This document shows positions 1-64,000 of a stretch of 64,000 nt of DNA, one piece after another. The stretch is from contig NZ_JANIOA010000025.1 of assembly GCF_025175675.1 (NCBI RefSeq), positions 1 through 64,000 of the forward strand. Reading direction: 5' to 3'. The notes beneath the pieces were generated by a model. The model ran no database searches and had not been told where the DNA came from. It saw only the letters and a program-made list of their open reading frames with translations. Source of the DNA: Sedimenticola hydrogenitrophicus (GTDB taxonomy: Bacteria > Pseudomonadota > Gammaproteobacteria > Chromatiales > Chromatiaceae). Positions within the stretch are counted from its first letter, which is position 1. Every line of letters begins with the position of its first letter. Position numbers and translations under genes: made by a program.

Positions 1-60
1 GCCCCTTGTTCCCCAGGGGGGTTCGGGTAGGATAGGGTGCAATACCTGCGCGCGACTTAC

Positions 61-133
61 TCAGGGGTTGGAGTCAGGCGGCCCCTTCAGGCCGGCCCAG
101 GCAACCATCTGTTCGCAGCCTGACTCCAACCCC
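61..133. repeat. hairpin repeat, GGGGTTGGAGTCAGGC type
   Basis: The arms GGGGTTGGAGTCAGGC and GCCTGACTCCAACCCC enclose a GC-rich centre. It belongs to the GGGGTCGGAGTCAA hairpin family found elsewhere in the window (around 13.7, 19.1 and 44.2 kb) and lies just upstream of the first gene. It could fold in RNA or single-stranded DNA. No T-tract follows, so it is not a clear terminator. Confidence 0.7.
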
Positions 134-161
134 CTCGTCTCAACTTCAACAGGCATGGCCG

Positions 162-1037
162 ATGACTTCCAGAACATACAGCCCCCTCCGCTCAGTACTC
201 TATGCCCCGGGCGCCAATCCCCGCGCCCTGGACAAGGCCCGTACCCTGCCGGCGGACGGCCTGATCCTGGACCTGGAGGATGCCGTCGCCCCGGAGGCCA
301 AGGCGCTGGCGCGGGATACGGTGGTGCGGGTCCTGGCCGAGGGTGGCTACGGCCATCGCCGCCGCGTGGTGCGCATCAACGGACCGGATACCCCCTGGGG
401 TGCGGCGGACATCACGGCGGTCGCCCGGGCGGGGGCCGATGCGATCCTGCTGCCCAAGGTGGAGACCCCGCAGGCCGTACTGGCGGCGTTGGCGGCCCTG
501 GATGCCGCCGGCGGGCCGGCCGACCTGCCGCTCTGGATCATGGCCGAGACGCCTCGCGGTATCCTGGAGATCGGGGCTATCGCCGTCACCCATCCACGCC
601 TGGAGGTGATCGTGATGGGTACCTCCGATCTGGCCAAGGAGCTGCGGGTGCGCCACACCCCGGATCGGGTGGGGCTGGTCGCCGCGCTGGGGCACTGCGT
701 ACTGGCGGCGCGTGCCGAGGGGCTGGAGATCCTGGACGGAGTGTATCTGGATCTGCGGGATGAGGCGGGTTTCGAGGCCGCCTGCGAGCAGGGCCGGGAC
801 ATGGGCTTCGATGGCAAGACCCTGATCCACCCACGGCAGATCGAGGCGGCCAACCGGGCCTTTGGCATCAGCGCCGAGGCGCTGGAACAGGCGCAACGGA
901 TCATCGCCGCCTGGCGCGAGGCACAACAGGCCGGGCGCGGTGTCTGCGTGGTGGAGGGGCGCCTGGTGGAGCAGCTGCACGTGCAAGAGGCGGAACGGAC
1001 TGTGGCGATGCACGAGGCGATCCGTGAGCGCGGCTGA
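162..1037 (+). CDS. HpcH/HpaI aldolase / CitE-like CoA-ester lyase
   Basis: A 291-residue protein of the citrate lyase beta subunit-like (CitE, malyl-CoA/citramalyl-CoA lyase) family. The N-terminus reads LRSVLYAPGANPRALDKA, followed by LILDLEDAVAP (acidic metal-ligand region, about residues 34-44), a VRING segment, ILLPKVETP, and the MAETPRGI and GTSDLAKEL motifs, all typical of the TIM-barrel lyase. Family members cleave or form 3-hydroxyacyl-CoA esters such as malyl-CoA or citramalyl-CoA using Mg2+. The exact substrate cannot be told from sequence. The length is normal for a stand-alone lyase. Its 3' end overlaps the next gene by 14 bases, so the two are probably co-translated. Confidence 0.85.
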   Translation: MTSRTYSPLRSVLYAPGANPRALDKARTLPADGLILDLEDAVAPEAKALARDTVVRVLAEGGYGHRRRVVRINGPDTPWGAADITAVARAGADAILLPKVETPQAVLAALAALDAAGGPADLPLWIMAETPRGILEIGAIAVTHPRLEVIVMGTSDLAKELRVRHTPDRVGLVAALGHCVLAARAEGLEILDGVYLDLRDEAGFEAACEQGRDMGFDGKTLIHPRQIEAANRAFGISAEALEQAQRIIAAWREAQQAGRGVCVVEGRLVEQLHVQEAERTVAMHEAIRERG

Positions 1038-1380
1038 AGTGGAACGGTTCCGCCAGCGCTTGCTGGCGCGCCGGGCCGAGTTGATCGCGGATACCGATAC
1101 CGCCAGCGACGCCGCCAATATTGTGGAGCTGGATCAGACCCGGGTCGGCCGCCTGACCCGCATGGACGCCCTGCAGCAGCAGGCCATGTCCCAGGAGAAC
1201 CAGCGGCGTCGCACGCTTGAGTTGACACGTATTGTCCAGGCATTGCGCCGTATCAAGGACGACGAGTATGGATATTGTGTAGAGTGCGGCGAGGAGATCG
1301 CAGAGAACCGCCTGGCGGTCGATCCGGCCGCCCCACTCTGCATCGGTTGTGCCAGCGAGCGGGAAAAGGGGCGCGGTTGA
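1024..1380 (+). CDS. TraR/DksA-family C4 zinc-finger protein
   Basis: A 118-residue protein starting at a GTG inside the end of the lyase gene. A longer in-frame reading exists but would lie within the lyase gene. It has an N-terminal helical segment containing ELDQTRVGRLTRMDAL and a C-terminal zinc finger C-x2-C-x17-C-x2-C (YCVECGEEI to CIGC). That is the layout of short DksA/TraR proteins, which enter the RNA polymerase secondary channel. It is shorter than the roughly 150-residue E. coli DksA, and the coiled-coil tip lacks an obvious DxxDxA motif, so a DksA-like effect on rRNA promoters should not be assumed. Membership of the family is clear; its role is unknown. Confidence 0.85.
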   Translation: MSAAEVERFRQRLLARRAELIADTDTASDAANIVELDQTRVGRLTRMDALQQQAMSQENQRRRTLELTRIVQALRRIKDDEYGYCVECGEEIAENRLAVDPAAPLCIGCASEREKGRG

Positions 1381-1416
1381 GCGTACCGGCCCCGATTATC
1401 AGAGGAGTTCGATGAG

Positions 1417-1641
1417 ATGAATTGCAATGTCATGGTGTTGCCGAGCAAAAAACCAGAAAAGATCCGCCTGGTGCAGATTCCCGAGGACATGGAGTCCCAG
1501 GAGGCGTACCGCCACGCCACCGGGGTGATCGCCGCCGCCGAAGAGGCGAACCCCCAGTTTACCTGGGAGGATATCGAGGACGCCCTGGATGCCCAAGGTT
1601 TTCGCACCCTCGATTTTGTCCTGGGGCCAGCGCTGGACTGA
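1417..1641 (+). CDS. small protein of unknown function (74 aa)
   Basis: A 74-residue acidic protein beginning MNCNVMVLPSKKPEKIRL. It is preceded by AGAGGAG at a good ribosome-binding distance (nine bases). I do not recognise the family. No signal peptide or membrane segment is visible. The middle is rich in Glu and Ala and the C-terminal half holds FTWEDIEDALDAQGF. It follows the DksA-like gene by 36 bases and may be its operon partner. Codon use resembles the neighbours, so it is probably a real gene. Confidence 0.65.
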   Translation: MNCNVMVLPSKKPEKIRLVQIPEDMESQEAYRHATGVIAAAEEANPQFTWEDIEDALDAQGFRTLDFVLGPALD

Positions 1642-1725
1642 GCCAAGCCCACCGGTCACGGTGAATTGGCTCCCGCGGGGCGCACTGATACTATCCTTTA
1701 CCCACAAATGCCGATGAACACGCGT

Positions 1726-1881
1726 GTAGGATGGGTGGAGGCGCGGTACTTTTGTTGACGGCTGTTCGCGGTGGTCGGGCGCGCCGTAACCCATCATCGG
1801 ATGTGGATGCAGGTGTGCGATGGGTTACGCGCTGGAGTGGGTGCCGGCGGAGAGTTTATGGGGGCGCTCCACCCATCCTAC
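1726..1881. repeat. inverted-repeat element with GTAGGATGGGTGGAG ends
   Basis: GTAGGATGGGTGGAG at one end and its reverse complement CTCCACCCATCCTAC at the other bound about 156 bases. It fills most of the gap between two convergent genes. No convincing coding sequence lies inside. The ends resemble other GTAGG-bounded repeats in the window. Confidence 0.7.
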
Positions 1882-1923
1882 GTCCTGCGCTGGACTGACC
1901 CCGTTCCGCCGATGGCTGTCGAC

Positions 1924-3225
1924 TCAGCCTTCCCCCATCCGCCGCTCCAGCTTCTGCTGGATCAGGCTGATATGCAGACGCAGGTCATATAGCTCCTCGG
2001 CGTAGGAGAGCGGGATCTCGATATGCGCCACCTCGTGCTCGATCCGCTCCAGCGCGGCCCGGGCCTGCGCCAGATCGGCCTCGGGCTGGAACAGCAGGTG
2101 ATCAATGGACAGCACCTCCCGGTACCAGCGGTAGATGCGCGAGCGCATGCGCCAGCGGTAGATCGGCGGCATGATCTTGAACAGCGGCAGCATCAGCGCC
2201 AGGAACGGCAGCAGCATCACCTTCAGCCGGTCCACCAGGGTGGCGGCCCAGAACGGCAGGTAGCGCTGCAGCAGCGGCGGACCGTATTGGTAAAAGCGTT
2301 CGGCCTCGCCGCTGAGGGGGTAGACCAGGTACTCCGGGGCCGGGAACTGTCCGCTCTGCTCGAACCAGCCCCCGCTCCCGTGCACCGTCCGGGCGGCCTG
2401 CAGTAGTAGCCCTATCAGCGCCGGGTGGAGGTCGTCGCGGACCACCAGGTTGGCGCTGGCGGCCAGCAGGATGGTGGGCCGTTCCGGGAGGTTGCGTTTC
2501 AGGTCGATCACCCCCTGCGGCAGGATCACCGATGAGAGGAAGCGGTGACTGCGGGTGTAGGCCTCGGCGCGGGCAAAACTCAGCAGCTGAATCTGTTCGG
2601 CCTCGAGCAGGCGGCGCACCACCGGCGACAGGGGTGAGGCGACAAAGAAGGCGGCGTCGAGTTCGCCGTTCAGCAGCGCGTCGGCGGCGGCCTGGCCCCC
2701 CGTTTCCAGCAGCGGGCTGCTGCCCGGGACGATGCCGTTGTCCGCCAGCAGTTGCAGGGCCAGCGAGCGGGTGCCGCTGCCCTCGGCACCGATGGCGGTG
2801 CGCAGACCCTGCAGGTCGGTCAGACGGCCGACTGGCAGCGCCCGGCGGTAAAACACCCAGAGCGGTTCGAAATAGAGACTGCCGAGGGAGCGCAGCCCGG
2901 CCTCCTCGGGCGTGTTGCCGCTGGTGCCGCCCTGCACCAGGGCCGCCGCCACCTCGCCGCGGCTGAGGCGGCCGATGTTGTCGATGGAGCCCGCGCTGGT
3001 CAGGATCTCCAGTTCGATCTGCTCCTGCAGCAGCCGTTCCCGGTAGGCCTGTCCGAACAGGTAGTAGGCCCCGTCCGGCTGGCCGGTGGCCATGCGGATC
3101 CGCTCCGGTGGCGCCGGCTGGACGAACTGGTAGGCGAGCACGAAGCCCAGCAGCACCAGCAGCACGGCCGGGCCGAAGATGTGCAGGTGATCCTTGCCTG
3201 GCACGGGTTTGCGTTGTTTGCCCAA
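1924..3225 (-). CDS. TAXI-family TRAP transporter solute-binding protein, membrane-anchored
   Basis: A 433-residue protein. An N-terminal membrane segment (about residues 15-32, FGPAVLLVLLGFVLAYQF) is followed by a periplasmic binding domain starting IRMATGQPDGAYYLFGQAYRERL and containing LTSAGSIDNIGRL. These are typical of the TAXI family of TRAP binding proteins, which bind organic acids or amino acids such as glutamate. After about residue 310 there is a second hydrophobic stretch (VMLLPFLALMLPLF) and a basic, coiled cytoplasmic tail, so it is tethered to the membrane rather than freely secreted. No TRAP membrane subunit lies next to it. Binding without transport, for example sensing, is possible. 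Confidence 0.8.
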   Translation of the reverse strand: MGKQRKPVPGKDHLHIFGPAVLLVLLGFVLAYQFVQPAPPERIRMATGQPDGAYYLFGQAYRERLLQEQIELEILTSAGSIDNIGRLSRGEVAAALVQGGTSGNTPEEAGLRSLGSLYFEPLWVFYRRALPVGRLTDLQGLRTAIGAEGSGTRSLALQLLADNGIVPGSSPLLETGGQAAADALLNGELDAAFFVASPLSPVVRRLLEAEQIQLLSFARAEAYTRSHRFLSSVILPQGVIDLKRNLPERPTILLAASANLVVRDDLHPALIGLLLQAARTVHGSGGWFEQSGQFPAPEYLVYPLSGEAERFYQYGPPLLQRYLPFWAATLVDRLKVMLLPFLALMLPLFKIMPPIYRWRMRSRIYRWYREVLSIDHLLFQPEADLAQARAALERIEHEVAHIEIPLSYAEELYDLRLHISLIQQKLERRMGEG

Positions 3226-3268
3226 GACGCTATCCTGATCCGTTGATGTGGTGAATCTCGCGCAGTCC

Positions 3269-3352
3269 GTAGTTGGGGTGAGGAACGAACCCCAACATCA
3301 TGGGGCACACGCATGACACCCCGTTGGGGTTCGCGGGCTCACCCCAACCTAC
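3269..3352. repeat. GTAG-TTGGGGTGAG / CTCACCCCAACCTAC repeat
   Basis: An inverted-repeat element in the gap between the TAXI gene and msrA. It has GAACCCCAAC near one end and GTTGGGGTTCGC near the other. The same ends occur in the two copies flanking the TraB-like gene near 56 kb. The longer in-frame reading of msrA would run through it, which argues against that upstream start. Confidence 0.75.
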
Positions 3353-3473
3353 ACTCTGGGATCGGGCAGGCCCGACAGGGTCCCGCGCATTTGCGAGAAT
3401 AAATTGGGCTAATATTCCTGAAGGCCAGATACGGCTCCCGCTATTCACTATAACCCAGATTCCCGAGGTCGCC

Positions 3474-4049
3474 ATGCCGATCACCAACCAGCATTTCGTC
3501 AACGGCAACCCGCTGTTGCCGCCGTTTCCCCAGGGGTTGGAGCGCGCCCTGTTCGCCATGGGCTGCTTCTGGGGGGCGGAGCGGCTGTTCTGGCAGATCC
3601 CGGGGGTCTACAGCACGGCGGTCGGTTATGCCGCCGGGCATCTGGCCGACCCGAGTTACGAGCAGGTGTGCAGCGGCACCACCGGACACGCCGAGGTGGT
3701 GCAGGTGGTGTTCGACCCCGAACAGGTCGCCTATGCCGAGCTGCTGAAGTGCTTCTGGGAGGGGCATGACCCGACTCAGGGGATGCGCCAGGGCAACGAT
3801 ATCGGCACCCAGTACCGTTCCGGGATCTACGTCACCAGCGAGGCGCAGCGACGCCAGGCCGAGGCCTCCCGGGACGCCTTTCAGCCGGCGCTCACGGCGC
3901 GCGGCTATGGCCCCATCACCACCGAGATCGTGGCAGCCCCGGAGTTCTACTATGCCGAGGAATACCATCAGCAGTACCTGGCCAGGAACCCGGGCGGCTA
4001 CTGCGGCCTGGGCGGTACCGGCGTGGCCTGTCCGGCCGGGGTGGATTGA
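3474..4049 (+). CDS. msrA: peptide methionine-(S)-S-oxide reductase
   Basis: A 191-residue MsrA, which reduces methionine-S-sulfoxide in oxidised proteins and free methionine. The catalytic motif GCFWGAE (Cys about residue 31) is intact, followed by [29 protein letters not shown] and [15 protein letters not shown], which supplies the resolving Cys. The reading frame is open further upstream, but that part is repeat DNA. The ATG at the MPITNQHF sequence gives a standard-length protein. It is convergent with the SIMPL gene. Confidence 0.95.
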
Positions 4050-4076
4050 GCTGGTGTGGTGCGGCGGCGGGCCGGC

Positions 4077-4754
4077 TTATTCCGGCCGCAGTTCGATGGT
4101 GCCGTTGATCTGCACCTCGAGCCGCTGGCTGCCCGCCTCCAGGGTGGGGGCAGTCTCCGCGCGCAGGGTCATGGCCTGCAGCGGATAGGGTCGCGGGCCG
4201 GCGCCGTCTTGACTGATATTCATCTGTACCAGCCGGTAGCGGTTGTGGCCCATCGCCTGGCTGATCAGCTCGGCCCGGGTGCGGAAGCGCTGCAGCGCCT
4301 GGCGGATCAACCGCTCCTCGATCTGTTCGCGCCGCTGCGGCGAGATGCCGTAGCTGATGCCGCCGATGCCGAGCGCTGGCTGCAGTTTGCCCATCAGCTC
4401 GCTGATGGCCGCGGCGTCGCGGCCTTCCAGGCGCAGCGACTGGCGCACGCGCCAGCCGGACAGGGTGTTGCTGCGATAGACCGGGCTGGTCTGGTAATCC
4501 AGGGTCTGCACCTTGATCCCGGGCTGCTGTTTGGCGGTCTCCACCGCCTGGCGCATAGTGCGGTTGACCCGGGCGCCGAGTTCGGCGGGATCACTCCCCT
4601 CGTGCTGGACGAACAGGGTGGCACTGAGGGTGTCGTTGTCCACCTCTTCAGCGGCGGAGACCGTCAGGTTGATGCGGTCGTAGGTCGGGGGCTCGTCGGC
4701 GAGGAGCTGGCCGGTGCTCAGGGTCAGCAGTAGCAGCAGATAGCGCAATGTCAT
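4077..4754 (-). CDS. SIMPL (DUF541) domain periplasmic protein
   Basis: A 225-residue secreted protein: signal peptide MTLRYLLLLLTLSTGQLLA, then a SIMPL/DUF541 domain (INLTVSAAEEVDNDTLSATLFVQHEG, later GISYGISPQRREQIEERLIRQAL). Family members are periplasmic or envelope proteins (E. coli YggE type) linked to oxidative stress; no enzyme activity is established. An upstream ATG overlaps the hslO stop, but the ATG chosen has GAGGA eight bases before it and leads directly into a signal peptide. It lies downstream of hslO in the same direction and is probably cotranscribed. With msrA nearby it suggests a redox-stress neighbourhood. Confidence 0.85.
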   Translation of the reverse strand: MTLRYLLLLLTLSTGQLLADEPPTYDRINLTVSAAEEVDNDTLSATLFVQHEGSDPAELGARVNRTMRQAVETAKQQPGIKVQTLDYQTSPVYRSNTLSGWRVRQSLRLEGRDAAAISELMGKLQPALGIGGISYGISPQRREQIEERLIRQALQRFRTRAELISQAMGHNRYRLVQMNISQDGAGPRPYPLQAMTLRAETAPTLEAGSQRLEVQINGTIELRPE

Positions 4755-4768
4755 GGTTGATCCTCGGG

Positions 4769-5638
4769 TCATTGCGGCGTGTCGGAGGTCCCGACCGGCA
4801 CCCCGCCGATAAACAGCTGTTCCACGTCGATGGCGTCAAACCGGTAGTGCTTGTTGCAAAACTCGCAGTCGACCTCGATGGCCCCCTGCTCCGCGAGGAT
4901 CGACGCCAGCTCCGCCCGGCCCAGGGCGCGCAGTGAATTGGCGATGCGTTCCCGGGAACAGCCGCAGCGGAAGGCGACCGGTTCCGGTTCGAACAGCCGC
5001 AGCGGCTCCTCGTGGAACAGCCGGTGCAACAGGGTCTGCACAGGCAGGTTCAACAGCTCCTCCCGGGTGACGGTCGCCGCCAGCAGGCAGATCCGCTCCC
5101 ACGCTTCCGGGTGCTCCCGCTCCGCGGGGAGCTGTTGCAGAAACAGGCCGGCCGCCCGCTCCCCATCCGCCACCAGCCAGAAGCGCGAGGCGAGCTGTTC
5201 GGAATGGTTGAAATAGCGCTCCAGGGCCTCGGCCAGGTTTTTTCCTTCCAGTCCGACGATCCCCTGATAGCGGTCGCCGCCCTGGTTGGCCACGGTCAGC
5301 ATCATCTGGCCGGCGCCGTAGATGGCCGGCAGATCGCCCTCCGGCAGCTCGCCCTCCCAGCGCGCCAGCCCGCGCACGGTACGCTGCCGGGTGGCCTGTG
5401 CCACCAGGGTGCGCAGTGGGCCGCCGCTCTGCGCCTGCAGGATCAGAGAGCCATCGTATTTGATAGTGGCGGAGAGCAGGAGCACCGCGGCCATGGCCTG
5501 GCCGAGCTGTTCGGCGACCGCGGCGGGGTAGGCATAACGCTCCCGCACCGCCTTCCAGCTGGCGTCCAGCTGGAGGATCTCGCCACGGATATCGAGTTCG
5601 TCGAAAACAAAACGGTACAGCCGATCTTGAGTGTTCAT
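4769..5638 (-). CDS. hslO: redox-regulated chaperone Hsp33
   Basis: A 289-residue Hsp33, a holdase switched on by oxidation that protects cytosolic proteins during oxidative and heat stress. The C-terminal zinc switch is complete: C225-x-C227 and C258-x2-C261 (RCGCSRE and CEFCNKH). The N-terminal domain contains the family sequence GPLRTLVAQATRQRTVRGLARW. The ATG start (MNTQDRLYRF) is the only sensible one; the much longer open frame upstream is antisense-type shadow of the EF-G gene. It is followed closely by the SIMPL gene and lies 26 bases after the EF-G paralogue, so a three-gene transcript is plausible. Confidence 0.95.
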   Translation of the reverse strand: MNTQDRLYRFVFDELDIRGEILQLDASWKAVRERYAYPAAVAEQLGQAMAAVLLLSATIKYDGSLILQAQSGGPLRTLVAQATRQRTVRGLARWEGELPEGDLPAIYGAGQMMLTVANQGGDRYQGIVGLEGKNLAEALERYFNHSEQLASRFWLVADGERAAGLFLQQLPAEREHPEAWERICLLAATVTREELLNLPVQTLLHRLFHEEPLRLFEPEPVAFRCGCSRERIANSLRALGRAELASILAEQGAIEVDCEFCNKHYRFDAIDVEQLFIGGVPVGTSDTPQ

Positions 5639-5664
5639 GGTGTTGATAGTAGGCAATCCGCTGG

Positions 5665-7713
5665 TCAGAAGATATCGAAGCGCTCGAACTGGGTGCTGAA
5701 CTGGCCGCGCCCCTGGGTCATGCTGCGCAGCTCGGTGGTGTAGCCGAGCAGGCTGGCCAGCGCCACCTCGCAGTGGATGGTGGCCTGGGCGATGCTGCGT
5801 TCGGTGTCCTGGATCAGGGCATGGCGGGATTGCAGATCCCCCAGCACCGTGCCCAGGTTCTCCTCCGGCACCACGATCTCCGCCTTCATGATCGGCTGCA
5901 GCAGGGCCGGTCTGGCACTCTCCAGCGCCCTGCGCAGGGCGCGGGCGGTGGCCGAGGTGAGGGCCTCGGGGGTGGAGTGGGCACCGAACAGCTCCACCTG
6001 GGTGACGCTCACCTCCAGATCCTGCAGTGGGGCCCCCTCCAGGGGGCCGCCACCGAGGCCAAAGCGGATGCCCTGTTCCAGCGCCTCCCGCTGCGGGGCG
6101 CTGAGCTGACTGCCCTCCGGCAGGATGGCCGGCTGGCAGTGGCTGACGATGCCGGCGCCCCGTGGCAGCGGGCTGACGGCGACCGTCACCTGGGCCCGCA
6201 ACGGCTCCTTGCGGGTCGGATCGGCCGGCGGCTGGAACAGGTGCGTCAGCTCGCTGCGCCGGGTGATGGTCTCGCGCAGAGCCACGGCCGGCTTGCCGGT
6301 CCTCACCTGCAGGTTGTATTCGCGCTGCAGCCGCTCGATGATGATCTGCAGGTGCAGCTCGCCCATGCCGCGGAGCAGCTTCTGGCCGGTTTCCGGATCC
6401 TCCCCGAACTGCAGGGTCGGGTCCTCCTCCTGCAGCTTCGCCATCACCTCCAGGAACTTCTCCTCCTGGCTGGAGGAGGCCGGCTCCACCGCCAGGCTCA
6501 GCACCGGCTCGCGGGTGTCGATGCGCTCCAGCAGCAGGGGGTGGTCCGGGTGGCACAGGGTATCGCCGGTGGCGGCGTGGCGCAGCCCGGCCAGCAACAC
6601 GATATCGCCGGCGTGGGCGATGTCGAGCCGACTCTTCCTGGCCGCATCCACGTCGAATATACGTGCCACGTGTTCCCGCAGCTCGCTGCCGTCGGCGCGG
6701 CTGAAACGGACCGTATCGCCCGGCCTGAGCAGACCGCGGTAGAGCCGGGCGAACACATGCCGTCGCCCGTCCCACATCTGTACCTTGAAGGCCAATGCCA
6801 CCAGGGGCTGGTCGTCCTCCATGGCGATGGTGGTGGTGGTGCCGTCGGCCAGCCAGGCGCTGGCCGGCGGACGCTCCAGCGGCGAGGGGAGCAGCCGGAC
6901 CACCCCATCGAGCAGCGGCTGCACCCCCAGGTTGCGCAGTGCCGAGCCGCCGAAACAGGGGCATACCTCACCCTTCAGGGTGGCCGCGCGCAGCGCCGCC
7001 CAGACCTGCTCCGGGTCGGGCTCCTCGCCGCCTAGCACGCGGTCGGCAAGGGCCTCATCGGTTTCCGCGATCCCCAGTAGCAGACTCTCCCGATACGCCG
7101 CCACCGACTCCCACAGGGCCGGGTCGCAGGGCGTGGTCTCCAGTAATTCGCCATGCTCGCCGCCGAAGCGGATCAGGCTGCGCTCGATCAGGTGGATCAC
7201 CGCGCCCTGTTCCAGTAGCGGCAGGGTGACCGGCAGCGGGCGCGCGCCGAGGCGTTTGCCGATGGTGGCCAGGGCATGATCATAATCGGCTCCGGCGCGG
7301 TCCACCTTGTTGACAAAGAAGAGACAGGGGAGATTGAATTTTGAACGCTGCCGCCACACCGTCTCGGTCTGCGGCTCGACGCCGCGGACCCCGTCCAGCA
7401 CGATCACGCAGCCATCCAGCACCCGCATGCTGCGCTCCACCTCGATGGTGAAGTCCACGTGCCCGGGGGTGTCGATGATCTGGATCAGGTGATCCCGCCA
7501 GGTCGCCTTGGTGAGTGCCGAGGTGATGGTGATACCGTGACTCTGCTCTTCCGCCATGTAGTCCATGTGCGCCGCGCCGTCATGCACCTCGCCGATCTTG
7601 TACAGCGCCCCGGTGTAGAACAGGATGCGCTCGGTCAGGGTGGTCTTGCCGGCATCGATGTGGGCGGCAATGCCGATATTGCGAACTTTTTCAATCGAAT
7701 GGCTATTATTCAT
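5665..7713 (-). CDS. elongation factor G paralogue
   Basis: A 682-residue EF-G-type translational GTPase. G1 AHIDAGKTTLTERIL, switch region EEQSHGITITSA, G3 DTPGHVDFTIEVERS, and G4 NKVDRAGAD are all intact, and domains II to V follow (GELHLQIIIERLQREYNL, then the C-terminal IMKAEIVVPEENLGTVLGDL). It is not in a str operon (no rpsL, rpsG or tuf here), so it is likely a second EF-G. Such paralogues may specialise in ribosome recycling or translocation under stress. The frame extends upstream, but the ATG at MNNSHSIEKVRNIG matches the usual EF-G N-terminus. It is upstream of hslO on the same strand. Confidence 0.88.
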   Translation of the reverse strand: MNNSHSIEKVRNIGIAAHIDAGKTTLTERILFYTGALYKIGEVHDGAAHMDYMAEEQSHGITITSALTKATWRDHLIQIIDTPGHVDFTIEVERSMRVLDGCVIVLDGVRGVEPQTETVWRQRSKFNLPCLFFVNKVDRAGADYDHALATIGKRLGARPLPVTLPLLEQGAVIHLIERSLIRFGGEHGELLETTPCDPALWESVAAYRESLLLGIAETDEALADRVLGGEEPDPEQVWAALRAATLKGEVCPCFGGSALRNLGVQPLLDGVVRLLPSPLERPPASAWLADGTTTTIAMEDDQPLVALAFKVQMWDGRRHVFARLYRGLLRPGDTVRFSRADGSELREHVARIFDVDAARKSRLDIAHAGDIVLLAGLRHAATGDTLCHPDHPLLLERIDTREPVLSLAVEPASSSQEEKFLEVMAKLQEEDPTLQFGEDPETGQKLLRGMGELHLQIIIERLQREYNLQVRTGKPAVALRETITRRSELTHLFQPPADPTRKEPLRAQVTVAVSPLPRGAGIVSHCQPAILPEGSQLSAPQREALEQGIRFGLGGGPLEGAPLQDLEVSVTQVELFGAHSTPEALTSATARALRRALESARPALLQPIMKAEIVVPEENLGTVLGDLQSRHALIQDTERSIAQATIHCEVALASLLGYTTELRSMTQGRGQFSTQFERFDIF

Positions 7714-8035
7714 TTGACAGACTGCAGCGAGAGTGGATATCCGGGCAAGACTAAACGACTCGGCGGCAATGTGGAACAACCCCGGTGCAATCGGCCGCTT
7801 TTTTGTCCAGGGATGGGTGTAGGGGCAACCCCCCCGTGGTTGCCCGCCGGATGGGGTGGTGTCGAAAGATCAGGCAGGCACAGGGGCCTGCCCCTGCGGC
7901 GGGCTACGCAGAAAATATCCGGGAGCGGCTTTTGTCGCCCCCGACCGTTGGTTTGCGGTAGGATGTCGGCGTGTCGTGTACCATGGAACGCGGCATGGTC
8001 AATCGGCAAGTGGAGCAGTTCGGGAGCAACAGCTT
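7714..8035. other. intergenic region with a GTAGGGGCAACC hairpin
   Basis: The gap between the divergent EF-G and IalB-like genes. Bases 7819-7845 form a short hairpin (GTAGGGGCAACC with GGTTGCCC), a repeat also present near 48.6 and 57.06 kb. A second GC-rich palindrome (CAGGGGCCTGCCCCTG) follows near 7880. Promoters for both genes must lie here, but no clear -35/-10 pair was identified. Confidence 0.55.
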
Positions 8036-8584
8036 ATGAAGCAACGTGGATGTGCGATTCTATTATTGGCCTTGGCGGCGGTGCTGACCCCCGTTACCGG
8101 GATCTCGGCCGAAGAGCCGAAGGGCGAGGCGGCGGGTGAAGCGGCGGGCGAGGCGTCAGGCGGTCAGGTGTTCAATGACTGGGGACGGCGTTGCGAGGTC
8201 CTGAGCAGTACCGGGGAGGAGCTCTGTCTCATCTTCCAGCGGCTGCGACTGAAAGAGAACAACAAGACGGTACTCCACGTGACCTTTGGCTATCCGCCGC
8301 TCGGTACCGGGCCGGTGATGGTGTTGACCACGCCCTTGGGGGTGTCGCTGATCGCTGGCATTGAGCTGCGGGTGGACAGTGTGGGTGAGCCCCGCAAGGT
8401 GCCCTACAATCTCTGCGTCGCCGACGGTTGCCGCGCCAGCCTGGCAGTGGACGAGGTGCTGCTGGCGGCGATGAAACAGGGCGACAAGCTCCAGGTGGCC
8501 TTTGCCGACGCCCAGAACAAGCCGTTGGGTCTCGAGGTGTCGCTGAACGGCTTTACCGCGGCCAACGATTCGCTGAAAAAGTAA
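8036..8584 (+). CDS. secreted invasion-associated locus B (IalB)-like protein
   Basis: A 182-residue exported protein. Signal peptide MKQRGCAILLLALAAVLTPVTGISA is followed by a short repetitive linker (EAAGEAAGEASG) and then an IalB-type domain (FNDWGRRCEV, CLIFQRLRL, PLGVSLIAGIELRVD, CVADGCRASL). Two conserved Cys pairs are visible. The IalB family was named in Bartonella, but members are common in free-living proteobacteria, with no defined biochemical role. The ATG chosen begins the signal peptide; the open frame upstream is repeat-rich intergenic DNA. It is convergent with trpC. Confidence 0.8.
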   Translation: MKQRGCAILLLALAAVLTPVTGISAEEPKGEAAGEAAGEASGGQVFNDWGRRCEVLSSTGEELCLIFQRLRLKENNKTVLHVTFGYPPLGTGPVMVLTTPLGVSLIAGIELRVDSVGEPRKVPYNLCVADGCRASLAVDEVLLAAMKQGDKLQVAFADAQNKPLGLEVSLNGFTAANDSLKK

Positions 8585-8596
8585 CCGCTGTGAGGC

Positions 8597-8627
8597 GGCT
8601 CCCCGGGGTGGAGATGCCCGGGGGAGG
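8597..8627. terminator. possible hairpin between convergent genes
   Basis: CTCCCCGGG pairs with CCCGGGGGAG with one bulged base, in the short gap between the IalB-like gene and trpC. There is no T-tract on either side, so intrinsic termination is uncertain; it could simply stabilise 3' ends. Confidence 0.35.
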
Positions 8628-8654
8628 CTGCTGGACCGGACCGGCGGCCTCGCT

Positions 8655-9464
8655 TCAGGCGGTCGGGCCGAACAGTTCAGCCAGTTTCTGGCCGGGCTCC
8701 GCGGCGCGCATGAACGCCTCGCCGACCAGGAAGGCGTGAACGCCATGGCGGCGCATGCGCGCCACATCGGCGGGGCTGTGGATGCCGCTCTCGGTCACCA
8801 CGATGCTCTCCGGGGGGATCTGCGCCAGCAGCTCCAGGGTGGTGTCGAGGGAGACCTCGAAGGTGCGCAAATTGCGGTTGTTGATGCCGACCAGCCGGTT
8901 GTTGAGGCGTAGCGCCCGCTCCAGCTCCGCCGCGTCATGTACCTCCACCAGCACATCCATGCCCAGCCGGTGGGCCAGGTCGTTGAGCTCCGCCATCGTC
9001 CCGTCATCCAGACAGCTGACGATCAGCAGGATACAGTCGGCGCCGATCAGCCGCGCCTCGTGCACCTGGTAAGGGTCGATGATGAAATCCTTGCGGATCA
9101 CCGGCAGGTCGCAGGCGGCGCGGGCCTGTTTCAGGTAGTCGTCGCTGCCCTGGAAAAAGTCGACATCGGTCAACACCGAGAGGCACGCCGCCCCGCCCCG
9201 CTGGTAGCTGGCGGCGATCTCGGCGGGCCGGAAGTCGGCGCGGATCACCCCCTTGCTGGGGGAGGCCTTCTTGATCTCGGCGATCACCCCTGCCCCACCC
9301 TGTTCGATCCGCTCGGCGATGGCCCGGGCAAAGCCGCGGGTTGGGTTATCGATTTGCGCCAGTCGTTCGGTCAGGTGCTCCAGCGGCAGCGCCGCCCGGC
9401 GCTGGGCGATCTCTTCGCGTTTGCGTTGGACGATCGTCTTCAGGATGTCGGGTGTATTGCTCAT
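8655..9464 (-). CDS. trpC: indole-3-glycerol phosphate synthase
   Basis: A 269-residue TrpC, catalysing ring closure of carboxyphenylaminodeoxyribulose phosphate in tryptophan synthesis. Visible motifs: [20 protein letters not shown] at the start, [16 protein letters not shown] (catalytic Lys), [40 protein letters not shown] and VTESGIHS. The start chosen has an AGAGAAGA ribosome site; an ATG two codons earlier is less well placed. There is no TrpF fusion. It stands alone, about 10 kb from the trpEGD genes on the same strand. Confidence 0.96.
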
Positions 9465-9545
9465 GGGCAATCTTCTCTGGTAAATACAGTCAGGGAGCGT
9501 AGTTTACACGTTCTCGTTTTTGAATTAAGCCTGTACGAGGTAGAG

Positions 9546-10046
9546 ATGGGCCGTTACCGTCCCCCACAGCCCAAACAGTCCCCCTACATCACCCGCGCCG
9601 GTTACCTGCGCCTGGAAGCGGAATCGAAGCTCCTCTGGGTACGCCGCCGCGAGGTGACCAAGGCACTCGCCGCCGCCGCCGCCGAGGGCGACCGTTCGGA
9701 AAATGCCGAGTATATCTATCGCAAGAAGGAGCTGCGGGAGTTGGACCGGCGCATCCGCTACCTGCAGAAGCGCCTGCCCGACCTGAAGGTGGTGGAGACG
9801 CGGCCCAGCAACCCGGAACAGATCTTCTTTGGCGCACTGGTCGAGCTGGAAGATGACGCCGGTGAAGCGCTGGCGTACCGGATCGTCGGTCCGGATGAGT
9901 TCGATCCGCAGCGCGGCTGGATCAGCATGGATGCACCACTGGCCCAGGCGCTGCTGAAGCGCTTTGTCGACGATGAGGTCAGGGTGCAGACCCCTGCCGG
10001 AGAGCGCCGTTTCTGGGTGTTGTCAGTCACTTACGCCGTCGATTGA
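9546..10046 (+). CDS. greB: transcription elongation factor GreB
   Basis: A 166-residue Gre factor that rescues backtracked RNA polymerase by stimulating transcript cleavage. The N-terminal coiled coil ([20 protein letters not shown] to [18 protein letters not shown]) carries the acidic tip [15 protein letters not shown], where the catalytic acidic residues sit. The C-terminal FKBP-like domain ends in [13 protein letters not shown]. The [13 protein letters not shown] start is typical of GreB rather than GreA. The open frame upstream overlaps trpC antisense and is not part of the gene. It is divergent from trpC. Confidence 0.93.
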
Positions 10047-10099
10047 GAGAGCGCGCCACTGTGCTCCACCCCTTCGGGGTTGGCCAACCTGACAAATTT

Positions 10100-10385
10100 G
10101 TAGGATGCGGTGAGTGAAACGAACCGCATCAAGGGGGACTGCCGTTTCCAGTGAGGTTTGGTGCGGTTCGCGGGCTCACCGGCACCCTACGTCCGAGAGC
10201 TCGGTGGTCACGTTTTTTGTGCCCACGAGGATGGTGCGGCACTGGGCAAAGCCGCTCCCGGCCATCGCATCCTCGGCTCCGTAAACGGTACCTCCCTGTA
10301 CCACTCCTCATGGCCTACGCGGTATCTGTCCATCCTTGGGCAAAAAGGTGGGCACAAACTACGTGCCCACTCCACGCGACATATA
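10100..10385. repeat. composite repeat block between greB and the tautomerase gene
   Basis: The first part (10100-10190) is bounded by GTAGGATGCGGTGAG and CTCACCGGCACCCTAC. The second part carries a GTGCCCAC palindrome pair (TTTTTTGTGCCCACGAGG and GGTGGGCACAAACTACGTG) enclosing a module with CTCCCGGCCATCGCATCCTC. That module recurs in part near 30.65 kb and in inverted orientation near 47.16-47.22 kb. The remainder of the 380-base gap shows no gene. Confidence 0.65.
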
Positions 10386-10426
10386 TATTTAGTAAACCTC
10401 CGTGTCCTCTGTGCCTCGCGTTTAAT

Positions 10427-10630
10427 TTACTGACTCTCCCGCCGTAGTTCGGTGACTGAACGCCCGCCAATACCCCAGTTGTCGGTGGGCACTTCCTCGA
10501 TCACCACCACCGTGGTGGCCGGATTCTTGTTCAGGGTCTCCTGCAGCAGCCGGGTCACCCCCTCGATCAGGGTCGCCTTCTGTTCGGCCGTGGCCCCTTC
10601 GTTGGTAATCTTGATGTTCACGTAGGGCAT
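10427..10630 (-). CDS. 4-oxalocrotonate tautomerase-like protein
   Basis: A 67-residue protein of the tautomerase superfamily. The start MPYVNIKITNEGATAEQKATLI puts Pro next to the initiator Met, so it would become the catalytic N-terminal Pro after Met removal. The C-terminal half holds the PTDNWGIGGRS sequence common to 4-OT-like enzymes. These small proteins form hexamers and isomerise 2-hydroxymuconate or similar enols; the substrate here is unknown. There is no aromatic meta-cleavage cluster nearby. A GAGAAAAAGC stretch precedes the ATG. It lies downstream of the MFS gene, in the same direction. Confidence 0.85.
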   Translation of the reverse strand: MPYVNIKITNEGATAEQKATLIEGVTRLLQETLNKNPATTVVVIEEVPTDNWGIGGRSVTELRRESQ

Positions 10631-10711
10631 GCTTTTTCTCCTTCGATGATGAATGTCTGTGCGATGGATGCCGCGCAGGGTGGCATATTTCCGCTTCGCG
10701 GGCACCCGCCA

Positions 10712-11899
10712 TTACCCGGGCTGGGGGCACTCCGGTTGCAGCTCTGCACGCGGCTCCCGGGTGCCGATTGCCAGCAGGGTGCCGGCCGCGCTCAGGCCGG
10801 CGGCCAGCCACAAGGCGATCTGCGGGTTGCCACCCTGGGCCATCAACTGGCCGGCGATAATCGGTCCGCTGATCTGGCCGACCCCGTAGGAGGTGACCAG
10901 CAGGCCCATCAGCCGCGCCGGATTGTGTTGCGCCAGATGCCCTGCCTGGCTCAGCACCATGGCGACGATGCCCATGAAGGTGAAACCGAAGCAGAGCCCG
11001 CCGGCCAGGGTGGGGGTGGCGCTCCCCAGCAGCGGCAGCAGCAGGCCGAGGGTCTGAATCAGATAGGCCGCCACCAGGCTCGGCAGGTTGCCGATACGTC
11101 CCGCCCAGCGCACCCACAGGTAGCAGGAGGGGGCGGCGGCCAGCCCCAGCAGCAGCCAGGCCGACTGGCCGACACCGGCCAGTTGCGGATTGGCCTGGAT
11201 CACGGCAATGATGAAGGTGGTGCCGACGGCGAAACTGGCGCCGGCGAAGAAGTAGCTGCCGGTCAGGTAGAGAAACGGCCGTCCCAGCTCGCGCCAGGCC
11301 ATGCGCCGACCGGCCTGCGGATGGGGCTCCCCACCGCCGCTCCTGACCCAGCGCCAGGCGGGCAGGACAAACAGCAGGCCGAGCAGGGCGCTGGCCCACC
11401 AGGTGAGCCGCCAGTCCAGAGGGCTGCCGGCCCCGCCCAGTGCCAGGGCGGTGAGCACGATACCGACCCCCACCCCGCCGAAGTGCACGCCGATCAGTTG
11501 GCGCACCCCCTGGCGGGTCAGGTGCTCCAGCACCAGGCTGGTCCCCAGCACCATGCCGGCGGCGCTGCTGAGGCCGGAGAGATAGCGCAGCAGCGACCAC
11601 ACCGGCATGGATTCACTCAGGGGCAGCAGGGCGTTGCAGAGTACCGCCAGGATCAGGCCGGCGCGGAACAGCCGCTCCCGGAGGCGGCCGTTGCTCAGGC
11701 TGCTGGCCAGCAGCGCGCCGCTCAGATAGCCGGCGAAGTTCATCGCCGCCAGCAGCCCGGCGGCGGCGTCGCCCAGCCCCAGCGCCTCCTGCATGCGCGG
11801 CAGGGCCGGGGTGTAGGTGAAGCGGGCGATCCCCATGGTGAGGATCAGGCTGCTGATCCCGCCTGCCAGGATCTGCAGGTTTTGGCGTGTGCTGTGCAA
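10712..11899 (-). CDS. MFS transporter, YbfB/YjiJ type
   Basis: A 395-residue protein with about twelve membrane segments. It starts LQILAGGISSLILTMGIARFTYTPALPRM, the hallmark of the YbfB/YjiJ family of major facilitator permeases, and has the LVTSYGVGQISGPIIAGQL segment in the C-terminal half. The substrate is unknown. It is divergent from a LysR regulator with a palindromic operator in the shared 112-base gap, so its expression is probably under that regulator. The tautomerase gene follows 81 bases downstream and may belong to the same transcript, hinting at export or uptake of an organic acid. Confidence 0.88.
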   Translation of the reverse strand: MHSTRQNLQILAGGISSLILTMGIARFTYTPALPRMQEALGLGDAAAGLLAAMNFAGYLSGALLASSLSNGRLRERLFRAGLILAVLCNALLPLSESMPVWSLLRYLSGLSSAAGMVLGTSLVLEHLTRQGVRQLIGVHFGGVGVGIVLTALALGGAGSPLDWRLTWWASALLGLLFVLPAWRWVRSGGGEPHPQAGRRMAWRELGRPFLYLTGSYFFAGASFAVGTTFIIAVIQANPQLAGVGQSAWLLLGLAAAPSCYLWVRWAGRIGNLPSLVAAYLIQTLGLLLPLLGSATPTLAGGLCFGFTFMGIVAMVLSQAGHLAQHNPARLMGLLVTSYGVGQISGPIIAGQLMAQGGNPQIALWLAAGLSAAGTLLAIGTREPRAELQPECPQPG

Positions 11900-11950
11900 G
11901 ACGTTTCTCCCGTGTCGATGGTCTGTGACAGAGCATGCGGGCGCTTGCCT

Positions 11951-11975
11951 ATCATTACAAACGATTTATAATGAT
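11951..11975. promoter_or_regulatory. LysR-type operator (ATCATTA-N11-TAATGAT)
   Basis: A perfect 7-base inverted repeat, ATCATTA and TAATGAT, is separated by 11 bases. It lies in the divergent gap between the MFS and LysR genes, 36 bases before the LysR start. This has the size and symmetry of a LysR recognition-binding site. It most likely mediates autorepression of the regulator and coinducer-dependent control of the MFS gene. Confidence 0.7.
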
Positions 11976-12011
11976 CAGAACGTTCACTATTTATGAATTT
12001 AGAGGTGGGGT

Positions 12012-12854
12012 ATGGAAGTCAGCAGTCTGCGGATCTTTCTCAGCGTGGCCGAGACCGGTGGCATCTCCGCGGCGGCCGAGAAGCTGCACTATGTCCAGTC
12101 CAACGTAACCGCGCGGATCAAGAAGCTGGAGCAGGAGCTGGGGGCGGCGCTGTTTGTGCGCCGCAGTCGCGGCATGTCCCTGACCGCGGCCGGGCGGGTG
12201 CTGAAGGACTACGCCGAGCGCATCCTGCGCCTGGAGTTGCAGGCCGCGGATGCGGTGCGCGGCACCATCAAGGATGGTGGTTCGGTGCGCCTCGGTTCCA
12301 TGGAGACCACCATGGCGATCCGCCTGCCGGCGATCCTCAAGACGCTGCACGGCGACATGCCGGGGGCGGAGATCAGTGTCAGCACGGGACGCACCGAGGG
12401 GCTGATCCGCGATGTGCTGGAGCACCGCCTGGACTGCGCCTTCGTGGGCGGTCCGGTGGAGCATCCGGAGCTGGCCAGCGAGATCGCCTTCGAGGAGGAG
12501 CTGGTGCTGGTCACCGCCCGCCAGGCGGTGACCCCCAACGTGCTGCTGGTGTTCCGCTCCGGCTGCGTCTACCGGGCGCGGGCCGAGCAGTGGCTCAGGG
12601 AGGAGGGACGGTTGCCCTATGCGATCATGGAGTACGGCACCCTGGAGGGGATCCTCGGCTGCGTCGATGCCGGTCTCGGCTGCACCTTGATGCCGCGTGC
12701 CGTGGTGGAGCGTTCGGCCTTCCAGGTCGATGTGGCGGTCACCCCGATCCCGGCCCATATCGCCCGCATCCAGACCCTGCTGATCCGTCGCCGGGACACC
12801 CCGCTGAGCGGCGCCATGCACAAGCTGATCGAGCTGACCGAGGCCCACCGCTGA
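12012..12854 (+). CDS. LysR-family transcriptional regulator
   Basis: A 280-residue LysR protein. The winged helix-turn-helix occupies about residues 1-60 (LRIFLSVAETGGISAAAEKLHYVQSNVTARIKKLEQELGAALFVR), followed by a linker helix and a periplasmic-binding-like effector domain (VRLGSMETTMAIRLPAIL). The sequence ALFVRRSRGMSLTAAGRVL is typical of the family. It is divergent from the MFS permease, whose promoter it probably controls through the palindrome between them. The effector is unknown. Confidence 0.93.
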   Translation: MEVSSLRIFLSVAETGGISAAAEKLHYVQSNVTARIKKLEQELGAALFVRRSRGMSLTAAGRVLKDYAERILRLELQAADAVRGTIKDGGSVRLGSMETTMAIRLPAILKTLHGDMPGAEISVSTGRTEGLIRDVLEHRLDCAFVGGPVEHPELASEIAFEEELVLVTARQAVTPNVLLVFRSGCVYRARAEQWLREEGRLPYAIMEYGTLEGILGCVDAGLGCTLMPRAVVERSAFQVDVAVTPIPAHIARIQTLLIRRRDTPLSGAMHKLIELTEAHR

Positions 12855-12918
12855 ACTTGCCAGATAGTATCAGATGAGACTATGCTGTCTTGCAGCATCA
12901 ATAAATCAACCTTTAGTT

Positions 12919-13125
12919 GTTACTGCTCACCCGGTCTTCAAGTGATTGTCCTGCCTTGTTGGTCGATCTTGGTGGCGCCTCGAATCCGGCCCCTTTTTCA
13001 GATTCAAGCCTGCCTTTGTTTGAGCGAAGCGAGTTTGGGCAGGCGCTGAAAAAGGGGCCGGATTCGAGGAGACAAGCCATCGTGCGAGGCCGGCAAGGCA
13101 GGACAATCACCTCGTGAGTAGTTAC
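12919..13125. repeat. 207-bp dispersed palindromic element, copy 1
   Basis: The long terminal arms (GTTACTGCTCAC and GTGAGTAGTTAC, continuing into GATTGTCCTGCCTTG) enclose a strong central hairpin (CCGGCCCCTTTTTCAG with CTGAAAAAGGGGCCGG) around GAGCGAAGCGAG. Full-length copies of exactly the same size lie at 45.06 and 48.72 kb. CCTTTA occurs at 12910-12915 and again at 13125-13130, a possible target duplication. Short open frames through it, sharing the residues SACPNSLRSNKGRLESE, are by-products of the repeat. Confidence 0.85.
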
Positions 13126-13192
13126 CTTTAATTCATGTAGTCGTCTGCGGCTCGGTGGTGGCTGACGATGACGGCCCGAGGACCAAATCCGA

Positions 13193-13630
13193 GTGGAACC
13201 GATGATCAACAACGAATGGCTGAAGCGCGACGATTACCGCTATTTCTACACCATCCCGACCCGCTGGAATGACAATGACCAGTTCGGGCACCTGAACAAC
13301 GTCATCTATTACCGGCTATACGAGGCGTTGATCGTCCAGTATCTGACCGACGCCGGTCTGGACTGGATGCAGGACCCGGTGATCCCCTACGCGGCAGAGA
13401 GCCTGTGCCGTTTCCGCCGCGCAGTCAGCTTCCCCGACGTACTCGATCTGGGGCTGCGGGTGATCCGGGTGGGGCGCACCAGTGTGGTCTACGCCCTGGC
13501 CATGTTCCGCCAGGGTGAGGGCGAGGCGGCGGCCACCGGCCACTGGGTGCATGTCTACGTCGACCGGCAGACCCAGCAGCCGATGCCGGTGCCCGAGGCG
13601 ATCCTCGCGGCGATGCTGAGCGACCAGTGA
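13193..13630 (+). CDS. acyl-CoA thioesterase (4HBT / YbgC-like hotdog)
   Basis: A 145-residue hotdog-fold protein. The segment TRWNDNDQFGHLNNVIYYRLYEAL (about residues 23-46) is the 4-hydroxybenzoyl-CoA thioesterase signature, with the catalytic Asp next to FGHLNN. It probably hydrolyses acyl-CoA esters; the substrate is not predictable. A GTG start ten bases after GAGGA is preferred, with an in-frame ATG three codons later as alternative. It stands alone between a 207-bp repeat and a small hairpin. Confidence 0.87.
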   Translation: MEPMINNEWLKRDDYRYFYTIPTRWNDNDQFGHLNNVIYYRLYEALIVQYLTDAGLDWMQDPVIPYAAESLCRFRRAVSFPDVLDLGLRVIRVGRTSVVYALAMFRQGEGEAAATGHWVHVYVDRQTQQPMPVPEAILAAMLSDQ

Positions 13631-13674
13631 GGCGGTAGTCGCAGCCCCTCAGCCAGGGTCGGATAATGAGCAGA

Positions 13675-13746
13675 CAGGGGGCGGAGTCAAGCAGCGCACC
13701 GGCGACGCGACAGGCAACCTGGTTTGAGCGGTTTGACGCCGACCCC
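13675..13746. repeat. decayed hairpin repeat, GGGGCGGAGTCAAG type
   Basis: The arms GGGGGCGGAGTCAAG and TTTGACGCCGACCCC are imperfectly complementary. It is a degenerate member of the hairpin family seen at 19.1 and 44.2 kb and lies between convergent genes. Confidence 0.6.
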
Positions 13747-13789
13747 TTGCTCCGAATGGTGGCGTGGATGGAGCCCGCACCCTGGGAGC

Positions 13790-15046
13790 TTAGTCATGTG
13801 CGCTTGCCCAGGTGACGAATTCGGCATGCGGTATCGGCCGGGCGATGTGGTAGCCCTGAATGATGTCGCAACCCAGCTCGACCAGGATCTCCTGCATCTC
13901 TGCCGTCTCTATCCCCTCGGCAACGATCTCCAGATGCAGTTTTCTGGCCATCTGGATAATGGTGCTGACGATATGCCGGTCGAGGTCGTCGTTGAGGATG
14001 TTCAGGATGAAGGAGCGGTCGATCTTCAGCTCATCCGCCGGCAGCTGCTTGAAGTAGGCGAGGGAGGAGTAGCCGGTGCCGAAGTCGTCGATGGAGATGC
14101 GTATGCCGTTGTCCTGAAGCCGCTTCAGGATGTCGGCGCTACGCGCGATATCCTGCATCAATGATCCCTCGGTGACCTCCAGGGTCAGCAGTTCGGGGCG
14201 GGTGTCCCAGAGGCCGAGGGCGCTGGTCACTGCCTTAATGAAGCGTTCGTCGGTCAGATCGAGGGCCGAGATATTTACCGCCACGGAGAGATTTCGGGCC
14301 GGATCGCCCCACTCCTGGCGTTCGCGCAGGGCGGTGTTGAGACACCACCAGGTCAGTTTCGGCATGATGCCCATGCGCTCGGCTACCGGAATGAACAGGT
14401 CCGGGGGAATCATGCCGTGAACCGGGTGCCGCCAGCGCATCAGTGCTTCGGCTCCCAGCAGGCGCCCGCTGTGCGAGGCGATCTTCGGCTGGTAGTGAAG
14501 GCTCAGTTGGTTGCCGGTGATGGCATTGTCCAGGTCACCTTCGATATCCCAGTCGGTAACGATGCTCTTCAGATCATCGTGGTTGTAAATCTGATAGGGC
14601 GTCCGGGTGATTTTCGAAGCCAGATTGGCAATCTCGGCATAGCGGAACAGCTGTTCCGGGTCACGACTGTGTTCCGGGGCCAGTGCCATGCCGATGGAGA
14701 ATGAAAACTTTCGTTCCTTATTCTGGATCTCGATGGGTGAGCCGAGAATGCCTGCCAGCTTGTTGACGGCGAGGATGGCGTGACCACGATTCACCAATCG
14801 GCTGAGCAGCACGACAAACTCAAACCGCCCCGAGCGGATTATCCGGTCGTCGGGGTGGAGTGCCTGCTCCAGCTGGCGGGACAGATCGGCCATGATCCGT
14901 TCCGCATGCCGGGCGCCAAAAATGCTGCCGATACGTCTCAGGCCATGCGGGTAGATGAGTACCAGGGCATAGTTTGCCTGCGCCGAGGCCGTTAGTGCCT
15001 CCAGACGCTCAAACAGTTGTGTTGGGGATGAGATGTGTTGGTCCAC
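13790..15046 (-). CDS. c-di-GMP phosphodiesterase with degenerate GGDEF and intact EAL domain
   Basis: A 418-residue cytosolic protein starting at a GTG with GGAG six bases before. Residues about 1-165 form a GGDEF-like domain in which the signature is replaced by SGRFEF, so no cyclase activity is expected. Residues about 175-415 form an EAL domain with the key motifs present: GAEALMRWRHP, VNISALDL, LEVTEGSL, DDFGTGYSSL, KIDRSFI, EGIET and GYHIARP. It should therefore hydrolyse cyclic di-GMP. No sensor or membrane part is visible. It begins 11 bases after the HD-GYP gene and shares its transcript. Confidence 0.93.
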   Translation of the reverse strand: MDQHISSPTQLFERLEALTASAQANYALVLIYPHGLRRIGSIFGARHAERIMADLSRQLEQALHPDDRIIRSGRFEFVVLLSRLVNRGHAILAVNKLAGILGSPIEIQNKERKFSFSIGMALAPEHSRDPEQLFRYAEIANLASKITRTPYQIYNHDDLKSIVTDWDIEGDLDNAITGNQLSLHYQPKIASHSGRLLGAEALMRWRHPVHGMIPPDLFIPVAERMGIMPKLTWWCLNTALRERQEWGDPARNLSVAVNISALDLTDERFIKAVTSALGLWDTRPELLTLEVTEGSLMQDIARSADILKRLQDNGIRISIDDFGTGYSSLAYFKQLPADELKIDRSFILNILNDDLDRHIVSTIIQMARKLHLEIVAEGIETAEMQEILVELGCDIIQGYHIARPIPHAEFVTWASAHD

Positions 15047-15057
15047 GGATCTCCGGT

Positions 15058-16305
15058 TTAAAAGTAGTAGAGGTTCGGGTCCAGGTCATAGGCGCCCGGC
15101 GGCAGGCCCCGGGCGATGCTGAGTGGGGCGGTCCCCTTACTCTCCAGGCCGGCCTGCAGGTCCAGTTCCTGGAACTCATCCAGCAGCTGCTTGTCATGGT
15201 CGAGCAGGACCATGATCAGCGGTCGCAGGCGGTAATGATCATTCTGGCCGATCACCACGCCGACACTGCCGTTGCTGAGTTCGACCAGGCTGCCGACGGG
15301 ATAGATGCCCACCACCTGAATGAACTGCTCCGCCAGTTCGGTCTGAAAGTCGATGCCGCGCCATTGATAGAGTAGTTCGATCGCCTCGAAGGCGGGCAGT
15401 GGCTGGCAGAAGGGGCGCTGCGAGGTGATGGCGTCGTAGGCGTCCACAATCCCGGCAATACGGCCGCACAGGGGAATCTTCTCCTCGCTCAGTCCCAGGG
15501 GGTAGCCGCTGCCGTTGTGCCGCTCGTGATGGGTGCTGATCATCTCCAGCGCCATTCGGTCCGCACCCTTGGTCTGCTTCACCATCTCGAACCCGATCCG
15601 CACATGCTGTTTGACCGTTTCAAACTCCTCGACGCTCAGGCGGCGCTGGTTGTTCAGCAGCTCCTTGGAGAGCCGGCACTTGCCGATATCGAACAGAAAG
15701 CAGCCGGTCGCCAGCGAGTTAAGCTGGTTGACCGGCAGGCCGAGGTGGCGGCCGAAGGCCACCGCCCAGACCGCGCAGCTGAGTGCATGGTGATAGGTGT
15801 AGCTGTCCATGCGCTTTAGGTGGGCCAGCCAGATGAAGGCATCCGGGTTGCGGGTGATGCTCTGCACCATCGGTTCTATCGCCTTTTTCAGGACCGGCAG
15901 ATTGAGCTGTTTGTCCCCTTCCGCATCCTGCAGCAGGGTCTGGTAGGTGCTTTCCAATACCTCGTAGTGGAGCCGCGCGCTCCCCATCTCCTCCTCGCGT
16001 GGTACGGACTTCTGGTAGTTGATGCGGGTACGTCCCGTGAGGCGACGGATCTGCATTGCGTCGGATACCGGATCGTGCGCCCCGCCCGCGCCCAGAATAT
16101 GGCCGGGGATCGAGTGGTCTTCGCTCTTCAGTACATCCACATAGACGTAGTCGCAGTAGCTCTTCAGCGCCAGCAGGTCCTGTTCGGAGAGGATTTGAAA
16201 GCCCTGGATGGGGTACGGGGTCTCCAGCCAGGGCCGGTCGAGGCTGGAGACAAACATGCCCCGTTGCAGGTCATCCACGCGTACTTTAATGACGGTTATC
16301 GACAT
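15058..16305 (-). CDS. DUF3391 / HD-GYP domain protein with altered HD motif
   Basis: A 415-residue protein. The N-terminal part (IKVRVDDLQRGMFVSSLDRPWLETPY) matches the DUF3391 domain often fused to HD-GYP. The HD-GYP domain runs from about residue 160 to 330. The GYP part is present (ISTHHERHNGSGYPLGL, then GRIAGIVDAYDAITSQRPF), but the metal-binding His-Asp pair reads Phe-Asp (LFDIGK where LLHDIGK is usual), and the Asp of HHERxDG is Asn. Catalysis may be weakened or lost, leaving binding or scaffolding. It is first gene of a two-gene unit with the EAL protein. Confidence 0.9.
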   Translation of the reverse strand: MSITVIKVRVDDLQRGMFVSSLDRPWLETPYPIQGFQILSEQDLLALKSYCDYVYVDVLKSEDHSIPGHILGAGGAHDPVSDAMQIRRLTGRTRINYQKSVPREEEMGSARLHYEVLESTYQTLLQDAEGDKQLNLPVLKKAIEPMVQSITRNPDAFIWLAHLKRMDSYTYHHALSCAVWAVAFGRHLGLPVNQLNSLATGCFLFDIGKCRLSKELLNNQRRLSVEEFETVKQHVRIGFEMVKQTKGADRMALEMISTHHERHNGSGYPLGLSEEKIPLCGRIAGIVDAYDAITSQRPFCQPLPAFEAIELLYQWRGIDFQTELAEQFIQVVGIYPVGSLVELSNGSVGVVIGQNDHYRLRPLIMVLLDHDKQLLDEFQELDLQAGLESKGTAPLSIARGLPPGAYDLDPNLYYF

Positions 16306-16520
16306 TGAACGGCTCTGGGCAGTTGCTGGTCATGCGCTAAATGCGGACGTGTCCACGACCGGTGCGTCCCTTCAGTATGGTATTTTATGCGGCAGATTTC
16401 GGCCCCTGTGTATGCAGGAAACCGGTTCTGCCGGACGTCCCCCCTTTATGTCGGCCGGGGTGACGGAATCTTTATCCTTTTTGCTGTTGCCGGGCCGGGT
16501 GGCAGGGTGCGGCACCCGCT

Positions 16521-17432
16521 TCAGCTCCAGAGGTCGGTGCTGAGGTAGCGTTCGCCGGTATCCGGCAGCATGGCCAGCAGGATCTTGTCGCGGAAGGCAT
16601 CCTCCCGGGCCGCCTGGATCATACCGGCCACCGCGGCACCGGAGGAGATGCCGGCGAAGATTCCCTCCCGTTGGGCCAGGAAGCGGGTGGTGTCGTAGGC
16701 CTGCGCGGTGGTGATCTGGAATACCCGGTCGTAGATTTCGGTATTCAGGGTCTCCGGGATGAAGCCGGGCGCGGTACCCATGATCTTGTGTTTGCGGGCG
16801 ATCCCCCGGGAGAGGATGGGTGAATCGGCCGGTTCGGTGGCGATGATCTGGATATGCGGATTGTGCAGACGCATGTATTTGCCGATACCGGAGATGGTGC
16901 CGCCGGTGCCGGTGGTGCAGACGATGGCGTCGAGCCGGTCACCGAAGTCGGCCCAGATTTCGTCGGCCGTACCTTTGTGGGCATCCGGATTGTCCGGATT
17001 GAAGTGCTGGCCGACGAAGAACCAGCCGTGTTCCGCGGCCAGTCCCTTGGCCTCCTCGATGGCCCCCTTGGTGCCTTTTTCCGCCGCCGTCAGCACCAGC
17101 TTGCCGCCGAAGGCGCGCAGGATGGTCTTGCGCTCCTCGCTCATGTCCTCGGCCATGACAAAGACCGAAGGGTAGCCCTTCTGCGCCGCGATCATCGCCA
17201 GGCCAATGCCGGTGTTGCCGGAGGTGGGCTCGATAATGGTGTCGCCGGGCTTCAGGTCGCCGCGCCGCTCGGCGCACTCGATCATGTTCAGGGCCGGCCG
17301 GTCCTTGACCGAGCCGGCCGGGTTGAAGCTTTCCAGCTTGACCCAGAGTTCCGCGGCCAGGATATCGGTCACCTTGTTCAGGCGGATGACGGGGGTGTTG
17401 CCAATGGTCTGCAGGATGTTGTCGTATTTCAT
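16521..17432 (-). CDS. cysK: cysteine synthase (O-acetylserine sulfhydrylase)
   Basis: A 303-residue PLP enzyme making cysteine from O-acetylserine and sulfide. Motifs: IGNTPVIRLNKV, LESFNPAGSVKDRPA (the PLP Lys in SVKDR), PTSGNTGIGLA, VCTTGTGGTISGIGKYM (phosphate loop) and GISSGAAVAG. The sequence is of the CysK/CysM type; telling the two isozymes apart needs a phylogeny. The ATG at MKYDNILQTIG is the family start; the open frame upstream is not coding. It is 37 bases downstream of the small protein gene on the same strand. Confidence 0.92.
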   Translation of the reverse strand: MKYDNILQTIGNTPVIRLNKVTDILAAELWVKLESFNPAGSVKDRPALNMIECAERRGDLKPGDTIIEPTSGNTGIGLAMIAAQKGYPSVFVMAEDMSEERKTILRAFGGKLVLTAAEKGTKGAIEEAKGLAAEHGWFFVGQHFNPDNPDAHKGTADEIWADFGDRLDAIVCTTGTGGTISGIGKYMRLHNPHIQIIATEPADSPILSRGIARKHKIMGTAPGFIPETLNTEIYDRVFQITTAQAYDTTRFLAQREGIFAGISSGAAVAGMIQAAREDAFRDKILLAMLPDTGERYLSTDLWS

Positions 17433-17469
17433 CGGGGCGGCCGGCTGTGAACGAGCGCGGAATGATAGC

Positions 17470-17826
17470 CTATTTGCCGCCCTTCCGCAGTAGATCGACC
17501 GGCAGGTAGAAAAACACAAAGCGTCCCTGCTGAAAGTCGATGCGCAGGGTGGCGTTCCGATGCAGGGCATAATCCACATAGCCGGGGGTGGCGCTATTGA
17601 GATGGCATTCACTGGCGTGCTGCGGCGACTCGAAGTCACGGTCCCGGTCATACCAGGAGAGCAGCATGTGCTCGCCCAGGCGCGCCTCGGCCTCCCGGTT
17701 GGCCAGCGTCATCGCCTCCAGGTAATTACCGGGCGCGGGTTCGGGGTCCAGCGAGATCAGGGTGACCCGGCTGTAGTCCGGTGCCATGGGCAGGGTGCAG
17801 ACCGGGTGGCGGTCATCGGTAGTCAT
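17470..17826 (-). CDS. small protein, possibly AF1514-like
   Basis: A 118-residue soluble protein. The C-terminal half (LLSWYDRDRDFESPQHASECH, PGYVDYALHRNATLRIDF, GRFVFFYLPV) resembles what I know of the AF1514 family of unknown function, but I hold this loosely. Several His and Cys residues could bind metal. The ATG at MTTDDRHPVC was chosen because the frame upstream is repeat DNA. It precedes cysteine synthase by 37 bases, so a link to sulfur metabolism is conceivable but unproven. Confidence 0.6.
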   Translation of the reverse strand: MTTDDRHPVCTLPMAPDYSRVTLISLDPEPAPGNYLEAMTLANREAEARLGEHMLLSWYDRDRDFESPQHASECHLNSATPGYVDYALHRNATLRIDFQQGRFVFFYLPVDLLRKGGK

Positions 17827-17881
17827 CGGTGGTTCCCGTGAAGTGCATGGTACTGGTTGGAATAGTATACGCACGCAACGC

Positions 17882-18059
17882 TTAGGGCTCGCGCAAAAAT
17901 AAGTTTCGGTATTCGGTCGCCCCTGGACCCCGCTGGCGGCGTTACGCTTTTTGGCAAGGGAATGGCCATTGCCTGCAAAGCGTGCCTTACCAGCGTGGCG
18001 CCCAGAGTAACCTGGCGACGCCCTCGGTACTGCGAAATTATTCTTGCGCGAGCCCTTAA
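17882..18059. repeat. 178-bp MITE-like element with GGGCTCGCGCAA ends
   Basis: The terminal inverted repeats TTAGGGCTCGCGCAAAAATAA and TTATTCTTGCGCGAGCCCTTAA continue inward through TTTCGGTA-like and GTCGCC segments. No coding capacity. A solo copy of one end occurs near 36.64 kb. It lies between the AF1514-like gene and the HDOD gene and so may influence their divergent promoters. Confidence 0.75.
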
Positions 18060-18198
18060 GGGTAATCCGGAACAATGACTGCTATATTTTCAGGCAAAAT
18101 ATTTAAAGAATGAGACCTTCCGCACACAGGATTTGTGGCGAATGGCCGCTACCCTCACTGGGATCCCAGTAAATAAGTAATAAGAGCAGGAGAGAGAT

Positions 18199-19083
18199 AT
18201 GTCCATAAGTACCGGCACGCAAACCCCTGTGCGTCACAGCGCCGAGCAGCTGGTGCAGGACTCCCTGACCCTGATCTCCCTGCCGGCCGCCTTCACCCGC
18301 CTGCAGGAGGTGATGGCCGCGGATGACAGCAGCATGAAGGATGTGGCCGATGTGGTCTCCCTCGATCCGGCGCTGGCCGCCCGGCTGCTGCGCATCGCCA
18401 ACAGCGCCTACTATGGCCTGCCCTCGCAGGTGGAGACCATCACCCGGGCGGTGAACATCCTGGGCACCCGGCAGATTCACGACCTGGCGCTGGCCACCAG
18501 TGTGGCGCAGGCGTTTGAGGGGCTGCCCAACGAGCTGATGGACATGAGTACCTTCTGGTACCGCAGTGTGATGTGCGGGTTCCTCGCCCGTGAACTGGCC
18601 CGGGCCTGCGGCATGCGCGAGATCGAGAGCCTGTTTGTACGCGGGCTGCTGCTGGATATCGGCCACCTGATCCTTTACAGCCGCTTTCCCGAGGAGTGTC
18701 GCCAGGCGCTGGCCCAGTCCGGTGACGACCTGCTGGGGTTCTACCGTCTGGAGCGCGAGCTGATCGGTTGTGACGCCAATGAGCTCGGCACCCAACTGAT
18801 GAGGAGCTGGAAACTGCCCCAGAGCTTCGTCGAATCCTTCGCCTGGCTGCAGCACCCGGAGGAGGGGCAGGCGAACGCCCGGCAGGCGGCGGTGCTGCAC
18901 CTGGCCGCCTGGATAACCCACGGGCTGAATACCGATCTGCTGATGGAGCAGATCTTCGACCGCATCGCCGCGCCGGCCTGGGAGCTGACCGGCCTCAGCC
19001 GTCAGCAGGTGGTGCAGGTCAGCGATACCGTCTCCGGGGAGATGATCGAGGCGATGTACCGGATCTTTGCCGTCAATGAGTAG
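18199..19083 (+). CDS. HDOD domain protein
   Basis: A 294-residue cytosolic protein made almost entirely of an HDOD domain (related to HD hydrolases but without the catalytic pair). It begins with [43 protein letters not shown] and has TITRAVNILGTRQIHDLALATSV and LFVRGLLLDIGHLIL. HDOD proteins act as output or scaffold domains in signalling, often tied to c-di-GMP or stress responses. GGAGAG precedes the ATG. It is monocistronic as far as visible. Confidence 0.92.
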   Translation: MSISTGTQTPVRHSAEQLVQDSLTLISLPAAFTRLQEVMAADDSSMKDVADVVSLDPALAARLLRIANSAYYGLPSQVETITRAVNILGTRQIHDLALATSVAQAFEGLPNELMDMSTFWYRSVMCGFLARELARACGMREIESLFVRGLLLDIGHLILYSRFPEECRQALAQSGDDLLGFYRLERELIGCDANELGTQLMRSWKLPQSFVESFAWLQHPEEGQANARQAAVLHLAAWITHGLNTDLLMEQIFDRIAAPAWELTGLSRQQVVQVSDTVSGEMIEAMYRIFAVNE

Positions 19084-19117
19084 ACCCTCGCGTGGGCCCT
19101 ACTCGGCAACGAACATC

Positions 19118-19190
19118 AGGGGTCGGAGTCAAACCGCCCGTGGCGGGGTGGCTTGTACAGAGCGCTTGAGGCGGTTTGACTCCGACCCCT
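19118..19190. repeat. hairpin repeat, GGGGTCGGAGTCAAACCG type
   Basis: The arms AGGGGTCGGAGTCAAACCG and CGGTTTGACTCCGACCCCT are perfect complements enclosing about 35 bases. It lies between the convergent HDOD and trpD genes. It is the cleanest copy of the family in the window. Confidence 0.8.
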
Positions 19191-19225
19191 CAAGACGCCT
19201 TATGCAACACCTAACTGGTAGATAG

Positions 19226-20248
19226 TCAGTCGAAGCTCTGGGTCAGGATCACCAGCCGGTCGAGACGGTTACGGGCCTCGCCGCTGGCGATGGCCTGACC
19301 GGCCCGTTCCACCCCCTCCTGCAGGGTCTCCGCCACACCGGCGGTATAGATGGCGGCACCGGCATTGAGCTGCACGATATCCCGGGCCGGGCCGGGCTGA
19401 TTGTCCAGCACGGCGCGGATAATGGTCAGGCTGGCGGCGGCGTCCGCCGCCTTCAGCTGATCGATGGGCGCCCGTTTCAGACCGAAATCCTCCGGCTGGA
19501 TGCTGAAGCGGCGGATCTGTCCCTGCTTCAACTCCGCCACCTCGGTGCGCTCGCCGATGCTGATCTCGTCCAGGCCGTCTCGGGAGTGGACCACCATCAC
19601 GTGGCGGCTGCCCAGTTTCTGCAGCACCTGGGCCAGCGGTTCCAGCAGCGCCTCGCTGAACACCCCGAGCAACTGGTTGGGCACCCCGGCCGGGTTGGTC
19701 AGCGGGCCCAGCACATTGAAAATGGTGCGTGTGCCCATCTCCCGGCGCGGGCCGATGGCGTGTTTCATGGCGCTGTGGTGGCCCGGGGCGAACATGAAGC
19801 CGACCCCCACCTGGCGCACGCATTGCTCGACCTGTTGCGGGGTCAGATCGAGACGGATGCCAGCCGCCTCCAGGGCATCGGCGGCACCGGATTTGCTGGA
19901 GACCGAGCGGTTGCCGTGCTTGGCCACGTTGCAGCCGGCGGCGGCGGCGACAAACATCGAGGCGGTGGAGATGTTGAAGGTGCCCGAGCAGTCACCGCCG
20001 GTACCGACGATGTCCACGGTGTGGGAGAGGTCGCCGATGCTGACGCCGCTGGCCAGCTCGCGCATCACCGAAGCGGCGGCGGCGATCTCGGTCACCGACT
20101 CCCCCTTCATGCGCAGTCCGATCAGAAAACCGCCAATCTGGGCCGGGGTGGCGCCACCGGTCATGATGGTGCGCATGACGCTGGTCATCTCCTCGCTGGA
20201 GAGATCCTTGTGGGCCAGTACCTGATTGATCGCCTGTGGCATCTCCAT
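19226..20248 (-). CDS. trpD: anthranilate phosphoribosyltransferase
   Basis: A 340-residue TrpD that joins anthranilate to PRPP, the second step of tryptophan synthesis. The motifs [18 protein letters not shown] (PRPP loop), [39 protein letters not shown] and GPLTNPAG are intact. The start has AGGGGA six bases before it; an ATG two codons later has no room for a ribosome site. It follows trpG by 28 bases. It ends the trpE-trpG-trpD unit; trpC, usually next in this gene order, is not here. Confidence 0.96.
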
Positions 20249-20276
20249 AGTGTTTCCCCTCTGAATACCTTGGTTC

Positions 20277-20858
20277 TTATTTGCCCTGCAGAAAATTATC
20301 CAGCAGATCGTGTCCGTGTTCGGACAGGATCGATTCCGGGTGATACTGCACCCCCTGGACGTTCAGCTGGCGGTGGCGGACGCCCATGATCTCGTCCATC
20401 TCGCCGGCCGCATCCTGGGTCCAGGCCGTGATCTCCAGGCAGTCCGGCAAGGTCTCCCGGTCGATCACCAGGGAGTGGTAGCGGGTGGCGGTGTAGGGGT
20501 CGTTCAGGCCGTTGAAGATCCCCACATTGGCGTGATAGATGAGCGAGGTCTTGCCGTGCATCACCTCGCGGGCGTGGACGATGCGGCCGCCGAACGCCTG
20601 GCCGATCGCCTGGTGCCCCAGGCAGACCCCGAGGATGGGGATCTCTCCGGCAAAGCGCCGGATGGCGGCCACCGAGATACCTGCCTCGTTGGGCGTGCAG
20701 GGGCCGGGGGAGATGACAATATGCGCCGGTTGCAGCGCCGCGATCTCCTCGAGGGTGATGCCGTCGTTGCGGTAGACCCGCACCTCCGCGCCCAGTTCGC
20801 CGAAATATTGCACCAGGTTGTAGGTGAAGGAGTCGTAGTTGTCGATCATCAGCAGCAT
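20277..20858 (-). CDS. trpG: anthranilate synthase component II (glutamine amidotransferase)
   Basis: A 193-residue class I glutamine amidotransferase supplying ammonia to TrpE. It begins [19 protein letters not shown] and contains [11 protein letters not shown], the nucleophile loop [17 protein letters not shown] and the His-Glu of [14 protein letters not shown]. This type often also serves PabB in folate synthesis. It is six bases downstream of trpE and 28 bases upstream of trpD. Confidence 0.95.
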
Positions 20859-20864
20859 GACTGG

Positions 20865-22358
20865 CTAGGCTCCTTCACAGCTGTTGTTGTCCAGGCCGGC
20901 CTCGGCCAGCGTCACGGCACGGAACACCGCCCGCCCCTTGTTCATGGTCTCGTCCCACTCCAGCTGCGGCTGTGAGTCGGCCACCACCCCGGCCCCCGCC
21001 TGAATATGTAACTGACAGTCCTTGATCACCGCGGTACGGATAGCGATGGCGGTGTCCATGTTGCCGTTCCAGGAGAGGTAACCCACGGCCCCGGAGTAGA
21101 TGCCGCGTTTCACCGGCTCCAGCTCGTCGATGATCTCCATGGCACGGATCTTGGGTGCCCCGCTGACGGTGCCGGCGGGGAAGGTGGCACGCAGCACGTC
21201 GATGGCGTCCATTCCCTCCTTCAGCTGGCCGGTGACATTGGAGACGATGTGCATCACATGGGAGTAGCGCTCCACGATCATCTTGTCGGTCAGCTTGACG
21301 CTGCCGGTCCTGGCCACCCGGCCGGCGTCGTTGCGCCCCAGGTCGATCAGCATCAGGTGTTCGGCCAGCTCCTTGGGGTCGGCTAACAGCTCCTGTTCCA
21401 GGGCCTGGTCCTCGGCGTCGGTGCGTCCCCGGGGACGGGTACCGGCGATGGGGCGTACCGTCACTTCGCCATCCTCCAGCCGAGTGAGGATCTCCGGTGA
21501 GGAGCCGACGATATGGAAATCCCCCAAGTTGTAGAAATACATGTAGGGGCTCGGGTTGAGCCCGCGCAGCGCCCGGTAGAGATCCAGGGGCCGGGCGTGG
21601 TAGGGGACGGTGAGGCGCTGGGAGATCACCGTCTGCATGCAGTCGCCGTCCAGGATGTAGGCCTTGATCCGCTCCACCGCCTGTTTGAATCCGCGCTCGG
21701 TAAATCCGGAGATGAAATCGGCCTCGTTGATCTGGCGACGCTGTCCGGGCGGTTGATCCGGCAGACACTCGCGCATCCGGCCGACCACGGTCCGCAGCCG
21801 TTTCCGGCCCGATTCGAAGGTCCCGCCCGTGGTCGGGTCCACGTGCACAATCACATAGAGCCGGCCGCGCAGGTTGTCGAATACCACCACCTCGTCGGAG
21901 ACCAGCAGCAGGATGTCCGGGGTGCCGATGGTGTCCGGGTTCGGGCACTCGGCCAGCTTCGGTTCGATATAGCGGATGGTGTCATAGCCGAAGTAGCCCA
22001 CCAGGCCGCCGGTGAAGCGGGGCAGGTCGGGATGACTCGCTACCCGGTAACGCTGCTGGAAGGAGTCGATGAACGCCAGCGGGTCTTCGACCTCGTGGGA
22101 CTCCTCCACGCGGCCGTCGGTCTCGACCGTGATGGTATGTCCGGTCACCCGCAGCAGGGTACGGCAGGGCAGGCCGATGATGGAGTAGCGGCCCCACTTC
22201 TCGCCGCCCTGCACCGATTCCAGCAGGTAGGAGTTGGGGGCATCGGCCAGTTTCAGGTAGACGCTCAATGGGGTGTCCAGGTCGGCCAGCACCTCGCACA
22301 TCAGCGGGATGCGGTTGTGGCCCTGGGCGGCCAGCTGTTCAAATTCTTCAGGTGTCAT
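20865..22358 (-). CDS. trpE: anthranilate synthase component I
   Basis: A 497-residue TrpE converting chorismate to anthranilate with TrpG. Near the N-terminus is [20 protein letters not shown], including the LLES element of the tryptophan feedback site. The catalytic half has [61 protein letters not shown] and GAGVVADS. The ATG chosen has GGAGAGG just upstream; an in-frame GTG four codons earlier overlaps that site. A short ORF with two Trp codons lies 52 bases upstream. Confidence 0.96.
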
Positions 22359-22410
22359 GTGCCTCTCCACACAAGCAAAACTTAAAGACAGGGATAGCGG
22401 GGCGCGGGCA

Positions 22411-22458
22411 TCACCAACGCCATCGGGTTCCGGTCTTGTCTGTCGTGTGGTGGAGCAT
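22411..22458 (-). CDS. trpL: candidate trp leader peptide (15 aa, ends RWRW)
   Basis: Upstream of trpE a short open frame encodes [15 protein letters not shown], with two Trp codons in the last three positions before a TGA. A Trp-rich leader in this place is the hallmark of ribosome-mediated trp attenuation. Its ribosome site is weak, and a possible -10 (CTATAA at 22469-22474) would leave it almost leaderless. No classical terminator hairpin with a T-run follows. The early leader sequence CTCCAC could pair with GTGGAG at the trpE ribosome site, suggesting control of translation instead. The leader is seen; the mechanism is inference. Confidence 0.5.
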
Positions 22459-22542
22459 GCGGAAGGGCTTATAGCTGTTTAAGTTGTGAGGCTAAGATAA
22501 TCGATTCCGGCGCAAGTATCCAGTTTGATCACGCCGCCTTGA

Positions 22543-23244
22543 TTACGCCATCGGTAGCCCGGGTGATTCAAACAGCCCCTCCAGCTGTTCCAGGGAGTCG
22601 ATCACCGCATCCGGCTCGGAGTCGCGGATATCCACGCCGTGATTGTAGCCGTAAGGGACGCAGACGATGGCGAAGCCGGCGGCGCGGGCCGCCCGCACGT
22701 CATTGGACGAGTCGCCGACCATCAGCGACTGGGCGGGGCTGACGCCGAAGTGTTCGGCGCTGTGCAGCAATGGCAGCGGGTCGGGTTTTTTTCGCGGCAG
22801 GCTGTCGCCGCTGGTGATCAGGCTGAAACAGTCGTGGATGCCCAGCGCTCGCAGCAGCGGCCGGGTGAACTGTTCGGCCTTGTTGGTGACGCAGGCCAGG
22901 GTATAGCCGGCTTGGCCGAGCCGCTCCAGTGCTGGCTTCACGCCGGGATAGAGTTGCGAGCGCTGGCCGTTGTACCGATGGTACAGAGTCATGAACAGGG
23001 GTAGCGCCTGACGGTAGAGGTCGGCATCCGGTTCGCCCTCCAGTTCACCGATCAGCGCCCGCTTGACCAGGCGTTCAACGCCGTTGCCGACCCACTCCCG
23101 GACCCGCGCCTCGCCCCAGGCCGGCCGCTCCAGCTGTGCCATCATGCCGTCGATGCAGCGCGCCAGGTCCGGCACGCTGTCCACCAGGGTGCCGTCCAGG
23201 TCGAACAGGATCAGCCGCGGCTTGTTCACCAGGCCCGCGCTCAT
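22543..23244 (-). CDS. gph: phosphoglycolate phosphatase
   Basis: A 233-residue HAD hydrolase. Motif I is [20 protein letters not shown], motif II is in [10 protein letters not shown], the Lys lies in [10 protein letters not shown], and motif IV is [16 protein letters not shown]. Together with its position after rpe this fits Gph, which removes 2-phosphoglycolate formed by RuBisCO oxygenation or DNA repair. It overlaps rpe by four bases (ATGA). A 172-base leader region then separates it from trpE. Confidence 0.92.
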
Positions 23245-23927
23245 GCCTTGGCCAGTTCCTCGCGCATCAGGCCGATGATGCTGTCATAGCGGTGCGGGTC
23301 GGAGGCCTCGGCGTGACCGAAGATGCCGGAACCGGCGACGAAGGTGTCGGCACCGGCGGCGGCGATCTCGCGGATGTTGTCAGTCTTGACCCCGCCGTCG
23401 ATCTCCAGGCGGATATCCCGGCCCGAGGCATCGATCAGCTTGCGGCAGGCGCGCAGCTTCTCCAGTGCCGCCGGGATGAAGCTCTGGCCGCCGAATCCGG
23501 GGTTGACCGACATGATGAGGATCATGTCGATCTTGTCCAGCACATAGTCCAGGTGACTGAGCGGGGTGGCCGGGTTGAACACCAGGCCGGACTTGCAGCC
23601 GTGATCGCGGATCAGTTGCAGTGAACGGTCGACATGCTCGCTCGCCTCCGGGTGAAAGGTGATGTAGGTGGCGCCGGCCTTGGCGAAGTCGGGGATGATG
23701 CGGTCCACCGGCTTCACCATCATGTGCACGTCGATATCCGCGGTCACCCCGTGTTTGCGCAAGGCTTCACAGACCAGCGGGCCGATGGTCAGGTTGGGCA
23801 CATAGTGGTTATCCATGACGTCGAAATGGACGATATCCGCGCCGGCCGCCAGCACACTGTCAACTTCCTCGCCCAGTCGGGCGAAGTCGGCCGAGAGGAT
23901 GGATGGCGCTATTTTGTAATCGGTCAT
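23241..23927 (-). CDS. rpe: ribulose-phosphate 3-epimerase
   Basis: A 228-residue TIM-barrel enzyme interconverting ribulose-5-phosphate and xylulose-5-phosphate in the pentose phosphate and Calvin cycles. Motifs: [34 protein letters not shown] (metal site), [38 protein letters not shown] and VAGSGIFGH. It heads the rpe-gph unit, an arrangement common in gammaproteobacteria. Confidence 0.96.
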
Positions 23928-24141
23928 GGAGCTGCTCCCGTTCGGCCTTGGCGGCCTGTCGAATTGTGAATGGGGGCACTCTACCGCAAGCGTTGGAACA
24001 TTTCATCTGTAAATTTCCTAAGATATTGATTGAGAAGCATTATTTATGGTTGCCATAAAAATACCTTAAGAACATGGTTGACCCGGATAGCGGCTACAAT
24101 GGCACTATGCATGGTTAGCGGAACAATTTGTCGGAGGCGAT

Positions 24142-24954
24142 ATGCGGATTAACCTGATGGCGGCCGCCGGGCTGCTCTTTGCTGTGCAGATCTGGGCTGC
24201 CCCGCTCTGGGCATCGGACCTGGCGCGCGAGGGACGGATCGCGGCGGAGATCCAGGACGCGCTGCTGGTGGGCGAACCGCTGACGCTGCAGGCGCAGGGG
24301 GTGGAGTTTTTTGCCATCCAGGCGGCGGAGGAGACCGATTACATCCAGGGGGCGGCCATTATCCTGCACGGGCGGGGGGCGCATCCGGACTGGGTGGATG
24401 TGATCAACCCGCTGCGTTCCCGGTTGCCCGAATACGGCTGGAAGACCCTGTCGATCCAGTTGCCCATCGCCGCCTCGGACGCCTCCGGCTGGGTCTACCG
24501 GGAGCTGATCCCCGAGGCCTTCCCGCGCATCACGGCCGCGGTGGAGCACCTGAAGCGGCAGGGTGTGACCAATATCGTGCTGATCGGACACAGCCTGGGG
24601 GCGCGCATGGGGGTCGAATATCTGGCACAGGGCGCCCCGGCAGAGTTGCGGGCGTTTGTCGCCATTGGCCTGTCGGCGGACAACACTACCCCGGACAGCG
24701 GTACCCTGGGGGCGCTGAAAAAGCTGCGGCTGCCACTGCTCGACATCTATGGCAGTCGGGATATCGATGCTGTCCTGAACAGCGTGGCGGCCCGCTCGGC
24801 GGCATCGCGGCAGGCGAAAAATGGCGCTTATCGACAAAACCGGATTGACGGTGCCGACCACTTCTTCAACGGCCTGAACGACACCCTGGTCGCCGAGGTG
24901 CGTGCCTGGCTGGGGCGGGTGGCGCCGGGCGAGGAGCGGCGGAGCGTTCGTTAG
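24142..24954 (+). CDS. DUF3530-type secreted alpha/beta hydrolase-like protein
   Basis: A 270-residue exported protein. Signal peptide MRINLMAAAGLLFAVQIWAAPLWA precedes an alpha/beta hydrolase fold with IILHGRGAHPDW (oxyanion region) and the nucleophile elbow LIGHSLGARMGVEYL. A His near the end (DGADHFFNGL) could complete the triad. It matches the DUF3530 family, whose function is unknown. It is divergent from rpe. A nested repeat array follows its stop. Confidence 0.82.
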   Translation: MRINLMAAAGLLFAVQIWAAPLWASDLAREGRIAAEIQDALLVGEPLTLQAQGVEFFAIQAAEETDYIQGAAIILHGRGAHPDWVDVINPLRSRLPEYGWKTLSIQLPIAASDASGWVYRELIPEAFPRITAAVEHLKRQGVTNIVLIGHSLGARMGVEYLAQGAPAELRAFVAIGLSADNTTPDSGTLGALKKLRLPLLDIYGSRDIDAVLNSVAARSAASRQAKNGAYRQNRIDGADHFFNGLNDTLVAEVRAWLGRVAPGEERRSVR

Positions 24955-24960
24955 AGCGTT

Positions 24961-25034
24961 AAGGGGTCAGAGCCCTTTTAGTGCGCGGCGCAGGGTATTC
25001 CGGTAAGAGGGTAAAACTAAAAGGGCTCTGACCC
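24961..25034. repeat. hairpin repeat, GGGGTCAGAGCCCTTTTAG type (interrupted copy)
   Basis: The arms AAGGGGTCAGAGCCCTTTTAG and CTAAAAGGGCTCTGACCC form a long hairpin. A nearly identical copy lies near 57 kb, where the right arm runs on into CCCCTTAAC. Here the right arm breaks at GACCC, another element intervenes, and TCTGACCCCTTAACG resumes about 150 bases later. Confidence 0.8.
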
Positions 25035-25179
25035 GAATGGCACTTACTTAAGGCGAATTGCAGGATATTCGTCATTCCGGCGCAGGCCGGAATCCAGGAA
25101 TACCGCCACCATTAAGCAGTCTGGATCCCGGCCTGCGCCGGGATGACGGTGGTTCTTGGCTTAAGTCAGTGCCATTCGG
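25033..25179. repeat. MITE-like element with CCGAATGGCACT ends (copy A)
   Basis: The ends CCGAATGGCACTTACTTAAG and CTTAAGTCAGTGCCATTCGG are inverted repeats. The interior is a second palindrome, CATTCCGGCGCAGGCCGGAATCCAG against CTGGATCCCGGCCTGCGCCGGGATG. The element splits a GGGGTCAGAG-type hairpin, and TCTGAC flanks it on both sides (25027-25032 and 25181-25186), as expected for a target duplication. A related element is at 32.04 kb. Confidence 0.8.
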
Positions 25180-25275
25180 ATCTGACCCCTTAACGCTAAA
25201 CAGGCCGGGAGCGAAATTATTGACGTTAACGTTAACGTGACTTAAGGTTGATCCGGCAGTGACTGGAGAGAACCG

Positions 25276-25752
25276 ATGAGACAGTGTCGCCACAGTGATT
25301 CCCTGACCTTCGAACCGCGTAATCCGGACTACGTCCAACGGGTGCGGGAGGCGTTTGCCGGGCAGGCGATGCTGGCGTCGCTGGGCGTGGAACTGTGTCG
25401 GATCGAACCCGGGTTCTGTGAGTTGCAACTCCCCTACCGGGAGGATATCAGTCAGAACCACGGCTATTTCCATGGCGGAGCCATCGCCACCCTGGCCGAT
25501 GTGTCCGGGGGATTTGCCGGCTGGAGCCTGCTGCCGGAGGGGATGTGGATAGTCACCGTGGAGTATAAGACCAATATTGTCGCGCCGGGCCGCGGCGAGC
25601 GTCTGATCGGCCGCGGTCGGGTGGTCCGCGCCGGTCGTTCGCTGACCACCACGGAGATCGAGGTTTTGGCCGTTGAACAGGGGCGCGAAACGCTCTGCGC
25701 CACCGCCCTGCAGACCTTGATGGCCGTACGGGCGCAGCCGGAGGGCGGCTGA
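25276..25752 (+). CDS. PaaI-family hotdog thioesterase
   Basis: A 158-residue hotdog protein. The signature ISQNHGYFHGGAIATLADVSGGFAGWSLL (about residues 58-86) is the PaaI/thioesterase superfamily motif, and VTVEYKTNIVAPGRGERLIGRGRVVRAGRS follows. It probably hydrolyses an acyl-CoA or aryl-CoA; substrate unknown. GGAGAG precedes the ATG. It stands alone between a repeat array and the amino-acid transport operon. Confidence 0.87.
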   Translation: MRQCRHSDSLTFEPRNPDYVQRVREAFAGQAMLASLGVELCRIEPGFCELQLPYREDISQNHGYFHGGAIATLADVSGGFAGWSLLPEGMWIVTVEYKTNIVAPGRGERLIGRGRVVRAGRSLTTTEIEVLAVEQGRETLCATALQTLMAVRAQPEGG

Positions 25753-26153
25753 GTCGACCGCCTGGGCGGCGCATTTGCCGAGCCGATCGGTTGCTGCGGC
25801 GCAGCGGATCGCCATTGGGATTTTATGGTTGAATCGGGAATTTGCCGGATTAGACGGCAGTTTATACCTTAATATGGACCGTATCGGCTTTGTTGCGCCG
25901 CAACACCCGAAGTTGTCCCGAATTTGCGAATAGGCTTGCAGATCGTACGCAGGCGGGCTAGAGTTTATTTGACTTTACCATGTTGTGTATCAGTACTTTA
26001 GCGTTTTTGGATAAACGTCTGATCTCGACCGGGAAGCGGGTGCGCCGCCGTCGTTGCCGAGGAGGATCGGCGCGGGGCATGCAGTAGAGCTGCACGTACC
26101 GAAATACATCAAACCGATGTCAACAATATCTCTCACAAGGGGAACACAGTACC
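25753..26153. other. 401-base leader/promoter region of the amino-acid ABC operon
   Basis: A relatively AT-rich gap. A perfect inverted repeat TGTTGCG-C-CGCAACA lies at 25891-25905 and is a candidate operator. TTGACT at 25969-25974 could be a -35 element, but no well-spaced -10 is evident. AAGGGGAA stands before the first gene. No open frame here looks coding and no riboswitch was recognised. Confidence 0.4.
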
Positions 26154-27173
26154 ATGAAGAAAATTCATGTAATCGCCTCCGCGGTCGCTCTGACCGCGGT
26201 CATGTCAAGCAACGCCTTTGCCGGCGCAACCCTCGATGGAGTCAAGAAGAAAGGGTTTGTGCAATGCGGCGTAAGTACTGGCCTACCCGGGTTCTCCAGT
26301 GCCGATGAAAAGGGCAACTGGTCGGGCCTGGATGTGGATGTCTGCCGCGCCGTGGCAGCAGCCGTGTTCGGCGATGCCGGTAAGGTCAAATATACACCCC
26401 TGACCGCCAAGGAGCGCTTCACAGCCCTGCAATCGGGTGAGATCGATATGCTCTCCCGTAACACCACCTGGACCCTGACCCGCGATTCGTCCCTGGGCCT
26501 CAATTTCGCCGGCGTCAACTACTACGACGGACAGGGCTTCATGGTCACCAAGACACTAGGCGTGAAGAGCGCGCTGGAACTGGATGGCGCCTCGTTCTGT
26601 ATCCAGGCCGGCACCACGACCGAGCTCAACCTGGCCGATTATTTCCGCGCCAACGACATGTCCTATACGCCGGTCACCTTCGACTCCTCCGATGAGACGG
26701 TTAAGGCCTTCGACGCCGGCCGCTGTGACGCCCTCACCTCGGATCAATCCCAGCTCTACGCCCTGCGCATCAAGCTGGGCAATCCGGACGGCGCCGTGGT
26801 GCTACCGGAGGTGATCTCCAAAGAGCCGCTGGGTCCCGTCACCGCGCAGGGGGATGATGAGTGGTACAAGATCGTCCGCTGGTCGCTGTTTGCCATGCTC
26901 AATGCCGAGGAGCTGGGGATAAATTCCGGCAACGTCGACGAGTTGATGTCCAGCGCCGATCCCAACATCCGCCGTCTGCTGGGCAAGGAAGGCATCAAAG
27001 GGAGCGGGCTCGGTCTCCCCGACAGCTGGGCGACCGATATCATCAAGCAAGTCGGCAACTACGCCGAGGCGTTCGAACGCAACGTGGGCATGGGTAGCGC
27101 GCTGAAGATCGCCCGGGGCCAGAACGCCCTTTGGAACAAGGGCGGCCTGCAGTACGCTCCGCCGATCCGCTGA
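26154..27173 (+). CDS. aapJ: general L-amino acid ABC transporter, substrate-binding protein
   Basis: A 339-residue periplasmic binding protein. Signal peptide MKKIHVIASAVALTAVMSSNAFA is followed by GVKKKGFVQCGVSTGLPGFSS, GLDVDVCRAVAAAVFGD and LTAKERFTALQSGEIDMLSRNTTWTLTRD. This is the AapJ/YhdW branch of polar amino acid binding proteins, which take a broad set of L-amino acids. Cys pairs could form disulfides in the periplasm. It is separated from aapQ by 263 bases containing a hairpin, a common layout that lets the binding protein be made in excess. Confidence 0.94.
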   Translation: MKKIHVIASAVALTAVMSSNAFAGATLDGVKKKGFVQCGVSTGLPGFSSADEKGNWSGLDVDVCRAVAAAVFGDAGKVKYTPLTAKERFTALQSGEIDMLSRNTTWTLTRDSSLGLNFAGVNYYDGQGFMVTKTLGVKSALELDGASFCIQAGTTTELNLADYFRANDMSYTPVTFDSSDETVKAFDAGRCDALTSDQSQLYALRIKLGNPDGAVVLPEVISKEPLGPVTAQGDDEWYKIVRWSLFAMLNAEELGINSGNVDELMSSADPNIRRLLGKEGIKGSGLGLPDSWATDIIKQVGNYAEAFERNVGMGSALKIARGQNALWNKGGLQYAPPIR

Positions 27174-27199
27174 TCATCGCGCCCCGGCGCGTGTAAGGG

Positions 27200-27228
27200 G
27201 CCACGAGGTGGTGATGCCGCCCCGTGGC
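27200..27228 (+). terminator. hairpin between aapJ and aapQ
   Basis: GCCACG pairs with CGTGGC, with further weaker pairing inside, shortly after the aapJ stop. No long T-run follows, so it is more likely a 3'-end stabiliser or partial terminator that lowers permease relative to binding-protein expression than a complete stop. Confidence 0.5.
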
Positions 27229-27436
27229 TTATCGTCTTAACCCGGAGACTTCATGAATTTGTGCGGAGATCGCGCTGGATACTGTTTTCACTAAGGAGAT
27301 TCCCGACCGCTTTGCCTGGAGCGTAACAACGCACGGCGTAGGCCGATTGAGGGGATATCTCTAGTGCAAGCAGGATACAAGCGAGATCAGCGCAAATTTG
27401 TGAGAGATTCGGGTCAACTGCCCTGAAGGATATTTT

Positions 27437-28627
27437 ATGGCGGATGAACAACGGGGAGTGTCGGAACCGGCGAAGCCGGCGCTCTGGAGGAGGCCAGCAG
27501 TCCGGTCACTGTTTTTCCAGCTGCTGCTGATTGCCGGTATCGGTTTCTTCGGTTACACCATCTTTCAGAACACCCTCCACAACATGCAGCAGCGCGGCAT
27601 CAGTACCGGCTTCGGCTTTCTCAACAGTGAGGCCGGGTTCGGCATCCTGATGACCCTGATCCCGTTCGACGAGACCTACACCTATGGCCGCACCTTCCTG
27701 GTGGGGCTGCTGAACACCCTGCTGGTCGCCAGTCTGGGCATCATCTTTGCCACCATCATCGGTTTCATCATGGGGGTATCGCGGCTCTCGCGAAACTGGA
27801 TCATCTCGCGACTGGCCACGGTCTATATCGAGGTGTTCCGCAATATCCCGCTGCTGCTGCAGATCATGTTCTGGTATTTCGCCGTCCTCCGGCCGCTGCC
27901 CGGACCGCGCCAGAGTATGATCTTTAACGACACGCTGTTTCTCAATAATCGTGGGCTCTATATGCCCAGCCCGATCTATGAGCAGGGCTTCTGGCTGGTG
28001 GTCGTGGCGCTGCTGGTGGCCATTGTCGCCGCCGTCCTGGTGGCCCGCTGGGCGCACAAGCGACAGGAAGCAACGGGGCAGCCGTTCCATACGGTGTATG
28101 CCGCCATCGGCCTGGTGCTGGGCCTGCCCCTGCTCACCTTCCTGATGATGGGTTCGCCGTTGAGCTGGGACATGCCGGTGCTGCAGCGTTTCAATATGGG
28201 CGGCGGGATGGTGGTCATCCCGGAACTGGCGGCCCTGCTGGTGGCCTTGAGTATCTACACTGGGACGTTCATCGCCGAGGCGGTGCGCTCCGGCATCCTG
28301 GCGGTGAGCCACGGGCAGACCGAGGCGGCCCATGCGCTGGGCCTGCGCCCCGGCCCGACGCTGCGCCTGGTGATCATTCCCCAGGCGTTGCGGGTGATCA
28401 TTCCCCAGCTGACCAGCCAGTACCTGAACCTGACCAAGAACTCCTCGCTGGCCACCGCCATCGGCTATCCGGATCTGGTCGCCGTGTTTGCCGGTACCAC
28501 CCTGAACCAGACCGGCCAGGCGGTCGAGGTGATCGCCATGACCATGGCGGTCTACCTGGCGATCAGCCTCTCCATTTCGCTGTTCATGAACTGGTACAAC
28601 AAACGCATCCAACTGGTGGAGAGGTAA
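27437..28627 (+). CDS. aapQ: general L-amino acid ABC transporter, permease
   Basis: A 396-residue inner-membrane permease with about eight hydrophobic segments. The N-terminal motif includes NTLHNMQQRGISTGFGFLNSEAGF, typical of AapQ/YhdX. The conserved permease loop reads FIAEAVRSGILAVSHGQTEAAHALGLRPGPTLRLVIIPQALR and contacts the ATPase. It pairs with the following permease. GAAGGATATTTT precedes the ATG. The genes aapQ, aapM and aapP follow each other closely. Confidence 0.94.
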   Translation: MADEQRGVSEPAKPALWRRPAVRSLFFQLLLIAGIGFFGYTIFQNTLHNMQQRGISTGFGFLNSEAGFGILMTLIPFDETYTYGRTFLVGLLNTLLVASLGIIFATIIGFIMGVSRLSRNWIISRLATVYIEVFRNIPLLLQIMFWYFAVLRPLPGPRQSMIFNDTLFLNNRGLYMPSPIYEQGFWLVVVALLVAIVAAVLVARWAHKRQEATGQPFHTVYAAIGLVLGLPLLTFLMMGSPLSWDMPVLQRFNMGGGMVVIPELAALLVALSIYTGTFIAEAVRSGILAVSHGQTEAAHALGLRPGPTLRLVIIPQALRVIIPQLTSQYLNLTKNSSLATAIGYPDLVAVFAGTTLNQTGQAVEVIAMTMAVYLAISLSISLFMNWYNKRIQLVER

Positions 28628-28630
28628 TCC

Positions 28631-29731
28631 ATGAGCGTACATACCCCCCATCCCGATATGCCGCCGCCGATCCTGAATGTCGGCGTGCTCGGCTGGTTGA
28701 GGAGCAATCTGTTCTCCTCGCCCCTGCATTCGGCATTGAGCCTGTTCGCCATCTACCTGCTCTACCTGACGGTGCCACCGATGATCAGCTGGGTGTTTCT
28801 GGAGGCCACCTGGGTCGGTGACAGCCGCGAGGCCTGTGCCGGCGGCGGCGGTGCCTGCTGGGTGTTTGTGAAGGTGCGCATCAATCAATTCATGTACGGC
28901 TTCTTTCCCGAGTCCGAGTACTGGCGCATCAATCTGGCCTTCGGGCTGTTGATCGTGCTGGCGATACCGCTGTTCATCAAGCGGTTTCAATCCAAGGGCA
29001 AGCTGGCGATCTTCATCCTGGTGGTCTATCCGATCATCACCTTCCAGCTCTTCTCCGGGGGCAACTTCGGCCTCACCCATGTGGAGACCAGCCGCTGGGG
29101 CGGCCTCAGCCTGACCCTGATCCTGGCCGGTGTCGGCATTGTCGCCTCGCTGCCCCTGGGTATCGTGCTGGCGCTGGGGCGGCGCTCGAAGATGCCGATC
29201 GTCAAATCGGTCAGTGTGGTGTTCATCGAATTCTGGCGCGGAGTACCGCTGATCACCGTGCTGTTCATGTCCTCGGTGATGCTGCCGCTGTTCCTGCCCG
29301 AGGGGACCAATTTCGACAAGTTGTTGCGGGCCATGATCGGTATCGCCCTGTTCCAGTCGGCCTACATGGCCGAGGTGGTGCGGGGCGGTCTGGCCGCGAT
29401 ACCGAAGGGGCAGTACGAGGCGGCGGAGGCGCTCGGGCTCAGCTACTGGAAGAGCATGGGTCTGATCATCCTGCCCCAGGCGCTGAAGCTGGTGATCCCC
29501 GGTATCGTCAACACCTTCATCGCCCTGTTCAAGGACACCACCCTGGTGCTGATCATCGGCCTGTTCGATCTGCTGGCGATTATCCAGCAGGCATTCGCCG
29601 ATCCGGACTGGCTGGGATACTCCATCGAGGGTTACGTGTTCGCCGCCAGCATCTTCTGGGTCTTCTGTTTCAGCATGTCACGCTACAGCATGTCCCTGGA
29701 AAAGAAACTGCATACCGGCCACGCCCGGTAA
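28631..29731 (+). CDS. aapM: general L-amino acid ABC transporter, permease
   Basis: A 366-residue membrane protein, the AapM/YhdY partner of AapQ. It has several membrane segments and a periplasmic loop with Cys residues ([33 protein letters not shown]). The EAA-type loop is [38 protein letters not shown]. It starts three bases after aapQ, so translation is probably coupled. Confidence 0.94.
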
Positions 29732-29763
29732 TCATCAAAAAAGGCAAGAGTTGGAGACACAGT

Positions 29764-30543
29764 ATGTCTGAGACCGACAACCCGGGCGGCATGCCGCACG
29801 CAACGAATAATGTGACCATCGAACTGCGCGGGGTGCATAAATGGTACGGCCAGTTTCATGTTCTGAAGGATATCAATCTGGCGGTGAACCGGGGCGAACG
29901 GATTGTGATCTGCGGGCCCTCCGGCTCCGGCAAGTCCACCATGATCCGCTGCATCAACCGGCTGGAAGAGCATCAGCAGGGGCAGATTATCGTTGACGGC
30001 ACCGAGCTGACCGACGACGTGAAGCATATCGATCAGGTACGCAAGGAGGTGGGGATGGTGTTCCAGCACTTCAATCTGTTTCCGCACCTGACCGTGCTGG
30101 AGAACTGCTGCCTGGCTCCGATCTGGGTGCGCAAGCTGCCGCGCAAGGAGGCCGAGGCCGCCGCCATGCGTTACCTGGAGAAGGTGAAGATCCCGGAGCA
30201 AGCCAAGAAGTATCCGGGCCAGCTCTCCGGTGGTCAGCAGCAGCGTGTGGCGATCGCCCGCAGTCTGTGCATGAATCCGCATGTCATGCTGTTCGACGAA
30301 CCCACCTCGGCGCTCGATCCGGAGATGATCAAGGAGGTGCTGGACACCATGATCGAGCTGGCCGAGAGCGGTATGACCATGCTCTGCGTGACTCACGAGA
30401 TGGGCTTTGCCAAGACCGTGGCCAACCGGGTGATCTTCATGGATGCCGGTGAAATTATCGAGGAGAACGAACCCCACGAATTCTTCAACAATCCCCAGTC
30501 CGACCGCACCCAGTTGTTCCTCAGTCAGATCCTGCAGCATTGA
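29764..30543 (+). CDS. aapP: general L-amino acid ABC transporter, ATP-binding protein
   Basis: A 259-residue ABC ATPase. Walker A is [19 protein letters not shown], the signature [15 protein letters not shown], Walker [15 protein letters not shown], and the switch His lies in [10 protein letters not shown]. Similarity to GlnQ/AapP is high. It energises the AapQM permease and is the last gene of the operon. GTTGGAGACACAGT provides the ribosome site. Confidence 0.96.
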
Positions 30544-30594
30544 GGAGGGGCGACGCCGCTCCTTCTGACTACGGTGGTTGTCGGTGGTGTAGGA

Positions 30595-30780
30595 TGCCGG
30601 TGAGCTTGCGAACCGGATCATTCCCTGGACAAAGCCGCTCCCGGCCATTGCATCCTGGCCTCCGCGGCATAAGCTCGGTAGGGTGGGCACGCTTTTTGTG
30701 CCCACGCGGAAGGTGCGGTACGGGGCAAAAAGGTGGGCACAGACTACGTGCCCACCCTACGCGACTTACGTGATGGCTGG
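30595..30780. repeat. GTAGGATGCCGGTGAGC and GTGCCCAC repeat block
   Basis: Behind aapP is a repeat resembling the 10.1-10.4 kb block: GTAGGATGCCGGTGAGCTTGC, then CCGCTCCCGGCCATTGCATCC, then a palindrome pair TAGGGTGGGCACGCTTTTTG and AAGGTGGGCACAGACTACGT with GTGCCCACCCTAC. No coding sequence is visible. It fills most of the gap before the peroxidase terminator. Confidence 0.65.
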
Positions 30781-30782
30781 GT

Positions 30783-30835
30783 CAAGATCGGCCAACAAGG
30801 CAGGCCAATCACTTACAGGGCGGGTGAGTAGTTAC
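30783..30835. repeat. truncated end of the 207-bp element
   Basis: About 53 bases match the outer arm of the 207-bp element in reverse orientation (AAGATCGGCCAACAAGGCAG, then GTGAGTAGTTAC). The central hairpin and the other arm are missing. This is either a deletion remnant or a minimal mobile end. Confidence 0.75.
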
Positions 30836-30843
30836 CCCGGAAC

Positions 30844-30870
30844 AAAAAAAGCCCGGCCAATGGCCGGGCT
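30844..30870 (-). terminator. intrinsic terminator of the cytochrome c peroxidase gene
   Basis: AGCCCGGCCA and TGGCCGGGCT form a perfect 10-base stem. Read on the minus strand it is followed by a run of seven T, about 20 bases after the peroxidase stop. This is the clearest Rho-independent terminator in the window. Confidence 0.9.
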
Positions 30871-30889
30871 TGTCGTTCCGCTGGGCTCC

Positions 30890-31885
30890 TCAGTCGAACG
30901 GTGTGGGTTGCGGGGTCTTGTCGGTCGACGGCGGCAGGGCCGGCATCATGAATGACGGTTGATCGCCGGTCAGGGTCTTGAGGAAGGCGACCACCTTGGC
31001 GTTCTCTGTATCGGTGAACTTTTTACCCAACTGCAGCCGTCCCATCAGGTCCACCGCCTCGGTGAGGGTCTCGGCCTCGCCATCATGGAAGTAGGGATAG
31101 GTCATCTCAACGTTGCGCAAGGTGGGGACCTTGAATTTGAAGCGGTCCGCGTCCTTGCCGGTGACGCCGCTGAGGCCTTGTGCCGTACCTTTCGTTTGGT
31201 ACGGTTCCACCACGCCCATCTTCTGGAACGAGGAGCCGCCGACCGCCGGGCCGTTGTGGCAGGCGGTACAACCGCTGTTCTTGAACAGGTGATAGCCGTC
31301 GATTTCATTGGCGGTCAGAGCATCCTGGTTGCCCAACAACCACTGGTCGAAGCGGGAATTGGGGGTCACCAGGGTCTTCTCGAATTCCGCAATGGCCTGG
31401 GTCACCCCGTCGATAGTGATCTTGTCGCTGCCGAACACCTGCTTGAATTCAATCACGTACTGGGGGATCGACTCCAGCACGTCGATCGCCAGGGTGTGGG
31501 TGGATGCCATCTCGCCCGGGTTGGCGATCGGGCCGCCGGCCTGGGCCTTCAGGTCCGCGGCGCGTCCGTCCCAGAACTGGGCGACGTTCATGCTCGAATT
31601 CAGCACCGTGGGGGCATTGATCGGCCCCTGTTGCCAGTTATGTCCGATAGAGGTCTTCAGATTATCGGTACCTCCCATGCTCAGGTTGTGGCAGGAGTTG
31701 CAGGAGATGAATCCCGACTTGGAGAGACGCGGGTCGAAGTAGAGTTTCTTGCCCAGCTCGACCTGGGCCATATTGATCTCCTTGACGGGAGCGATGGGGG
31801 AAATGGGCTCATTCGCCCAGCTGGCTGAAATTCCGGTAGCGGCAAAAACAGTGCATCCAAGCACAAGCTGAATAGTGTTGTTCAC
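30890..31885 (-). CDS. ccp: di-haem cytochrome c peroxidase
   Basis: A 331-residue periplasmic peroxidase of the CCP/MauG family. It has two haem-binding motifs, CNSCH (residues 62-66) and CTACH (near 205), and a signal peptide NNTIQLVLGCTVFAATGISASWA. Typical segments are LGKKLYFDPRLSKSG, FWDGRAADLKAQAGGPI and TLRNVEMTYPYFHDG. It reduces hydrogen peroxide with electrons from cytochromes. The GTG start is seven bases after GGAGGG; an ATG five codons upstream overlaps that ribosome site. It is preceded by an FNR-like box and followed by a strong terminator, so it is monocistronic. Confidence 0.93.
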   Translation of the reverse strand: MNNTIQLVLGCTVFAATGISASWANEPISPIAPVKEINMAQVELGKKLYFDPRLSKSGFISCNSCHNLSMGGTDNLKTSIGHNWQQGPINAPTVLNSSMNVAQFWDGRAADLKAQAGGPIANPGEMASTHTLAIDVLESIPQYVIEFKQVFGSDKITIDGVTQAIAEFEKTLVTPNSRFDQWLLGNQDALTANEIDGYHLFKNSGCTACHNGPAVGGSSFQKMGVVEPYQTKGTAQGLSGVTGKDADRFKFKVPTLRNVEMTYPYFHDGEAETLTEAVDLMGRLQLGKKFTDTENAKVVAFLKTLTGDQPSFMMPALPPSTDKTPQPTPFD

Positions 31886-31936
31886 AATAAAACCCTCCAA
31901 TTAACTACAGTTAAGTTATTTTTTAGAACCGTACTA

Positions 31937-31978
31937 ATAATAAACTTAGTCTACGCATGGTTTATTGCTCCAGGTCAA
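31937..31978 (-). promoter_or_regulatory. FNR/ANR-like promoter of the peroxidase gene
   Basis: TTGCT-CCAG-GTCAA at 31965-31978 matches eight of ten positions of the FNR box TTGAT-N4-ATCAA. Read on the minus strand, a TATTAT -10 lies at 31942-31937, putting the expected start near 31930. The box centre is then at -41.5, the standard class II activation position. Induction at low oxygen is known for ccp in other proteobacteria. Confidence 0.55.
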
Positions 31979-32040
31979 CTTTTCATCCGGTTTCCGTGTG
32001 CACGGCTATGCCGGGGGCCTGGATGGGAGGGTGCCGACTT

Positions 32041-32149
32041 GAATGTCACTAAGTTAAGGCAGGAATCCATAAATTCACCGCGGATGCGGATTCTGGATCC
32101 CGGCATGCGCCGGGATGATGGGGGCTCTGGGCTTAACTTAGTGCCATTC
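32041..32149. repeat. MITE-like element with GAATGTCACTAAGTTAAG ends (copy B)
   Basis: GAATGTCACTAAGTTAAG at one end and CTTAACTTAGTGCCATTC at the other are inverted repeats that match the ends of the 25.03 kb element. The interior again contains a palindrome around GGATCCCGGCATGCGCCGGGATG. It lies between the fructosamine-kinase gene and the peroxidase promoter region. Confidence 0.75.
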
Positions 32150-32185
32150 GGTGCCGACTGAATCAACGGATGGGCGGAAGGCGGC

Positions 32186-33067
32186 TCAATCACCCAGTTC
32201 CGCCAGCAAGCGGTCGATCATCGCCAGCGCCTGCTGGCCGTAACCGCCGCCGAACAGGTTCAGATGGTTGAGGATGTGGTAGAGGTTGTAGAGGGTTTTG
32301 CGGGTGCCATAGCCGGCGTCCAGGGGCCAGGCCTCGTTGTAGGCACGGTAAAAGTGCTCGGAGAACCCGCCGAACAGTTCGCTCATGGCCAGATCGCACT
32401 CGCGGTCGCCGTAATAGACGGCCGGATCGTAGATCACCGGCTGTCCGTCCAGGTCATAACCGAGATTGCCCGCCCAGAGGTCGCCGTGCAGCAGCGAGGC
32501 CGGGGGATTGTGGTCCAGCAGTGCGGGCAGCCGCGCCAGCAGGCGGGTGCCCGCTACCTGTAGCGCTCCCCCGTATCCCCGCCGCTCGGCCAGTGCCAGC
32601 TGGAAGCCCAGGCGCTGTCCGTGCCAGAACTCGACCCAGCTGTCGTTGGGCGTATTGGGCTGGGGAGTGGCGCCGATGTGGTTGCCCTGGTTCCAGCCGT
32701 AATGGGGGCCGGCCGCGCGATGCAGCGCGGCCAGCTGGCGGCCGGCCAGTGCCTGGTCCCCGGTGCTCTGCAGCGGGATATATTCCAGGACCAGATAGGC
32801 GTGATCCTCCCATTGCCCGCTGCAAACCACTTGCGGCGTGCGAAGCGTCGCGCTCGTGGCCAGGGCCTCCAGCCCGGCCGCCTCGGTTTCGAACATCTCC
32901 AGGCTGTCGGCCCGATTGAGTTTGACGAAGTAGGCACGGTCCCGGAGAGTGAGTTTGATGGCCTGGTTGATACAGCCGCCGCTCAGGGGCCGGGTGTCGA
33001 ATTCAGCGGGCACTTCGCCGGTGATCCGCCGGGCGATGTGCGGCAGGACGGTGCCCCATGCCTTCAT
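32186..33067 (-). CDS. fructosamine-3-kinase-like / ketosamine kinase family protein
   Basis: A 293-residue member of the fructosamine kinase family with a protein-kinase-like fold. Visible parts: RPLSGGCINQAIKLTLRDRAYFVKLNRAD (nucleotide loop and Lys), VLEYIPL (hinge), catalytic loop SLLHGDLWAGNLGYD, and YDPAVYYGDRECDLAMSELFGGF (metal Asp). Eukaryotic members repair glycated proteins; bacterial ones are presumed to phosphorylate ketosamines or ribulosamines. It overlaps the HNH gene by four bases, so the two are cotranslated. Confidence 0.9.
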   Translation of the reverse strand: MKAWGTVLPHIARRITGEVPAEFDTRPLSGGCINQAIKLTLRDRAYFVKLNRADSLEMFETEAAGLEALATSATLRTPQVVCSGQWEDHAYLVLEYIPLQSTGDQALAGRQLAALHRAAGPHYGWNQGNHIGATPQPNTPNDSWVEFWHGQRLGFQLALAERRGYGGALQVAGTRLLARLPALLDHNPPASLLHGDLWAGNLGYDLDGQPVIYDPAVYYGDRECDLAMSELFGGFSEHFYRAYNEAWPLDAGYGTRKTLYNLYHILNHLNLFGGGYGQQALAMIDRLLAELGD

Positions 33068-33681
33068 TCCGGGCGGCGGGTTGATGGATACCTGTCCAGG
33101 CGCCGGCGCAAGGGGCTGGAGCGGGGAAAATGGGCGCGCAGAAACTCCATCTGGTCCGCCAGCACATTGTGTCCCTGGAGATAGATATACTCGGCATGGG
33201 TGGGGATGAAGGGGATGGCCAGGAGCTGCATGTCGGCATCTTCCGGGGAGCGCCCCGCCTTGTGGTTGTTACAGCGGATGCAGGCGGTGACCACGTTGTT
33301 CCAGTGATCCGGTCCGCCCAGGCTCAGCGGGCGGACATGGTCCCGGGAGAGCTGTTTTTTGGGGAAATGCTCGCCGCAATAGAGGCAGATATGGCCATCC
33401 CGCTGAAACAGGGTCTGGTTGTTCAGTGGCGGGACATAGCCGGTGCGCATCTTCTCCAGCGCCCGGCTGTTGCCATGGGTGGCGATGATGGAGTTGACGT
33501 CGACATGGCTCTGGCGGTGGGTTCTGGCGTTGATGCCGCCATGCACCCGGTAGAGTACCCGGCCACAGGTATAGGCGATCTGGTCCAGAAAATGCAGGCG
33601 CACGGCGTCCCTGTAGTCGACCCACTCAAGTGGCATGCCGGCCAGATCGGTACGCAGTATCAGTTGGTGAAGCCCTGCCAT
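33064..33681 (-). CDS. HNH endonuclease domain protein
   Basis: A 205-residue protein. The HNH module runs from about residue 88 to 145 (QTLFQRDGHICLYCGEHFPKKQLSRDHVRPLSLGGPDHWNNVVTACIRCNN in outline), with two Cys pairs for structural zinc (CLYC and CIRC) and the catalytic DH pair followed by N. The N-terminal part (LEWVDYRDAVRLHFLDQIAY) is typical of a widespread chromosomal HNH family rather than a phage or restriction enzyme. The biological role is unknown. It is the first gene of a pair with the fructosamine-kinase-like gene. Confidence 0.88.
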   Translation of the reverse strand: MAGLHQLILRTDLAGMPLEWVDYRDAVRLHFLDQIAYTCGRVLYRVHGGINARTHRQSHVDVNSIIATHGNSRALEKMRTGYVPPLNNQTLFQRDGHICLYCGEHFPKKQLSRDHVRPLSLGGPDHWNNVVTACIRCNNHKAGRSPEDADMQLLAIPFIPTHAEYIYLQGHNVLADQMEFLRAHFPRSSPLRRRLDRYPSTRRPE

Positions 33682-34259
33682 GTCAAAAAACCCTGGTTAC
33701 TGATCATTTAGTTAGCATAGTTCGGAAATCGTTGCAAATGGCCACGGCCCGGGGCTGCTTGGCCCGAATGGGCGCCGCCGCCGGGTCGATCGATGGGCGA
33801 CTGCCGGGGTGTTGGCCGGGTACTTTTTCTCAGCGATCAGGTACGCTCCCGCGGCCGCTGGAAGCGGGTCGATAAGTGTAAAAAGTGGTTGACAAGGGAA
33901 AAACAAGCGATCCGTCTTCCCGCTGTTATGCACAGTTGCGGTGCAGCAAGTGGCGCGCCGGGCTGAACGGGCCGCTTTGTTTTATCAGTGAATGCTAAAG
34001 TTATGTAACCTATTGTTTATTAATTATTTGTTTCTGTTGGTGGTTTTTTTGTCAGATTAACAGAAATGTAATGATTTACGGGTCTTGCGGCCAGTTCCAA
34101 CGGTTTTTCAACAGAGTTATCCACAGCTTCTGTGGATAAACACAATTATTTTTATGAAATAGGCAGTTAGCGGATTTTGTGCAGAATTTAGTTAGCCCAG
34201 ATACCCGGTGAGCGTGGACGGCTAGTGTTAAATCGCCGGGAGTCAGGTAGCATTCCGCC
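33682..34259. other. AT-rich region with DnaA boxes upstream of priA
   Basis: A 578-base gap, the longest AT-rich stretch in the window. DnaA boxes: TTATGCACA at 33926-33934, TTATCCACA at 34117-34125, its inverted partner TGTGGATAA at 34131-34139, and a one-mismatch TGTGCAGAA at 34178-34186. GATC sites cluster between about 33690 and 33912, and bases 33990-34080 are strongly AT-rich. TTGACA at 33889 may be a -35. It could be a DnaA-controlled promoter for priA or an origin-like site. There is no dnaA, dnaN or mnmG nearby. Confidence 0.6.
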
Positions 34260-36464
34260 ATGCCTGAACAACAGATCCTGCGGGTGGCTGTGCCTGCCCC
34301 GCTGCACCACAGTTTTGACTATCTGCCGCCCGCCGAGGCTTCCGCCGAGCAGCTGCTCCCCGGGGTGCGGGTGCGTGTGCCGTTTGGTCGTGGAGAGCGT
34401 TGCGGCGTGCTGCTGGAGGTGGTTACCGCCGCGGATGCCGACGGGCGTCGCCTGAAGCGTGCCCACGCCCTGCTGGATGCTGCCCCCCTGTTTTCCGCCG
34501 CCGATCTGGCGCTGTTGTGCTGGGCGGCCCGCTACTACCAGCACCCGATCGGCGAAGTGGTCGCCAACGCACTGCCGCTGCGGCTGCGCAAGGGGGAACC
34601 ACCGCTTCCGGTGCTGCAGCGGATCTGGTCACTGACCGCCCTGGGCGCGCGCCAGGATCCGCTCGCACTCGGGCGCGCCGCGAGGCAGGCCGAACTGTTG
34701 GCGCTGCTGCTGGAGTCCGGTGGCAGTCTGGGACAGGAGCAGATTCTTCAGGCCGGCGGGGGCGGCCGGCCGGCACTGCAGGCGCTGGAACGCAAGGGCT
34801 GGATCGCGCTGGATGAGCGCCTGCCCGCGGAGGTCAGGGCGGCACCGACCAGCCACCCGCCACTGCCACTCAATGCCGACCAGCAGCAGGCAGTCACGGC
34901 GGTCGACCTGGCGTGCTTCGGCAGCTATCTGCTGGACGGAGTGACCGGCAGCGGCAAGACCGAGGTCTACCTGGCGCTGGTGGAGCGGGCATTGGCGGCC
35001 GGCCGCCAGGCCCTGGTGCTGGTCCCCGAGATCGGTCTGACGCCGCAGTTGATCCGCCGCTTCGAGCGGCGCCTGGGGATGGGCCTGGCGGTGCTTCACT
35101 CCGGGCTGGCGGCCGGCGAGCGTGAGCGCGCCTGGCACCTGGCGCGGCTGGGGCAGGCGGCGGTGGTGCTGGGCACCCGCTCCGCCCTGTTGACGCCCCT
35201 GCCGCGGCTTGGCCTGATCGTGGTGGACGAGGAGCACGACCTCTCGTTCAAACAGCAGGATGGCTTCCGCTACTCCGCCCGCGACCTGGCGGTAATCCGC
35301 GCCCAGCGCAGCGGCTGTCCGGTGATGCTGGGTTCCGCCACCCCCTCGCTGGAGAGCCTGCACAATGCCCGTGCCGGTCGTTACCGGCACCTGCGGCTGC
35401 CGCAGCGGGCCGGCGAGGCACAGCCCGCACGCCTGGACCTGCTGGACATCCGCTCGGTGCGCCTGGAGGCGGGGCTGTCGCCGGTGTTGCTGCGCATGCT
35501 GCGGGAGACACTGGCGGCGGGCAACCAGGCGCTGCTGTTCATCAACCGGCGCGGCTACGCCCCGATCGTCACCTGCCACGCCTGCGGCTGGGTGGCCCAG
35601 TGTCGCCGCTGCGACGCGCGCTTGACCCTGCATGCCGCCAGCCGGCTGCTCTGGTGCCATCACTGCGGTTCGCAGCGGCGCCAGGAGCCCAAGTGCCCGG
35701 AGTGCGGCGATGCCGATCTGCGCACCCTGGGGCAGGGCACCGAGCGGGTCGAGGAGGTGCTGGCCGGCTATTTTCCCGAGGCGGGGATTGCCCGCATCGA
35801 CCGCGACACCACGCGCCGCAAGGGGAGTCTCGACCGGCTGCTTGACGGGATCCGCCAGGGTAAGTACTCACTGCTGCTGGGGACCCAGATGCTGGCCAAG
35901 GGGCACCACTTCCCCGATGTGACCCTGGTGGGCATCCTGGACGTCGATCAGGGGCTGTTCGGGGCCGATTTCCGCGCCGCCGAGCGCATGGCTCAGCTGG
36001 TCGTGCAGGTGGCGGGCCGGGCCGGGCGTGCCGAGAAACCGGGGCGGGTGCTGATCCAGACCCGTCATCCCGACCATCCGCTGATGCAGCGGCTGGTCAG
36101 CCAAGGCTACGCCGCCTGTGCCACGGAACTGCTGGCGGAGCGCGAAGCGGCCGCTTTTCCGCCCTACAGTTATCAGGCGTTGCTGCGGGCGGAGGCGCCC
36201 CGGGAGGGAGCGCCCCGCGAGTTTCTGGAGGAGGCCGCCGCTCTGGCGGAGACGCTCGCCGCGGGGCGGGTCGAGCTCTGGGGGCCGGTGCCGGCGCCGA
36301 TGGAGCGACGGGCCGGGCGTTACCGTGCCCACCTGCTGCTGCAGGCCGATCAGCGTGCCGAGCTGCAGCGGCTGCTGTGCGCCTGGGTGAGTCAGTTGGC
36401 AAAGCTCAAGTCGGCGCGGCGCGTGCGCTGGTCGATCGATATCGATCCCCAGGAGATGTTTTAG
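34260..36464 (+). CDS. priA: primosomal replication restart helicase PriA
   Basis: A 734-residue 3'-5' DNA helicase that rebuilds replication forks away from the origin. The N-terminal DNA-binding part begins LRVAVPAPLHHSFDYLPPAEA. Walker A GVTGSGKTEVYLAL lies near residue 226, the DEEH box near 322 (LIVVDEEHDLSFKQQDG). The zinc region has four Cys pairs (CHACGWVAQCRRC and CHHCG to CPECG, about residues 437-485). Later helicase motifs include QMLAKGHHFPDVTLVGILDVD and QVAGRAGRAEKPG. Length is normal. It has its own long upstream region with DnaA boxes. priA, argS and a SPOR gene lie in this order in several gammaproteobacteria. Confidence 0.97.
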   Translation: MPEQQILRVAVPAPLHHSFDYLPPAEASAEQLLPGVRVRVPFGRGERCGVLLEVVTAADADGRRLKRAHALLDAAPLFSAADLALLCWAARYYQHPIGEVVANALPLRLRKGEPPLPVLQRIWSLTALGARQDPLALGRAARQAELLALLLESGGSLGQEQILQAGGGGRPALQALERKGWIALDERLPAEVRAAPTSHPPLPLNADQQQAVTAVDLACFGSYLLDGVTGSGKTEVYLALVERALAAGRQALVLVPEIGLTPQLIRRFERRLGMGLAVLHSGLAAGERERAWHLARLGQAAVVLGTRSALLTPLPRLGLIVVDEEHDLSFKQQDGFRYSARDLAVIRAQRSGCPVMLGSATPSLESLHNARAGRYRHLRLPQRAGEAQPARLDLLDIRSVRLEAGLSPVLLRMLRETLAAGNQALLFINRRGYAPIVTCHACGWVAQCRRCDARLTLHAASRLLWCHHCGSQRRQEPKCPECGDADLRTLGQGTERVEEVLAGYFPEAGIARIDRDTTRRKGSLDRLLDGIRQGKYSLLLGTQMLAKGHHFPDVTLVGILDVDQGLFGADFRAAERMAQLVVQVAGRAGRAEKPGRVLIQTRHPDHPLMQRLVSQGYAACATELLAEREAAAFPPYSYQALLRAEAPREGAPREFLEEAAALAETLAAGRVELWGPVPAPMERRAGRYRAHLLLQADQRAELQRLLCAWVSQLAKLKSARRVRWSIDIDPQEMF

Positions 36465-36530
36465 CCCGGATTTCTCGCCATCCGCGCGACTATTTTGGAA
36501 TCGATACGGTTCGTTTCCCTCACCGCATCC

Positions 36531-36651
36531 TACAACCCGAACCCGTAGGGTGCCGGTGAGCGCAGCGAACCGCACCAACAGCTTGTAGAAAGGTGGGCTC
36601 GTTTTTGTGTCCACCCTTCTACGCGCCACGGGTTTATTCTTGCGCGAGCCC
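36531..36651. repeat. repeat remnants downstream of priA
   Basis: The segment holds GTAGGGTGCCGGTGAGCGCA-type sequence, a weak GTGGGC/CCACCC palindrome, and at 36633-36651 a solo TTATTCTTGCGCGAGCCC that equals one end of the 178-bp element at 17.9 kb. No gene is seen in this convergent gap. Confidence 0.6.
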
Positions 36652-36690
36652 TAGGGAAGCTGGCCAACACCCTGTGGGCCGTACGAGGGC

Positions 36691-38364
36691 TCACAGCAGC
36701 AGCCGGCTCTCCTCACGGTATTGCGCGTCGGGCACGGCCAGATCCGTGAGTCCCCGGCCGATCCAGCGCCGTGCGGCGATCGTCAGGCGGCAGGATTGCC
36801 CGCGCGTTGCCTCCCAGTTGGCCGCCTCGGTCAGCAGGGCAGCGGCATAGGTGTTGAACAGGCCGAGGGCGAAACGGCGGGCCGCGGCCTCGCTGTCGCA
36901 ACGGTTGCCCCTGGCCATCGATTCGGTATGGCGGCCCAGGGTCTGGACGGCCGTCCGCACGGACTTGACCGCGCCGTCCAGCTCGCTGGTGGTAACTTGT
37001 GCGACCCGCATCAGGGTGTCCTCGAGGAACGGGCGCAACGCCTCCTGCCGGTCGATGGCGCGCAGCGCGTCGAGGCTGAGCACGTTGGTGGTGCCCTCCC
37101 ACAGCGGCAGCACCTGGGCGTCGCGCAGCAGGCGTGGCAGACCGGTCTCCTCGATGTAGCCCATGCCGCCAATGGCCTCGATCGCCTCACTGGCCACGCG
37201 CACCACCTGCTTGCCCGTGCCCAGTTTGGCGACCGGCGTGAGCAGTCGGCAGGCACCCGCCTCGAGCGGGCTGGCGGCCCTGGTCTCGACCTTGCCAATC
37301 AGTTCGGCCAGGCGCAGGGCGATGGCCAGGCCCGCCTCGTACTCGACCTGCAACCCGGCCAGGGTCTCCAGGTGCAATGGCTGCTCGATCAGCGGCCGAC
37401 CGAAGGCGACACGCCGTCCGGCGTAATCCTTGGCGAGCTGAAGAGCGCGCGCCATGATCCCGGTGGCCGCCAGGGTGTTGTGAAAACGCGCCAGGTTGAG
37501 CACGGTGGCGATCAGGCGCACGCCGTCGCCGGGTTTGCCGACCAGGGTTGCCTCGACACCCTGCAGGTCGATCTCCGCCGTGGGCAGGGCCCGGGTGCCG
37601 AGCTTCTCCTTCAGCTTGCGCAGGGTGATGTGGCGCAGCGTCCCGTCCGCGTTCCAGGGCTGGACAAAGAACAGCGACAGACCGGGTGTGCCCTGGGCAT
37701 TGGCCAGGGTGAGCGCACACTCCGCGGTGACCGCCGAGACGAAGAACTTGTTGCCGTAAAGCCGCCATACCCCCGCTTCCCGCCGCGCGGTGGTGGTGCT
37801 GCGGCTGACATCCGAACCGCCCTCCTTTTCCGTCATCCACTGGCCGCTGGTCCAGGCCTGATCGGGGTCGCGACTCAGCAGATGGCGGAGCGGCCGCGCG
37901 GCAAGCTCGGGATCGGCGTAGCGCTTGAGAATCGCGATGGCGCCATCCGTCATGGCATAGGGGCAGGAGACGAAAGCGGAACTGGGACCGAACAGGTGGA
38001 TCAGCGCCGCCTGATGAAGGCGGGATCGCCAGCCGAGGCGGGCTTCATGGGCGGTCGCCATCAGACCCTGTTCGGCGCCAATCCGGTGGATCTCCCGCCA
38101 GGCGGGGCTGATCCGCACCTTGTCCACGCGCCGGCCCCAGGCCTCGTACTGCACCAGTTCCGGCACATCCCGTTCCGCCTCGATCGCCAGGGTCTGCAGG
38201 GATCCGGCGGCCAGTTCGCCGAGTTCGTGGAGCTGCGGGCGGATCTCTGCCAGCTGCTCTGGCGCGAACAGCCGTTCCAGCTGAAAGCGCAGGGCCGAAT
38301 CGGCCTCAAAGGTGTTGGTCAGCTGTGGCGGGTCCTGGAAAAAGGGTTGGTTGTCGGTAGCCAT
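36691..38364 (-). CDS. acyl-CoA dehydrogenase, AidB-like
   Basis: A 557-residue flavoprotein. It is longer than ordinary acyl-CoA dehydrogenases (about 380 residues), like the AidB branch. FAD- and substrate-binding segments are visible: SGQWMTEKEGGSDVSRSTTTARR, WRLYGNKFFVSAVTAECALTLA, RLIATVLNLARFHNTLAATGIMARA and EAIEAIGGMGYIEETGLPRLLRDAQVLPLWEGTTNVLSLD in outline. E. coli AidB belongs to the adaptive response to alkylation, but related proteins are isovaleryl- or other acyl-CoA dehydrogenases. No partner genes are adjacent. Confidence 0.88.
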   Translation of the reverse strand: MATDNQPFFQDPPQLTNTFEADSALRFQLERLFAPEQLAEIRPQLHELGELAAGSLQTLAIEAERDVPELVQYEAWGRRVDKVRISPAWREIHRIGAEQGLMATAHEARLGWRSRLHQAALIHLFGPSSAFVSCPYAMTDGAIAILKRYADPELAARPLRHLLSRDPDQAWTSGQWMTEKEGGSDVSRSTTTARREAGVWRLYGNKFFVSAVTAECALTLANAQGTPGLSLFFVQPWNADGTLRHITLRKLKEKLGTRALPTAEIDLQGVEATLVGKPGDGVRLIATVLNLARFHNTLAATGIMARALQLAKDYAGRRVAFGRPLIEQPLHLETLAGLQVEYEAGLAIALRLAELIGKVETRAASPLEAGACRLLTPVAKLGTGKQVVRVASEAIEAIGGMGYIEETGLPRLLRDAQVLPLWEGTTNVLSLDALRAIDRQEALRPFLEDTLMRVAQVTTSELDGAVKSVRTAVQTLGRHTESMARGNRCDSEAAARRFALGLFNTYAAALLTEAANWEATRGQSCRLTIAARRWIGRGLTDLAVPDAQYREESRLLL

Positions 38365-38593
38365 GGCATGCTCCCTCGCGAGGGTCAGGATTGGGTTCCA
38401 TGATGTACAGTACAGTCGAGCCCCGGCGCGGGGTCAAATGGCCGGCCGCGGTGTGGGCGGCGATACGCGGCTGGACCGCCTCGATCCGAAGCGCTGCGTC
38501 CTATAAACGCCGGCAGGCGCGGTGCCAACCATTACCCACCGACCCCGGCTTTGTTGTATCCTTATCCGTTTCCGTTTTGCCGTTGAGTAAGAG

Positions 38594-40354
38594 ATGAAGA
38601 ACCTGATACAGCAGTTGGTTTCCCAGGCCCTGGGCGAGATCGCCGCGGCGGGCGGGTTGGGCGATACGCCCGCGCCGCAGCCGATCATCGAGCGTACCCG
38701 CGACCCCCGTCATGGCGATTTCGCCTGTAACGTGGCGCTGGTACTGGCCAAGGCGGCGCGCCGCAAGCCGCGTGATCTGGCCGAACAGCTGATCGCCGCT
38801 CTGCCGGCCTCGCCGGCGGTGGCCAAGGTGGAGATCGCCGGGCCCGGCTTCATCAACTTCACCCTGGCGACGGATGCCTACCGGGCGGTGGTCAGCGAGG
38901 TGTTGACCCAGGGCCACGAGTATGGGCGCAGCCGCCTGGGCCAGGGCAAGCGTATCCAGGTGGAGTTTGTCTCCGCCAACCCGACCGGCCCGTTGCACGT
39001 GGGGCATGGGCGTGGCGCCGCCTACGGCGCGGTGGTGGCCGACCTGCTGGAGGCGGTGGGCTACGACGTGCACCGCGAGTACTACGTCAACGACGCCGGG
39101 CGGCAGATGGATATCCTGGCCGCCAGCGTCTGGCTGCGCTACCTGGAGCTGTGCGACGAGACCATCCCCTTCCCCGCCAACGGCTATCGTGGCGACTACG
39201 TTTGGGATATCGCCGCCACCCTGCACCGCGAGCATGGCGACAGCTACCGGCATGCCGCCGAAGCGGTGTTCGAGGGCGTGCCGGCGGACGAGCCGGCCGG
39301 TGGCGACAAGGAGAAGCATATCGACGGCGTGATCGAGCAGGCCAAGCAGCTGCTGGGCGACAATCGCTATCGCTATGTCTTCGAGCTGGCCCTCAACACT
39401 ATCCTGGACGACATCCGCGATGACCTGGGCCTGTTCGGCGTCACCTACCAGGAGTGGTACTCGGAGCGCAGCCTGACCGAATCGGGCGCGGTCAACAAGG
39501 CGCTGCAGCGGCTGCGCGAATCCGGCCATGTCTACGAGCAGGGTGGTGCCCTCTGGTTCAAGTCCACCGATTTCGGTGACGAGAAGGACCGGGTGGTGGT
39601 GCGGGACAATGGCCAGACCACCTACTTCGCCTCCGACATCGCCTACCACATGGACAAACTGGAGCGCGGCTTTGAGCGCGTAATCGACGTCTGGGGCGCC
39701 GATCATCACGGCTACGTGCCGCGGGTCAAGGCGGCGATGCAGGCGGTGGGCGACGACCCGTCACGGCTCGATGTACTGCTGGTGCAGTTCGCCATTCTCT
39801 ATCGCGGCGGCGAGCGGGTGCAGATGTCGACCCGCTCTGGCTCCTTCGTCACCCTACGCGAACTGCGCAAGGAGGTGGGCTCCGATGCCGCACGCTTCTT
39901 CTACGTGATGCGCAAGTGCGAGCAGCACATGGATTTCGATCTGGATCTGGCCAAGTCCCAGTCCAGCGACAATCCGGTCTACTATGTGCAGTACGCCCAC
40001 GCCCGGGTCTGCAGCGTGCTGCGCCAGGCGGCGGAGAAGGGCATCCCGGTGGAGATCAGCGCGGGCGGGCAGAACCTGGAGCGGCTGACCGAGTCCCATG
40101 AACAGGCGCTGCTGAAGAGCCTGGCGCGCTATCCGGAGGTGGTGGAGGCCTCGGCCCTGAACGAGGAGCCGCACCAGCTGACCCACTACGTGCGGGAACT
40201 GGCCAACGATTTCCACACCTACTACAACGCCCACCAGTTCCTGGTGGAGGACGCGGCGCTGCGCGATGCCCGTATCAAACTGATCCTGGCGGTGCGCCAG
40301 GTGTTGCGCAACGGCCTCAACCTGCTCGGGGTTTCGGCACCGGAGAAGATGTAA
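38594..40354 (+). CDS. argS: arginyl-tRNA synthetase
   Basis: A 586-residue class I synthetase charging tRNA-Arg. The N-terminal Add1 domain precedes the ATP site [20 protein letters not shown] (HVGH in place of HIGH, about residue 135). The KMSKS-like loop reads [16 protein letters not shown], near residue 410. Also visible are [12 protein letters not shown] and [17 protein letters not shown]. The C-terminal anticodon-binding domain ends with [10 protein letters not shown]. The stop codon shares a base with the start of the SPOR gene (TAATG). Confidence 0.97.
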
Positions 40355-40986
40355 TGCCGCGGGACTACAAGAGTCGGGCAACGCCGCAGAAGAAGGGCCG
40401 CAAGCAGCCGCTGTCCGGCTGGGTCTGGTTCGCCAGCGGCCTGCTGGTGGGCCTGTTCGTCACCCTGCTGGTGTGGCTCAAGCTGACCCCGGACGGGCCG
40501 GTGCTACCAAAACCGGCGGTGGTTGACCGCTCCTACAAAGCGCCCCGGGAAACGCTGGCGGAACGCGAGCCGGAGCCGCCCAAGGCCCAGTCCGCGCCCA
40601 AGCCGCGCTTCGACTTCTACACCATTCTGCCGGAGATGGAGGTGGTGGTGCCGGATCCGGAACCGGAGGTGGAGAAAGCGTCCGTCGCGGCGACCCCTGC
40701 CAACGGCGCCGCCCCGGTGGTCAGTGCGGGACCCCGGAGCGCGGCGGCGTCCGCCTACTATATGTTGCAGATGGGCTCGTTCAGGAAATTCACCGATGCC
40801 GACAAATTGAAGGCCAGCCTGGCCCTGGTGGGGATCGAGGCCGAGATCCAGAAGTTTACCCTGGACGGCGGCGAGGTGTTCCACCGGGTGCGCAGCGGTC
40901 CCTACACCAGCGGCCAGGTCAACACCCTGCGTGCCCGCCTGAGCCAGAACAATATCAACAGCCTGGTGATCAAGCTGAAAAAATAG
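40354..40986 (+). CDS. SPOR domain cell-division protein (FtsN-like)
   Basis: A 210-residue bitopic inner-membrane protein. A basic N-terminus (PRDYKSRATPQKKGRKQPL) precedes one membrane segment (WVWFASGLLVGLFVTLLVWL), then a Pro-rich periplasmic linker with FYTILPEMEVVVPDPEPEVEK, and a C-terminal SPOR domain (YYMLQMGSFRKFTDADKLKASL to INSLVIKLKK) that binds denuded septal peptidoglycan. The layout and place after argS match FtsN-type proteins of gammaproteobacteria. It is translationally coupled to argS. Confidence 0.9.
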   Translation: MPRDYKSRATPQKKGRKQPLSGWVWFASGLLVGLFVTLLVWLKLTPDGPVLPKPAVVDRSYKAPRETLAEREPEPPKAQSAPKPRFDFYTILPEMEVVVPDPEPEVEKASVAATPANGAAPVVSAGPRSAAASAYYMLQMGSFRKFTDADKLKASLALVGIEAEIQKFTLDGGEVFHRVRSGPYTSGQVNTLRARLSQNNINSLVIKLKK

Positions 40987-41009
40987 CCGGACGGTTCGAC
41001 AGGCTCCTG

Positions 41010-41141
41010 GATTCAACCGCGAAGAACGCAAAGCTCGCAAAGAGAATTACTGGTTCACCTGGCAGTCCGGGTCAGGCTGTCAGGTTAAGGAGCGGGAGTA
41101 TACGTGCCGCTGTTTTCCTTCGTGTTCTTGGTGGTTGAATC
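41010..41141. repeat. CCGCGAAGAACGCAAAG-type inverted-repeat element
   Basis: ATTCAACCGCGAAGAACGCA at one end faces GTTCTTGGTGGTTGAAT at the other. The same ends bound the larger element at 47.09-47.31 kb. It lies between the convergent SPOR and feoC genes. Confidence 0.7.
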
Positions 41142-41210
41142 AAGATTTTTCGTTCCCCCCGTTCCCACACTACGGTCTGTCCCGCAGGGGCCGAACCTGA
41201 TACCCGGCGG

Positions 41211-41441
41211 CTAACCCCCTCCCCCGTCGACCCACTCGTAAAGCTCAATGCTGTCCGATCGGCACTTACTGCAACCGCTGCCGCAGCCCGCCTCGACAGT
41301 CCGCCGGCGCACCCGGCCCTTGTGCATCCAGGTCTCCAGCATGCCGCGGGCCGCGTCCGGCGTGGTGCCCAGGTGCAGGGCGATATCGGACAGGCAGACG
41401 GGGCCGCGCCCGCACAGGTAGCGTTTGATGTTGGCGAGCAT
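41211..41441 (-). CDS. feoC: FeoC-like small Fe-S / winged-helix protein
   Basis: A 76-residue protein at the end of the feo operon. Residues about 1-50 form a small winged helix (MLANIKRYLCGRGPVCLSDIALHLG, RGMLETWMHKGRVRR). The tail carries CGSGCSKC, the Cys cluster of FeoC that can bind Fe-S. FeoC is thought to tune FeoB stability or activity. Its ATG overlaps the feoB stop (TGATG), so the two are translationally coupled. Confidence 0.88.
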   Translation of the reverse strand: MLANIKRYLCGRGPVCLSDIALHLGTTPDAARGMLETWMHKGRVRRRTVEAGCGSGCSKCRSDSIELYEWVDGGGG

Positions 41442-43753
41442 CAGACGGTGGCCTTTTTGTCCGCCAGTGGTTGAGCCTGTGGATCGCGCCTGCTCCAGAT
41501 GCGCAGGCTCAGAATGACGGCGGCAATGAACAGACTCAGTCCGATAATCCAGGCGGCGGAGCTGCCAAGGTGTCGGTCAAGGGTGGCCGCTTGATAGAAG
41601 ATAGTGGAGGTGGTGTAAGCGACGCCCGTGGTCCAGATTGCAACAAATCCGGCCCAGGCTCCGCCGGCTTCGCGCACAATGGCACCGATGGTGGCGACAC
41701 AAGGGAAGTAGAGCAGGATGAAGAGCAGATAAGCGAAGGCGCCGGCCTGACCGTCAAAGCGGGCGGCCATGGCACCAAATATCCCGCTGTTGACCGCCTG
41801 TGCCGCGGCTGCTCCTTGCAGTGAGCTGATATCGCCCAAATCCAGTCCCAGGGGGTCGAGCAGGGTGTCGCGAATGGCGGCAAGATTGTCCGGCACGGTA
41901 GCCAGTGCCTCGCCCAGACGCGTCCAGAGTTCGAAGGGGGGCGGTTCGGCGATGGCGCCGGCGTCTTGCACCGCCAGGCGGGTATAGAGCGAGTCCAGCG
42001 TGCCCACCACCGCTTCTTTTGCCAGTACGCCGGTAAAGATACCGACGGTGGCCGGCCAGTTATCCTGTTTAATGCCCAGCGGGGCGAACAGCGGGGTGAC
42101 CGATTTGCCCATTTCGTTGAGCACCGACGGGCTGCCGTCCCGGGCGCCAAAGCTGCCATCGACGCTGATGGAGTTGAGTACATTCAATGCCAGCACCATC
42201 ATCACGATCACCTTTCCGGCATCGCGGATGAACAGCTTGACCCGATCCCAGGTACGCAGCAACACCCCTTTCAGGGTGGGGAGGTGGTAGGGTGGCAGCT
42301 CCATCATAAATCCACTGCTCTCGCCGCAAAGCAGGGTGCGACGCATGATCATGCCGGTTAGTACGGCGATCAGTATGCCCACCAGATAGAGCAGGAATAC
42401 CAGATTCTGACCGTTACTGGGGAAAAAGGCGGCCGCGAACAGGGCGTATACCGGCAGGCGGGCGCCGCACGACATGAAGGGGTTCATCAGGATGGTGAGC
42501 TTGCGTTCCCGTTGGTTCTCGAGGGTGCGGGTCGCCATGACCGCCGGCACATTACAGCCAAAACCGACAATCAGGGGCACGAAGGCCTTGCCCGGCAGGC
42601 CGATGGCGCGCATCGCCCGGTCCATGACAAAGGCGGCGCGGGCCATGTAGCCGGTATCCTCCAGTACCGAAAGGAACAGGTAGAGGCAGGCGATGATGGG
42701 GATGAAGGTAGAGACCACCTGGATACCACCGCCTAGTCCGTCGGCAATGAACACCCGTGCCCAGGCGGGTAAACCCAGTTGGGCCAGCCAGTGGTTTGCG
42801 CCTTCCACCATCACCGCACCCACCGCGATATCGAAGAAGTCGATGAAGGCGCCGCCGATGTTGATGGTGAACATGAACATCAGGTACATCAACAGCATGA
42901 AGATCGGAATGCCGGCCACCCTGTTCAGCACCAGTCGGTCGATCCGGTCCGACAGGGTGCTGCCGAGGATCCCCGGCTCGCGGATCACCCGCAGCGCCAG
43001 TGTATGGGCATGGGCATAGCGGGCGTCGGCGATGTGGATATCCGCATCCTCGCCGGCGCGGTCGCGAATCAGTCCCTGCCAGCGCTCCACCAGCGGGCGG
43101 ATCGACTCGCCGGCCAGGCCGAAGGCGTGGCTGTCGTTTTCCAGCAGCTTGAGGGCCAGCCAGCGTCGATTGGCGGCAATCGGCACCGCTTCGATGCCGG
43201 TGGTGATCTCGCTGATGGCCTGTTCGACGCACCCCTCGTGGCTGACCTGGAAGTCCTGTCCGGTCTGGCCGATCATGCCGCCTATCGCCTGTTTCAGCGG
43301 CTCCAGTCCCTCACCTGTGACCGCCACCACTGGCACTACAGGACAACCGAGCTCGCGGCTGAGCTGGTCGATATCCACGTCGATGCCGCGCTTGCGCGCT
43401 ACATCCATCATGTTCAGCGCGGCGATGATGGGTACCCCCATCTCGCGCAGCTGGACACTGAAATAGAGATTGCGCTCCAGGTTGGAGGCGTCCAGCACAT
43501 TGATGATCAGCGAGGCTTCACGGGATAGCAGGTAATCGCGGGTGACCTGTTCGTCGATGGAGTTGGCGTCCAGGGAGTAAATACCCGGGAGATCGATCAT
43601 GGCCAGCTCCTCGCCCGCCAGCTGGAAGCGTCCCTCCTTGCGGTCCACGGTCACCCCGGGCCAGTTGCCGGTCTTCTGGCGGATGCCGGTGAACGCGTTG
43701 AACAGGGCCGATTTGCCGCAGTTGGGGTTGCCGCCGAGGGCGATGGTGATCAC
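41441..43753 (-). CDS. feoB: ferrous iron transporter FeoB
   Basis: A 770-residue inner-membrane Fe(II) transporter. The N-terminal G domain has G1 GNPNCGKSALFNAFTG, QKTGNWPGVTVDRKEG, G3 IDLPGIYSLDANSIDEQV, and G4 NMMDVAR. The membrane half contains VGFGCNVPAVMATRTLEN and NPFMSCGARLPVYALFAAAFFP, with the conserved Cys residues of the transport path. The GTG start has GGAGGAG upstream. The middle gene of feoABC; likely iron-repressed. Confidence 0.97.
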   Translation of the reverse strand: MITIALGGNPNCGKSALFNAFTGIRQKTGNWPGVTVDRKEGRFQLAGEELAMIDLPGIYSLDANSIDEQVTRDYLLSREASLIINVLDASNLERNLYFSVQLREMGVPIIAALNMMDVARKRGIDVDIDQLSRELGCPVVPVVAVTGEGLEPLKQAIGGMIGQTGQDFQVSHEGCVEQAISEITTGIEAVPIAANRRWLALKLLENDSHAFGLAGESIRPLVERWQGLIRDRAGEDADIHIADARYAHAHTLALRVIREPGILGSTLSDRIDRLVLNRVAGIPIFMLLMYLMFMFTINIGGAFIDFFDIAVGAVMVEGANHWLAQLGLPAWARVFIADGLGGGIQVVSTFIPIIACLYLFLSVLEDTGYMARAAFVMDRAMRAIGLPGKAFVPLIVGFGCNVPAVMATRTLENQRERKLTILMNPFMSCGARLPVYALFAAAFFPSNGQNLVFLLYLVGILIAVLTGMIMRRTLLCGESSGFMMELPPYHLPTLKGVLLRTWDRVKLFIRDAGKVIVMMVLALNVLNSISVDGSFGARDGSPSVLNEMGKSVTPLFAPLGIKQDNWPATVGIFTGVLAKEAVVGTLDSLYTRLAVQDAGAIAEPPPFELWTRLGEALATVPDNLAAIRDTLLDPLGLDLGDISSLQGAAAAQAVNSGIFGAMAARFDGQAGAFAYLLFILLYFPCVATIGAIVREAGGAWAGFVAIWTTGVAYTTSTIFYQAATLDRHLGSSAAWIIGLSLFIAAVILSLRIWSRRDPQAQPLADKKATV

Positions 43754-43795
43754 GGTCTCCTCCGGTGACCGGGGAGCCCGGTCGTGTAAATGCTG

Positions 43796-44050
43796 CTATC
43801 GATCGAGCGGCTGCATCAACAGCTTGTCAGCCACGCTGGCACCCAGGGCGACGCGGGTGCCGGCGCTGGCCACCACCACACCACGGCGACGTTGCTGCAG
43901 GACGCTGATCTCCGAACCGACGCGCAGGCCCAGGCCGAGCAGCCGCCTGATCAGCCCCTTGCCTCCCACGATGTGGGTAATGCGGGCACAGGTCCCGGCC
44001 GGGATCTGGGCCAGGGTAAGCGGATTGGCGGCTGGAACAGCGGTCTCCAT
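43796..44050 (-). CDS. feoA: FeoA-domain iron transport accessory protein
   Basis: An 84-residue SH3-like protein with LTLAQIPAGTCARITHIVGGKGLIRRLLGLGLRVGSEISVLQ in outline, the standard FeoA core. FeoA is needed for FeoB function. It leads the operon, 42 bases before feoB, with a Fur-like box directly upstream of its start. Confidence 0.93.
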   Translation of the reverse strand: METAVPAANPLTLAQIPAGTCARITHIVGGKGLIRRLLGLGLRVGSEISVLQQRRRGVVVASAGTRVALGASVADKLLMQPLDR

Positions 44051-44065
44051 GGACAGCGATATCTC

Positions 44066-44084
44066 AATAAGAATGATTTACGTT
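44066..44084 (-). promoter_or_regulatory. Fur box upstream of feoA
   Basis: AATAAGAATGATTTACGTT is a good match to the 19-base Fur consensus built from NATWATNATWATN-type hexamers, and lies 15 bases before the feoA start. Repression by Fe-Fur when iron is plentiful is expected. Confidence 0.6.
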
Positions 44085-44172
44085 AAATCTATCACCGTTG
44101 TATATCAGGAACAACTGATAAACCAGAATAACGTTAAATTAGGCAGGGGTATTTGCCGGCGATCTCATCCTC

Positions 44173-44244
44173 AGGTGTCGGAGTCAAGCCGTGTATGCCG
44201 GGTGAAGTATGGTCGGGCATGGAGTCAGCTTGACTCCGACACCT
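44173..44244. repeat. hairpin repeat, GGTGTCGGAGTCAAG type
   Basis: The arms AGGTGTCGGAGTCAAG and CTTGACTCCGACACCT are perfect complements. Both carry the matched change GGTGTC/GACACC where the 19.1 kb copy has GGGGTC/GACCCC, so pairing is kept. It is located between the feo promoter and the methyltransferase stop. Confidence 0.8.
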
Positions 44245-44259
44245 CACCTATCGACGGCC

Positions 44260-44979
44260 TCAATTGCGGACTTCAGGCTTTTTCAGCAAGTCGACCCGGG
44301 AGGGCTTGAGGAAGTGGGCGCCGTCCTCCCCCATGTGGTGATTGAAGGCATCACGTATCTGCCCGTAGAGGGCCTCGTCGATGCGATGCTCGGTGTGGGT
44401 GACGCGGATCATCCGCTGGTCAAACTCGGCGAAGTCCTTGTAGTGGCCGGGGGCGTTGAAGAAGATCTGTTGCACCAGGGCCAGCTCGCCCTGCTCCACG
44501 CAGTTTCGAATCGCCGCGAAAGCGGCCTCGCGCACGGTTTTTTCATCATGGAACAGGCGCAGGATGTCGTTGAATTCACCGGCATAGACCGGCTCGGAGA
44601 AGTAGGCCAGGCCGCCGGGTCGCAGCACCCGCGCGATCTCGGAGATGGCCTGGGCCATCAGCGATTGCGGGACATGGTGCAGTGATTTCAGCATCAGCAC
44701 CACGTCGATACTGTTCTCCTCCAGGTCGATCGCCTCCGCCCCGCCCTCACGGAATTCCACCGTGGGAAGGTCGTCGATCAGCAGATTCTTGGCGTGCTGG
44801 ATCCGGTCCACCTCGGTGGCGATGATCCGGCGCGGGTGAAAGCGTTCGGCCAGCTGGCGGGTCATCCAGGCGCGACCGCAGCCCAGCTCCAGGAGCAGCC
44901 TGTCCTGGATCGGCAGATGTTGCTGAATTATCTCCAGCTCTGTGGCAGTCTGATATTTTTCCGGGGAGTCGATCTGCAT
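44260..44979 (-). CDS. class I SAM-dependent methyltransferase
   Basis: A 239-residue soluble methyltransferase. The SAM site is LLLELGCGRAWMTRQLAERF (motif I), IIATEVDRIQHAKN (motif II), SIDVVLMLKSLHHVPQ and ARVLRPGGLAYFSEPVYAGEF (post-motif). The substrate is unknown; the fold is that of Methyltransf_11 proteins. It appears monocistronic, with a 207-bp repeat upstream. Confidence 0.87.
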   Translation of the reverse strand: MQIDSPEKYQTATELEIIQQHLPIQDRLLLELGCGRAWMTRQLAERFHPRRIIATEVDRIQHAKNLLIDDLPTVEFREGGAEAIDLEENSIDVVLMLKSLHHVPQSLMAQAISEIARVLRPGGLAYFSEPVYAGEFNDILRLFHDEKTVREAAFAAIRNCVEQGELALVQQIFFNAPGHYKDFAEFDQRMIRVTHTEHRIDEALYGQIRDAFNHHMGEDGAHFLKPSRVDLLKKPEVRN

Positions 44980-45059
44980 GCTGTTGTTCCTGTGTCGGTT
45001 TATCCGGCGTTGTCCGCATTGTGGCGGGTAGGGGAAGCGCTTTAAATTCGGTGGTTATG

Positions 45060-45266
45060 GTAACTGCCCACCCGGCCTGTAAGCGATTGGCCTGCCTTGT
45101 TGGCCGATCTTGATGGCGCCTCGAATCCGACCCCATTTTCAGATTCAAGCCTGCCCTTGTTTGAGCGAAGCGAGTTTGGGCAGGCGCTGAAAATGGGGTC
45201 GGATTCGAGGAGATAAGCCATCGTGTGAGGCCGGCAAGGCAGGCCAAGCACCCCGTAAGTTGTTAC
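45060..45266. repeat. 207-bp dispersed palindromic element, copy 2
   Basis: Same size and plan as copy 1. The central stem reads CCGACCCCATTTTCAG with CTGAAAATGGGGTCGG; both changes from copy 1 are matched on the other arm. It occupies the divergent gap between the methyltransferase and chloride-channel genes, ending 34 bases before the latter's start, so it may carry or disturb their promoters. The rest of that gap is featureless. Confidence 0.85.
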
Positions 45267-45300
45267 TGATATATGTTGATATCGGATACCCTATAACACA

Positions 45301-47055
45301 ATGACAAAAAACAATTTGAAGCAACAGGTCGATCACTGGTCGGAGAAACGCCTGGAGCGATTGCGCCTGCACCTGTCGCGTCAGGACGCCCTGCTCCAGC
45401 TCTCTCTCCTGGGCCTGCTTACGGGTTTCCTGGCGGGTACGGTGATTGTGCTGTTCCGGGTGGTGGTGGAGCAGACCCAGGCGGGCTTTTTGCCGGAGGG
45501 CCTGGTGGAGAACTACGAGGCGCTTGCCCCCTGGCTGCGTTTCCTGTTGCCGATCGTCGGGGCACTGATCATCGCCCTGTTCTTCCACTGGTATGCCAGG
45601 GGCGAGACGGTGCTGGGTGTCACCTGTGTGATGGAGCGGATGGCCTACCACCAGGGCTATATGACGTTGCGCAGCTTTGTGCTGCAGTTTCTCGGTGCCG
45701 CCACGGCCATTATCAGCGGCCACTCCGTGGGGCGGGAGGGGCCGCACATCCTCCTGGGGGCAGCCGCCGGCAGCCTGCTCGGGCAGCGCCTCTCCCTGCC
45801 CAACAACAGCATCCGCACCCTGTTGGGCTGCGGCACCGCCGCCGGTATTGCCGCTTCCTTCAACACCCCCCTGGCGGGGGTGATCTTTTCCCTGGAAGTG
45901 GTGATGATGGAGTACTCCCTGGTGAGCTTCATCCCGGTGATCCTGGCGGCGGTGACCGCCACCGGTATCTCCATTGCCGTGTTCGGCAATGCCCCGGCAT
46001 TCGAGATCCCGCCGCTGACCCTGCCTTCCCTGGCGGAGATTCCGGTGGTGGTGTTGCTCGGTCTGCTGGTCGGTGCGTTGTCGGCGCTGTTTATCCAACT
46101 GATGCAGATGACCATGGCGCGGGTGGTGCGGGTGGCCTACTGGCAGCGCATTCTGTTCGCCGGTCTGCTGATGGGCGGTATCGGTTACCTGGTGCCCCAA
46201 TCCATGGGGATCGGCTATGACACCGTCAACAGCGCCCTGCTGGGCGAGCTGGGTATTGCCCTGCTGGCGGCGATCCTGCTGGCCAAACTGCTCGCTACCG
46301 TGGCCTGCCTGGGCCTCGGGATACCGGGCGGCAATATCGGCCCGCTGCTGTTCCTAGGTGGCTGTCTCGGCAGCCTGATCGGCCAGATCGCCACCCAGAT
46401 CTTCCATCACGATACCCTGGGCGTCGGTTTCTACGCCCTGCTCGGCATGGGGGCGATGATGGGAGCCACGCTGCAGGCGCCGCTGGCCGCGCTCACCGCC
46501 ATGATGGAGTTGACCTATTCGCCCCATGCCATCATGCCGGGCATGCTGGCGATCGTGGTGGCGGGGCTGACGGTTACCCATCTGTTTGGCAAGGAGTCCC
46601 TGTTCCTCACCCTGATGCGCGCCATCGGCAAGGATTACGATACCAACCCGGTGATGCTGGCGCTGCGCCGGTCCGGTGTCGCCAGCGTCATGCACCGGCA
46701 TTTTGCACGCCCCGAGCGGCGGCTCAGCCGCGACCAGGCCGAGAGTCTGCTGCGGGAAGAGCCGGAGTGGCTGCTGATCCAGGGCGACGGCGGGCCCGTC
46801 AGCCTGATGCCGGCGGTTGATCTGGTGCGTTACCTGAAGACGGAGCCGGACGCGGGTGAAATCGACCTGATGGAGATACCGGCGCAGCGGATCGAGGTGA
46901 TGCCTATCTATCTGCAGGCCACCCTGCAGGAGGCGCTGAGCCTGCTCAACAGCGGTGCCGAAGCGCTCTACGTGGAGCGTATGACCGCGCCGGGCATCCG
47001 CCACATTTACGGGGTGTTGACCCGGGAACAGGTGGAGTCGGCCTATAAAATCTGA
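45301..47055 (+). CDS. CLC-family chloride channel/transporter
   Basis: A 584-residue membrane protein. CLC signatures: GHSVGREGPHILLGAAAGSLLGQ (with the gating Glu), CGTAAGIAASFNTPLAGVIFSLE and LGIPGGNIGPLLFLGG. The C-terminal 130 residues resemble a degenerate CBS pair (SLMPAVDLVRYLK to HIYGVLTREQVESAY). It is a chloride or proton-coupled anion transporter; bacterial members help acid resistance and volume control. There is no clear ribosome site before the ATG, and a 207-bp repeat sits directly upstream. Confidence 0.92.
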   Translation: MTKNNLKQQVDHWSEKRLERLRLHLSRQDALLQLSLLGLLTGFLAGTVIVLFRVVVEQTQAGFLPEGLVENYEALAPWLRFLLPIVGALIIALFFHWYARGETVLGVTCVMERMAYHQGYMTLRSFVLQFLGAATAIISGHSVGREGPHILLGAAAGSLLGQRLSLPNNSIRTLLGCGTAAGIAASFNTPLAGVIFSLEVVMMEYSLVSFIPVILAAVTATGISIAVFGNAPAFEIPPLTLPSLAEIPVVVLLGLLVGALSALFIQLMQMTMARVVRVAYWQRILFAGLLMGGIGYLVPQSMGIGYDTVNSALLGELGIALLAAILLAKLLATVACLGLGIPGGNIGPLLFLGGCLGSLIGQIATQIFHHDTLGVGFYALLGMGAMMGATLQAPLAALTAMMELTYSPHAIMPGMLAIVVAGLTVTHLFGKESLFLTLMRAIGKDYDTNPVMLALRRSGVASVMHRHFARPERRLSRDQAESLLREEPEWLLIQGDGGPVSLMPAVDLVRYLKTEPDAGEIDLMEIPAQRIEVMPIYLQATLQEALSLLNSGAEALYVERMTAPGIRHIYGVLTREQVESAYKI

Positions 47056-47084
47056 AGGCCGGACCGGATGAACCTGAAACCCTC

Positions 47085-47309
47085 ATTTCAACCGCGAAGG
47101 GCGCAAAGAACGCGAAGGAAAACACCGACTTGTATTCTTCAGATCCTTCGCCTGCAGGGTTGGGCCGGAGGAGTGGTGCAGGAGGAGTGGTACAGGGATG
47201 TACCGCTTTCGGAGCCGAGGATGCAATGCACCGTTTACGTATCTGAGGACGGAAATAAAGGTAAGCTATTGTATCTCTTTGCGCACTTTGCGTTCTTCGC
47301 GGTTGAATC
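47085..47309. repeat. composite repeat with CAACCGCGAAG ends
   Basis: TTTCAACCGCGAAGGGCGCA and TTCTTCGCGGTTGAATCG form the outer inverted repeat. Inside is a reversed copy of the module seen at about 10.25-10.32 kb (GGAGTGGTACAGGGATGTAC, GGAGCCGAGGATGCAATG). It fills the 305-base gap after the chloride-channel gene. Confidence 0.7.
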
Positions 47310-47360
47310 GAGATTCAGAATGAGCCTACCCGAACCGGGAAATCGTTAGACGGAGGCAGG

Positions 47361-48071
47361 ATGAAACTGCTGGAACTTACCGCTGAACAGATAGTGATCG
47401 TCTGCTCCGCCTGGCTGCTGTACGGCCTGGTGCACTCGTTCACCGCCTCGCTGTGGCTGAAGCAGCGGGTGGCGCGGCGCTGGCCGGAACGCATGCCGCT
47501 CTACCGGCTGGGGTTCAATCTGCTGGCGGCGATCACCCTGGCCCCGTCGCTGTGGCTGATCTACCGCTGGCACGGTGACTTTCTGTGGCGCTGGACGGGG
47601 CCGGGCTGGTGGCTGTCCAACGGATTGGCGCTTGCGGCCATCGGTGGCTTCGTCTGGTCGCTGCGCTACTACGATGGCGCCGAGTTCCTCGGCCTGCGCC
47701 AGTGGCGCGAGCGCGAACGGCGGGTCGAGGATCAGGAGCGCTTCTACATCTCGCCGCTGCACCGCTTCGTGCGCCACCCCTGGTACTTCCTGGCGCTGGT
47801 GATGGTCTGGACCCGCGACATGGATGGCGTGTTTCTGCTCTCCAGCCTGATGATCAGCGGCTATTTCATCCTCGGTTCGCGGCTCGAGGAGCGCAAGCTG
47901 CTGGTCTATCACGGGGAGCGCTACCGCCGCTACCGGGAGCGGGTGCCGGCGCTGTTTCCGCTGCCCTGGCGTCATCTCTCGACGCGCCAGGCGGAGGCAT
48001 TGATGAGGGCGGATACCGGGCAAAAAAAGCCTTTCCCCCCTTCAGTATCCGGGAAACCGGTCGACCCATAG
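47361..48071 (+). CDS. isoprenylcysteine carboxyl methyltransferase-like membrane protein
   Basis: A 236-residue protein with about five hydrophobic segments. The C-terminal region HRFVRHPWYFLALVMVW, then GSRLEERKLLVYHGERYRRYRERVPALFPLPW, is the ICMT/NnrU-type signature (RHPxY and E-E-R-K..Y..Y). These phosphatidylethanolamine or isoprenylcysteine methyltransferase-like proteins bind SAM at the membrane. The bacterial substrate is unknown. It stands alone. Confidence 0.82.
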   Translation: MKLLELTAEQIVIVCSAWLLYGLVHSFTASLWLKQRVARRWPERMPLYRLGFNLLAAITLAPSLWLIYRWHGDFLWRWTGPGWWLSNGLALAAIGGFVWSLRYYDGAEFLGLRQWRERERRVEDQERFYISPLHRFVRHPWYFLALVMVWTRDMDGVFLLSSLMISGYFILGSRLEERKLLVYHGERYRRYRERVPALFPLPWRHLSTRQAEALMRADTGQKKPFPPSVSGKPVDP

Positions 48072-48215
48072 AGATAGTGTGTTTTTTGCGCCGATGTGGG
48101 TGGGGTGTGTCAACAGGTCGCGCCTACTGCATCGGGCGGGGTGTTAGTGATGGTACCGGCCTGACCGGTACCGGGATTCCAGGGGACTTTAACAACAATC
48201 CGACAGGGGTGAGCA

Positions 48216-48548
48216 ATGCAGGACTATGCAGAGAAGCGGGACTTTTATCGCATGGCGGTGGACTGTGCGGCGCGTTATCGGGTGGCGGGTGAAGATGCCG
48301 TGCAAAACGCCACGGTCAAGGATCTCAGCGCCGGCGGGCTACAGTTGCGGATCGGGCGGGAACTGGCCGCCGGGGCGACGCTGAATGTGGAGATCCAGCC
48401 CGGCAAGGCCATCACCCCGCCGCTGCACGCGGTGGTGAAGGTGATTCGCTGCACGCCGGTTGAGAACGGGGTGGTCGGGGGCTTTTTGGTCGCCTGCAGT
48501 ATCGAACGGATGCTGGCGGTGGAAGAGGTGGGGCTCGAATTCCCCTGA
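48216..48548 (+). CDS. PilZ domain protein (c-di-GMP effector)
   Basis: A 110-residue single-domain PilZ protein. The c-di-GMP binding motifs are RDFYR (RxxxR) near the N-terminus and DLSAGGLQLRI (D/NxSxxG), about 25-30 residues later. With both motifs intact it should bind c-di-GMP and could be an effector for the pool affected by the EAL/HD-GYP pair about 32 kb away. The ATG is in good context after GGGGTGAGCA. It stands alone. Confidence 0.9.
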   Translation: MQDYAEKRDFYRMAVDCAARYRVAGEDAVQNATVKDLSAGGLQLRIGRELAAGATLNVEIQPGKAITPPLHAVVKVIRCTPVENGVVGGFLVACSIERMLAVEEVGLEFP

Positions 48549-49209
48549 TCCACCTTGCAGGTCCGCCTTGGTATCTGCATCCAGGACCATTCGTAGGGGC
48601 AACGCCCCGTGGTTGCCCCGAGGCGGGTTGGCGTCGGGACCGGGCGGGTCCCGATCCCGTGCCTGTCTGGTCAATAGGATCTTTACTCTCGCAAAGGCGC
48701 CAAGAAAACCTTTTTTCGTAACTACTCACGGGGTGATTGGCCTGCCTTGTTGGCCGATCTTGATGGCGCCTCGAATCCGGTCCCGTTTTCAGATTCAAGC
48801 CTGCCCTTGTTTGAGCGAAGCGAGTTTGGGCAGGCGCTGAAAAGGGGGCCGGATTCGAGGGAACAAGCCATCGTGTGAGGCCAACAAGGCAGGCCAATCA
48901 CTTACAGACCGGGTGAGAAGTTACACCTTTGCGCTCTTGGCGTCTTGGCGGGAGGTCATTCGCCAACTTTACATTCCGAAGCGATCGACTGCCTGTTTCC
49001 GTGCCGGGGATGGAGTCGGGCTGTACACCCCGTCAATAATAACTTACCTTGCAATTTCAATGGTTTCCCCGGGTGATTCCGCATGCAAGACCTACTGTTT
49101 CAGTCCGGATTGGGATAAAATACGCCACTCTCCCTGTATTAATACGCCTTGGGCGTACATAAGCAGCTGATATCACAAGTAACGCCTCCTGCCGAGTTAT
49201 TTAGATCCT
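48549..49209. other. 661-base gap with hairpin and nested repeats
   Basis: A GTAGGGGCAACG hairpin lies at 48593-48619. From 48683 a CTCGCAAAGGCGCCAAGAA repeat begins; it is split by the third 207-bp element and resumes as CTTTGCGCTCTTGGCGTCTT after 48926. Bases 48960-49209 are more AT-rich and must hold the promoter of the DUF3683 gene; no clear -35/-10 was picked. No coding sequence is supported. Confidence 0.6.
48718..48924. repeat. 207-bp dispersed palindromic element, copy 3
   Basis: Again exactly 207 bases, with GTAACTACTCAC and GTGAGAAGTTAC ends. The central stem reads GGTCCCGTTTTCAG with CTGAAAAGGGGGCC, which leaves one wobble and one mismatch, so this copy is slightly decayed. It sits inside a CGCAAAG-type repeat, indicating insertion into a pre-existing repeat. 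Confidence 0.85.
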
Positions 49210-52200
49210 ATGGCCGATCCTGCAATCGAACCCCAGCGTATCCGCGAGATACCCTACAACTACACCTCGTTTTCCGATCGGGAGATCGTCATCCGCTTCC
49301 TCGGCGAGGAGATGTGGCAGGTGATCGAGAAGTTGCGCGGCAGCCGCCGTACCGGCCGCTCCGCGCGCATGCTCTACGAGGTGCTGGGGGACATGTGGGT
49401 GGTGGTGCGCAATCCCTATCTGCAGGACGACCTGCTGATGGATGCGGCGCGCCGCGGCGCCCTGATCGACGCCCTCAAGCATCGGCTGGACCAGTTCGAG
49501 GCCCGCACCAACGGCAACGCGGACGCCATCCGCCTGCTGGGTGCCGCGCGGGTGGCGGTGGAGAAGTTCTCCGCCTGCTTCCAGCATAACCAGGAGCTGC
49601 GCCGCCGGGTGAGCCGGGCGCTGGCCAGGATCACCCGCCGCGACAACGTGGACTTCGGCGGTCTGGCGCGGGTCTCCCACGCCACCGACGCCACCGACTG
49701 GCGTGTCGAGGTGCCGTTCGTGGTGATCTGTCCGGATCGGGAGGAGGAGGTGGCGCCGATCGTGCGCGCCTGCATCGACAGCGGCCTGACCATCATTCCG
49801 CGTGGCGGCGGCACCGGCTATACCGGGTCAGCCGTACCCCTGGATCCCTACTGCGCGGTGATCAACACCGAGAAGCTGGAACAGCTGGGCGCGGTCGAGT
49901 ACCGCGAGCTGCCCGGGGTCGAAGGCAAGGTGGCGACGGTCGAGGCGGGTGCCGGGGTGGTGACCAAGCGGGTCTCCGACCTGGCCGCCGGAAGCGGTCT
50001 CGCCTTCGCCGTGGACCCCACCTCGCAGAACGCCTCCACCATCGGCGGCAACATCGCCATGAATGCCGGCGGCAAGAAGGCGGTGCTGTGGGGCACCACC
50101 CTGGACAACCTCGCCTCCTGGCGCATGGTGATGCCGGACGGCAACTGGCTGGAGGTGGAGCGGCTGAATCACAACCTGGGCAAGATCCACGAGCAGGAGC
50201 GGGTCAGCTTCCGTATCACCCGCTACCGGGCGGACGGAAAGAGCCGGGTCGGCGAGCCGGAGATCCTGGCGATGCCGGGTGCCAGCTTCCGCAAGGCGGG
50301 GCTGGGCAAGGATGTCACCGACAAGTTTCTCTCCGGCCTGCCCGGGGTGCAGAAGGAGGGGTGCGACGGCCTGATCACCTCGGCGCGCTTCATCCTGCAC
50401 CGCATGCCGGACCATGTGCGCACCGTCTGCATGGAGTTTTTCGGCTCCGACCTCTCCAGGGCGGTGCCGGCCATTATTGAGATCCGCGACCGCATCGCCG
50501 CCACCGAAGGGGTGGAGATGGTGGGGCTGGAGCACCTGGACGAGCGCTATATCAAGGCGGTCAAGTACAGCACCAAGGCGCCGCGCCGCGAGCGGCCGAA
50601 GATGGTGCTGATCACCGATCTGGTGTCGGACGACGAGACGGCGGTGGCCCAGGCCGCCTCCGAGGTGGTGCGGCTGGTAAATGCCCGCGAGGGCGAGGGC
50701 TTCATCGCCGTCAGCCCCGAGGCGCGGCGCCGCTTCTGGCTCGACCGCAGCCGTACCGCCGCCATCTCCGCCCACACCAACGCCTTCAAGGTGAACGAGG
50801 ACGTGGTGATCCCGCTGGAGCGGCTGGCGGAGTACAGTCGCGGCATCGAACAGATCAATATCGAGCAGTCGATCAGCAACAAGCTGCAGATCATGCGCGC
50901 GGTGCTGGCTTATCTACGCGGCCGCATGCCGGAGCTGCGGCTGCCGGAGGAGTACGAGGAGTCGGAGGAGAGCCGCGCCATCCTCCAGGCCAAGCGCGAC
51001 GCCGCCTGCGAGGTGGTGGCCACGGCCGAACAGCGCTGGCGGCAGATCCTGGAGCACCTGGAGGCCCCGGCGGCGGCGCACCGCGTCCTGCTGCGGGAGC
51101 AGGAGCTGGAAAAACTGCGGCCCGGCGACAGCCTGCTGGACATGATGCTGCGGCGCGACCTGGTGCAGAACTACCGCAAGGAGGTGATGACACGGCTGAA
51201 CGAGATCTTCGCCGGCCAGGAGATGCTGGCGGTGCAGGAGCGGCTCAACGCCATCCATGCCGAGATCCGCGATGCGCGCCTGTTCGTCGCCCTGCACATG
51301 CACGCCGGCGACGGCAACGTGCACACCAACATCCCGGTGCACTCGCACAACTACGAGATGCTGCACGAGTCCGAGCGCATGGTGGAGCGCATCATGGCGC
51401 TGGCCAAGTCCCTCGACGGGGTGATCTCCGGCGAGCACGGTATCGGCCTGACCAAGATCCGTTTCATGGAGGAAGAGAAGCTGCGCGATTTCGTCGCCTA
51501 CAAGGAGCGGGTCGATCCCGGACGCCACTTCAACCGCGGCAAGCTGATGCCCGGCTCCAACCTGGACGGCGCCTACACCCCGTCGTTGCGCCTGGTGCAG
51601 CAGGAGGCGATCATCCTCGAAGCGAGCGAGCTGGGCGAGCTCAACGACGACATCAAGCACTGCCTGCGCTGCGGCAAGTGCAAGCCGGTGTGCATGACCC
51701 ACGTGCCGCGCGCCAACCTGCTCTACTCGCCGCGCAACAAAATCCTCGGCACCGGCCTGATCATCGAGGCTTTCCTCTACGAGGAGCAGACCCGGCGCGG
51801 CATCTCGCTGCGCCATTTCGAGGAGATGAACGACGTGGCGGACCACTGCACCATCTGCCACAAGTGCCTCAACCCCTGCCCGGTCAATATCGACTTCGGC
51901 GAGGTCACCGTGCGCATGCGCAAGATCCTCACCGAGCAGGGCAAGAAGCGGCGCAATCTCGGCACTTGGGCGGCCATGTCGTTCCTCAACACCACCGATC
52001 CGCGCACCATCCGCAGCCTGCGCAAGGGCATGCTGGAGTGGGGCTTCAAGGGGCTGGCGCTGGGCCACGCGCTGTTCCGGCGCACCGGCCTGCTGGGGCG
52101 CGGCAAGCAGATCCCACACGCCACCACCGGCCGCCCGGAGCCCAAGGCGCTGGCGGTGGAGCTGGTGCGCCGGCCGATCCGGGTGGAGCTGCCGAAAAAG

Positions 52201-53073
52201 ACCACCCGTGCCCTGCTCGGGATCGAGGAGAGCGGCATGATCCCGATCTTCCGCGATCCGGCCAAGGTAAACGACGAGTCGGACGCCATCTTCTACTTCC
52301 CCGGCTGCGGTTCCGAGCGGCTGTTCAGCGATGTCGGACTGGCCACCATCGCCATGCTCTACGAACTGGGCAACGAGGTGGTGCTGCCGCCCGGCTATCT
52401 CTGCTGCGGCTATCCGCAGACCGCGGCCGGTCAGCACGCCAAGGGGCTGGAGATCACCACCGGCAACCGGGTGCTGTTCCACCGCGTCGCCAACACCCTC
52501 AACTACATGGACATCAAGACGGTCATCGTCTCCTGCGGCACCTGTATCGATCAGCTGATGAAGTACGAGTTCGAGAAGATCTTCCCCGGCTGCCGGCTGC
52601 TGGATATCCACGAGTACCTGATGGAGAAGGGGGTGGTGCTGGAGCACGGCGACGCCACCCAGTATCTCTATCACGATCCCTGCCACAGCCCGATGAAGCA
52701 GTACAACCCCACCGAGGTGGCGTCGAAGCTGATGGACAAGAAGGTGCTGTTGTCCGACCGCTGCTGCGGCGAGGCCGGCACCCTGGGGACGGCGCGCCCG
52801 GATATCGCCAGCCAGCTGCGTTATCGCAAGGTGGAGGAGCTGGAGCAGGGGATCAAGGCGCTGAGCGGCGCCGAGCGGGCGGTCGGGGGCAATGTGAAGA
52901 TGCTCACCTCCTGTCCCGCCTGTACCCAGGGGCTGAACCGCTACAAGGACGAGACCGGCCTGGAGGTCTCCTACATCGTCGAGGAGCTGGCCAGGGACCG
53001 GCTGGGCGAGAACTGGCAAAAGACCTTCGTCGAGCGGGTGATGCAGGGGGGCATCGAGCGGGTGCTGCTGTGA
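49210..53073 (+). CDS. DUF3683 FAD-linked oxidase / Fe-S fusion protein
   Basis: A 1287-residue multidomain oxidoreductase. Residues about 1-150 are DUF3683 ([21 protein letters not shown]). About 165-390 is a PCMH FAD-binding domain ([38 protein letters not shown]). The FAD-oxidase C domain follows ([32 protein letters not shown]). Two [4Fe-4S] motifs lie near 817 ([11 protein letters not shown]) and 878 ([12 protein letters not shown]). Two CCG domains lie near 1028-1075 and 1154-1190. It resembles D-lactate/glycolate oxidases fused to a GlpC/GlcF-like subunit, oxidising a 2-hydroxy acid and passing electrons on. The substrate and acceptor are unknown. Confidence 0.92.
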
Positions 53074-53121
53074 GACCGGCAGGCCACTGATGTCCGTCGG
53101 GGCAGCCCCTTAACAGCTTCA

Positions 53122-53784
53122 TCAATTGTCCCGCTGCCGCGATAGCTCGCGCAGTCGGGCCCGGGCCTCGTCGGGGGCGTTGGCGGTCTCTTCCAGCAGC
53201 GTCCGGCCTGCCTCCGCCAGCGCCGCCAGCTGCGCCGGGTCGAACAGGGAGCGGGCCGCCCGTAGCGCCTCCGGCGACGCGGAGAGCAGGCTCGGCAGCA
53301 GTTCCTGCTCGCTGATCACCGAATCCGGATCCAGCAGGTCGGCCACCAGGGGGTAGGCCAGCAGGGCGTAATGGGTGCTGCGCGCCGCCTCCTCGTCGGC
53401 CAGCTCCTGCAGCGCCAGCGGATCGCTGCCCGCGCCCTTGCGTACCGCCTGCATCACCACCGCCACCAGTTTCTCGACCCCCTGCTGGATCTCGTGCTGA
53501 TCGTCCGCCATGCGGGCCGCCTGCTCATAGGTCTGGTCCAGCCGCTCCTTGATGGCGAGGATGCGCTCGCTCCCGGCGTTTTCGGGCAGCTGGGTCGCCT
53601 CGTGGACCAGGGCACGGAAGCTGCTGATGAACTCCACCAACTCCTCATGGTCCAGGCGCTGGGCCTGTTCCAGTTGGGCCGGGGTGATGGTGCGCTGCGG
53701 CTCCGGGAACAGGGGGTTGTGCTGCTTGCGCAGCAGGTGGCGCTCGCGTTTGCCGGGGAAGGTGCTGAATCTGAGTGAGGACAT
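53122..53784 (-). CDS. hypothetical helical protein in AI-2E operon
   Basis: A 220-residue soluble, strongly helical protein rich in Glu, Ala, Leu and Arg, starting SLRFSTFPGKRERHLLRKQHNPLFP. No known motif, signal peptide or membrane segment was recognised. The middle (RILAIKERLDQTYEQAARMADDQHEIQQGVEKLVAVV in outline) looks like amphipathic coiled helices. It begins five bases after the AI-2E-family transporter gene and is certainly cotranscribed with it, so it may be a cytosolic partner. It is convergent with the DUF3683 gene. Confidence 0.7.
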   Translation of the reverse strand: MSSLRFSTFPGKRERHLLRKQHNPLFPEPQRTITPAQLEQAQRLDHEELVEFISSFRALVHEATQLPENAGSERILAIKERLDQTYEQAARMADDQHEIQQGVEKLVAVVMQAVRKGAGSDPLALQELADEEAARSTHYALLAYPLVADLLDPDSVISEQELLPSLLSASPEALRAARSLFDPAQLAALAEAGRTLLEETANAPDEARARLRELSRQRDN

Positions 53785-53789
53785 AGATG

Positions 53790-54893
53790 CTACTCGTCGG
53801 TCTCTGGTTTCTGGGGCAGCCGCCAGCGCAGCAGGCCCCCCGGTTTCGGCTGGTCAGGCTCATCCTCGACCTCGGGGCCGAGCAGGATCGCCAGCCAGCG
53901 GGTGTCGTCGTTGCTGTCCAGGGCGATCTTGATAGTCATGGTCAGGGGCACGGAGAGGAACATGCCGACGGTCCCCAGGACCCAACCCCAGAACACCAGG
54001 GAGAGGAACACCACCAGACTGGAGAGGCCCAGTCCCTTGCCCATGAAGCGCGGCTCGATCACGTTGCCCACCAGATTGTTGGCCAGCAGATAACCGAGCG
54101 CCGCCCAGGCGGTGCCGCCCGGCCCCAGCTGCACCAAGGCCAGCAGCAGGGCGGGAATGGCGGCGATAATGGAGCCGATATTGGGCACGAAATTGAGGAA
54201 GAAGGCGATCACCCCCCACAGCACCGGGTAGTCCACCCCGACCACCAGCAGCCAGAGGTAGATGATGGCGCCGGTGAGCAGGCTGGTGGCGGTCTTGATC
54301 ACCATGTAGCGCTTGATGTTGTCGAGGAACTGGTCGAAGTGGGGGAACGACTGCTCCGGGTTGGCCAGGATGCGGTGCAGTTTGCCCGGGAAGCTGGAGG
54401 CCTCCAGCAGAATGAATACCACCGTGAGCAGGATCAGGAAGGTGTTGGTCAGCAGCCCGCCCAGGCTGCTCAGACCCTGTGCCGCCATGGACATCGCCCG
54501 GGCCGGGTCCAGCAGCTTGGAGAAGGTCTGTTCCGGCAGCGCCACCCCCAGTCCCGAGAGCCACTGCAGCGCGGCGCCGGTGAGGACCTTGAGCTTGGTC
54601 TGATAGACCGGCAGTTGGGAGGAGAAGTCGTCCACCGCGTTGCCCACCAGCACCCCCAGCAACAGGCCGCTGGAGGCGATCGCCAGGATCACCAGGATGA
54701 TGGCGATCACCGACGGCACCCGGTAGGCACGCAGAAAGAACAGCGCTGGGGCGGCGATGATGGCGATAAACCCGGAGAGCAGGAACGGCACCAGGATGCC
54801 CTGGGCCTCGCGCATCCCGGCCACCACGATGACGAAGGCCGCCGTAGTCAGCAGCACGCGCCCGCCGTTGGCCGGTCGGTGGGTTTCCGGCAT
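53790..54893 (-). CDS. AI-2E family transporter
   Basis: A 367-residue membrane protein with about eight segments. Family sequences are [70 protein letters not shown] and [43 protein letters not shown], in outline. The family includes TqsA and PerM plus Na+/H+-type antiporters, so AI-2 export should not be assumed. It overlaps the lipoprotein gene by the TGATG arrangement. Confidence 0.88.
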   Translation of the reverse strand: [367 protein letters not shown]

Positions 54894-55309
54894 CAGCGGT
54901 ACTCGGGGATCGGGTTGATGCGAAACCAGGTTTTAGCCTCGGGGTCGTACTCCCAGAGCTGCTGGTCATGGACGGTCTTTTCCACCTGCCGGTCATCGAA
55001 AATGAAGCCGATGACGGCGGTCTGGGTCGCCTGGTTTTCCGCCACCAGATCCGGCAGCCGGATCACCTTGTAGTCGGTGACCCTGACATTGCCCAGATTG
55101 GTGGGGACCGGGTTCTGGGCGGCAATGTCCTTGCGCAGGAAGTTGTAGACCTGACCCGGATAGCCCCAGCGGAGGGTCGACTGGTAGGCCTTCAGTCGGT
55201 CCTGCAGCGTCTCCTCCTTTTTATCCTGCATCAGGTTTAGGGTCTTGCAGCCCGTCAGCAGGATTAGTGCTGTCAGCAGGGCGACGGTTCTCAGGATGCT
55301 TCCGCTCAT
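54893..55309 (-). CDS. putative lipoprotein
   Basis: A 138-residue protein. The signal peptide ILRTVALLTALILLTGC ends in a lipobox (LLTGC), so it is probably lipidated, with K at +2 of the mature protein. The mature domain (AYQSTLRWGYPGQVYNFLR, VIRLPDLVAENQATQTAVIGFIFDDRQVEKTVHDQQLWEYD) resembles a family of small proteobacterial lipoproteins of unknown function. AGGAGT lies six bases before the ATG. First gene of the three-gene operon. Confidence 0.8.
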   Translation of the reverse strand: MSGSILRTVALLTALILLTGCKTLNLMQDKKEETLQDRLKAYQSTLRWGYPGQVYNFLRKDIAAQNPVPTNLGNVRVTDYKVIRLPDLVAENQATQTAVIGFIFDDRQVEKTVHDQQLWEYDPEAKTWFRINPIPEYR

Positions 55310-55741
55310 TATTTACTCCTGTAATGGTGCCGGCAGTGTAACCCGGATCAGGGAAAAAATGTATGCAGCCCGAGTTATACGACGATTTGCCGGCGGCGGA
55401 TGCGAAACGGCGCATAACTGGCGGTCGAGGAGTAATTGCTCACTCGCACAGTCGATCAGAGACCCTCCAATGCACCACGGAGTCACAGAGGATACGGAGG
55501 TGGGTCTGGGCAACGTGACGGAGCGGATTACCGGAACACCTTAAACCTGTAGGTTGGGGTGAGCTTGCGAACCCCAACATGTGGCGTTGAACGCAACCAT
55601 CGTCCGTTGGGGTTCGCTCCGCTCACCCCAACCTACACGCTGTGTCTCTGTGGTGCCAATTGCGGCAAACAGTGACACAGGGGAAAGACAAGGCGACGTT
55701 CAAGCAGGTATGATGCCCGGCTTGTCAGGGAGCCTAATTTA
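55310..55741. other. divergent gap containing one 88-bp inverted repeat
   Basis: The gap between the lipoprotein and TraB genes. Its main feature is the 88-base element at 55549-55636. The sequence before it has CACCACGGAGTCACAGAGGA, a decayed piece of another dispersed repeat. Promoters for both genes must lie here but were not resolved. Confidence 0.5.
55549..55636. repeat. 88-bp inverted repeat, left flank of the TraB gene
   Basis: GTAGGTTGGGGTGAGCTTGC at one end, CTCACCCCAACCTAC at the other. The whole element reappears in reverse orientation at 57120-57207, with about five differences in 88 bases. Confidence 0.85.
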
Positions 55742-56941
55742 ATGTCAGAAAGCGTGGAACAGGAGCCTCTGTTCGAGGTCCGGATCGGAAACAGCCAGGT
55801 CACTTTGCTGGGGACCGCCCACGTTTCGCGCGCCAGTGCGGACAAGGTCAGGGAGCTGCTGGACAGCGGCACCTATGACGCGGTGGCGGTGGAGCTCTGC
55901 CCCAGCCGTTATCATGCCATTCTCGATCCCGATGCCCTCGCCCGCATGGACCTGTTCAAGGTGGTGCGGGAAGGCAAGGTCAGCATGGTGGCGGCCAACC
56001 TGGCCCTGGGCGCCTATCAGCAGCGCCTGGCCGAGCAGTTTGGCATCGAGCCAGGGGCGGAACAGTTGGCGGCAATCCGTCATGCCCAGGAGCATCACAA
56101 GCCGGTGCTGCTGATCGACCGCGAGATCGGCGTGACCCTGCGACGGGTGCTGCACAATGTGCCCTGGTGGAAGCGCTTCGGCCTGTTTGCCGGCCTGCTG
56201 GGCAGCCTGATCTCCCGGGACGAGGTGAGCGAGGCGGATATCGAGGGGCTGAAGGAGGGTGATGTGCTGGAGCACACCTTTGCCGAGTTCGCCGAGGACC
56301 GCAAGGATCTGTTCACCCCGCTGATCGATGAACGGGACCGCTACATGGCGGCGCGACTGCTGCAGGAGCTGCAGGAGCAGTCCCCGGAGCGGGTGCTGGC
56401 GGTGGTTGGTGCCGGCCACTTGAAGGGTATCCGCGCCTACCTGGATAGCGGCATGGAGCGGCCGGCCCGGGTGATCGAGAAGCTGGATCACCTGCCCACC
56501 CCAAGCCGCTGGCCGCGGCTGATCCCCTGGTTGATCGTGGCACTGGTGATCAGCGGCTTCGTCATCGGCTTCCTGCGCAGTCCGGAGCTGGGCTGGCAGC
56601 TGGTGATGGACTGGGTGCTGATCAATGGCGCGCTGTCGGCGCTGGGGGCGCTGATCGCCGCGGGACATCCGCTGACCATCCTCACCGCGTTTGTTGCGGC
56701 ACCGATCACCTCGCTCAATCCCACGGTCGGGGCTGGCATGGTGACCGCGGCGGCGGAGCTCTATCTGCGCAAGCCGCAGGTGGGGGATTTTTCCCGCCTC
56801 AAGCACGACACCACCCAGGTACGCGGCTGGTGGCGCAACCGGGTCTCCCGCACCCTGCTGGTGTTTCTGTTCAGCACCCTGGGCTCGGCCGCCGGCACCT
56901 ATGTGGCCGGTTTCCGCATTTTCGACCGGCTGGTGGGGTAG
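55742..56941 (+). CDS. TraB/PrgY-family membrane protein
   Basis: A 399-residue protein. The N-terminal half carries the TraB/GumN-like metalloprotease-type motifs LLGTAHVSRAS (GxxH), VAVELCPSRY, LIDREIGVTLRR and VVGAGHLKGI. The C-terminal half has about four membrane segments (WLIVALVISGFVIGFL, MDWVLINGALSALGALIAAG, TILTAFVAAPITSL, LLVFLFSTLGSAAG). Homologues include PrgY, which blocks pheromone activity in Enterococcus, and archaeal and mitochondrial TraB proteins. Its role here is unknown. It is framed by two inverted 88-bp repeats. Confidence 0.88.
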   Translation: MSESVEQEPLFEVRIGNSQVTLLGTAHVSRASADKVRELLDSGTYDAVAVELCPSRYHAILDPDALARMDLFKVVREGKVSMVAANLALGAYQQRLAEQFGIEPGAEQLAAIRHAQEHHKPVLLIDREIGVTLRRVLHNVPWWKRFGLFAGLLGSLISRDEVSEADIEGLKEGDVLEHTFAEFAEDRKDLFTPLIDERDRYMAARLLQELQEQSPERVLAVVGAGHLKGIRAYLDSGMERPARVIEKLDHLPTPSRWPRLIPWLIVALVISGFVIGFLRSPELGWQLVMDWVLINGALSALGALIAAGHPLTILTAFVAAPITSLNPTVGAGMVTAAAELYLRKPQVGDFSRLKHDTTQVRGWWRNRVSRTLLVFLFSTLGSAAGTYVAGFRIFDRLVG

Positions 56942-56963
56942 TTTTTCGTCACAGCGTTAAGCG

Positions 56964-57044
56964 TTAAGGGGTCAGAGCCCTTTTAGATTTGCCCCGCTAC
57001 CGGAATTCCCCGCGCCGTGTGCTAAAAGGGCTCTGACCCCTTAA
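56964..57044. repeat. hairpin repeat, GGGGTCAGAGCCCTTTTAG type (intact copy)
   Basis: TTAAGGGGTCAGAGCCCTTT and AAAGGGCTCTGACCCCTTAA are the complementary outer arms. This is the uninterrupted counterpart of the 24.96 kb hairpin and lies just behind the TraB gene. It might also act as a transcript 3'-end structure. Confidence 0.8.
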
Positions 57045-57059
57045 CTTCCTTGGACGGGC

Positions 57060-57085
57060 GTAGGGGCAACCCCCCGTGGTTGCCC
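57060..57085. repeat. GTAGGGGCAACC short hairpin
   Basis: GTAGGGGCAACC with GGTTGCCC, the third copy in the window (others at 7819 and 48593). Small palindromic repeat of unknown function. Confidence 0.7.
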
Positions 57086-57119
57086 GGATCGACGGGCCGC
57101 CTATCGGCCAAGGCAGCGC

Positions 57120-57207
57120 GTAGGTTGGGGTGAGTGGAGCGAACCCCAACGGACGATGGTTGTTTTCAACACCACATGTTGGGGTTCGCAGGCTCACCCC
57201 AACCTAC
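57120..57207. repeat. 88-bp inverted repeat, right flank of the TraB gene
   Basis: The reverse-oriented partner of the 55549-55636 element, with the same length and ends. Together they bracket the TraB gene and the 56.96 kb hairpin. Confidence 0.85.
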
Positions 57208-57235
57208 GGATTGCGCGCGGCTTGACCCGGACTCC

Positions 57236-60200
57236 TCAGGGTGTTGAGGTGATCCGCTCGATCCGGTTCTGCATCGCCGCGTAGTAGACCACCGGGATCA
57301 CCACCAGGGTCAACAGGGTGGAGACCAGCAGGCCGAAGATCAGGGAGACCGCCAGGCCACTGAAGATCGGGTCATCCAGGATGAAGAAGGCCCCCGCCAT
57401 CGCCGCCAGCGCGGTGAGGATGATCGGTTTGGCCCGCACCACCGCCGACAGCACCACCGCCTCGTTCAGCGCCATGCCTTCCCGTACCTGCTGGTTGATG
57501 AAGTCCACCAGCAGGATGGAGTTGCGCACGATGATGCCGGCCAGGGCGATCATGCCGATCATCGAGGTGGCGGTGAACTGGCGATCCAGCAGGGCGTGGC
57601 CCGGCAGGATGCCGATCAGGGTCAGGGGTATGGGGGCCATGATCACTAGCGGGACCAGGTAGGAGCGGAACTGGGCCACCACCAGCAGATAGATCAGCAG
57701 CAGGCCCACCGAGTAGGCAATGCCCATGTCGCGGAAGGTCTCATAGGTGACCTGCCACTCGCCGTCCCACTTCAAGCTGTATTCGTAGGGGTTCTGCGGC
57801 TGGCTGAGGAACCACTGTTCCAGACCGTTTGTGCTTTTCAACTGCCCGGAGATGGTAAACAGGCCGTACAGCGGGCTGTCGGTCTCGCCGGCCATGTCAC
57901 CGGTCACATAGACCACCGGCAGCAGATCCTTGTGCTGGATGGCGTGGGCACGTTGGCTGGGCAGCGCGGTGACGATTTCCGAGAGGGGGATCCAGTTACC
58001 CGCTGCCCCCTGGAGTCGTAATGTCAGCAGCTGAGTGATGTCGGTCTTGTCCCCGGGGTGGAGTTCGAGCCGGATCGGCACGGCATATTTGAGATTCTCC
58101 CCGTGCAGGTAACTGACGTCCTCGCCGGTCAGCAGCATCCCCAGGGTGCGGGTGATCTCCGCCTGGGCAACGCCGAGCCGGGCCGCCTTGGCACGGTCCA
58201 CCTGCAGGATGATCTTCTCCGAGGGGTACTCCACCGAGTCGTCCACATCGATCACATCGGGCGTGGCCTCAAACAGCGCACGCAGCGCCTTGGCCTGCCG
58301 GATCTGGCCGTCATAGTCGATACCGTAGACCTCGGCCACCAGCGGGGCCTGAACCGGCGGCCCAGGGGGCAGTTCCACGATCTTGGCGTTGCCGTCGAAG
58401 CGGCGGGCGATCGCCTGCAGCGGGGCACGCACCGCCAGGGCCACTTCGTGGCTCTTGCGCTCACGCAATCCCTTGTCCACCAGGTTGACCTGGATGTCCC
58501 CCAGGTGGGCGCCGCGGCGCAGGTAATACTGCCGCACCAGGCCGTTGAAACTGATCGGCGCGGAGGTGCCGGCATAGACCTGGTAGTCGGTCACTTCCGT
58601 CACGCCGCCGAGATAGCGCCCCATGCTGTCGAGCACCTGGGCGGTCCGCTCCAGGCTGGTGCCCTCCGGCATGTCGAGCATCACCTGGAACTCCGATTTG
58701 TTGTCGAACGGCAGCATCTTCAGCACCACCGACTGGTTGGCGACCAGGGCAAACGAGCCGGCGATCAGGATCAGCACCGACGCCAGCAGCAGCCAGCGCA
58801 TCGCCCGTCCCCGGCCACCGGCGAGAAACGGCGGCATGATGCGGTTGAAGACCCGCTGCATCAGCGGGTTGGCCGGGCCGCCCGGCGGCTGGTGATCCTG
58901 GTAGCTGGTGCGGCCCAGTACCTTGTGGGTGAGCCAGGGGGTGAAGATGAAGGCCACCGCCAGGGAGATCAGCATGCCGAGGCTGGCGTTGATCGGGATC
59001 GGGCTCATGTAGGGCCCCATCAGCCCGGTGACGAAGGCCATCGGCAGCAGCGCCGCGATCACCGTGAAGGTGGCCAGGATGGTCGGCCCGCCCACCTCGT
59101 CGACGGCGGCGGGGATTGCCTGCAGCAGGTTGCGGCTGCCCATGGCCAGGTGGCGATGGATGTTCTCCACCACCACGATGGCGTCGTCCACCAGGATGCC
59201 GATGGAGAAGATCAGGGCAAACAGGGATACCCGGTTGAGGGTGAAGCCCCAGGCCCAGGAGGCGAACAGGGTAATGGCCAGGGTCACCACCACGGCCGCG
59301 CCGACGATCAGGGATTCCCGCCAGCCCAGGGCAAACAGCACCAGCAGCACCACCGAGAGGGTGGCGAAGATCAGCTTGCTGATCAGCTGTTTCGCCTTGG
59401 TGTCGGCGGTCTCGCCGTAATTGCGCGTGACGGTGGCCTTGATGTCGCTGGGGATGAAGGTGCCCTTCAACTGGTCGAAGCGCTGGATCACCGCGTTGGC
59501 GATATCCACCGCGTTGGTGCCGGGCTTCTTGGCAATGGCGATGGTGACCGCCGGGGTGGTGCCCTCCAGGGTCAACTGCTTGGCGGCAGCGCCGGGGCCG
59601 GCCCCCAGCCAGACGTACTGGTCCGGCGTGTCCGGGCCCTGGCGGATCTCGGCCACGTCGCGCAGGTATACCGGCCGGCCGGCATGGCTGGCCACCACCA
59701 GGTCACCGATCTCCTCGCTGTGGGTGAGGAAGCTGCCGGCCTGTACCAGGATCTCCCGGTTGTCGCGGGTGATGGTCAGGTCATCGCGCACGCTGTTGCC
59801 TGCCTGCAGGCTCTGGCGCAACTGGTTGAGGTCGATGCGGTAGCCGGCCAGGGCCTCCGGGTCGAGCCGCACGCTCACCAGCCGGGTCGGCGCGCCAATG
59901 GTGTAGATATCCCGGGTCCCCGGCACCCGTTTCAGTTCCGCCTCGATGGCATGGGCCACCTGCCCCAGCTCATAGGCGCCAGTCTGCGGGTCGTCCGAGC
60001 GCAGCGTCAGGGTGACAATGGGCACATCGTCGATCCCCTTGGGTTTGATGATCGGCTGCCCCACCTCCAGGTTGGGCGGCAGCCAGTCCTGGTTGGAGAA
60101 GACCTTGTTGTAGAGGCGCACGATGGCGTCGGTGCGGTCCACCCCCACCTGGTACTGCAGGGTGAGCGTGGCCATCCCCGGGCTGGAGACGGAGTAGATA

Positions 60201-60454
60201 TGCTTGATCTCCTCGATCTCCGAGAGCACCTGTTCGGCCGGGGTGGCCACCAGGTTTTCGATCTCCGTGGCGCTGGCGCCGGGAAACGGGATGAAAACGT
60301 TGGCAAAGGTGACATTGATCTGCGGCTCCTCCTCCCGCGGCGTCACCAGGATCGCGAACAGCCCCAGCAGCAGCCCCACCAGGGCCAGCAGGGGGGTGAT
60401 CTCGGTGGAGAGGAAGCGCTCGGCAATGCGGCCGGAGATACCCAGCCTACTCAT
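57236..60454 (-). CDS. RND-family efflux pump inner-membrane transporter
   Basis: A 1072-residue resistance-nodulation-division pump with twelve membrane segments and two large periplasmic loops. The proton-relay region reads SIGILVDDAIVVVENIHRHL (paired Asp), and the other conserved stretches are VTRNYGETADTKAKQLISKL and FTATSMIGMIALAGIIVRNSILLVDFINQQ in outline. The HAE1/AcrB-like type; substrate unknown. It overlaps the adaptor gene by eight bases. No outer-membrane TolC-type gene is adjacent, so it probably shares one from elsewhere. Confidence 0.93.
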   Translation of the reverse strand: MSRLGISGRIAERFLSTEITPLLALVGLLLGLFAILVTPREEEPQINVTFANVFIPFPGASATEIENLVATPAEQVLSEIEEIKHIYSVSSPGMATLTLQYQVGVDRTDAIVRLYNKVFSNQDWLPPNLEVGQPIIKPKGIDDVPIVTLTLRSDDPQTGAYELGQVAHAIEAELKRVPGTRDIYTIGAPTRLVSVRLDPEALAGYRIDLNQLRQSLQAGNSVRDDLTITRDNREILVQAGSFLTHSEEIGDLVVASHAGRPVYLRDVAEIRQGPDTPDQYVWLGAGPGAAAKQLTLEGTTPAVTIAIAKKPGTNAVDIANAVIQRFDQLKGTFIPSDIKATVTRNYGETADTKAKQLISKLIFATLSVVLLVLFALGWRESLIVGAAVVVTLAITLFASWAWGFTLNRVSLFALIFSIGILVDDAIVVVENIHRHLAMGSRNLLQAIPAAVDEVGGPTILATFTVIAALLPMAFVTGLMGPYMSPIPINASLGMLISLAVAFIFTPWLTHKVLGRTSYQDHQPPGGPANPLMQRVFNRIMPPFLAGGRGRAMRWLLLASVLILIAGSFALVANQSVVLKMLPFDNKSEFQVMLDMPEGTSLERTAQVLDSMGRYLGGVTEVTDYQVYAGTSAPISFNGLVRQYYLRRGAHLGDIQVNLVDKGLRERKSHEVALAVRAPLQAIARRFDGNAKIVELPPGPPVQAPLVAEVYGIDYDGQIRQAKALRALFEATPDVIDVDDSVEYPSEKIILQVDRAKAARLGVAQAEITRTLGMLLTGEDVSYLHGENLKYAVPIRLELHPGDKTDITQLLTLRLQGAAGNWIPLSEIVTALPSQRAHAIQHKDLLPVVYVTGDMAGETDSPLYGLFTISGQLKSTNGLEQWFLSQPQNPYEYSLKWDGEWQVTYETFRDMGIAYSVGLLLIYLLVVAQFRSYLVPLVIMAPIPLTLIGILPGHALLDRQFTATSMIGMIALAGIIVRNSILLVDFINQQVREGMALNEAVVLSAVVRAKPIILTALAAMAGAFFILDDPIFSGLAVSLIFGLLVSTLLTLVVIPVVYYAAMQNRIERITSTP

Positions 60455-61511
60455 CGGCCGGTCCCTTGGCCGGGAGATGCCCGGGCGACTGCAGTTTCAG
60501 CCGGCTACCCGCCTCGACCGGGTCGAGGGCTACCCGTTCGCCCTCTTCCAGGCCGGAGAGCACCGCGATCATGTCGCCGTTGCGTCTATGGCCGGTCTGG
60601 ATATGGCGCAGGGAGAGTCGCTGCTCCTCATCCACCACATAGACCGCGGTCACTTCGCTGCGGTAGACCACGCTGGCGGCGGGGATCAGCAGCTGCTGCA
60701 GGGTGCCGATCTCGAAACGGGTCTTCACCAGCATGCCGGGGAACAGGCCCGCTACACCGGTGGGGAGCTGCAGACGCACCCGGAAGGTGCCGCTGGCCGG
60801 ATCGGCAAACGGGAAGACGGTCAGGTCGGTGGACTCCACCGCGCTGCCATCCGGCAGCAGCACCCGCGCCCGGGCCTGCTCGCGGATGGTTGGGATCAGG
60901 CTCTGCGGGACGTCGACCGAGACCCGCAGCTGCTCCAGTGAGATGCCGCTGATCAGCCGTTGGCCCGGTGTGGCGGTCTCGCCGGTCTCGATCAGGCGTT
61001 CGGTGACGATGCCGGCATAGGGGGCGCGGATACGGGTGTATTCCAGCTGCTCCCGTGCCTGGTCGAGGGCGGCGCTGGCGGCCTCCTGGCGGGCGCGGGA
61101 CGCCTGCAGGTTGGCGGTTGCCTTGTCCATGGCCGACTGTGCCACCAGCTTGCGCTGGAAGATCTCGCGGATGCGCTCATACTCCCGGCTGGCCTCCTGC
61201 CGCACGGCGTTGGCGGCCCGCAGCTCGGCCTCGGCCTGCTCCAGCCGGGCACGCTGCTCGGTATCCTTGAGGCGGATGATCACCGCCCCCTGTTCGACAA
61301 AGTCATCCACGTCCACCAGGATCTCCACCACCTGGCCGCTGGTCTGGGCCGAGATGGTGGACTGGTTGGTCGCCTCGACCACCCCGTCCAGGCGGTATTC
61401 GCGCGGGATATCGATCAGTCGGGCGCTGCCGGTGGCCAGGGTTTCCGCGGCCGGCAGCGGAGAGAAGGGGAAGGTGGCAAGTAGTAATAGACTGAGACTG
61501 AGACGGCGCAT
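60447..61511 (-). CDS. RND efflux periplasmic adaptor protein
   Basis: A 354-residue membrane-fusion protein. Signal peptide MRRLSLSLLLLATFPFSPLPAA, a lipoyl-type half-motif (TISAQTSGQVVEILVDVDDFVEQGAVIIRL in outline), an alpha-helical hairpin (residues about 85-150), then IRAPYAGIVTERLIETGETATPGQRL and a beta-barrel. The second ATG was chosen because AAGGA is six bases before it and the signal peptide begins there. First gene of the pump operon; its promoter is in the divergent gap before the stomatin gene. Confidence 0.9.
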   Translation of the reverse strand: MRRLSLSLLLLATFPFSPLPAAETLATGSARLIDIPREYRLDGVVEATNQSTISAQTSGQVVEILVDVDDFVEQGAVIIRLKDTEQRARLEQAEAELRAANAVRQEASREYERIREIFQRKLVAQSAMDKATANLQASRARQEAASAALDQAREQLEYTRIRAPYAGIVTERLIETGETATPGQRLISGISLEQLRVSVDVPQSLIPTIREQARARVLLPDGSAVESTDLTVFPFADPASGTFRVRLQLPTGVAGLFPGMLVKTRFEIGTLQQLLIPAASVVYRSEVTAVYVVDEEQRLSLRHIQTGHRRNGDMIAVLSGLEEGERVALDPVEAGSRLKLQSPGHLPAKGPADE

Positions 61512-61752
61512 CCGGGGTCCTTTTTTCTTCATCTGGTCAGCGGTCCATAGAGTAAGTTACTGGGCCTATAAATTCAGTTGATTTAAGTTGTTTTTTAACG
61601 GCTTATGCTGTTGGCCCTATCCGCTTTTATCCTACCGCGACTGCTCCCGTCGGGATAGGGATTCGTTATGTTGTTTTCCTGGCGTGATATTCATATTCCC
61701 TGCCCAGCCAAGGGGGTATACTCGGCGGGGAATTAAACAATGGAGAAACTCA

Positions 61753-62676
61753 ATGGAACTCTTTGCAGTAGCGATGCTGGTGCTGGCGATGGTGATTGTG
61801 GTGCTGGGCGCCAAGCGGGTGCCGCAAGGTATGGAGTACACGGTGGAGCGGTTCGGCCGCTATACCAAAACATTGCGTCCCGGGCTGAATCTGATTGTCC
61901 CGCTGGTGGACAACGTCGGGGCCAGGCTGAATATGATGGAGCAGGTACTGGATGTCCCCTCCCAGGAGGTGATCACCAAGGACAATGCCATGGTGACGGT
62001 GGATGGTGTGGTCTTCTACCAGATCCTGGACGCGGCCAAGGCGGCCTATGAAGTGAGTCAACTCACCCACGCCATCCTCAATCTCACCATGACCAATATA
62101 CGTACCGTGATGGGCTCGATGGACCTGGATGAGCTGCTCTCCATGCGTGACCAGATCAATGCCCAACTGCTTGCGGTGGTGGATGATGCCACCACCCCCT
62201 GGGGTATCAAGGTGACGCGTATCGAGATCAAGGATATCTCTCCCCCCCGCGATCTGGTGGATTCCATGGCGCGCCAGATGAAGGCCGAGCGTGAGAAGCG
62301 GGCGCAGATCCTGGAGGCGGAAGGTCATCGCCAGGCCGCGATTCTCAAGGCCGAAGGTGAAAAGCAGGCTGCCATCCTCGAGGCGGAGGGTGACCGGGAG
62401 GCCGCATTCAGGGAGGCCGAGGCGCGGGAACGTCTGGCCGAGGCCGAGGCCAAGGCGACCCTGATGGTCTCCCAGGCCATTGCCAAGGGCGATGTCAGCG
62501 CGATCAACTATTTTATTGCCCAGAAATACACCGAGGCATTGAAGGAGATCGCCTCGGCCCCCAACCAGAAGGTGATCATGATGCCGTTGGAGGCGTCCAG
62601 CCTGATCGGCTCGGTGGCCGGTATCGCCGAGATCGCCAGGGAGGCGATCGGCAGATCCTCCCGGAGCGAGCCGTGA
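61753..62676 (+). CDS. SPFH/stomatin-like membrane protease accessory protein (QmcA-like)
   Basis: A 307-residue protein. A single N-terminal membrane segment ([19 protein letters not shown]) is followed by an SPFH/Band-7 domain ([33 protein letters not shown], then [25 protein letters not shown]) and a C-terminal coiled coil rich in Ala, Glu and Lys repeats ([19 protein letters not shown]). Such stomatins form oligomers in membrane microdomains and pair with NfeD proteins. GGAGAAACTCA precedes the ATG. The NfeD gene follows with a TGATG overlap. Confidence 0.93.
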
Positions 62677-63140
62677 TGGGGCTATTCGAATCCGCCACGT
62701 TCTGGCACTGGTGGGTGCTGGGGAGCATTCTGATCGTGCTGGAAGTATTCTCGCCCGGCGTGTTCTTTCTCTGGATGGCCATCTCCGCCGGTATCGTCGG
62801 GCTGGTCCTGCTGCTGTTGCCGGGGCTTGGCTGGGAGATCCAGATCCTGATTTTTGCCCTGTTCAGTGTTGTCAGTATCGTGGCGTGGCGGATCTATCTG
62901 GTGAAGCATCCCACCCGGAGTGACCAGCCCCGGCTCAATCGTAGGGGTGAGCAGTATATCGACCGGATCTTTACCCTCGGTGAGCCGGTGGTGAATGGCC
63001 AGGGCAAAATCAAGGTCGATGACAGCACCTGGAAGGTCCGCGGCGACGATTGCCCGGCGGGTACGCGTGTCAAGGTGGTGGGCGTGGACGGCGTGGTACT
63101 TCAGGTGGACATTATCAGGGAGCAGGACAGCGTCAGCTGA
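62676..63140 (+). CDS. NfeD-family membrane protein
   Basis: A 154-residue protein with two to three N-terminal membrane segments (WWVLGSILIVLEVFSPGVFFLWMAISAGIVGLVLLLLPG) and a C-terminal OB-fold (GEPVVNGQGKIKVDDSTWKVRGDDCPAGTRVKVVGVDGVVLQVDII in outline). This is the short NfeD type (YbbK/QmcA partner), without the protease domain. The ATG that overlaps the stomatin stop is preferred; a GTG one codon upstream is the alternative. Confidence 0.92.
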   Translation: MGLFESATFWHWWVLGSILIVLEVFSPGVFFLWMAISAGIVGLVLLLLPGLGWEIQILIFALFSVVSIVAWRIYLVKHPTRSDQPRLNRRGEQYIDRIFTLGEPVVNGQGKIKVDDSTWKVRGDDCPAGTRVKVVGVDGVVLQVDIIREQDSVS

Positions 63141-63286
63141 CGTGACGTACGGACAGATGTGCGCCATGGGCACCGTTGGCGGGAACGGCCCGCCTTATGG
63201 TTAGGGCAAGGGGGTAGTGGCGCCGCTTCGTTGGCTTGTGCTAGCCTTAACCTGTCCTTTTCCCGCTATCGGCAACAACCAGAACA

Positions 63287-64000
63287 ATGGCTACTCCGAA
63301 GTATCGACTCGTATTCACCGGCAAACTGCGCAAGGGATTCAATCACCATGAGGTGCAGCAGTCGCTTGCCCAGCTGCTCAAGATTCCCCTGGATCAGGCG
63401 GGTCACCTGATCCAGGGGAGTCGTTTCCGAATCAACAGGACGCTGGAGAAGTCGAAGGCGGAGCGGCTGCTGGAGAAGATCAGGGCGCGCGGTGCCGAAT
63501 GTTCCATCGAACCCAGCGGCCCCCTCGCCGGGCCGGGGGAAGCGAATCCGTCCGCGCGGGCGTCCGGCAATACGGTGGGATCCGCGCAGCCGGGTCCACT
63601 CGCGCCCCCGGAGGCGTCGCGGTCACCGGACCGGCCTGAACTGACCGCCGACGACGAACGCACCCGTCCCCTCTCCGCCGTCAGCCCCGAAGCCGCCGAT
63701 GAGGATATCGTACTGGCGACCCCGGTAGTCAGGCGTGCCGCCTACAAACCGGACGATGACTCGGAGAATGTCGGTACCTTTTATCAACGGAGCACTACGG
63801 TCGAGACCCGCGACAGGGCATCCCGGGATAAGCGCCGACGCCTGGTCCTGCTCGCCAGTCTGTTCGGCGTAGCCGCCGTAGTGCTGCTCTGGCTGGTGTG
63901 GGATGAACAGTCGTCGCCGGTCGCTACCGTGACGTCGGTTGTTCCGGCCACTCCCGTCGACCCCCAGCGGGCCGAGACCGTTCGCCGGCTGGAGCAGCTG
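63287..64000 (+). CDS. unknown protein with N-terminal small domain and one membrane segment (partial)
   Basis: The open frame continues past the window end; 238 codons are visible. Residues about 5-70 (YRLVFTGKLRKGFNHHEVQQ, LLKIPLDQAGHLIQG, AERLLEKIRARGAECSIEP) look like a small alpha/beta domain I have seen at the N-terminus of various gammaproteobacterial membrane proteins, but I cannot name it. A Pro/Ala-rich disordered linker follows, then a membrane segment (LVLLASLFGVAAVVLLWLVW, about residues 187-206) and a periplasmic part. No strong ribosome site. Function not known. Confidence 0.7.
   Translation, partial: MATPKYRLVFTGKLRKGFNHHEVQQSLAQLLKIPLDQAGHLIQGSRFRINRTLEKSKAERLLEKIRARGAECSIEPSGPLAGPGEANPSARASGNTVGSAQPGPLAPPEASRSPDRPELTADDERTRPLSAVSPEAADEDIVLATPVVRRAAYKPDDDSENVGTFYQRSTTVETRDRASRDKRRRLVLLASLFGVAAVVLLWLVWDEQSSPVATVTSVVPATPVDPQRAETVRRLEQL

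What the first reader, a model, noticed from the sequence alone, without database searches (positions are those of the whole stretch)
12919..13125. Exactly 207-bp palindromic element in three copies with compensatory stem changes
Copies at 12919, 45060 and 48718 are all 207 bases. In the central stem copy 1 has GGCCCCT/AGGGGCC and copy 2 has GACCCCA/TGGGGTC: two differences, both matched on the other arm. That points to selection for a folded RNA or single-stranded DNA, or to intra-element conversion. Equal lengths argue for a defined mobile or functional unit. The central GAGCGAAGCGAG sequence is constant. No transposase is present.
Basis: partly seen in the sequence, partly recalled or inferred. 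Interest (0 to 1): 0.7.

Follow-up and report, generated by a model that had tools for sequence, protein, structure and literature searches.

The report
Palindromic IS66-type miniature transposon (MITE) family
The three 207-base palindromes are copies of a small transposon without its own enzyme, present about 77 times in this Sedimenticola genome; their matched stem changes, and the flipping of their centres, are best explained by DNA copying errors within the hairpin rather than by a conserved RNA gene.

Summary
In detail: copies at 12919-13125, 45060-45266 and 48718-48924 are each 207 bp. The genome holds 77 copies. The element is a MITE. It has terminal inverted repeats GTAACTACTCACC, dozens of copies have perfect 8-bp target duplications, and sister genomes have empty sites at window copies 1 and 2. 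These ends and the 8-bp duplication match the ISBst12 group of IS66-family insertion sequences. IS66 elements in related genomes carry GTAACTACTCA ends, one with 13/13 identity at both ends. No intact partner transposase was found in the genus. Compensatory stem changes are significant family-wide (24 against 3.8 expected in this genome), but most stem changes are uncompensated. The same palindromes also invert in place: against orthologous sites in S. hydrogenitrophicus, one copy has only its hairpin tip inverted and another only its middle. Across the genome the interior lies in both orientations relative to the ends (50:25). Arm homogenisation together with spacer inversion is the known signature of replication template switching at inverted repeats. 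The family is modular (27 to 301 bp). A weak bias towards G-T-compatible changes on one strand leaves open some role for the folded strand. Verdict: a new MITE family of a known kind, unusually informative about template switching.

The parts
12919..13125 (+). MITE copy 1, 207 bp, layout A (long end arm left, short end arm right)
   Evidence: empty site in two sister genomes
12911..12918 (.). left 8-bp target duplication CTTTAGTT of copy 1
13126..13133 (.). right 8-bp target duplication CTTTAATT of copy 1 (7/8 match)
45060..45266 (+). MITE copy 2, 207 bp, layout A
   Evidence: empty site in G002
45060..45072 (+). left terminal inverted repeat GTAACTGCCCACC (family consensus GTAACTACTCACC)
45254..45266 (-). 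right terminal inverted repeat CGTAAGTTGTTAC
45084..45105 (+). left middle arm (TGATTGGCCTGCCTTGTTGGCC in the consensus), boundary of the middle inversion
45229..45250 (-). right middle arm (GGCCGGCAAGGCAGGCCAATCA in the consensus)
45119..45142 (+). left inner arm CCTCGAATCCGACCCCATTTTCAG; carries A at 45130 and A at 45135
45187..45210 (-). right inner arm CTGAAAATGGGGTCGGATTCGAGG; carries T at 45194 and T at 45199
45143..45186 (+). hairpin tip with TTTGAGCGAAGCGAGTTT; the segment inverted in place at another copy (L102)
48718..48924 (+). MITE copy 3, 207 bp, layout B (short end arm left, long end arm right)
   Evidence: orthologous site in G006 holds a 108-bp member
48925..48932 (.). right target duplication ACCTTTGC of copy 3; left copy degraded in this genome, intact on both sides in G006
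30782..30835 (-). half element: long end arm and middle arm only, ending GGGTGAGTAGTTAC

Best explanation
The element is a non-autonomous transposon (MITE) moved in trans by an IS66-family transposase of the ISBst12 group. The transposase recognises GTAACTACTCACC ends and leaves 8-bp target duplications; that step is inferred from ends and duplications, not shown directly. Once inserted, the long hairpin undergoes replication template switching between its nested inverted arms. This copies one arm onto the other, giving matched stem changes, and turns the tip, the middle or possibly the whole element around in place; hairpin deletions also occur. The equal lengths follow from copying one unit, because inversion and arm conversion preserve length.
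For: 77 copies with conserved ends. Perfect or 7/8 8-bp duplications at dozens of copies, e.g. ATTGAGTA, GCGACAGC, CTCTGAAC, AGAAAACC. Empty sites for window copy 1 in G006 and G002 and for copy 2 in G002. ISBst12-type IS66 elements in the same taxonomic family have ends GTAACTATTCAG or GTAACTGTTCAG with perfect 8-bp duplications (L225, L227-L229, L231, L235, L240), one has GTAACTACTCAGG ends with a 7/8 duplication (L238), and L246 has GTAACTACTCACCCC at both ends of a 1,712-bp element encoding an IS66 transposase. The query relative hits Pfam IS66. A published, actively transposing ISBst12-group element, ISDge4, has ends GTGACTACTCAGCA / GTAACTGCTCAGCA and an 8-bp repeat (PMC12898284). In-place tip inversion: L102 against L134, same site with flanks 94-96% identical, everything collinear except the tip. 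In-place middle inversion plus deletion: L188 against L153, same site and same duplication GAATGCAA. In-place coordinated change on both arms in L154 against L076 at one orthologous site. Compensatory double changes 24 against 3.8 +/- 1.8 shuffled, and 30 in register against 1-9 when partners are slid. Template switching is published as causing both arm homogenisation and spacer inversion (PMC8604942) and compensatory mutations and loop inversions (PMC8794818).
Against: No intact transposase with these ends was found in any Sedimenticola genome searched, so mobilisation in trans is by analogy. L246 lacks a recognisable target duplication. The genomes are draft assemblies. Ectopic recombination between copies could also give conversion and flipping; interior variants are close to linkage equilibrium. 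A bias towards G-T-compatible transitions on one strand is not predicted by simple template switching alone.
Confidence: 0.85

Rival explanations
1. The element is a structured RNA, or a hairpin acting in transcripts (terminator, mRNA stabiliser), and the stem changes are kept by selection on the RNA fold.
For: Very stable fold. Excess of compensatory pairs. Stem transitions compatible with G-U pairing on the loop-oriented strand are commoner than A-C-forming ones: 132 against 50 copies, common classes 17 against 4, per-pair sign test p = 1e-4.
Against: No Rfam match. No orientation preference relative to neighbouring genes: reading-through genes 46 on the top strand, 49 on the bottom. Most stem changes are uncompensated (291 single against 24 matched in G000). 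In G000 rare changes show no strand bias (13 against 20 classes), as expected of decay after insertion.
Confidence: 0.1
2. The element is moved by a Y1/RAYT-type single-strand transposase (REP/REPIN-like).
For: The genome has five Y1_Tnp matches; some longer variants have captured a GTAG-type REP-like hairpin at one end.
Against: None of the five Y1 loci carries GTAACTACTCAC ends within the fetched flanks. 8-bp target duplications and long terminal inverted repeats are not features of RAYT/REP movement (general knowledge).
Confidence: 0.03
3. The flips and matched changes come from homologous recombination or gene conversion between different copies pairing in inverted register, not from template switching within one copy.
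For: Near linkage equilibrium among interior variants. L047/L115 share a site but differ in orientation and by 12 of 171 aligned positions, more than any other ordinary pair. The copy-3 site holds different members in the two species.
Against: Matched changes are mostly private to one or two copies, so no donor copy is evident. At L102/L134 the tip differs by one base after re-orienting, so it is the same tip turned round, not a replacement.
Confidence: 0.3

Closest known systems
ISBst12 group of the IS66 family (e.g. ISDge4 of Deinococcus geothermalis)
   Same: Ends GTRACTRCTCA and an 8-bp target duplication (PMC12898284).
   Different: The element is 207 bp, has no gene, and its interior is a multi-layer palindrome.
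Bacterial MITEs (e.g. MITEAba12)
   Same: Short, non-coding, terminal inverted repeats, target duplications, high copy number (general knowledge; MITEAba12 seen only as title and start of abstract, PMC6382973).
   Different: Concentric modules (27 to 301 bp) and both interior orientations relative to the ends, with in-place inversions between sister species.
Template-switch / quasipalindrome mutations
   Same: Arm homogenisation plus spacer inversion at inverted repeats (PMC8604942; PMC8794818).
   Different: Here seen across a multicopy mobile element, with inverted segments from tens of bases up to well over 100; in rRNA stems loop inversions are rare and mostly four bases long.
GTAG REPs / RAYTs
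   Same: Palindromic, dispersed; a REP-like hairpin is embedded in some longer variants (PMC3733652).
   Different: Different ends, 8-bp duplications, no Y1 gene bracketed by them.

Membership tests
MITE | terminal inverted repeats conserved across copies | tested here: met
MITE | target-site duplications of fixed size | tested here: met
   8 bp, many perfect
MITE | empty orthologous sites (evidence of insertion) | tested here: met
   copy 1 empty in G006 and G002; copy 2 empty in G002
MITE | no transposase gene inside | tested here: met
   207 bp; family members found up to 597 bp
MITE | related autonomous element with the same ends | tested here: inconclusive
   IS66/ISBst12-type relatives elsewhere in the taxonomic family share up to 13 terminal bases; none intact in this genus
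IS66 / ISBst12 group | ends beginning GTAA and an 8-bp duplication | tested here: met
   published ISDge4 ends
IS66 / ISBst12 group | encodes an IS66 transposase | tested here: not met
   the element has no gene, so it is a dependent, not a member
RAYT/REP | Y1 transposase gene flanked by the repeat | tested here: not met
Structured RNA family | match to a curated RNA family | tested here: not met
Structured RNA family | significant covariation with few broken pairs | tested here: inconclusive
   covariation significant, but single uncompensated changes outnumber matched ones about 12 to 1 in G000
Structured RNA family | strand-specific transcription | not testable with these tools
   needs RNA-seq

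The most novel reading that the evidence does not exclude
The folded form of one particular strand (the one with the GCGAAGC-containing tip) takes part in the element's propagation. Post-insertion decay in this genome is strand-neutral, but variants that spread to several copies are those that keep this strand paired, G-T included.
Probability: 0.12. Interest if true: 0.6.

Novelty: new member of a known kind. Interest (0 to 1): 0.4.

Why it matters
MITEs are known, so the element itself is not a surprise. Its value is as a natural experiment: about 77 copies here and 52 in a sister species, with shared insertion sites, make template switching at hairpins visible as in-place tip and middle inversions and coordinated stem changes. 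It is also a caution that compensatory stem changes in a repeat family do not by themselves prove a functional RNA.

Tried and rejected
Rfam search of the window: no match. Y1/RAYT partner: five Y1 loci, none with the ends. IS66 partner inside the genome: one degenerate remnant without these ends (L113); IS66 genes of G006 belong to a GTAAGCG-ended element or to loci where no such ends were found. A tree of interiors to count flips of end layout: 23 changes were needed, but interior variants are close to linkage equilibrium, so the count is not informative. Plasmid and phage collections: no match. Contig ends cut within the family were read for a hidden transposase: three of the four hold MITE sequence up to the break, the fourth only a few bases of family sequence. 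Whole-element inversion at L047/L115 was considered but not claimed, because the two elements differ by 12 of 171 positions and the target ACTGCAGT is itself palindromic.

Full report
Observation. The three copies are real and each 207 bp. Copy 3 starts at 48718 as stated; the automatic repeat finder shifts it by 8 bp because its end layout is reversed. The matched stem differences between copies 1 and 2 exist, but copy 3 carries two departures in the same stem that are not matched, and one of the two copy 1/copy 2 differences is a consensus T-T mismatch with one arm changed in copy 1 and the other arm in copy 2.

What it is. A 27-base core probe finds 77 copies in the 4.71-Mb genome, 52 in a second Sedimenticola (G006, matching S. 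hydrogenitrophicus SN1189 by contig), one in a third (G002), and none in 35 other relatives. The copies share terminal inverted repeats GTAACTACTCACC, apart from some truncated or composite ones, and many are bracketed by perfect 8-bp target duplications. At window copy 1 the sister genomes G006 and G002 have an empty site, and at copy 2 G002 does. It is therefore a transposable element without a gene. Copies lie more often between convergent than divergent genes (30 against 12, from a simple open-frame caller) and have no orientation preference relative to genes.

Who moves it. IS66-family transposases of single-ORF type in the same taxonomic family sit in elements of about 1.5 kb, mostly, whose ends read GTAACTATTCAG or GTAACTGTTCAG with perfect 8-bp duplications, or GTAACTACTCAGG with a 7/8 duplication; one element (L246) has GTAACTACTCACCCC at both ends. 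A published active element of the ISBst12 group, ISDge4, has ends GTGACTACTCAGCA / GTAACTGCTCAGCA and an 8-bp repeat (PMC12898284). No intact partner is present in the genus genomes searched, so the family here may be orphaned or moved occasionally from outside; that is inference. Y1 transposases are not associated with these ends.

Architecture. Members with the same ends form discrete sizes: 27 bp (ends only, L286), 75 (L288), about 108, 206-208, 259, 301-302 and others. The extra pieces are modules added at the tip of the previous layer or in an arm: 99 bp from 108 to 207, 52 bp in the loop from 207 to 259, and about 42 bp inside that from 259 to 301. The 42-bp module is itself a dispersed repeat with 158 matches in this genome and 150 in G006. 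Whether the series grew by insertion or shrank by deletion is not settled for each step.

In-place rearrangement. Oriented by the tip, 50 copies here have the long end arm on the left (A) and 25 on the right (B); 26 and 15 in the sister species. Seventeen orthologous pairs were recovered with the 207-bp probe, plus L188/L153. In L102/L134 only the tip between 24-bp arms is inverted. In L188/L153 the ends agree but the interior is inverted and partly deleted. In L076/L154 a coordinated change on both arms happened at one site. These are direct in-place events, subject to draft-assembly error.

Covariation. Family-wide, Watson-Crick-consistent double changes number 24 in this genome against 3.8 +/- 1.8 in shuffles, and 33 against 4.9 +/- 2.1 in both species. 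In a non-redundant set they number 30 in register against 1-9 when partners are slid by one to three columns. They are mostly private to one or two copies, and single changes are about twelve times commoner, which suits occasional arm-to-arm copying better than strong selection on each copy. Template switching is reported to cause exactly this pair of effects, arm homogenisation and spacer inversion (PMC8604942; PMC8794818).

Residual puzzle. Stem transitions that keep pairing with G-T on the tip-oriented strand outnumber A-C-forming ones: 132 against 50 copies, 17 against 4 common classes, pairs 27 against 5, p = 1e-4. In this genome rare changes are not biased (13 against 20 classes), while in the sister species the bias appears at all frequencies (28 against 4 classes), where the copies were gathered with a stricter probe. 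This may mean that the folded strand matters for spreading, or may be hitch-hiking; it is not settled.

Verdict. A new MITE family with IS66/ISBst12-type ends. The RNA reading is neither needed nor fully excluded.

Noticed in passing
window 10263-10312 and 47179-47228: A 42-bp dispersed module (GGTACAGGGATGTACCGTTTACGG core) with 158 matches in this genome, 150 in G006 and 13 in G005; sometimes in tandem at 42-bp spacing and inserted inside longer members of this MITE family.
   Followed up: partly
window 3323-3352, 55544-55642, 57114-57212: GTAGG-type palindromes (GTAGGTTGGGGTGAGC...GAACCCCAAC) resembling GTAG REPs; the genome has five Y1_Tnp matches (L108-L112) that could be their RAYTs.
   Followed up: no
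window 10203-10383 and 30625-30768: A composite repeat of several small modules (GGTGGGCACG..GTGCCCAC, CTGGACAAAGCCGCTCCCGGCC) shared by two intergenic regions.
   Followed up: no
L156:224-641: A 418-bp element with GTAACTACTCACC-type ends and duplication CCCTAGGG holds a nested 172-bp palindromic element with GTAACTATTCAG ends and its own duplication AACTGAAC: a second MITE family with the other ISBst12-type end.
   Followed up: partly
L286 and L287: 27-bp ends-only remnants (GTAACTACTCACGGGGTGAGTAGTTAC) flanked by 8-bp duplications, probably products of hairpin deletion.
   Followed up: partly
window 48678-48724 and 48925-48960: Copy 3 lies within another repeat (CTCGCAAAGGCGCCAAG / CCTTTGCGCTCTTGGCG); the orthologous site in G006 holds a 108-bp member with the opposite end layout and duplication ACCTTTGC.
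   Followed up: yes

Follow-up and report, generated by a model that had tools for sequence, protein, structure and literature searches.

Control by tryptophan is the textbook example of transcription attenuation. In the trpL system of Escherichia coli a short leader peptide with Trp codons is encoded upstream of trpE, and stalling on these codons acts as the sensor. In Bacillus subtilis, translation of the rtpA (anti-TRAP) gene is controlled by a leader peptide with Trp codons that is encoded ahead of it. In the ermC-type translational attenuators, stalling of a ribosome on the leader releases a sequestered Shine-Dalgarno (SD) sequence (PMC10219788). The trpEDFBA genes of Campylobacter jejuni are preceded by TrpL, a short ORF with a single C-terminal Trp codon (PMC3847290), and attenuation of trpE in Pseudomonas putida has been reported (Olekhnovich and Gussin 2001, cited in PMC8297930). 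Yet across much of the Gammaproteobacteria the machinery that lies before trpE looks as though it is built for the control of translation.

The window (the whole stretch of DNA analysed, 64,000 nucleotides) comes from a 4.71 Mb draft genome of Sedimenticola hydrogenitrophicus. The gene upstream of trpE is gph. Between them the minus strand from 22458 to 22411 reads ATGCTCCACCACACGACAGACAAGACCGGAACCCGATGGCGTTGGTGA, i.e. 15 codons followed by UGA, with UGG at codons 13 and 15 so that the frame ends Trp-Arg-Trp-stop; the gap from the stop to the ATG of trpE (22358) is 52 nt. Both the frame with this ending and the 52-base distance had been given in a preliminary description of this DNA, and both were found to be correct. 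As in the E. coli trp type, a leader ORF whose codons include those of the regulated amino acid thus precedes the corresponding biosynthetic gene. No good SD sequence was found for the leader ORF in the window. The features of the locus, with the basis for each, are as follows.

22518 to 22523, minus strand: CTGGAT, the -35-like box of the presumed leader promoter (conserved block).
22494 to 22499, minus strand: TATCTT, the -10-like box within the conserved ATCGATTATCTTAG (conserved block).
22434 to 22459, minus strand: arm A, around the start of the leader, with complementarity to the trpE initiation region (helices 22459-22456, 22450-22443 and 22442-22439; swap test).
22411 to 22458, minus strand: the leader ORF (sequence; conservation in the genus; enrichment of in-frame ATG and stop in the family and the class).
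22420 to 22425, minus strand: CGA-UGG (Arg-Trp), invariant, the proposed sensor codons (commonest hexamer at -90 to -50 of trpE).
22393 to 22424, minus strand: the predicted inner hairpin, running from the Trp codon with the leader stop near its top (helices 22424-22418/22399-22393 and 22415-22412/22404-22401; moderate support from the swap test).
22356 to 22379, minus strand: arm D, the trpE SD region and start codon (much of it predicted to be paired in the free RNA, with arm A as the partner).
20865 to 22358, minus strand: trpE, anthranilate synthase component I, the first gene of trpEGDC (ORF list).

Upstream of the leader ORF the minus strand at 22489-22523 carries a conserved CTGGATA..N..TCGATTATCTTAG block that is promoter-like, with a poor match to the sigma-70 -35 element. 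CTGGATA and TTATCTT each occur upstream of the motif in 13 family members and in none of the control regions, and ATCGATT in 20 compared with 1. A scan with the sigma-70 consensus called no promoter, and because the match is weak we infer the role of the CTGGAT box. From the conserved boxes the leader transcript probably starts at about 22487. A transcription start downstream of the ORF would have told against a leader; the conserved promoter-like box is located upstream of it instead.

The regions upstream of trpE were compared in three sets, comprising the family (n = 118), a sample of the class with about one genome per family (n = 91) and named records (n = 80); TrpE was detected in 195 of 210 family genomes. 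The hexamer CGATGG lies 40-110 nt before trpE in 97 of the 118 family regions, 43 of the 91 in the class sample (half of which thus lack the hexamer) and 31 of the 80 named records, compared with 2, 1 and 1 occurrences respectively in a control window of equal size further upstream. It is also the commonest hexamer at -90 to -50 without any pre-selection (family 97, class sample 40, named 29). Other hexamers encoding Arg-Trp are far rarer in the class sample (CGCTGG 8, CGTTGG 4, AGATGG 0), and CGA makes up 4.3% of the Arg codons of trpE genes in the genus and 8.7% in the named set.

The frame in which the hexamer reads CGA-UGG is open back to an upstream ATG in 93% of the family, 93% of the class sample and 83% of the named set, compared with 3-12% for the other frames. 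The next stop codon is no more than 18 nt downstream in 84%, 77% and 81% respectively, compared with 0-16% for the other frames. Within the genus the variable sites of the leader number 5, 2 and 8 at codon positions 1, 2 and 3. By these comparative counts the leader ORF is a real coding frame, beyond chance. A second ORF starting from the AUG within CGAUGG was considered and rejected, as the position of its stop is not conserved and the frame has neither a start nor a stop signal. Frameshifting at CGA-UGG into trpE was likewise rejected, since the frame of trpE relative to the leader varies within the genus (offsets -67, -66 and -65). Three other CGATGGCGNTGGTGA sites were found when further copies of the element were sought in the genome; all lie inside long open frames and are not leaders.

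The leaders usually have 8-17 codons before the CGA and end in RWRW, RWRG, RWRR or plain RW before the stop, and the distance from the stop to trpE has a median of 49-55 nt across the sets. The G-x-R-W-R peptide is conserved within the family, and the third codon positions before the CGA vary. Both TGG codons are kept in all seven genus members in which trpE was found. Conservation of the ORF and its two Trp codons had been put forward as a check on the leader, and this is borne out for the ORF, the CGA-UGG and the position of the stop, but only in part for the Trp codons, as the first TGG alone is invariant in the wider family and the second is not conserved beyond the genus.

About eight family members that lack the motif (L017, L037, L068, L071, L072, L094, L096 and L119) have a gph gene that ends less than 20 nt from, or overlaps, the start of trpE, and have therefore lost a separate leader. 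In L230, L235 and L242 of the named set the leader ORF lacks an early stop codon and terminates shortly past the trpE start (with the tail KGECNDT before the stop), possibly a coupled variant, and in L212 it reads on beyond the trpE start. The leader of L018 in the family ends KRW before the stop, with a perfect TGGTGAAGCTTCACCA palindrome across the stop codon and an enclosing helix of AAACAGGA with TCCTGTTT. The stretch from leader to trpE in L048 of the family set is the same as that of Thiorhodococcus drewsii (L210), which identifies the family as the Chromatiaceae.

The computed minimum-energy fold of the free RNA of the window is one long interrupted hairpin of -39.6 kcal/mol. In this fold the CATG at 22459-22456, which holds the leader start codon, is paired with the CATG at 22359-22356, which holds that of trpE, and the main helix is formed by CCACACGA (22450-22443) with TTGTGTGG (22374-22367). 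The trpE AUG and much of the SD region are paired in the predicted free RNA. In the folds that were computed the predicted helices are nested and do not compete, as those of a mutually exclusive antiterminator would. A pairing of CTCCAC with GTGGAG had been proposed in the preliminary description; the two motifs are both present and complementary, but the main pairing is in a shifted register in the minimum-energy fold. Compared with dinucleotide shuffles, the folds from the leader to the ATG have a mean z of -3.9 for the class, -3.2 for the named set, -1.9 for the family and -1.7 for the window, while for the control region the value is -0.5 to -0.7 across the sets and +0.3 for the window.

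RNAalifold gave no common pairs for a MAFFT alignment of 34 family leaders, because the positions of the helices shift between species, and tests of cognate against swapped pairing were used in its place. Every leader (50 nt before CGATGG) was combined with every trpE initiation region (26 nt plus the ATG) within each set, with the 50-nt segment just upstream as a control for base composition. Taking z as strength against permutation and not as an exact probability, because relatedness among the sequences of a set is uneven, own partners gave -20.4 compared with -13.0 kcal/mol for swapped ones in the class sample (z -14.4), -18.5 compared with -11.2 in the named set (z -11.5) and -21.5 compared with -16.7 in the family after removal of similar leaders (z -9.3). 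No signal was obtained with the upstream control segments (z -1.7 class, +1.0 named, -0.9 family). Complementary arms with different letters are exemplified by ACCUGGAG/CUCCAGGU (L147), CUCACCGU/ACGGUGAG (L148) and CUUUCAAGAAG/CUUCUUGAAG (L161).

The SD or start codon of trpE is paired to the leader in 98% (family), 97% (class) and 96% (named) of full cognate folds, compared with 72%, 67% and 57% of chimeras. The partner of the SD lies within -12 to +24 of the leader AUG in 75 of 90 family members, 35 of 40 in the class sample and 19 of 25 in the named set. The inner hairpin gave swap-test z values of -4.0, -2.4 and -1.3 for the family, class and named sets. On this comparative evidence the pairing between the leader and the trpE ribosome site, for which a check in relatives had been suggested, has persisted across lineages through changes in both partners.

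We consider that the element is probably a tryptophan-responsive translational attenuator of trpE, for which the architecture is drawn from comparison and the switching from inference. Sequestration of the SD and start of the structural gene by leader RNA is supported both by the predicted folds and by co-variation. In the free RNA the leader start region and the ribosome-binding site and start codon of trpE would be paired, each initiation site locking the other. With abundant Trp-tRNA the ribosome would soon complete the leader and leave, allowing the lock to close and leaving trpE untranslated. When Trp-tRNA is scarce the ribosome would pause at the UGG in its A site, CGA being in the P site, and so block the inner hairpin. 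A second ribosome might then fit behind it on the leader start and keep the trpE site open; in the window the P-site CGA lies 33 nt from the leader AUG, about one ribosome length. The inosine-adenosine wobble at the rare CGA in the P site could slow the acceptance of Trp-tRNA and so turn one UGG into a sensitive sensor. It counts against the proposal that about half of the leaders contain one Trp codon only, fewer than is usual for attenuators, and that a good SD sequence is missing from the leader ORF of the window.

In a thermodynamic model, masking the leader as though it were occupied by two queued ribosomes increased the mean probability that the trpE SD is unpaired, from 0.25 to 0.55 for the window and from 0.24 to 0.43 for the family. 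With one ribosome masked it reached 0.33 and 0.27 respectively; in the model a single stalled ribosome barely opens the SD, since the pairing arm is located 5′ to the region it covers. Opening of the SD would therefore depend on an assumed second ribosome, or on co-transcriptional timing or sterics that the calculation leaves out.

Classical transcription attenuation, in which the position of the ribosome chooses between an antiterminator and an intrinsic terminator in the manner of E. coli trpL, would be in keeping with a Trp leader peptide ahead of a biosynthetic target, and the title cited in PMC8297930 reports trpE and trpGDC of P. putida as regulated by attenuation. However, the gap from stop to trpE is about 50 nt, and the co-variation targets the SD and start codon of trpE. 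Moreover, no intrinsic terminator was found between leader and trpE on the trpE strand in the window, in agreement with the earlier remark that an obvious terminator with a T-run is lacking, and the number found in the sets was 0 of 97 for the family, 1 of 43 for the class and 2 of 31 for the named records. Such terminators are absent or rare, so the usual terminator switch is unlikely, and we regard classical attenuation as very improbable indeed. The original guess of translational over transcriptional control is strongly supported by this absence and by the co-variation of leader and SD. Leader translation might instead control Rho-dependent termination or mRNA stability, with the SD lock secondary. 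Rho could act on trpE mRNA that is not being translated, which the same architecture would allow, but a pairing specific to the trpE initiation site would be needless in a purely Rho-based switch. We consider this explanation very unlikely.

The conservation of G-x-R-W-R as a peptide within the family, together with variable third codon positions before the CGA, could reflect a nascent peptide that, through the sequence of its R-W-R tail, halts the ribosome and senses free Trp or another ligand, like TnaC. Basic-x-basic motifs are slow donor/acceptor pairs, which would fit such an arrest. Yet some leaders are very short (MLRWRW before the stop in L020) and many end in plain RW, so that the conserved peptide long enough for the exit tunnel that marks the TnaC type is missing here, neither length nor N-terminus being conserved. 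The arginine is fixed as the codon CGA and not merely as an amino acid, and arrest induced by Trp would make trpE expression rise with Trp, the opposite of what a biosynthetic gene needs. We consider it most unlikely that the leader works in this way. It is less probable still that there is no tryptophan sensing, and that the leader sets a constant rate of translation through structure, re-initiation or coupling. Leader genes can boost downstream translation by re-initiation (PMC4833913), and the frames described above that reach into trpE (L212, and L230, L235 and L242) would be consistent with this. But the gap of about 50 nt is far from the re-initiation peak of 10-13 bp reported for Proteobacteria (PMC4833913), and it is unlikely to be by coincidence that the ORF ahead of the first Trp-specific gene has a fixed Trp codon at its end.

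If the element is a translational attenuator, control in this genome would be exerted without a terminator and without a match to TrpR, for which none was found in the genome by a search that recovers E. coli TrpR. In our literature search we found no description of the translational lock, its spread across the class or the invariant CGA-UGG. In Rfam, including Trp_leader, there was no match at the gathering score in the window, and only chance matches (E 1.1 and 3.8) in the leader region. We tentatively suggest, as a possibility that we would not favor, an ancient class-wide gammaproteobacterial control of trp by translation only, with a mutual lock of initiation sites and a single Trp codon sensitised by the fixed CGA through inosine-adenosine wobble slowing acceptance of Trp-tRNA; this could be the ancestor of transcription attenuators such as E. 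coli trpL. The dozens of lineages provide a clean comparative system for the evolution of attenuators. The invariance of CGA before the Trp codon would make the idea of a slow Arg codon as sensitiser directly testable.

Comparison with the known systems shows both likeness and difference. The leader stop of rtpA is close to the rtpA SD, which is covered by the terminating ribosome, and the sequence, gene and phylum are unrelated. The erm attenuators are induced by antibiotic-dependent arrest by the nascent peptide, whereas the cue proposed here is Trp-tRNA. The RNA of C. jejuni TrpL ends just behind the stop codon, and termination of transcription has been proposed (PMC3847290). E. coli trpL has tandem UGG codons, competing antiterminator and terminator hairpins and a U-tract, whereas the element described here has no terminator, a gap of about 50 nt, often one Trp codon following CGA and a trpE start site that is predicted to be paired. 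A likeness in gene and peptide is seen in Pseudomonadaceae (L290, L296-L354), where the trpE leader MKVIKALARWRWRA has R-W-R-W near its end; presumably these are Pseudomonas leaders, from similarity to a P. aeruginosa TrpE query sequence. Unlike the leaders above, their codons are CGU or CGC and not CGA, and the stop is further from trpE. With attenuation of trpE reported for P. putida, the leader peptide described here thus has a known relative in Pseudomonas. The trpE SD of the Pseudomonadaceae (CCACGAGGCUGAUC) is complementary to a conserved upstream GAUCAG..CGUGG, although the swap test (z -1.1) is uninformative there because the arms are so conserved. This complementarity suggests a possible action on translation for the Pseudomonas 'attenuator' as well.
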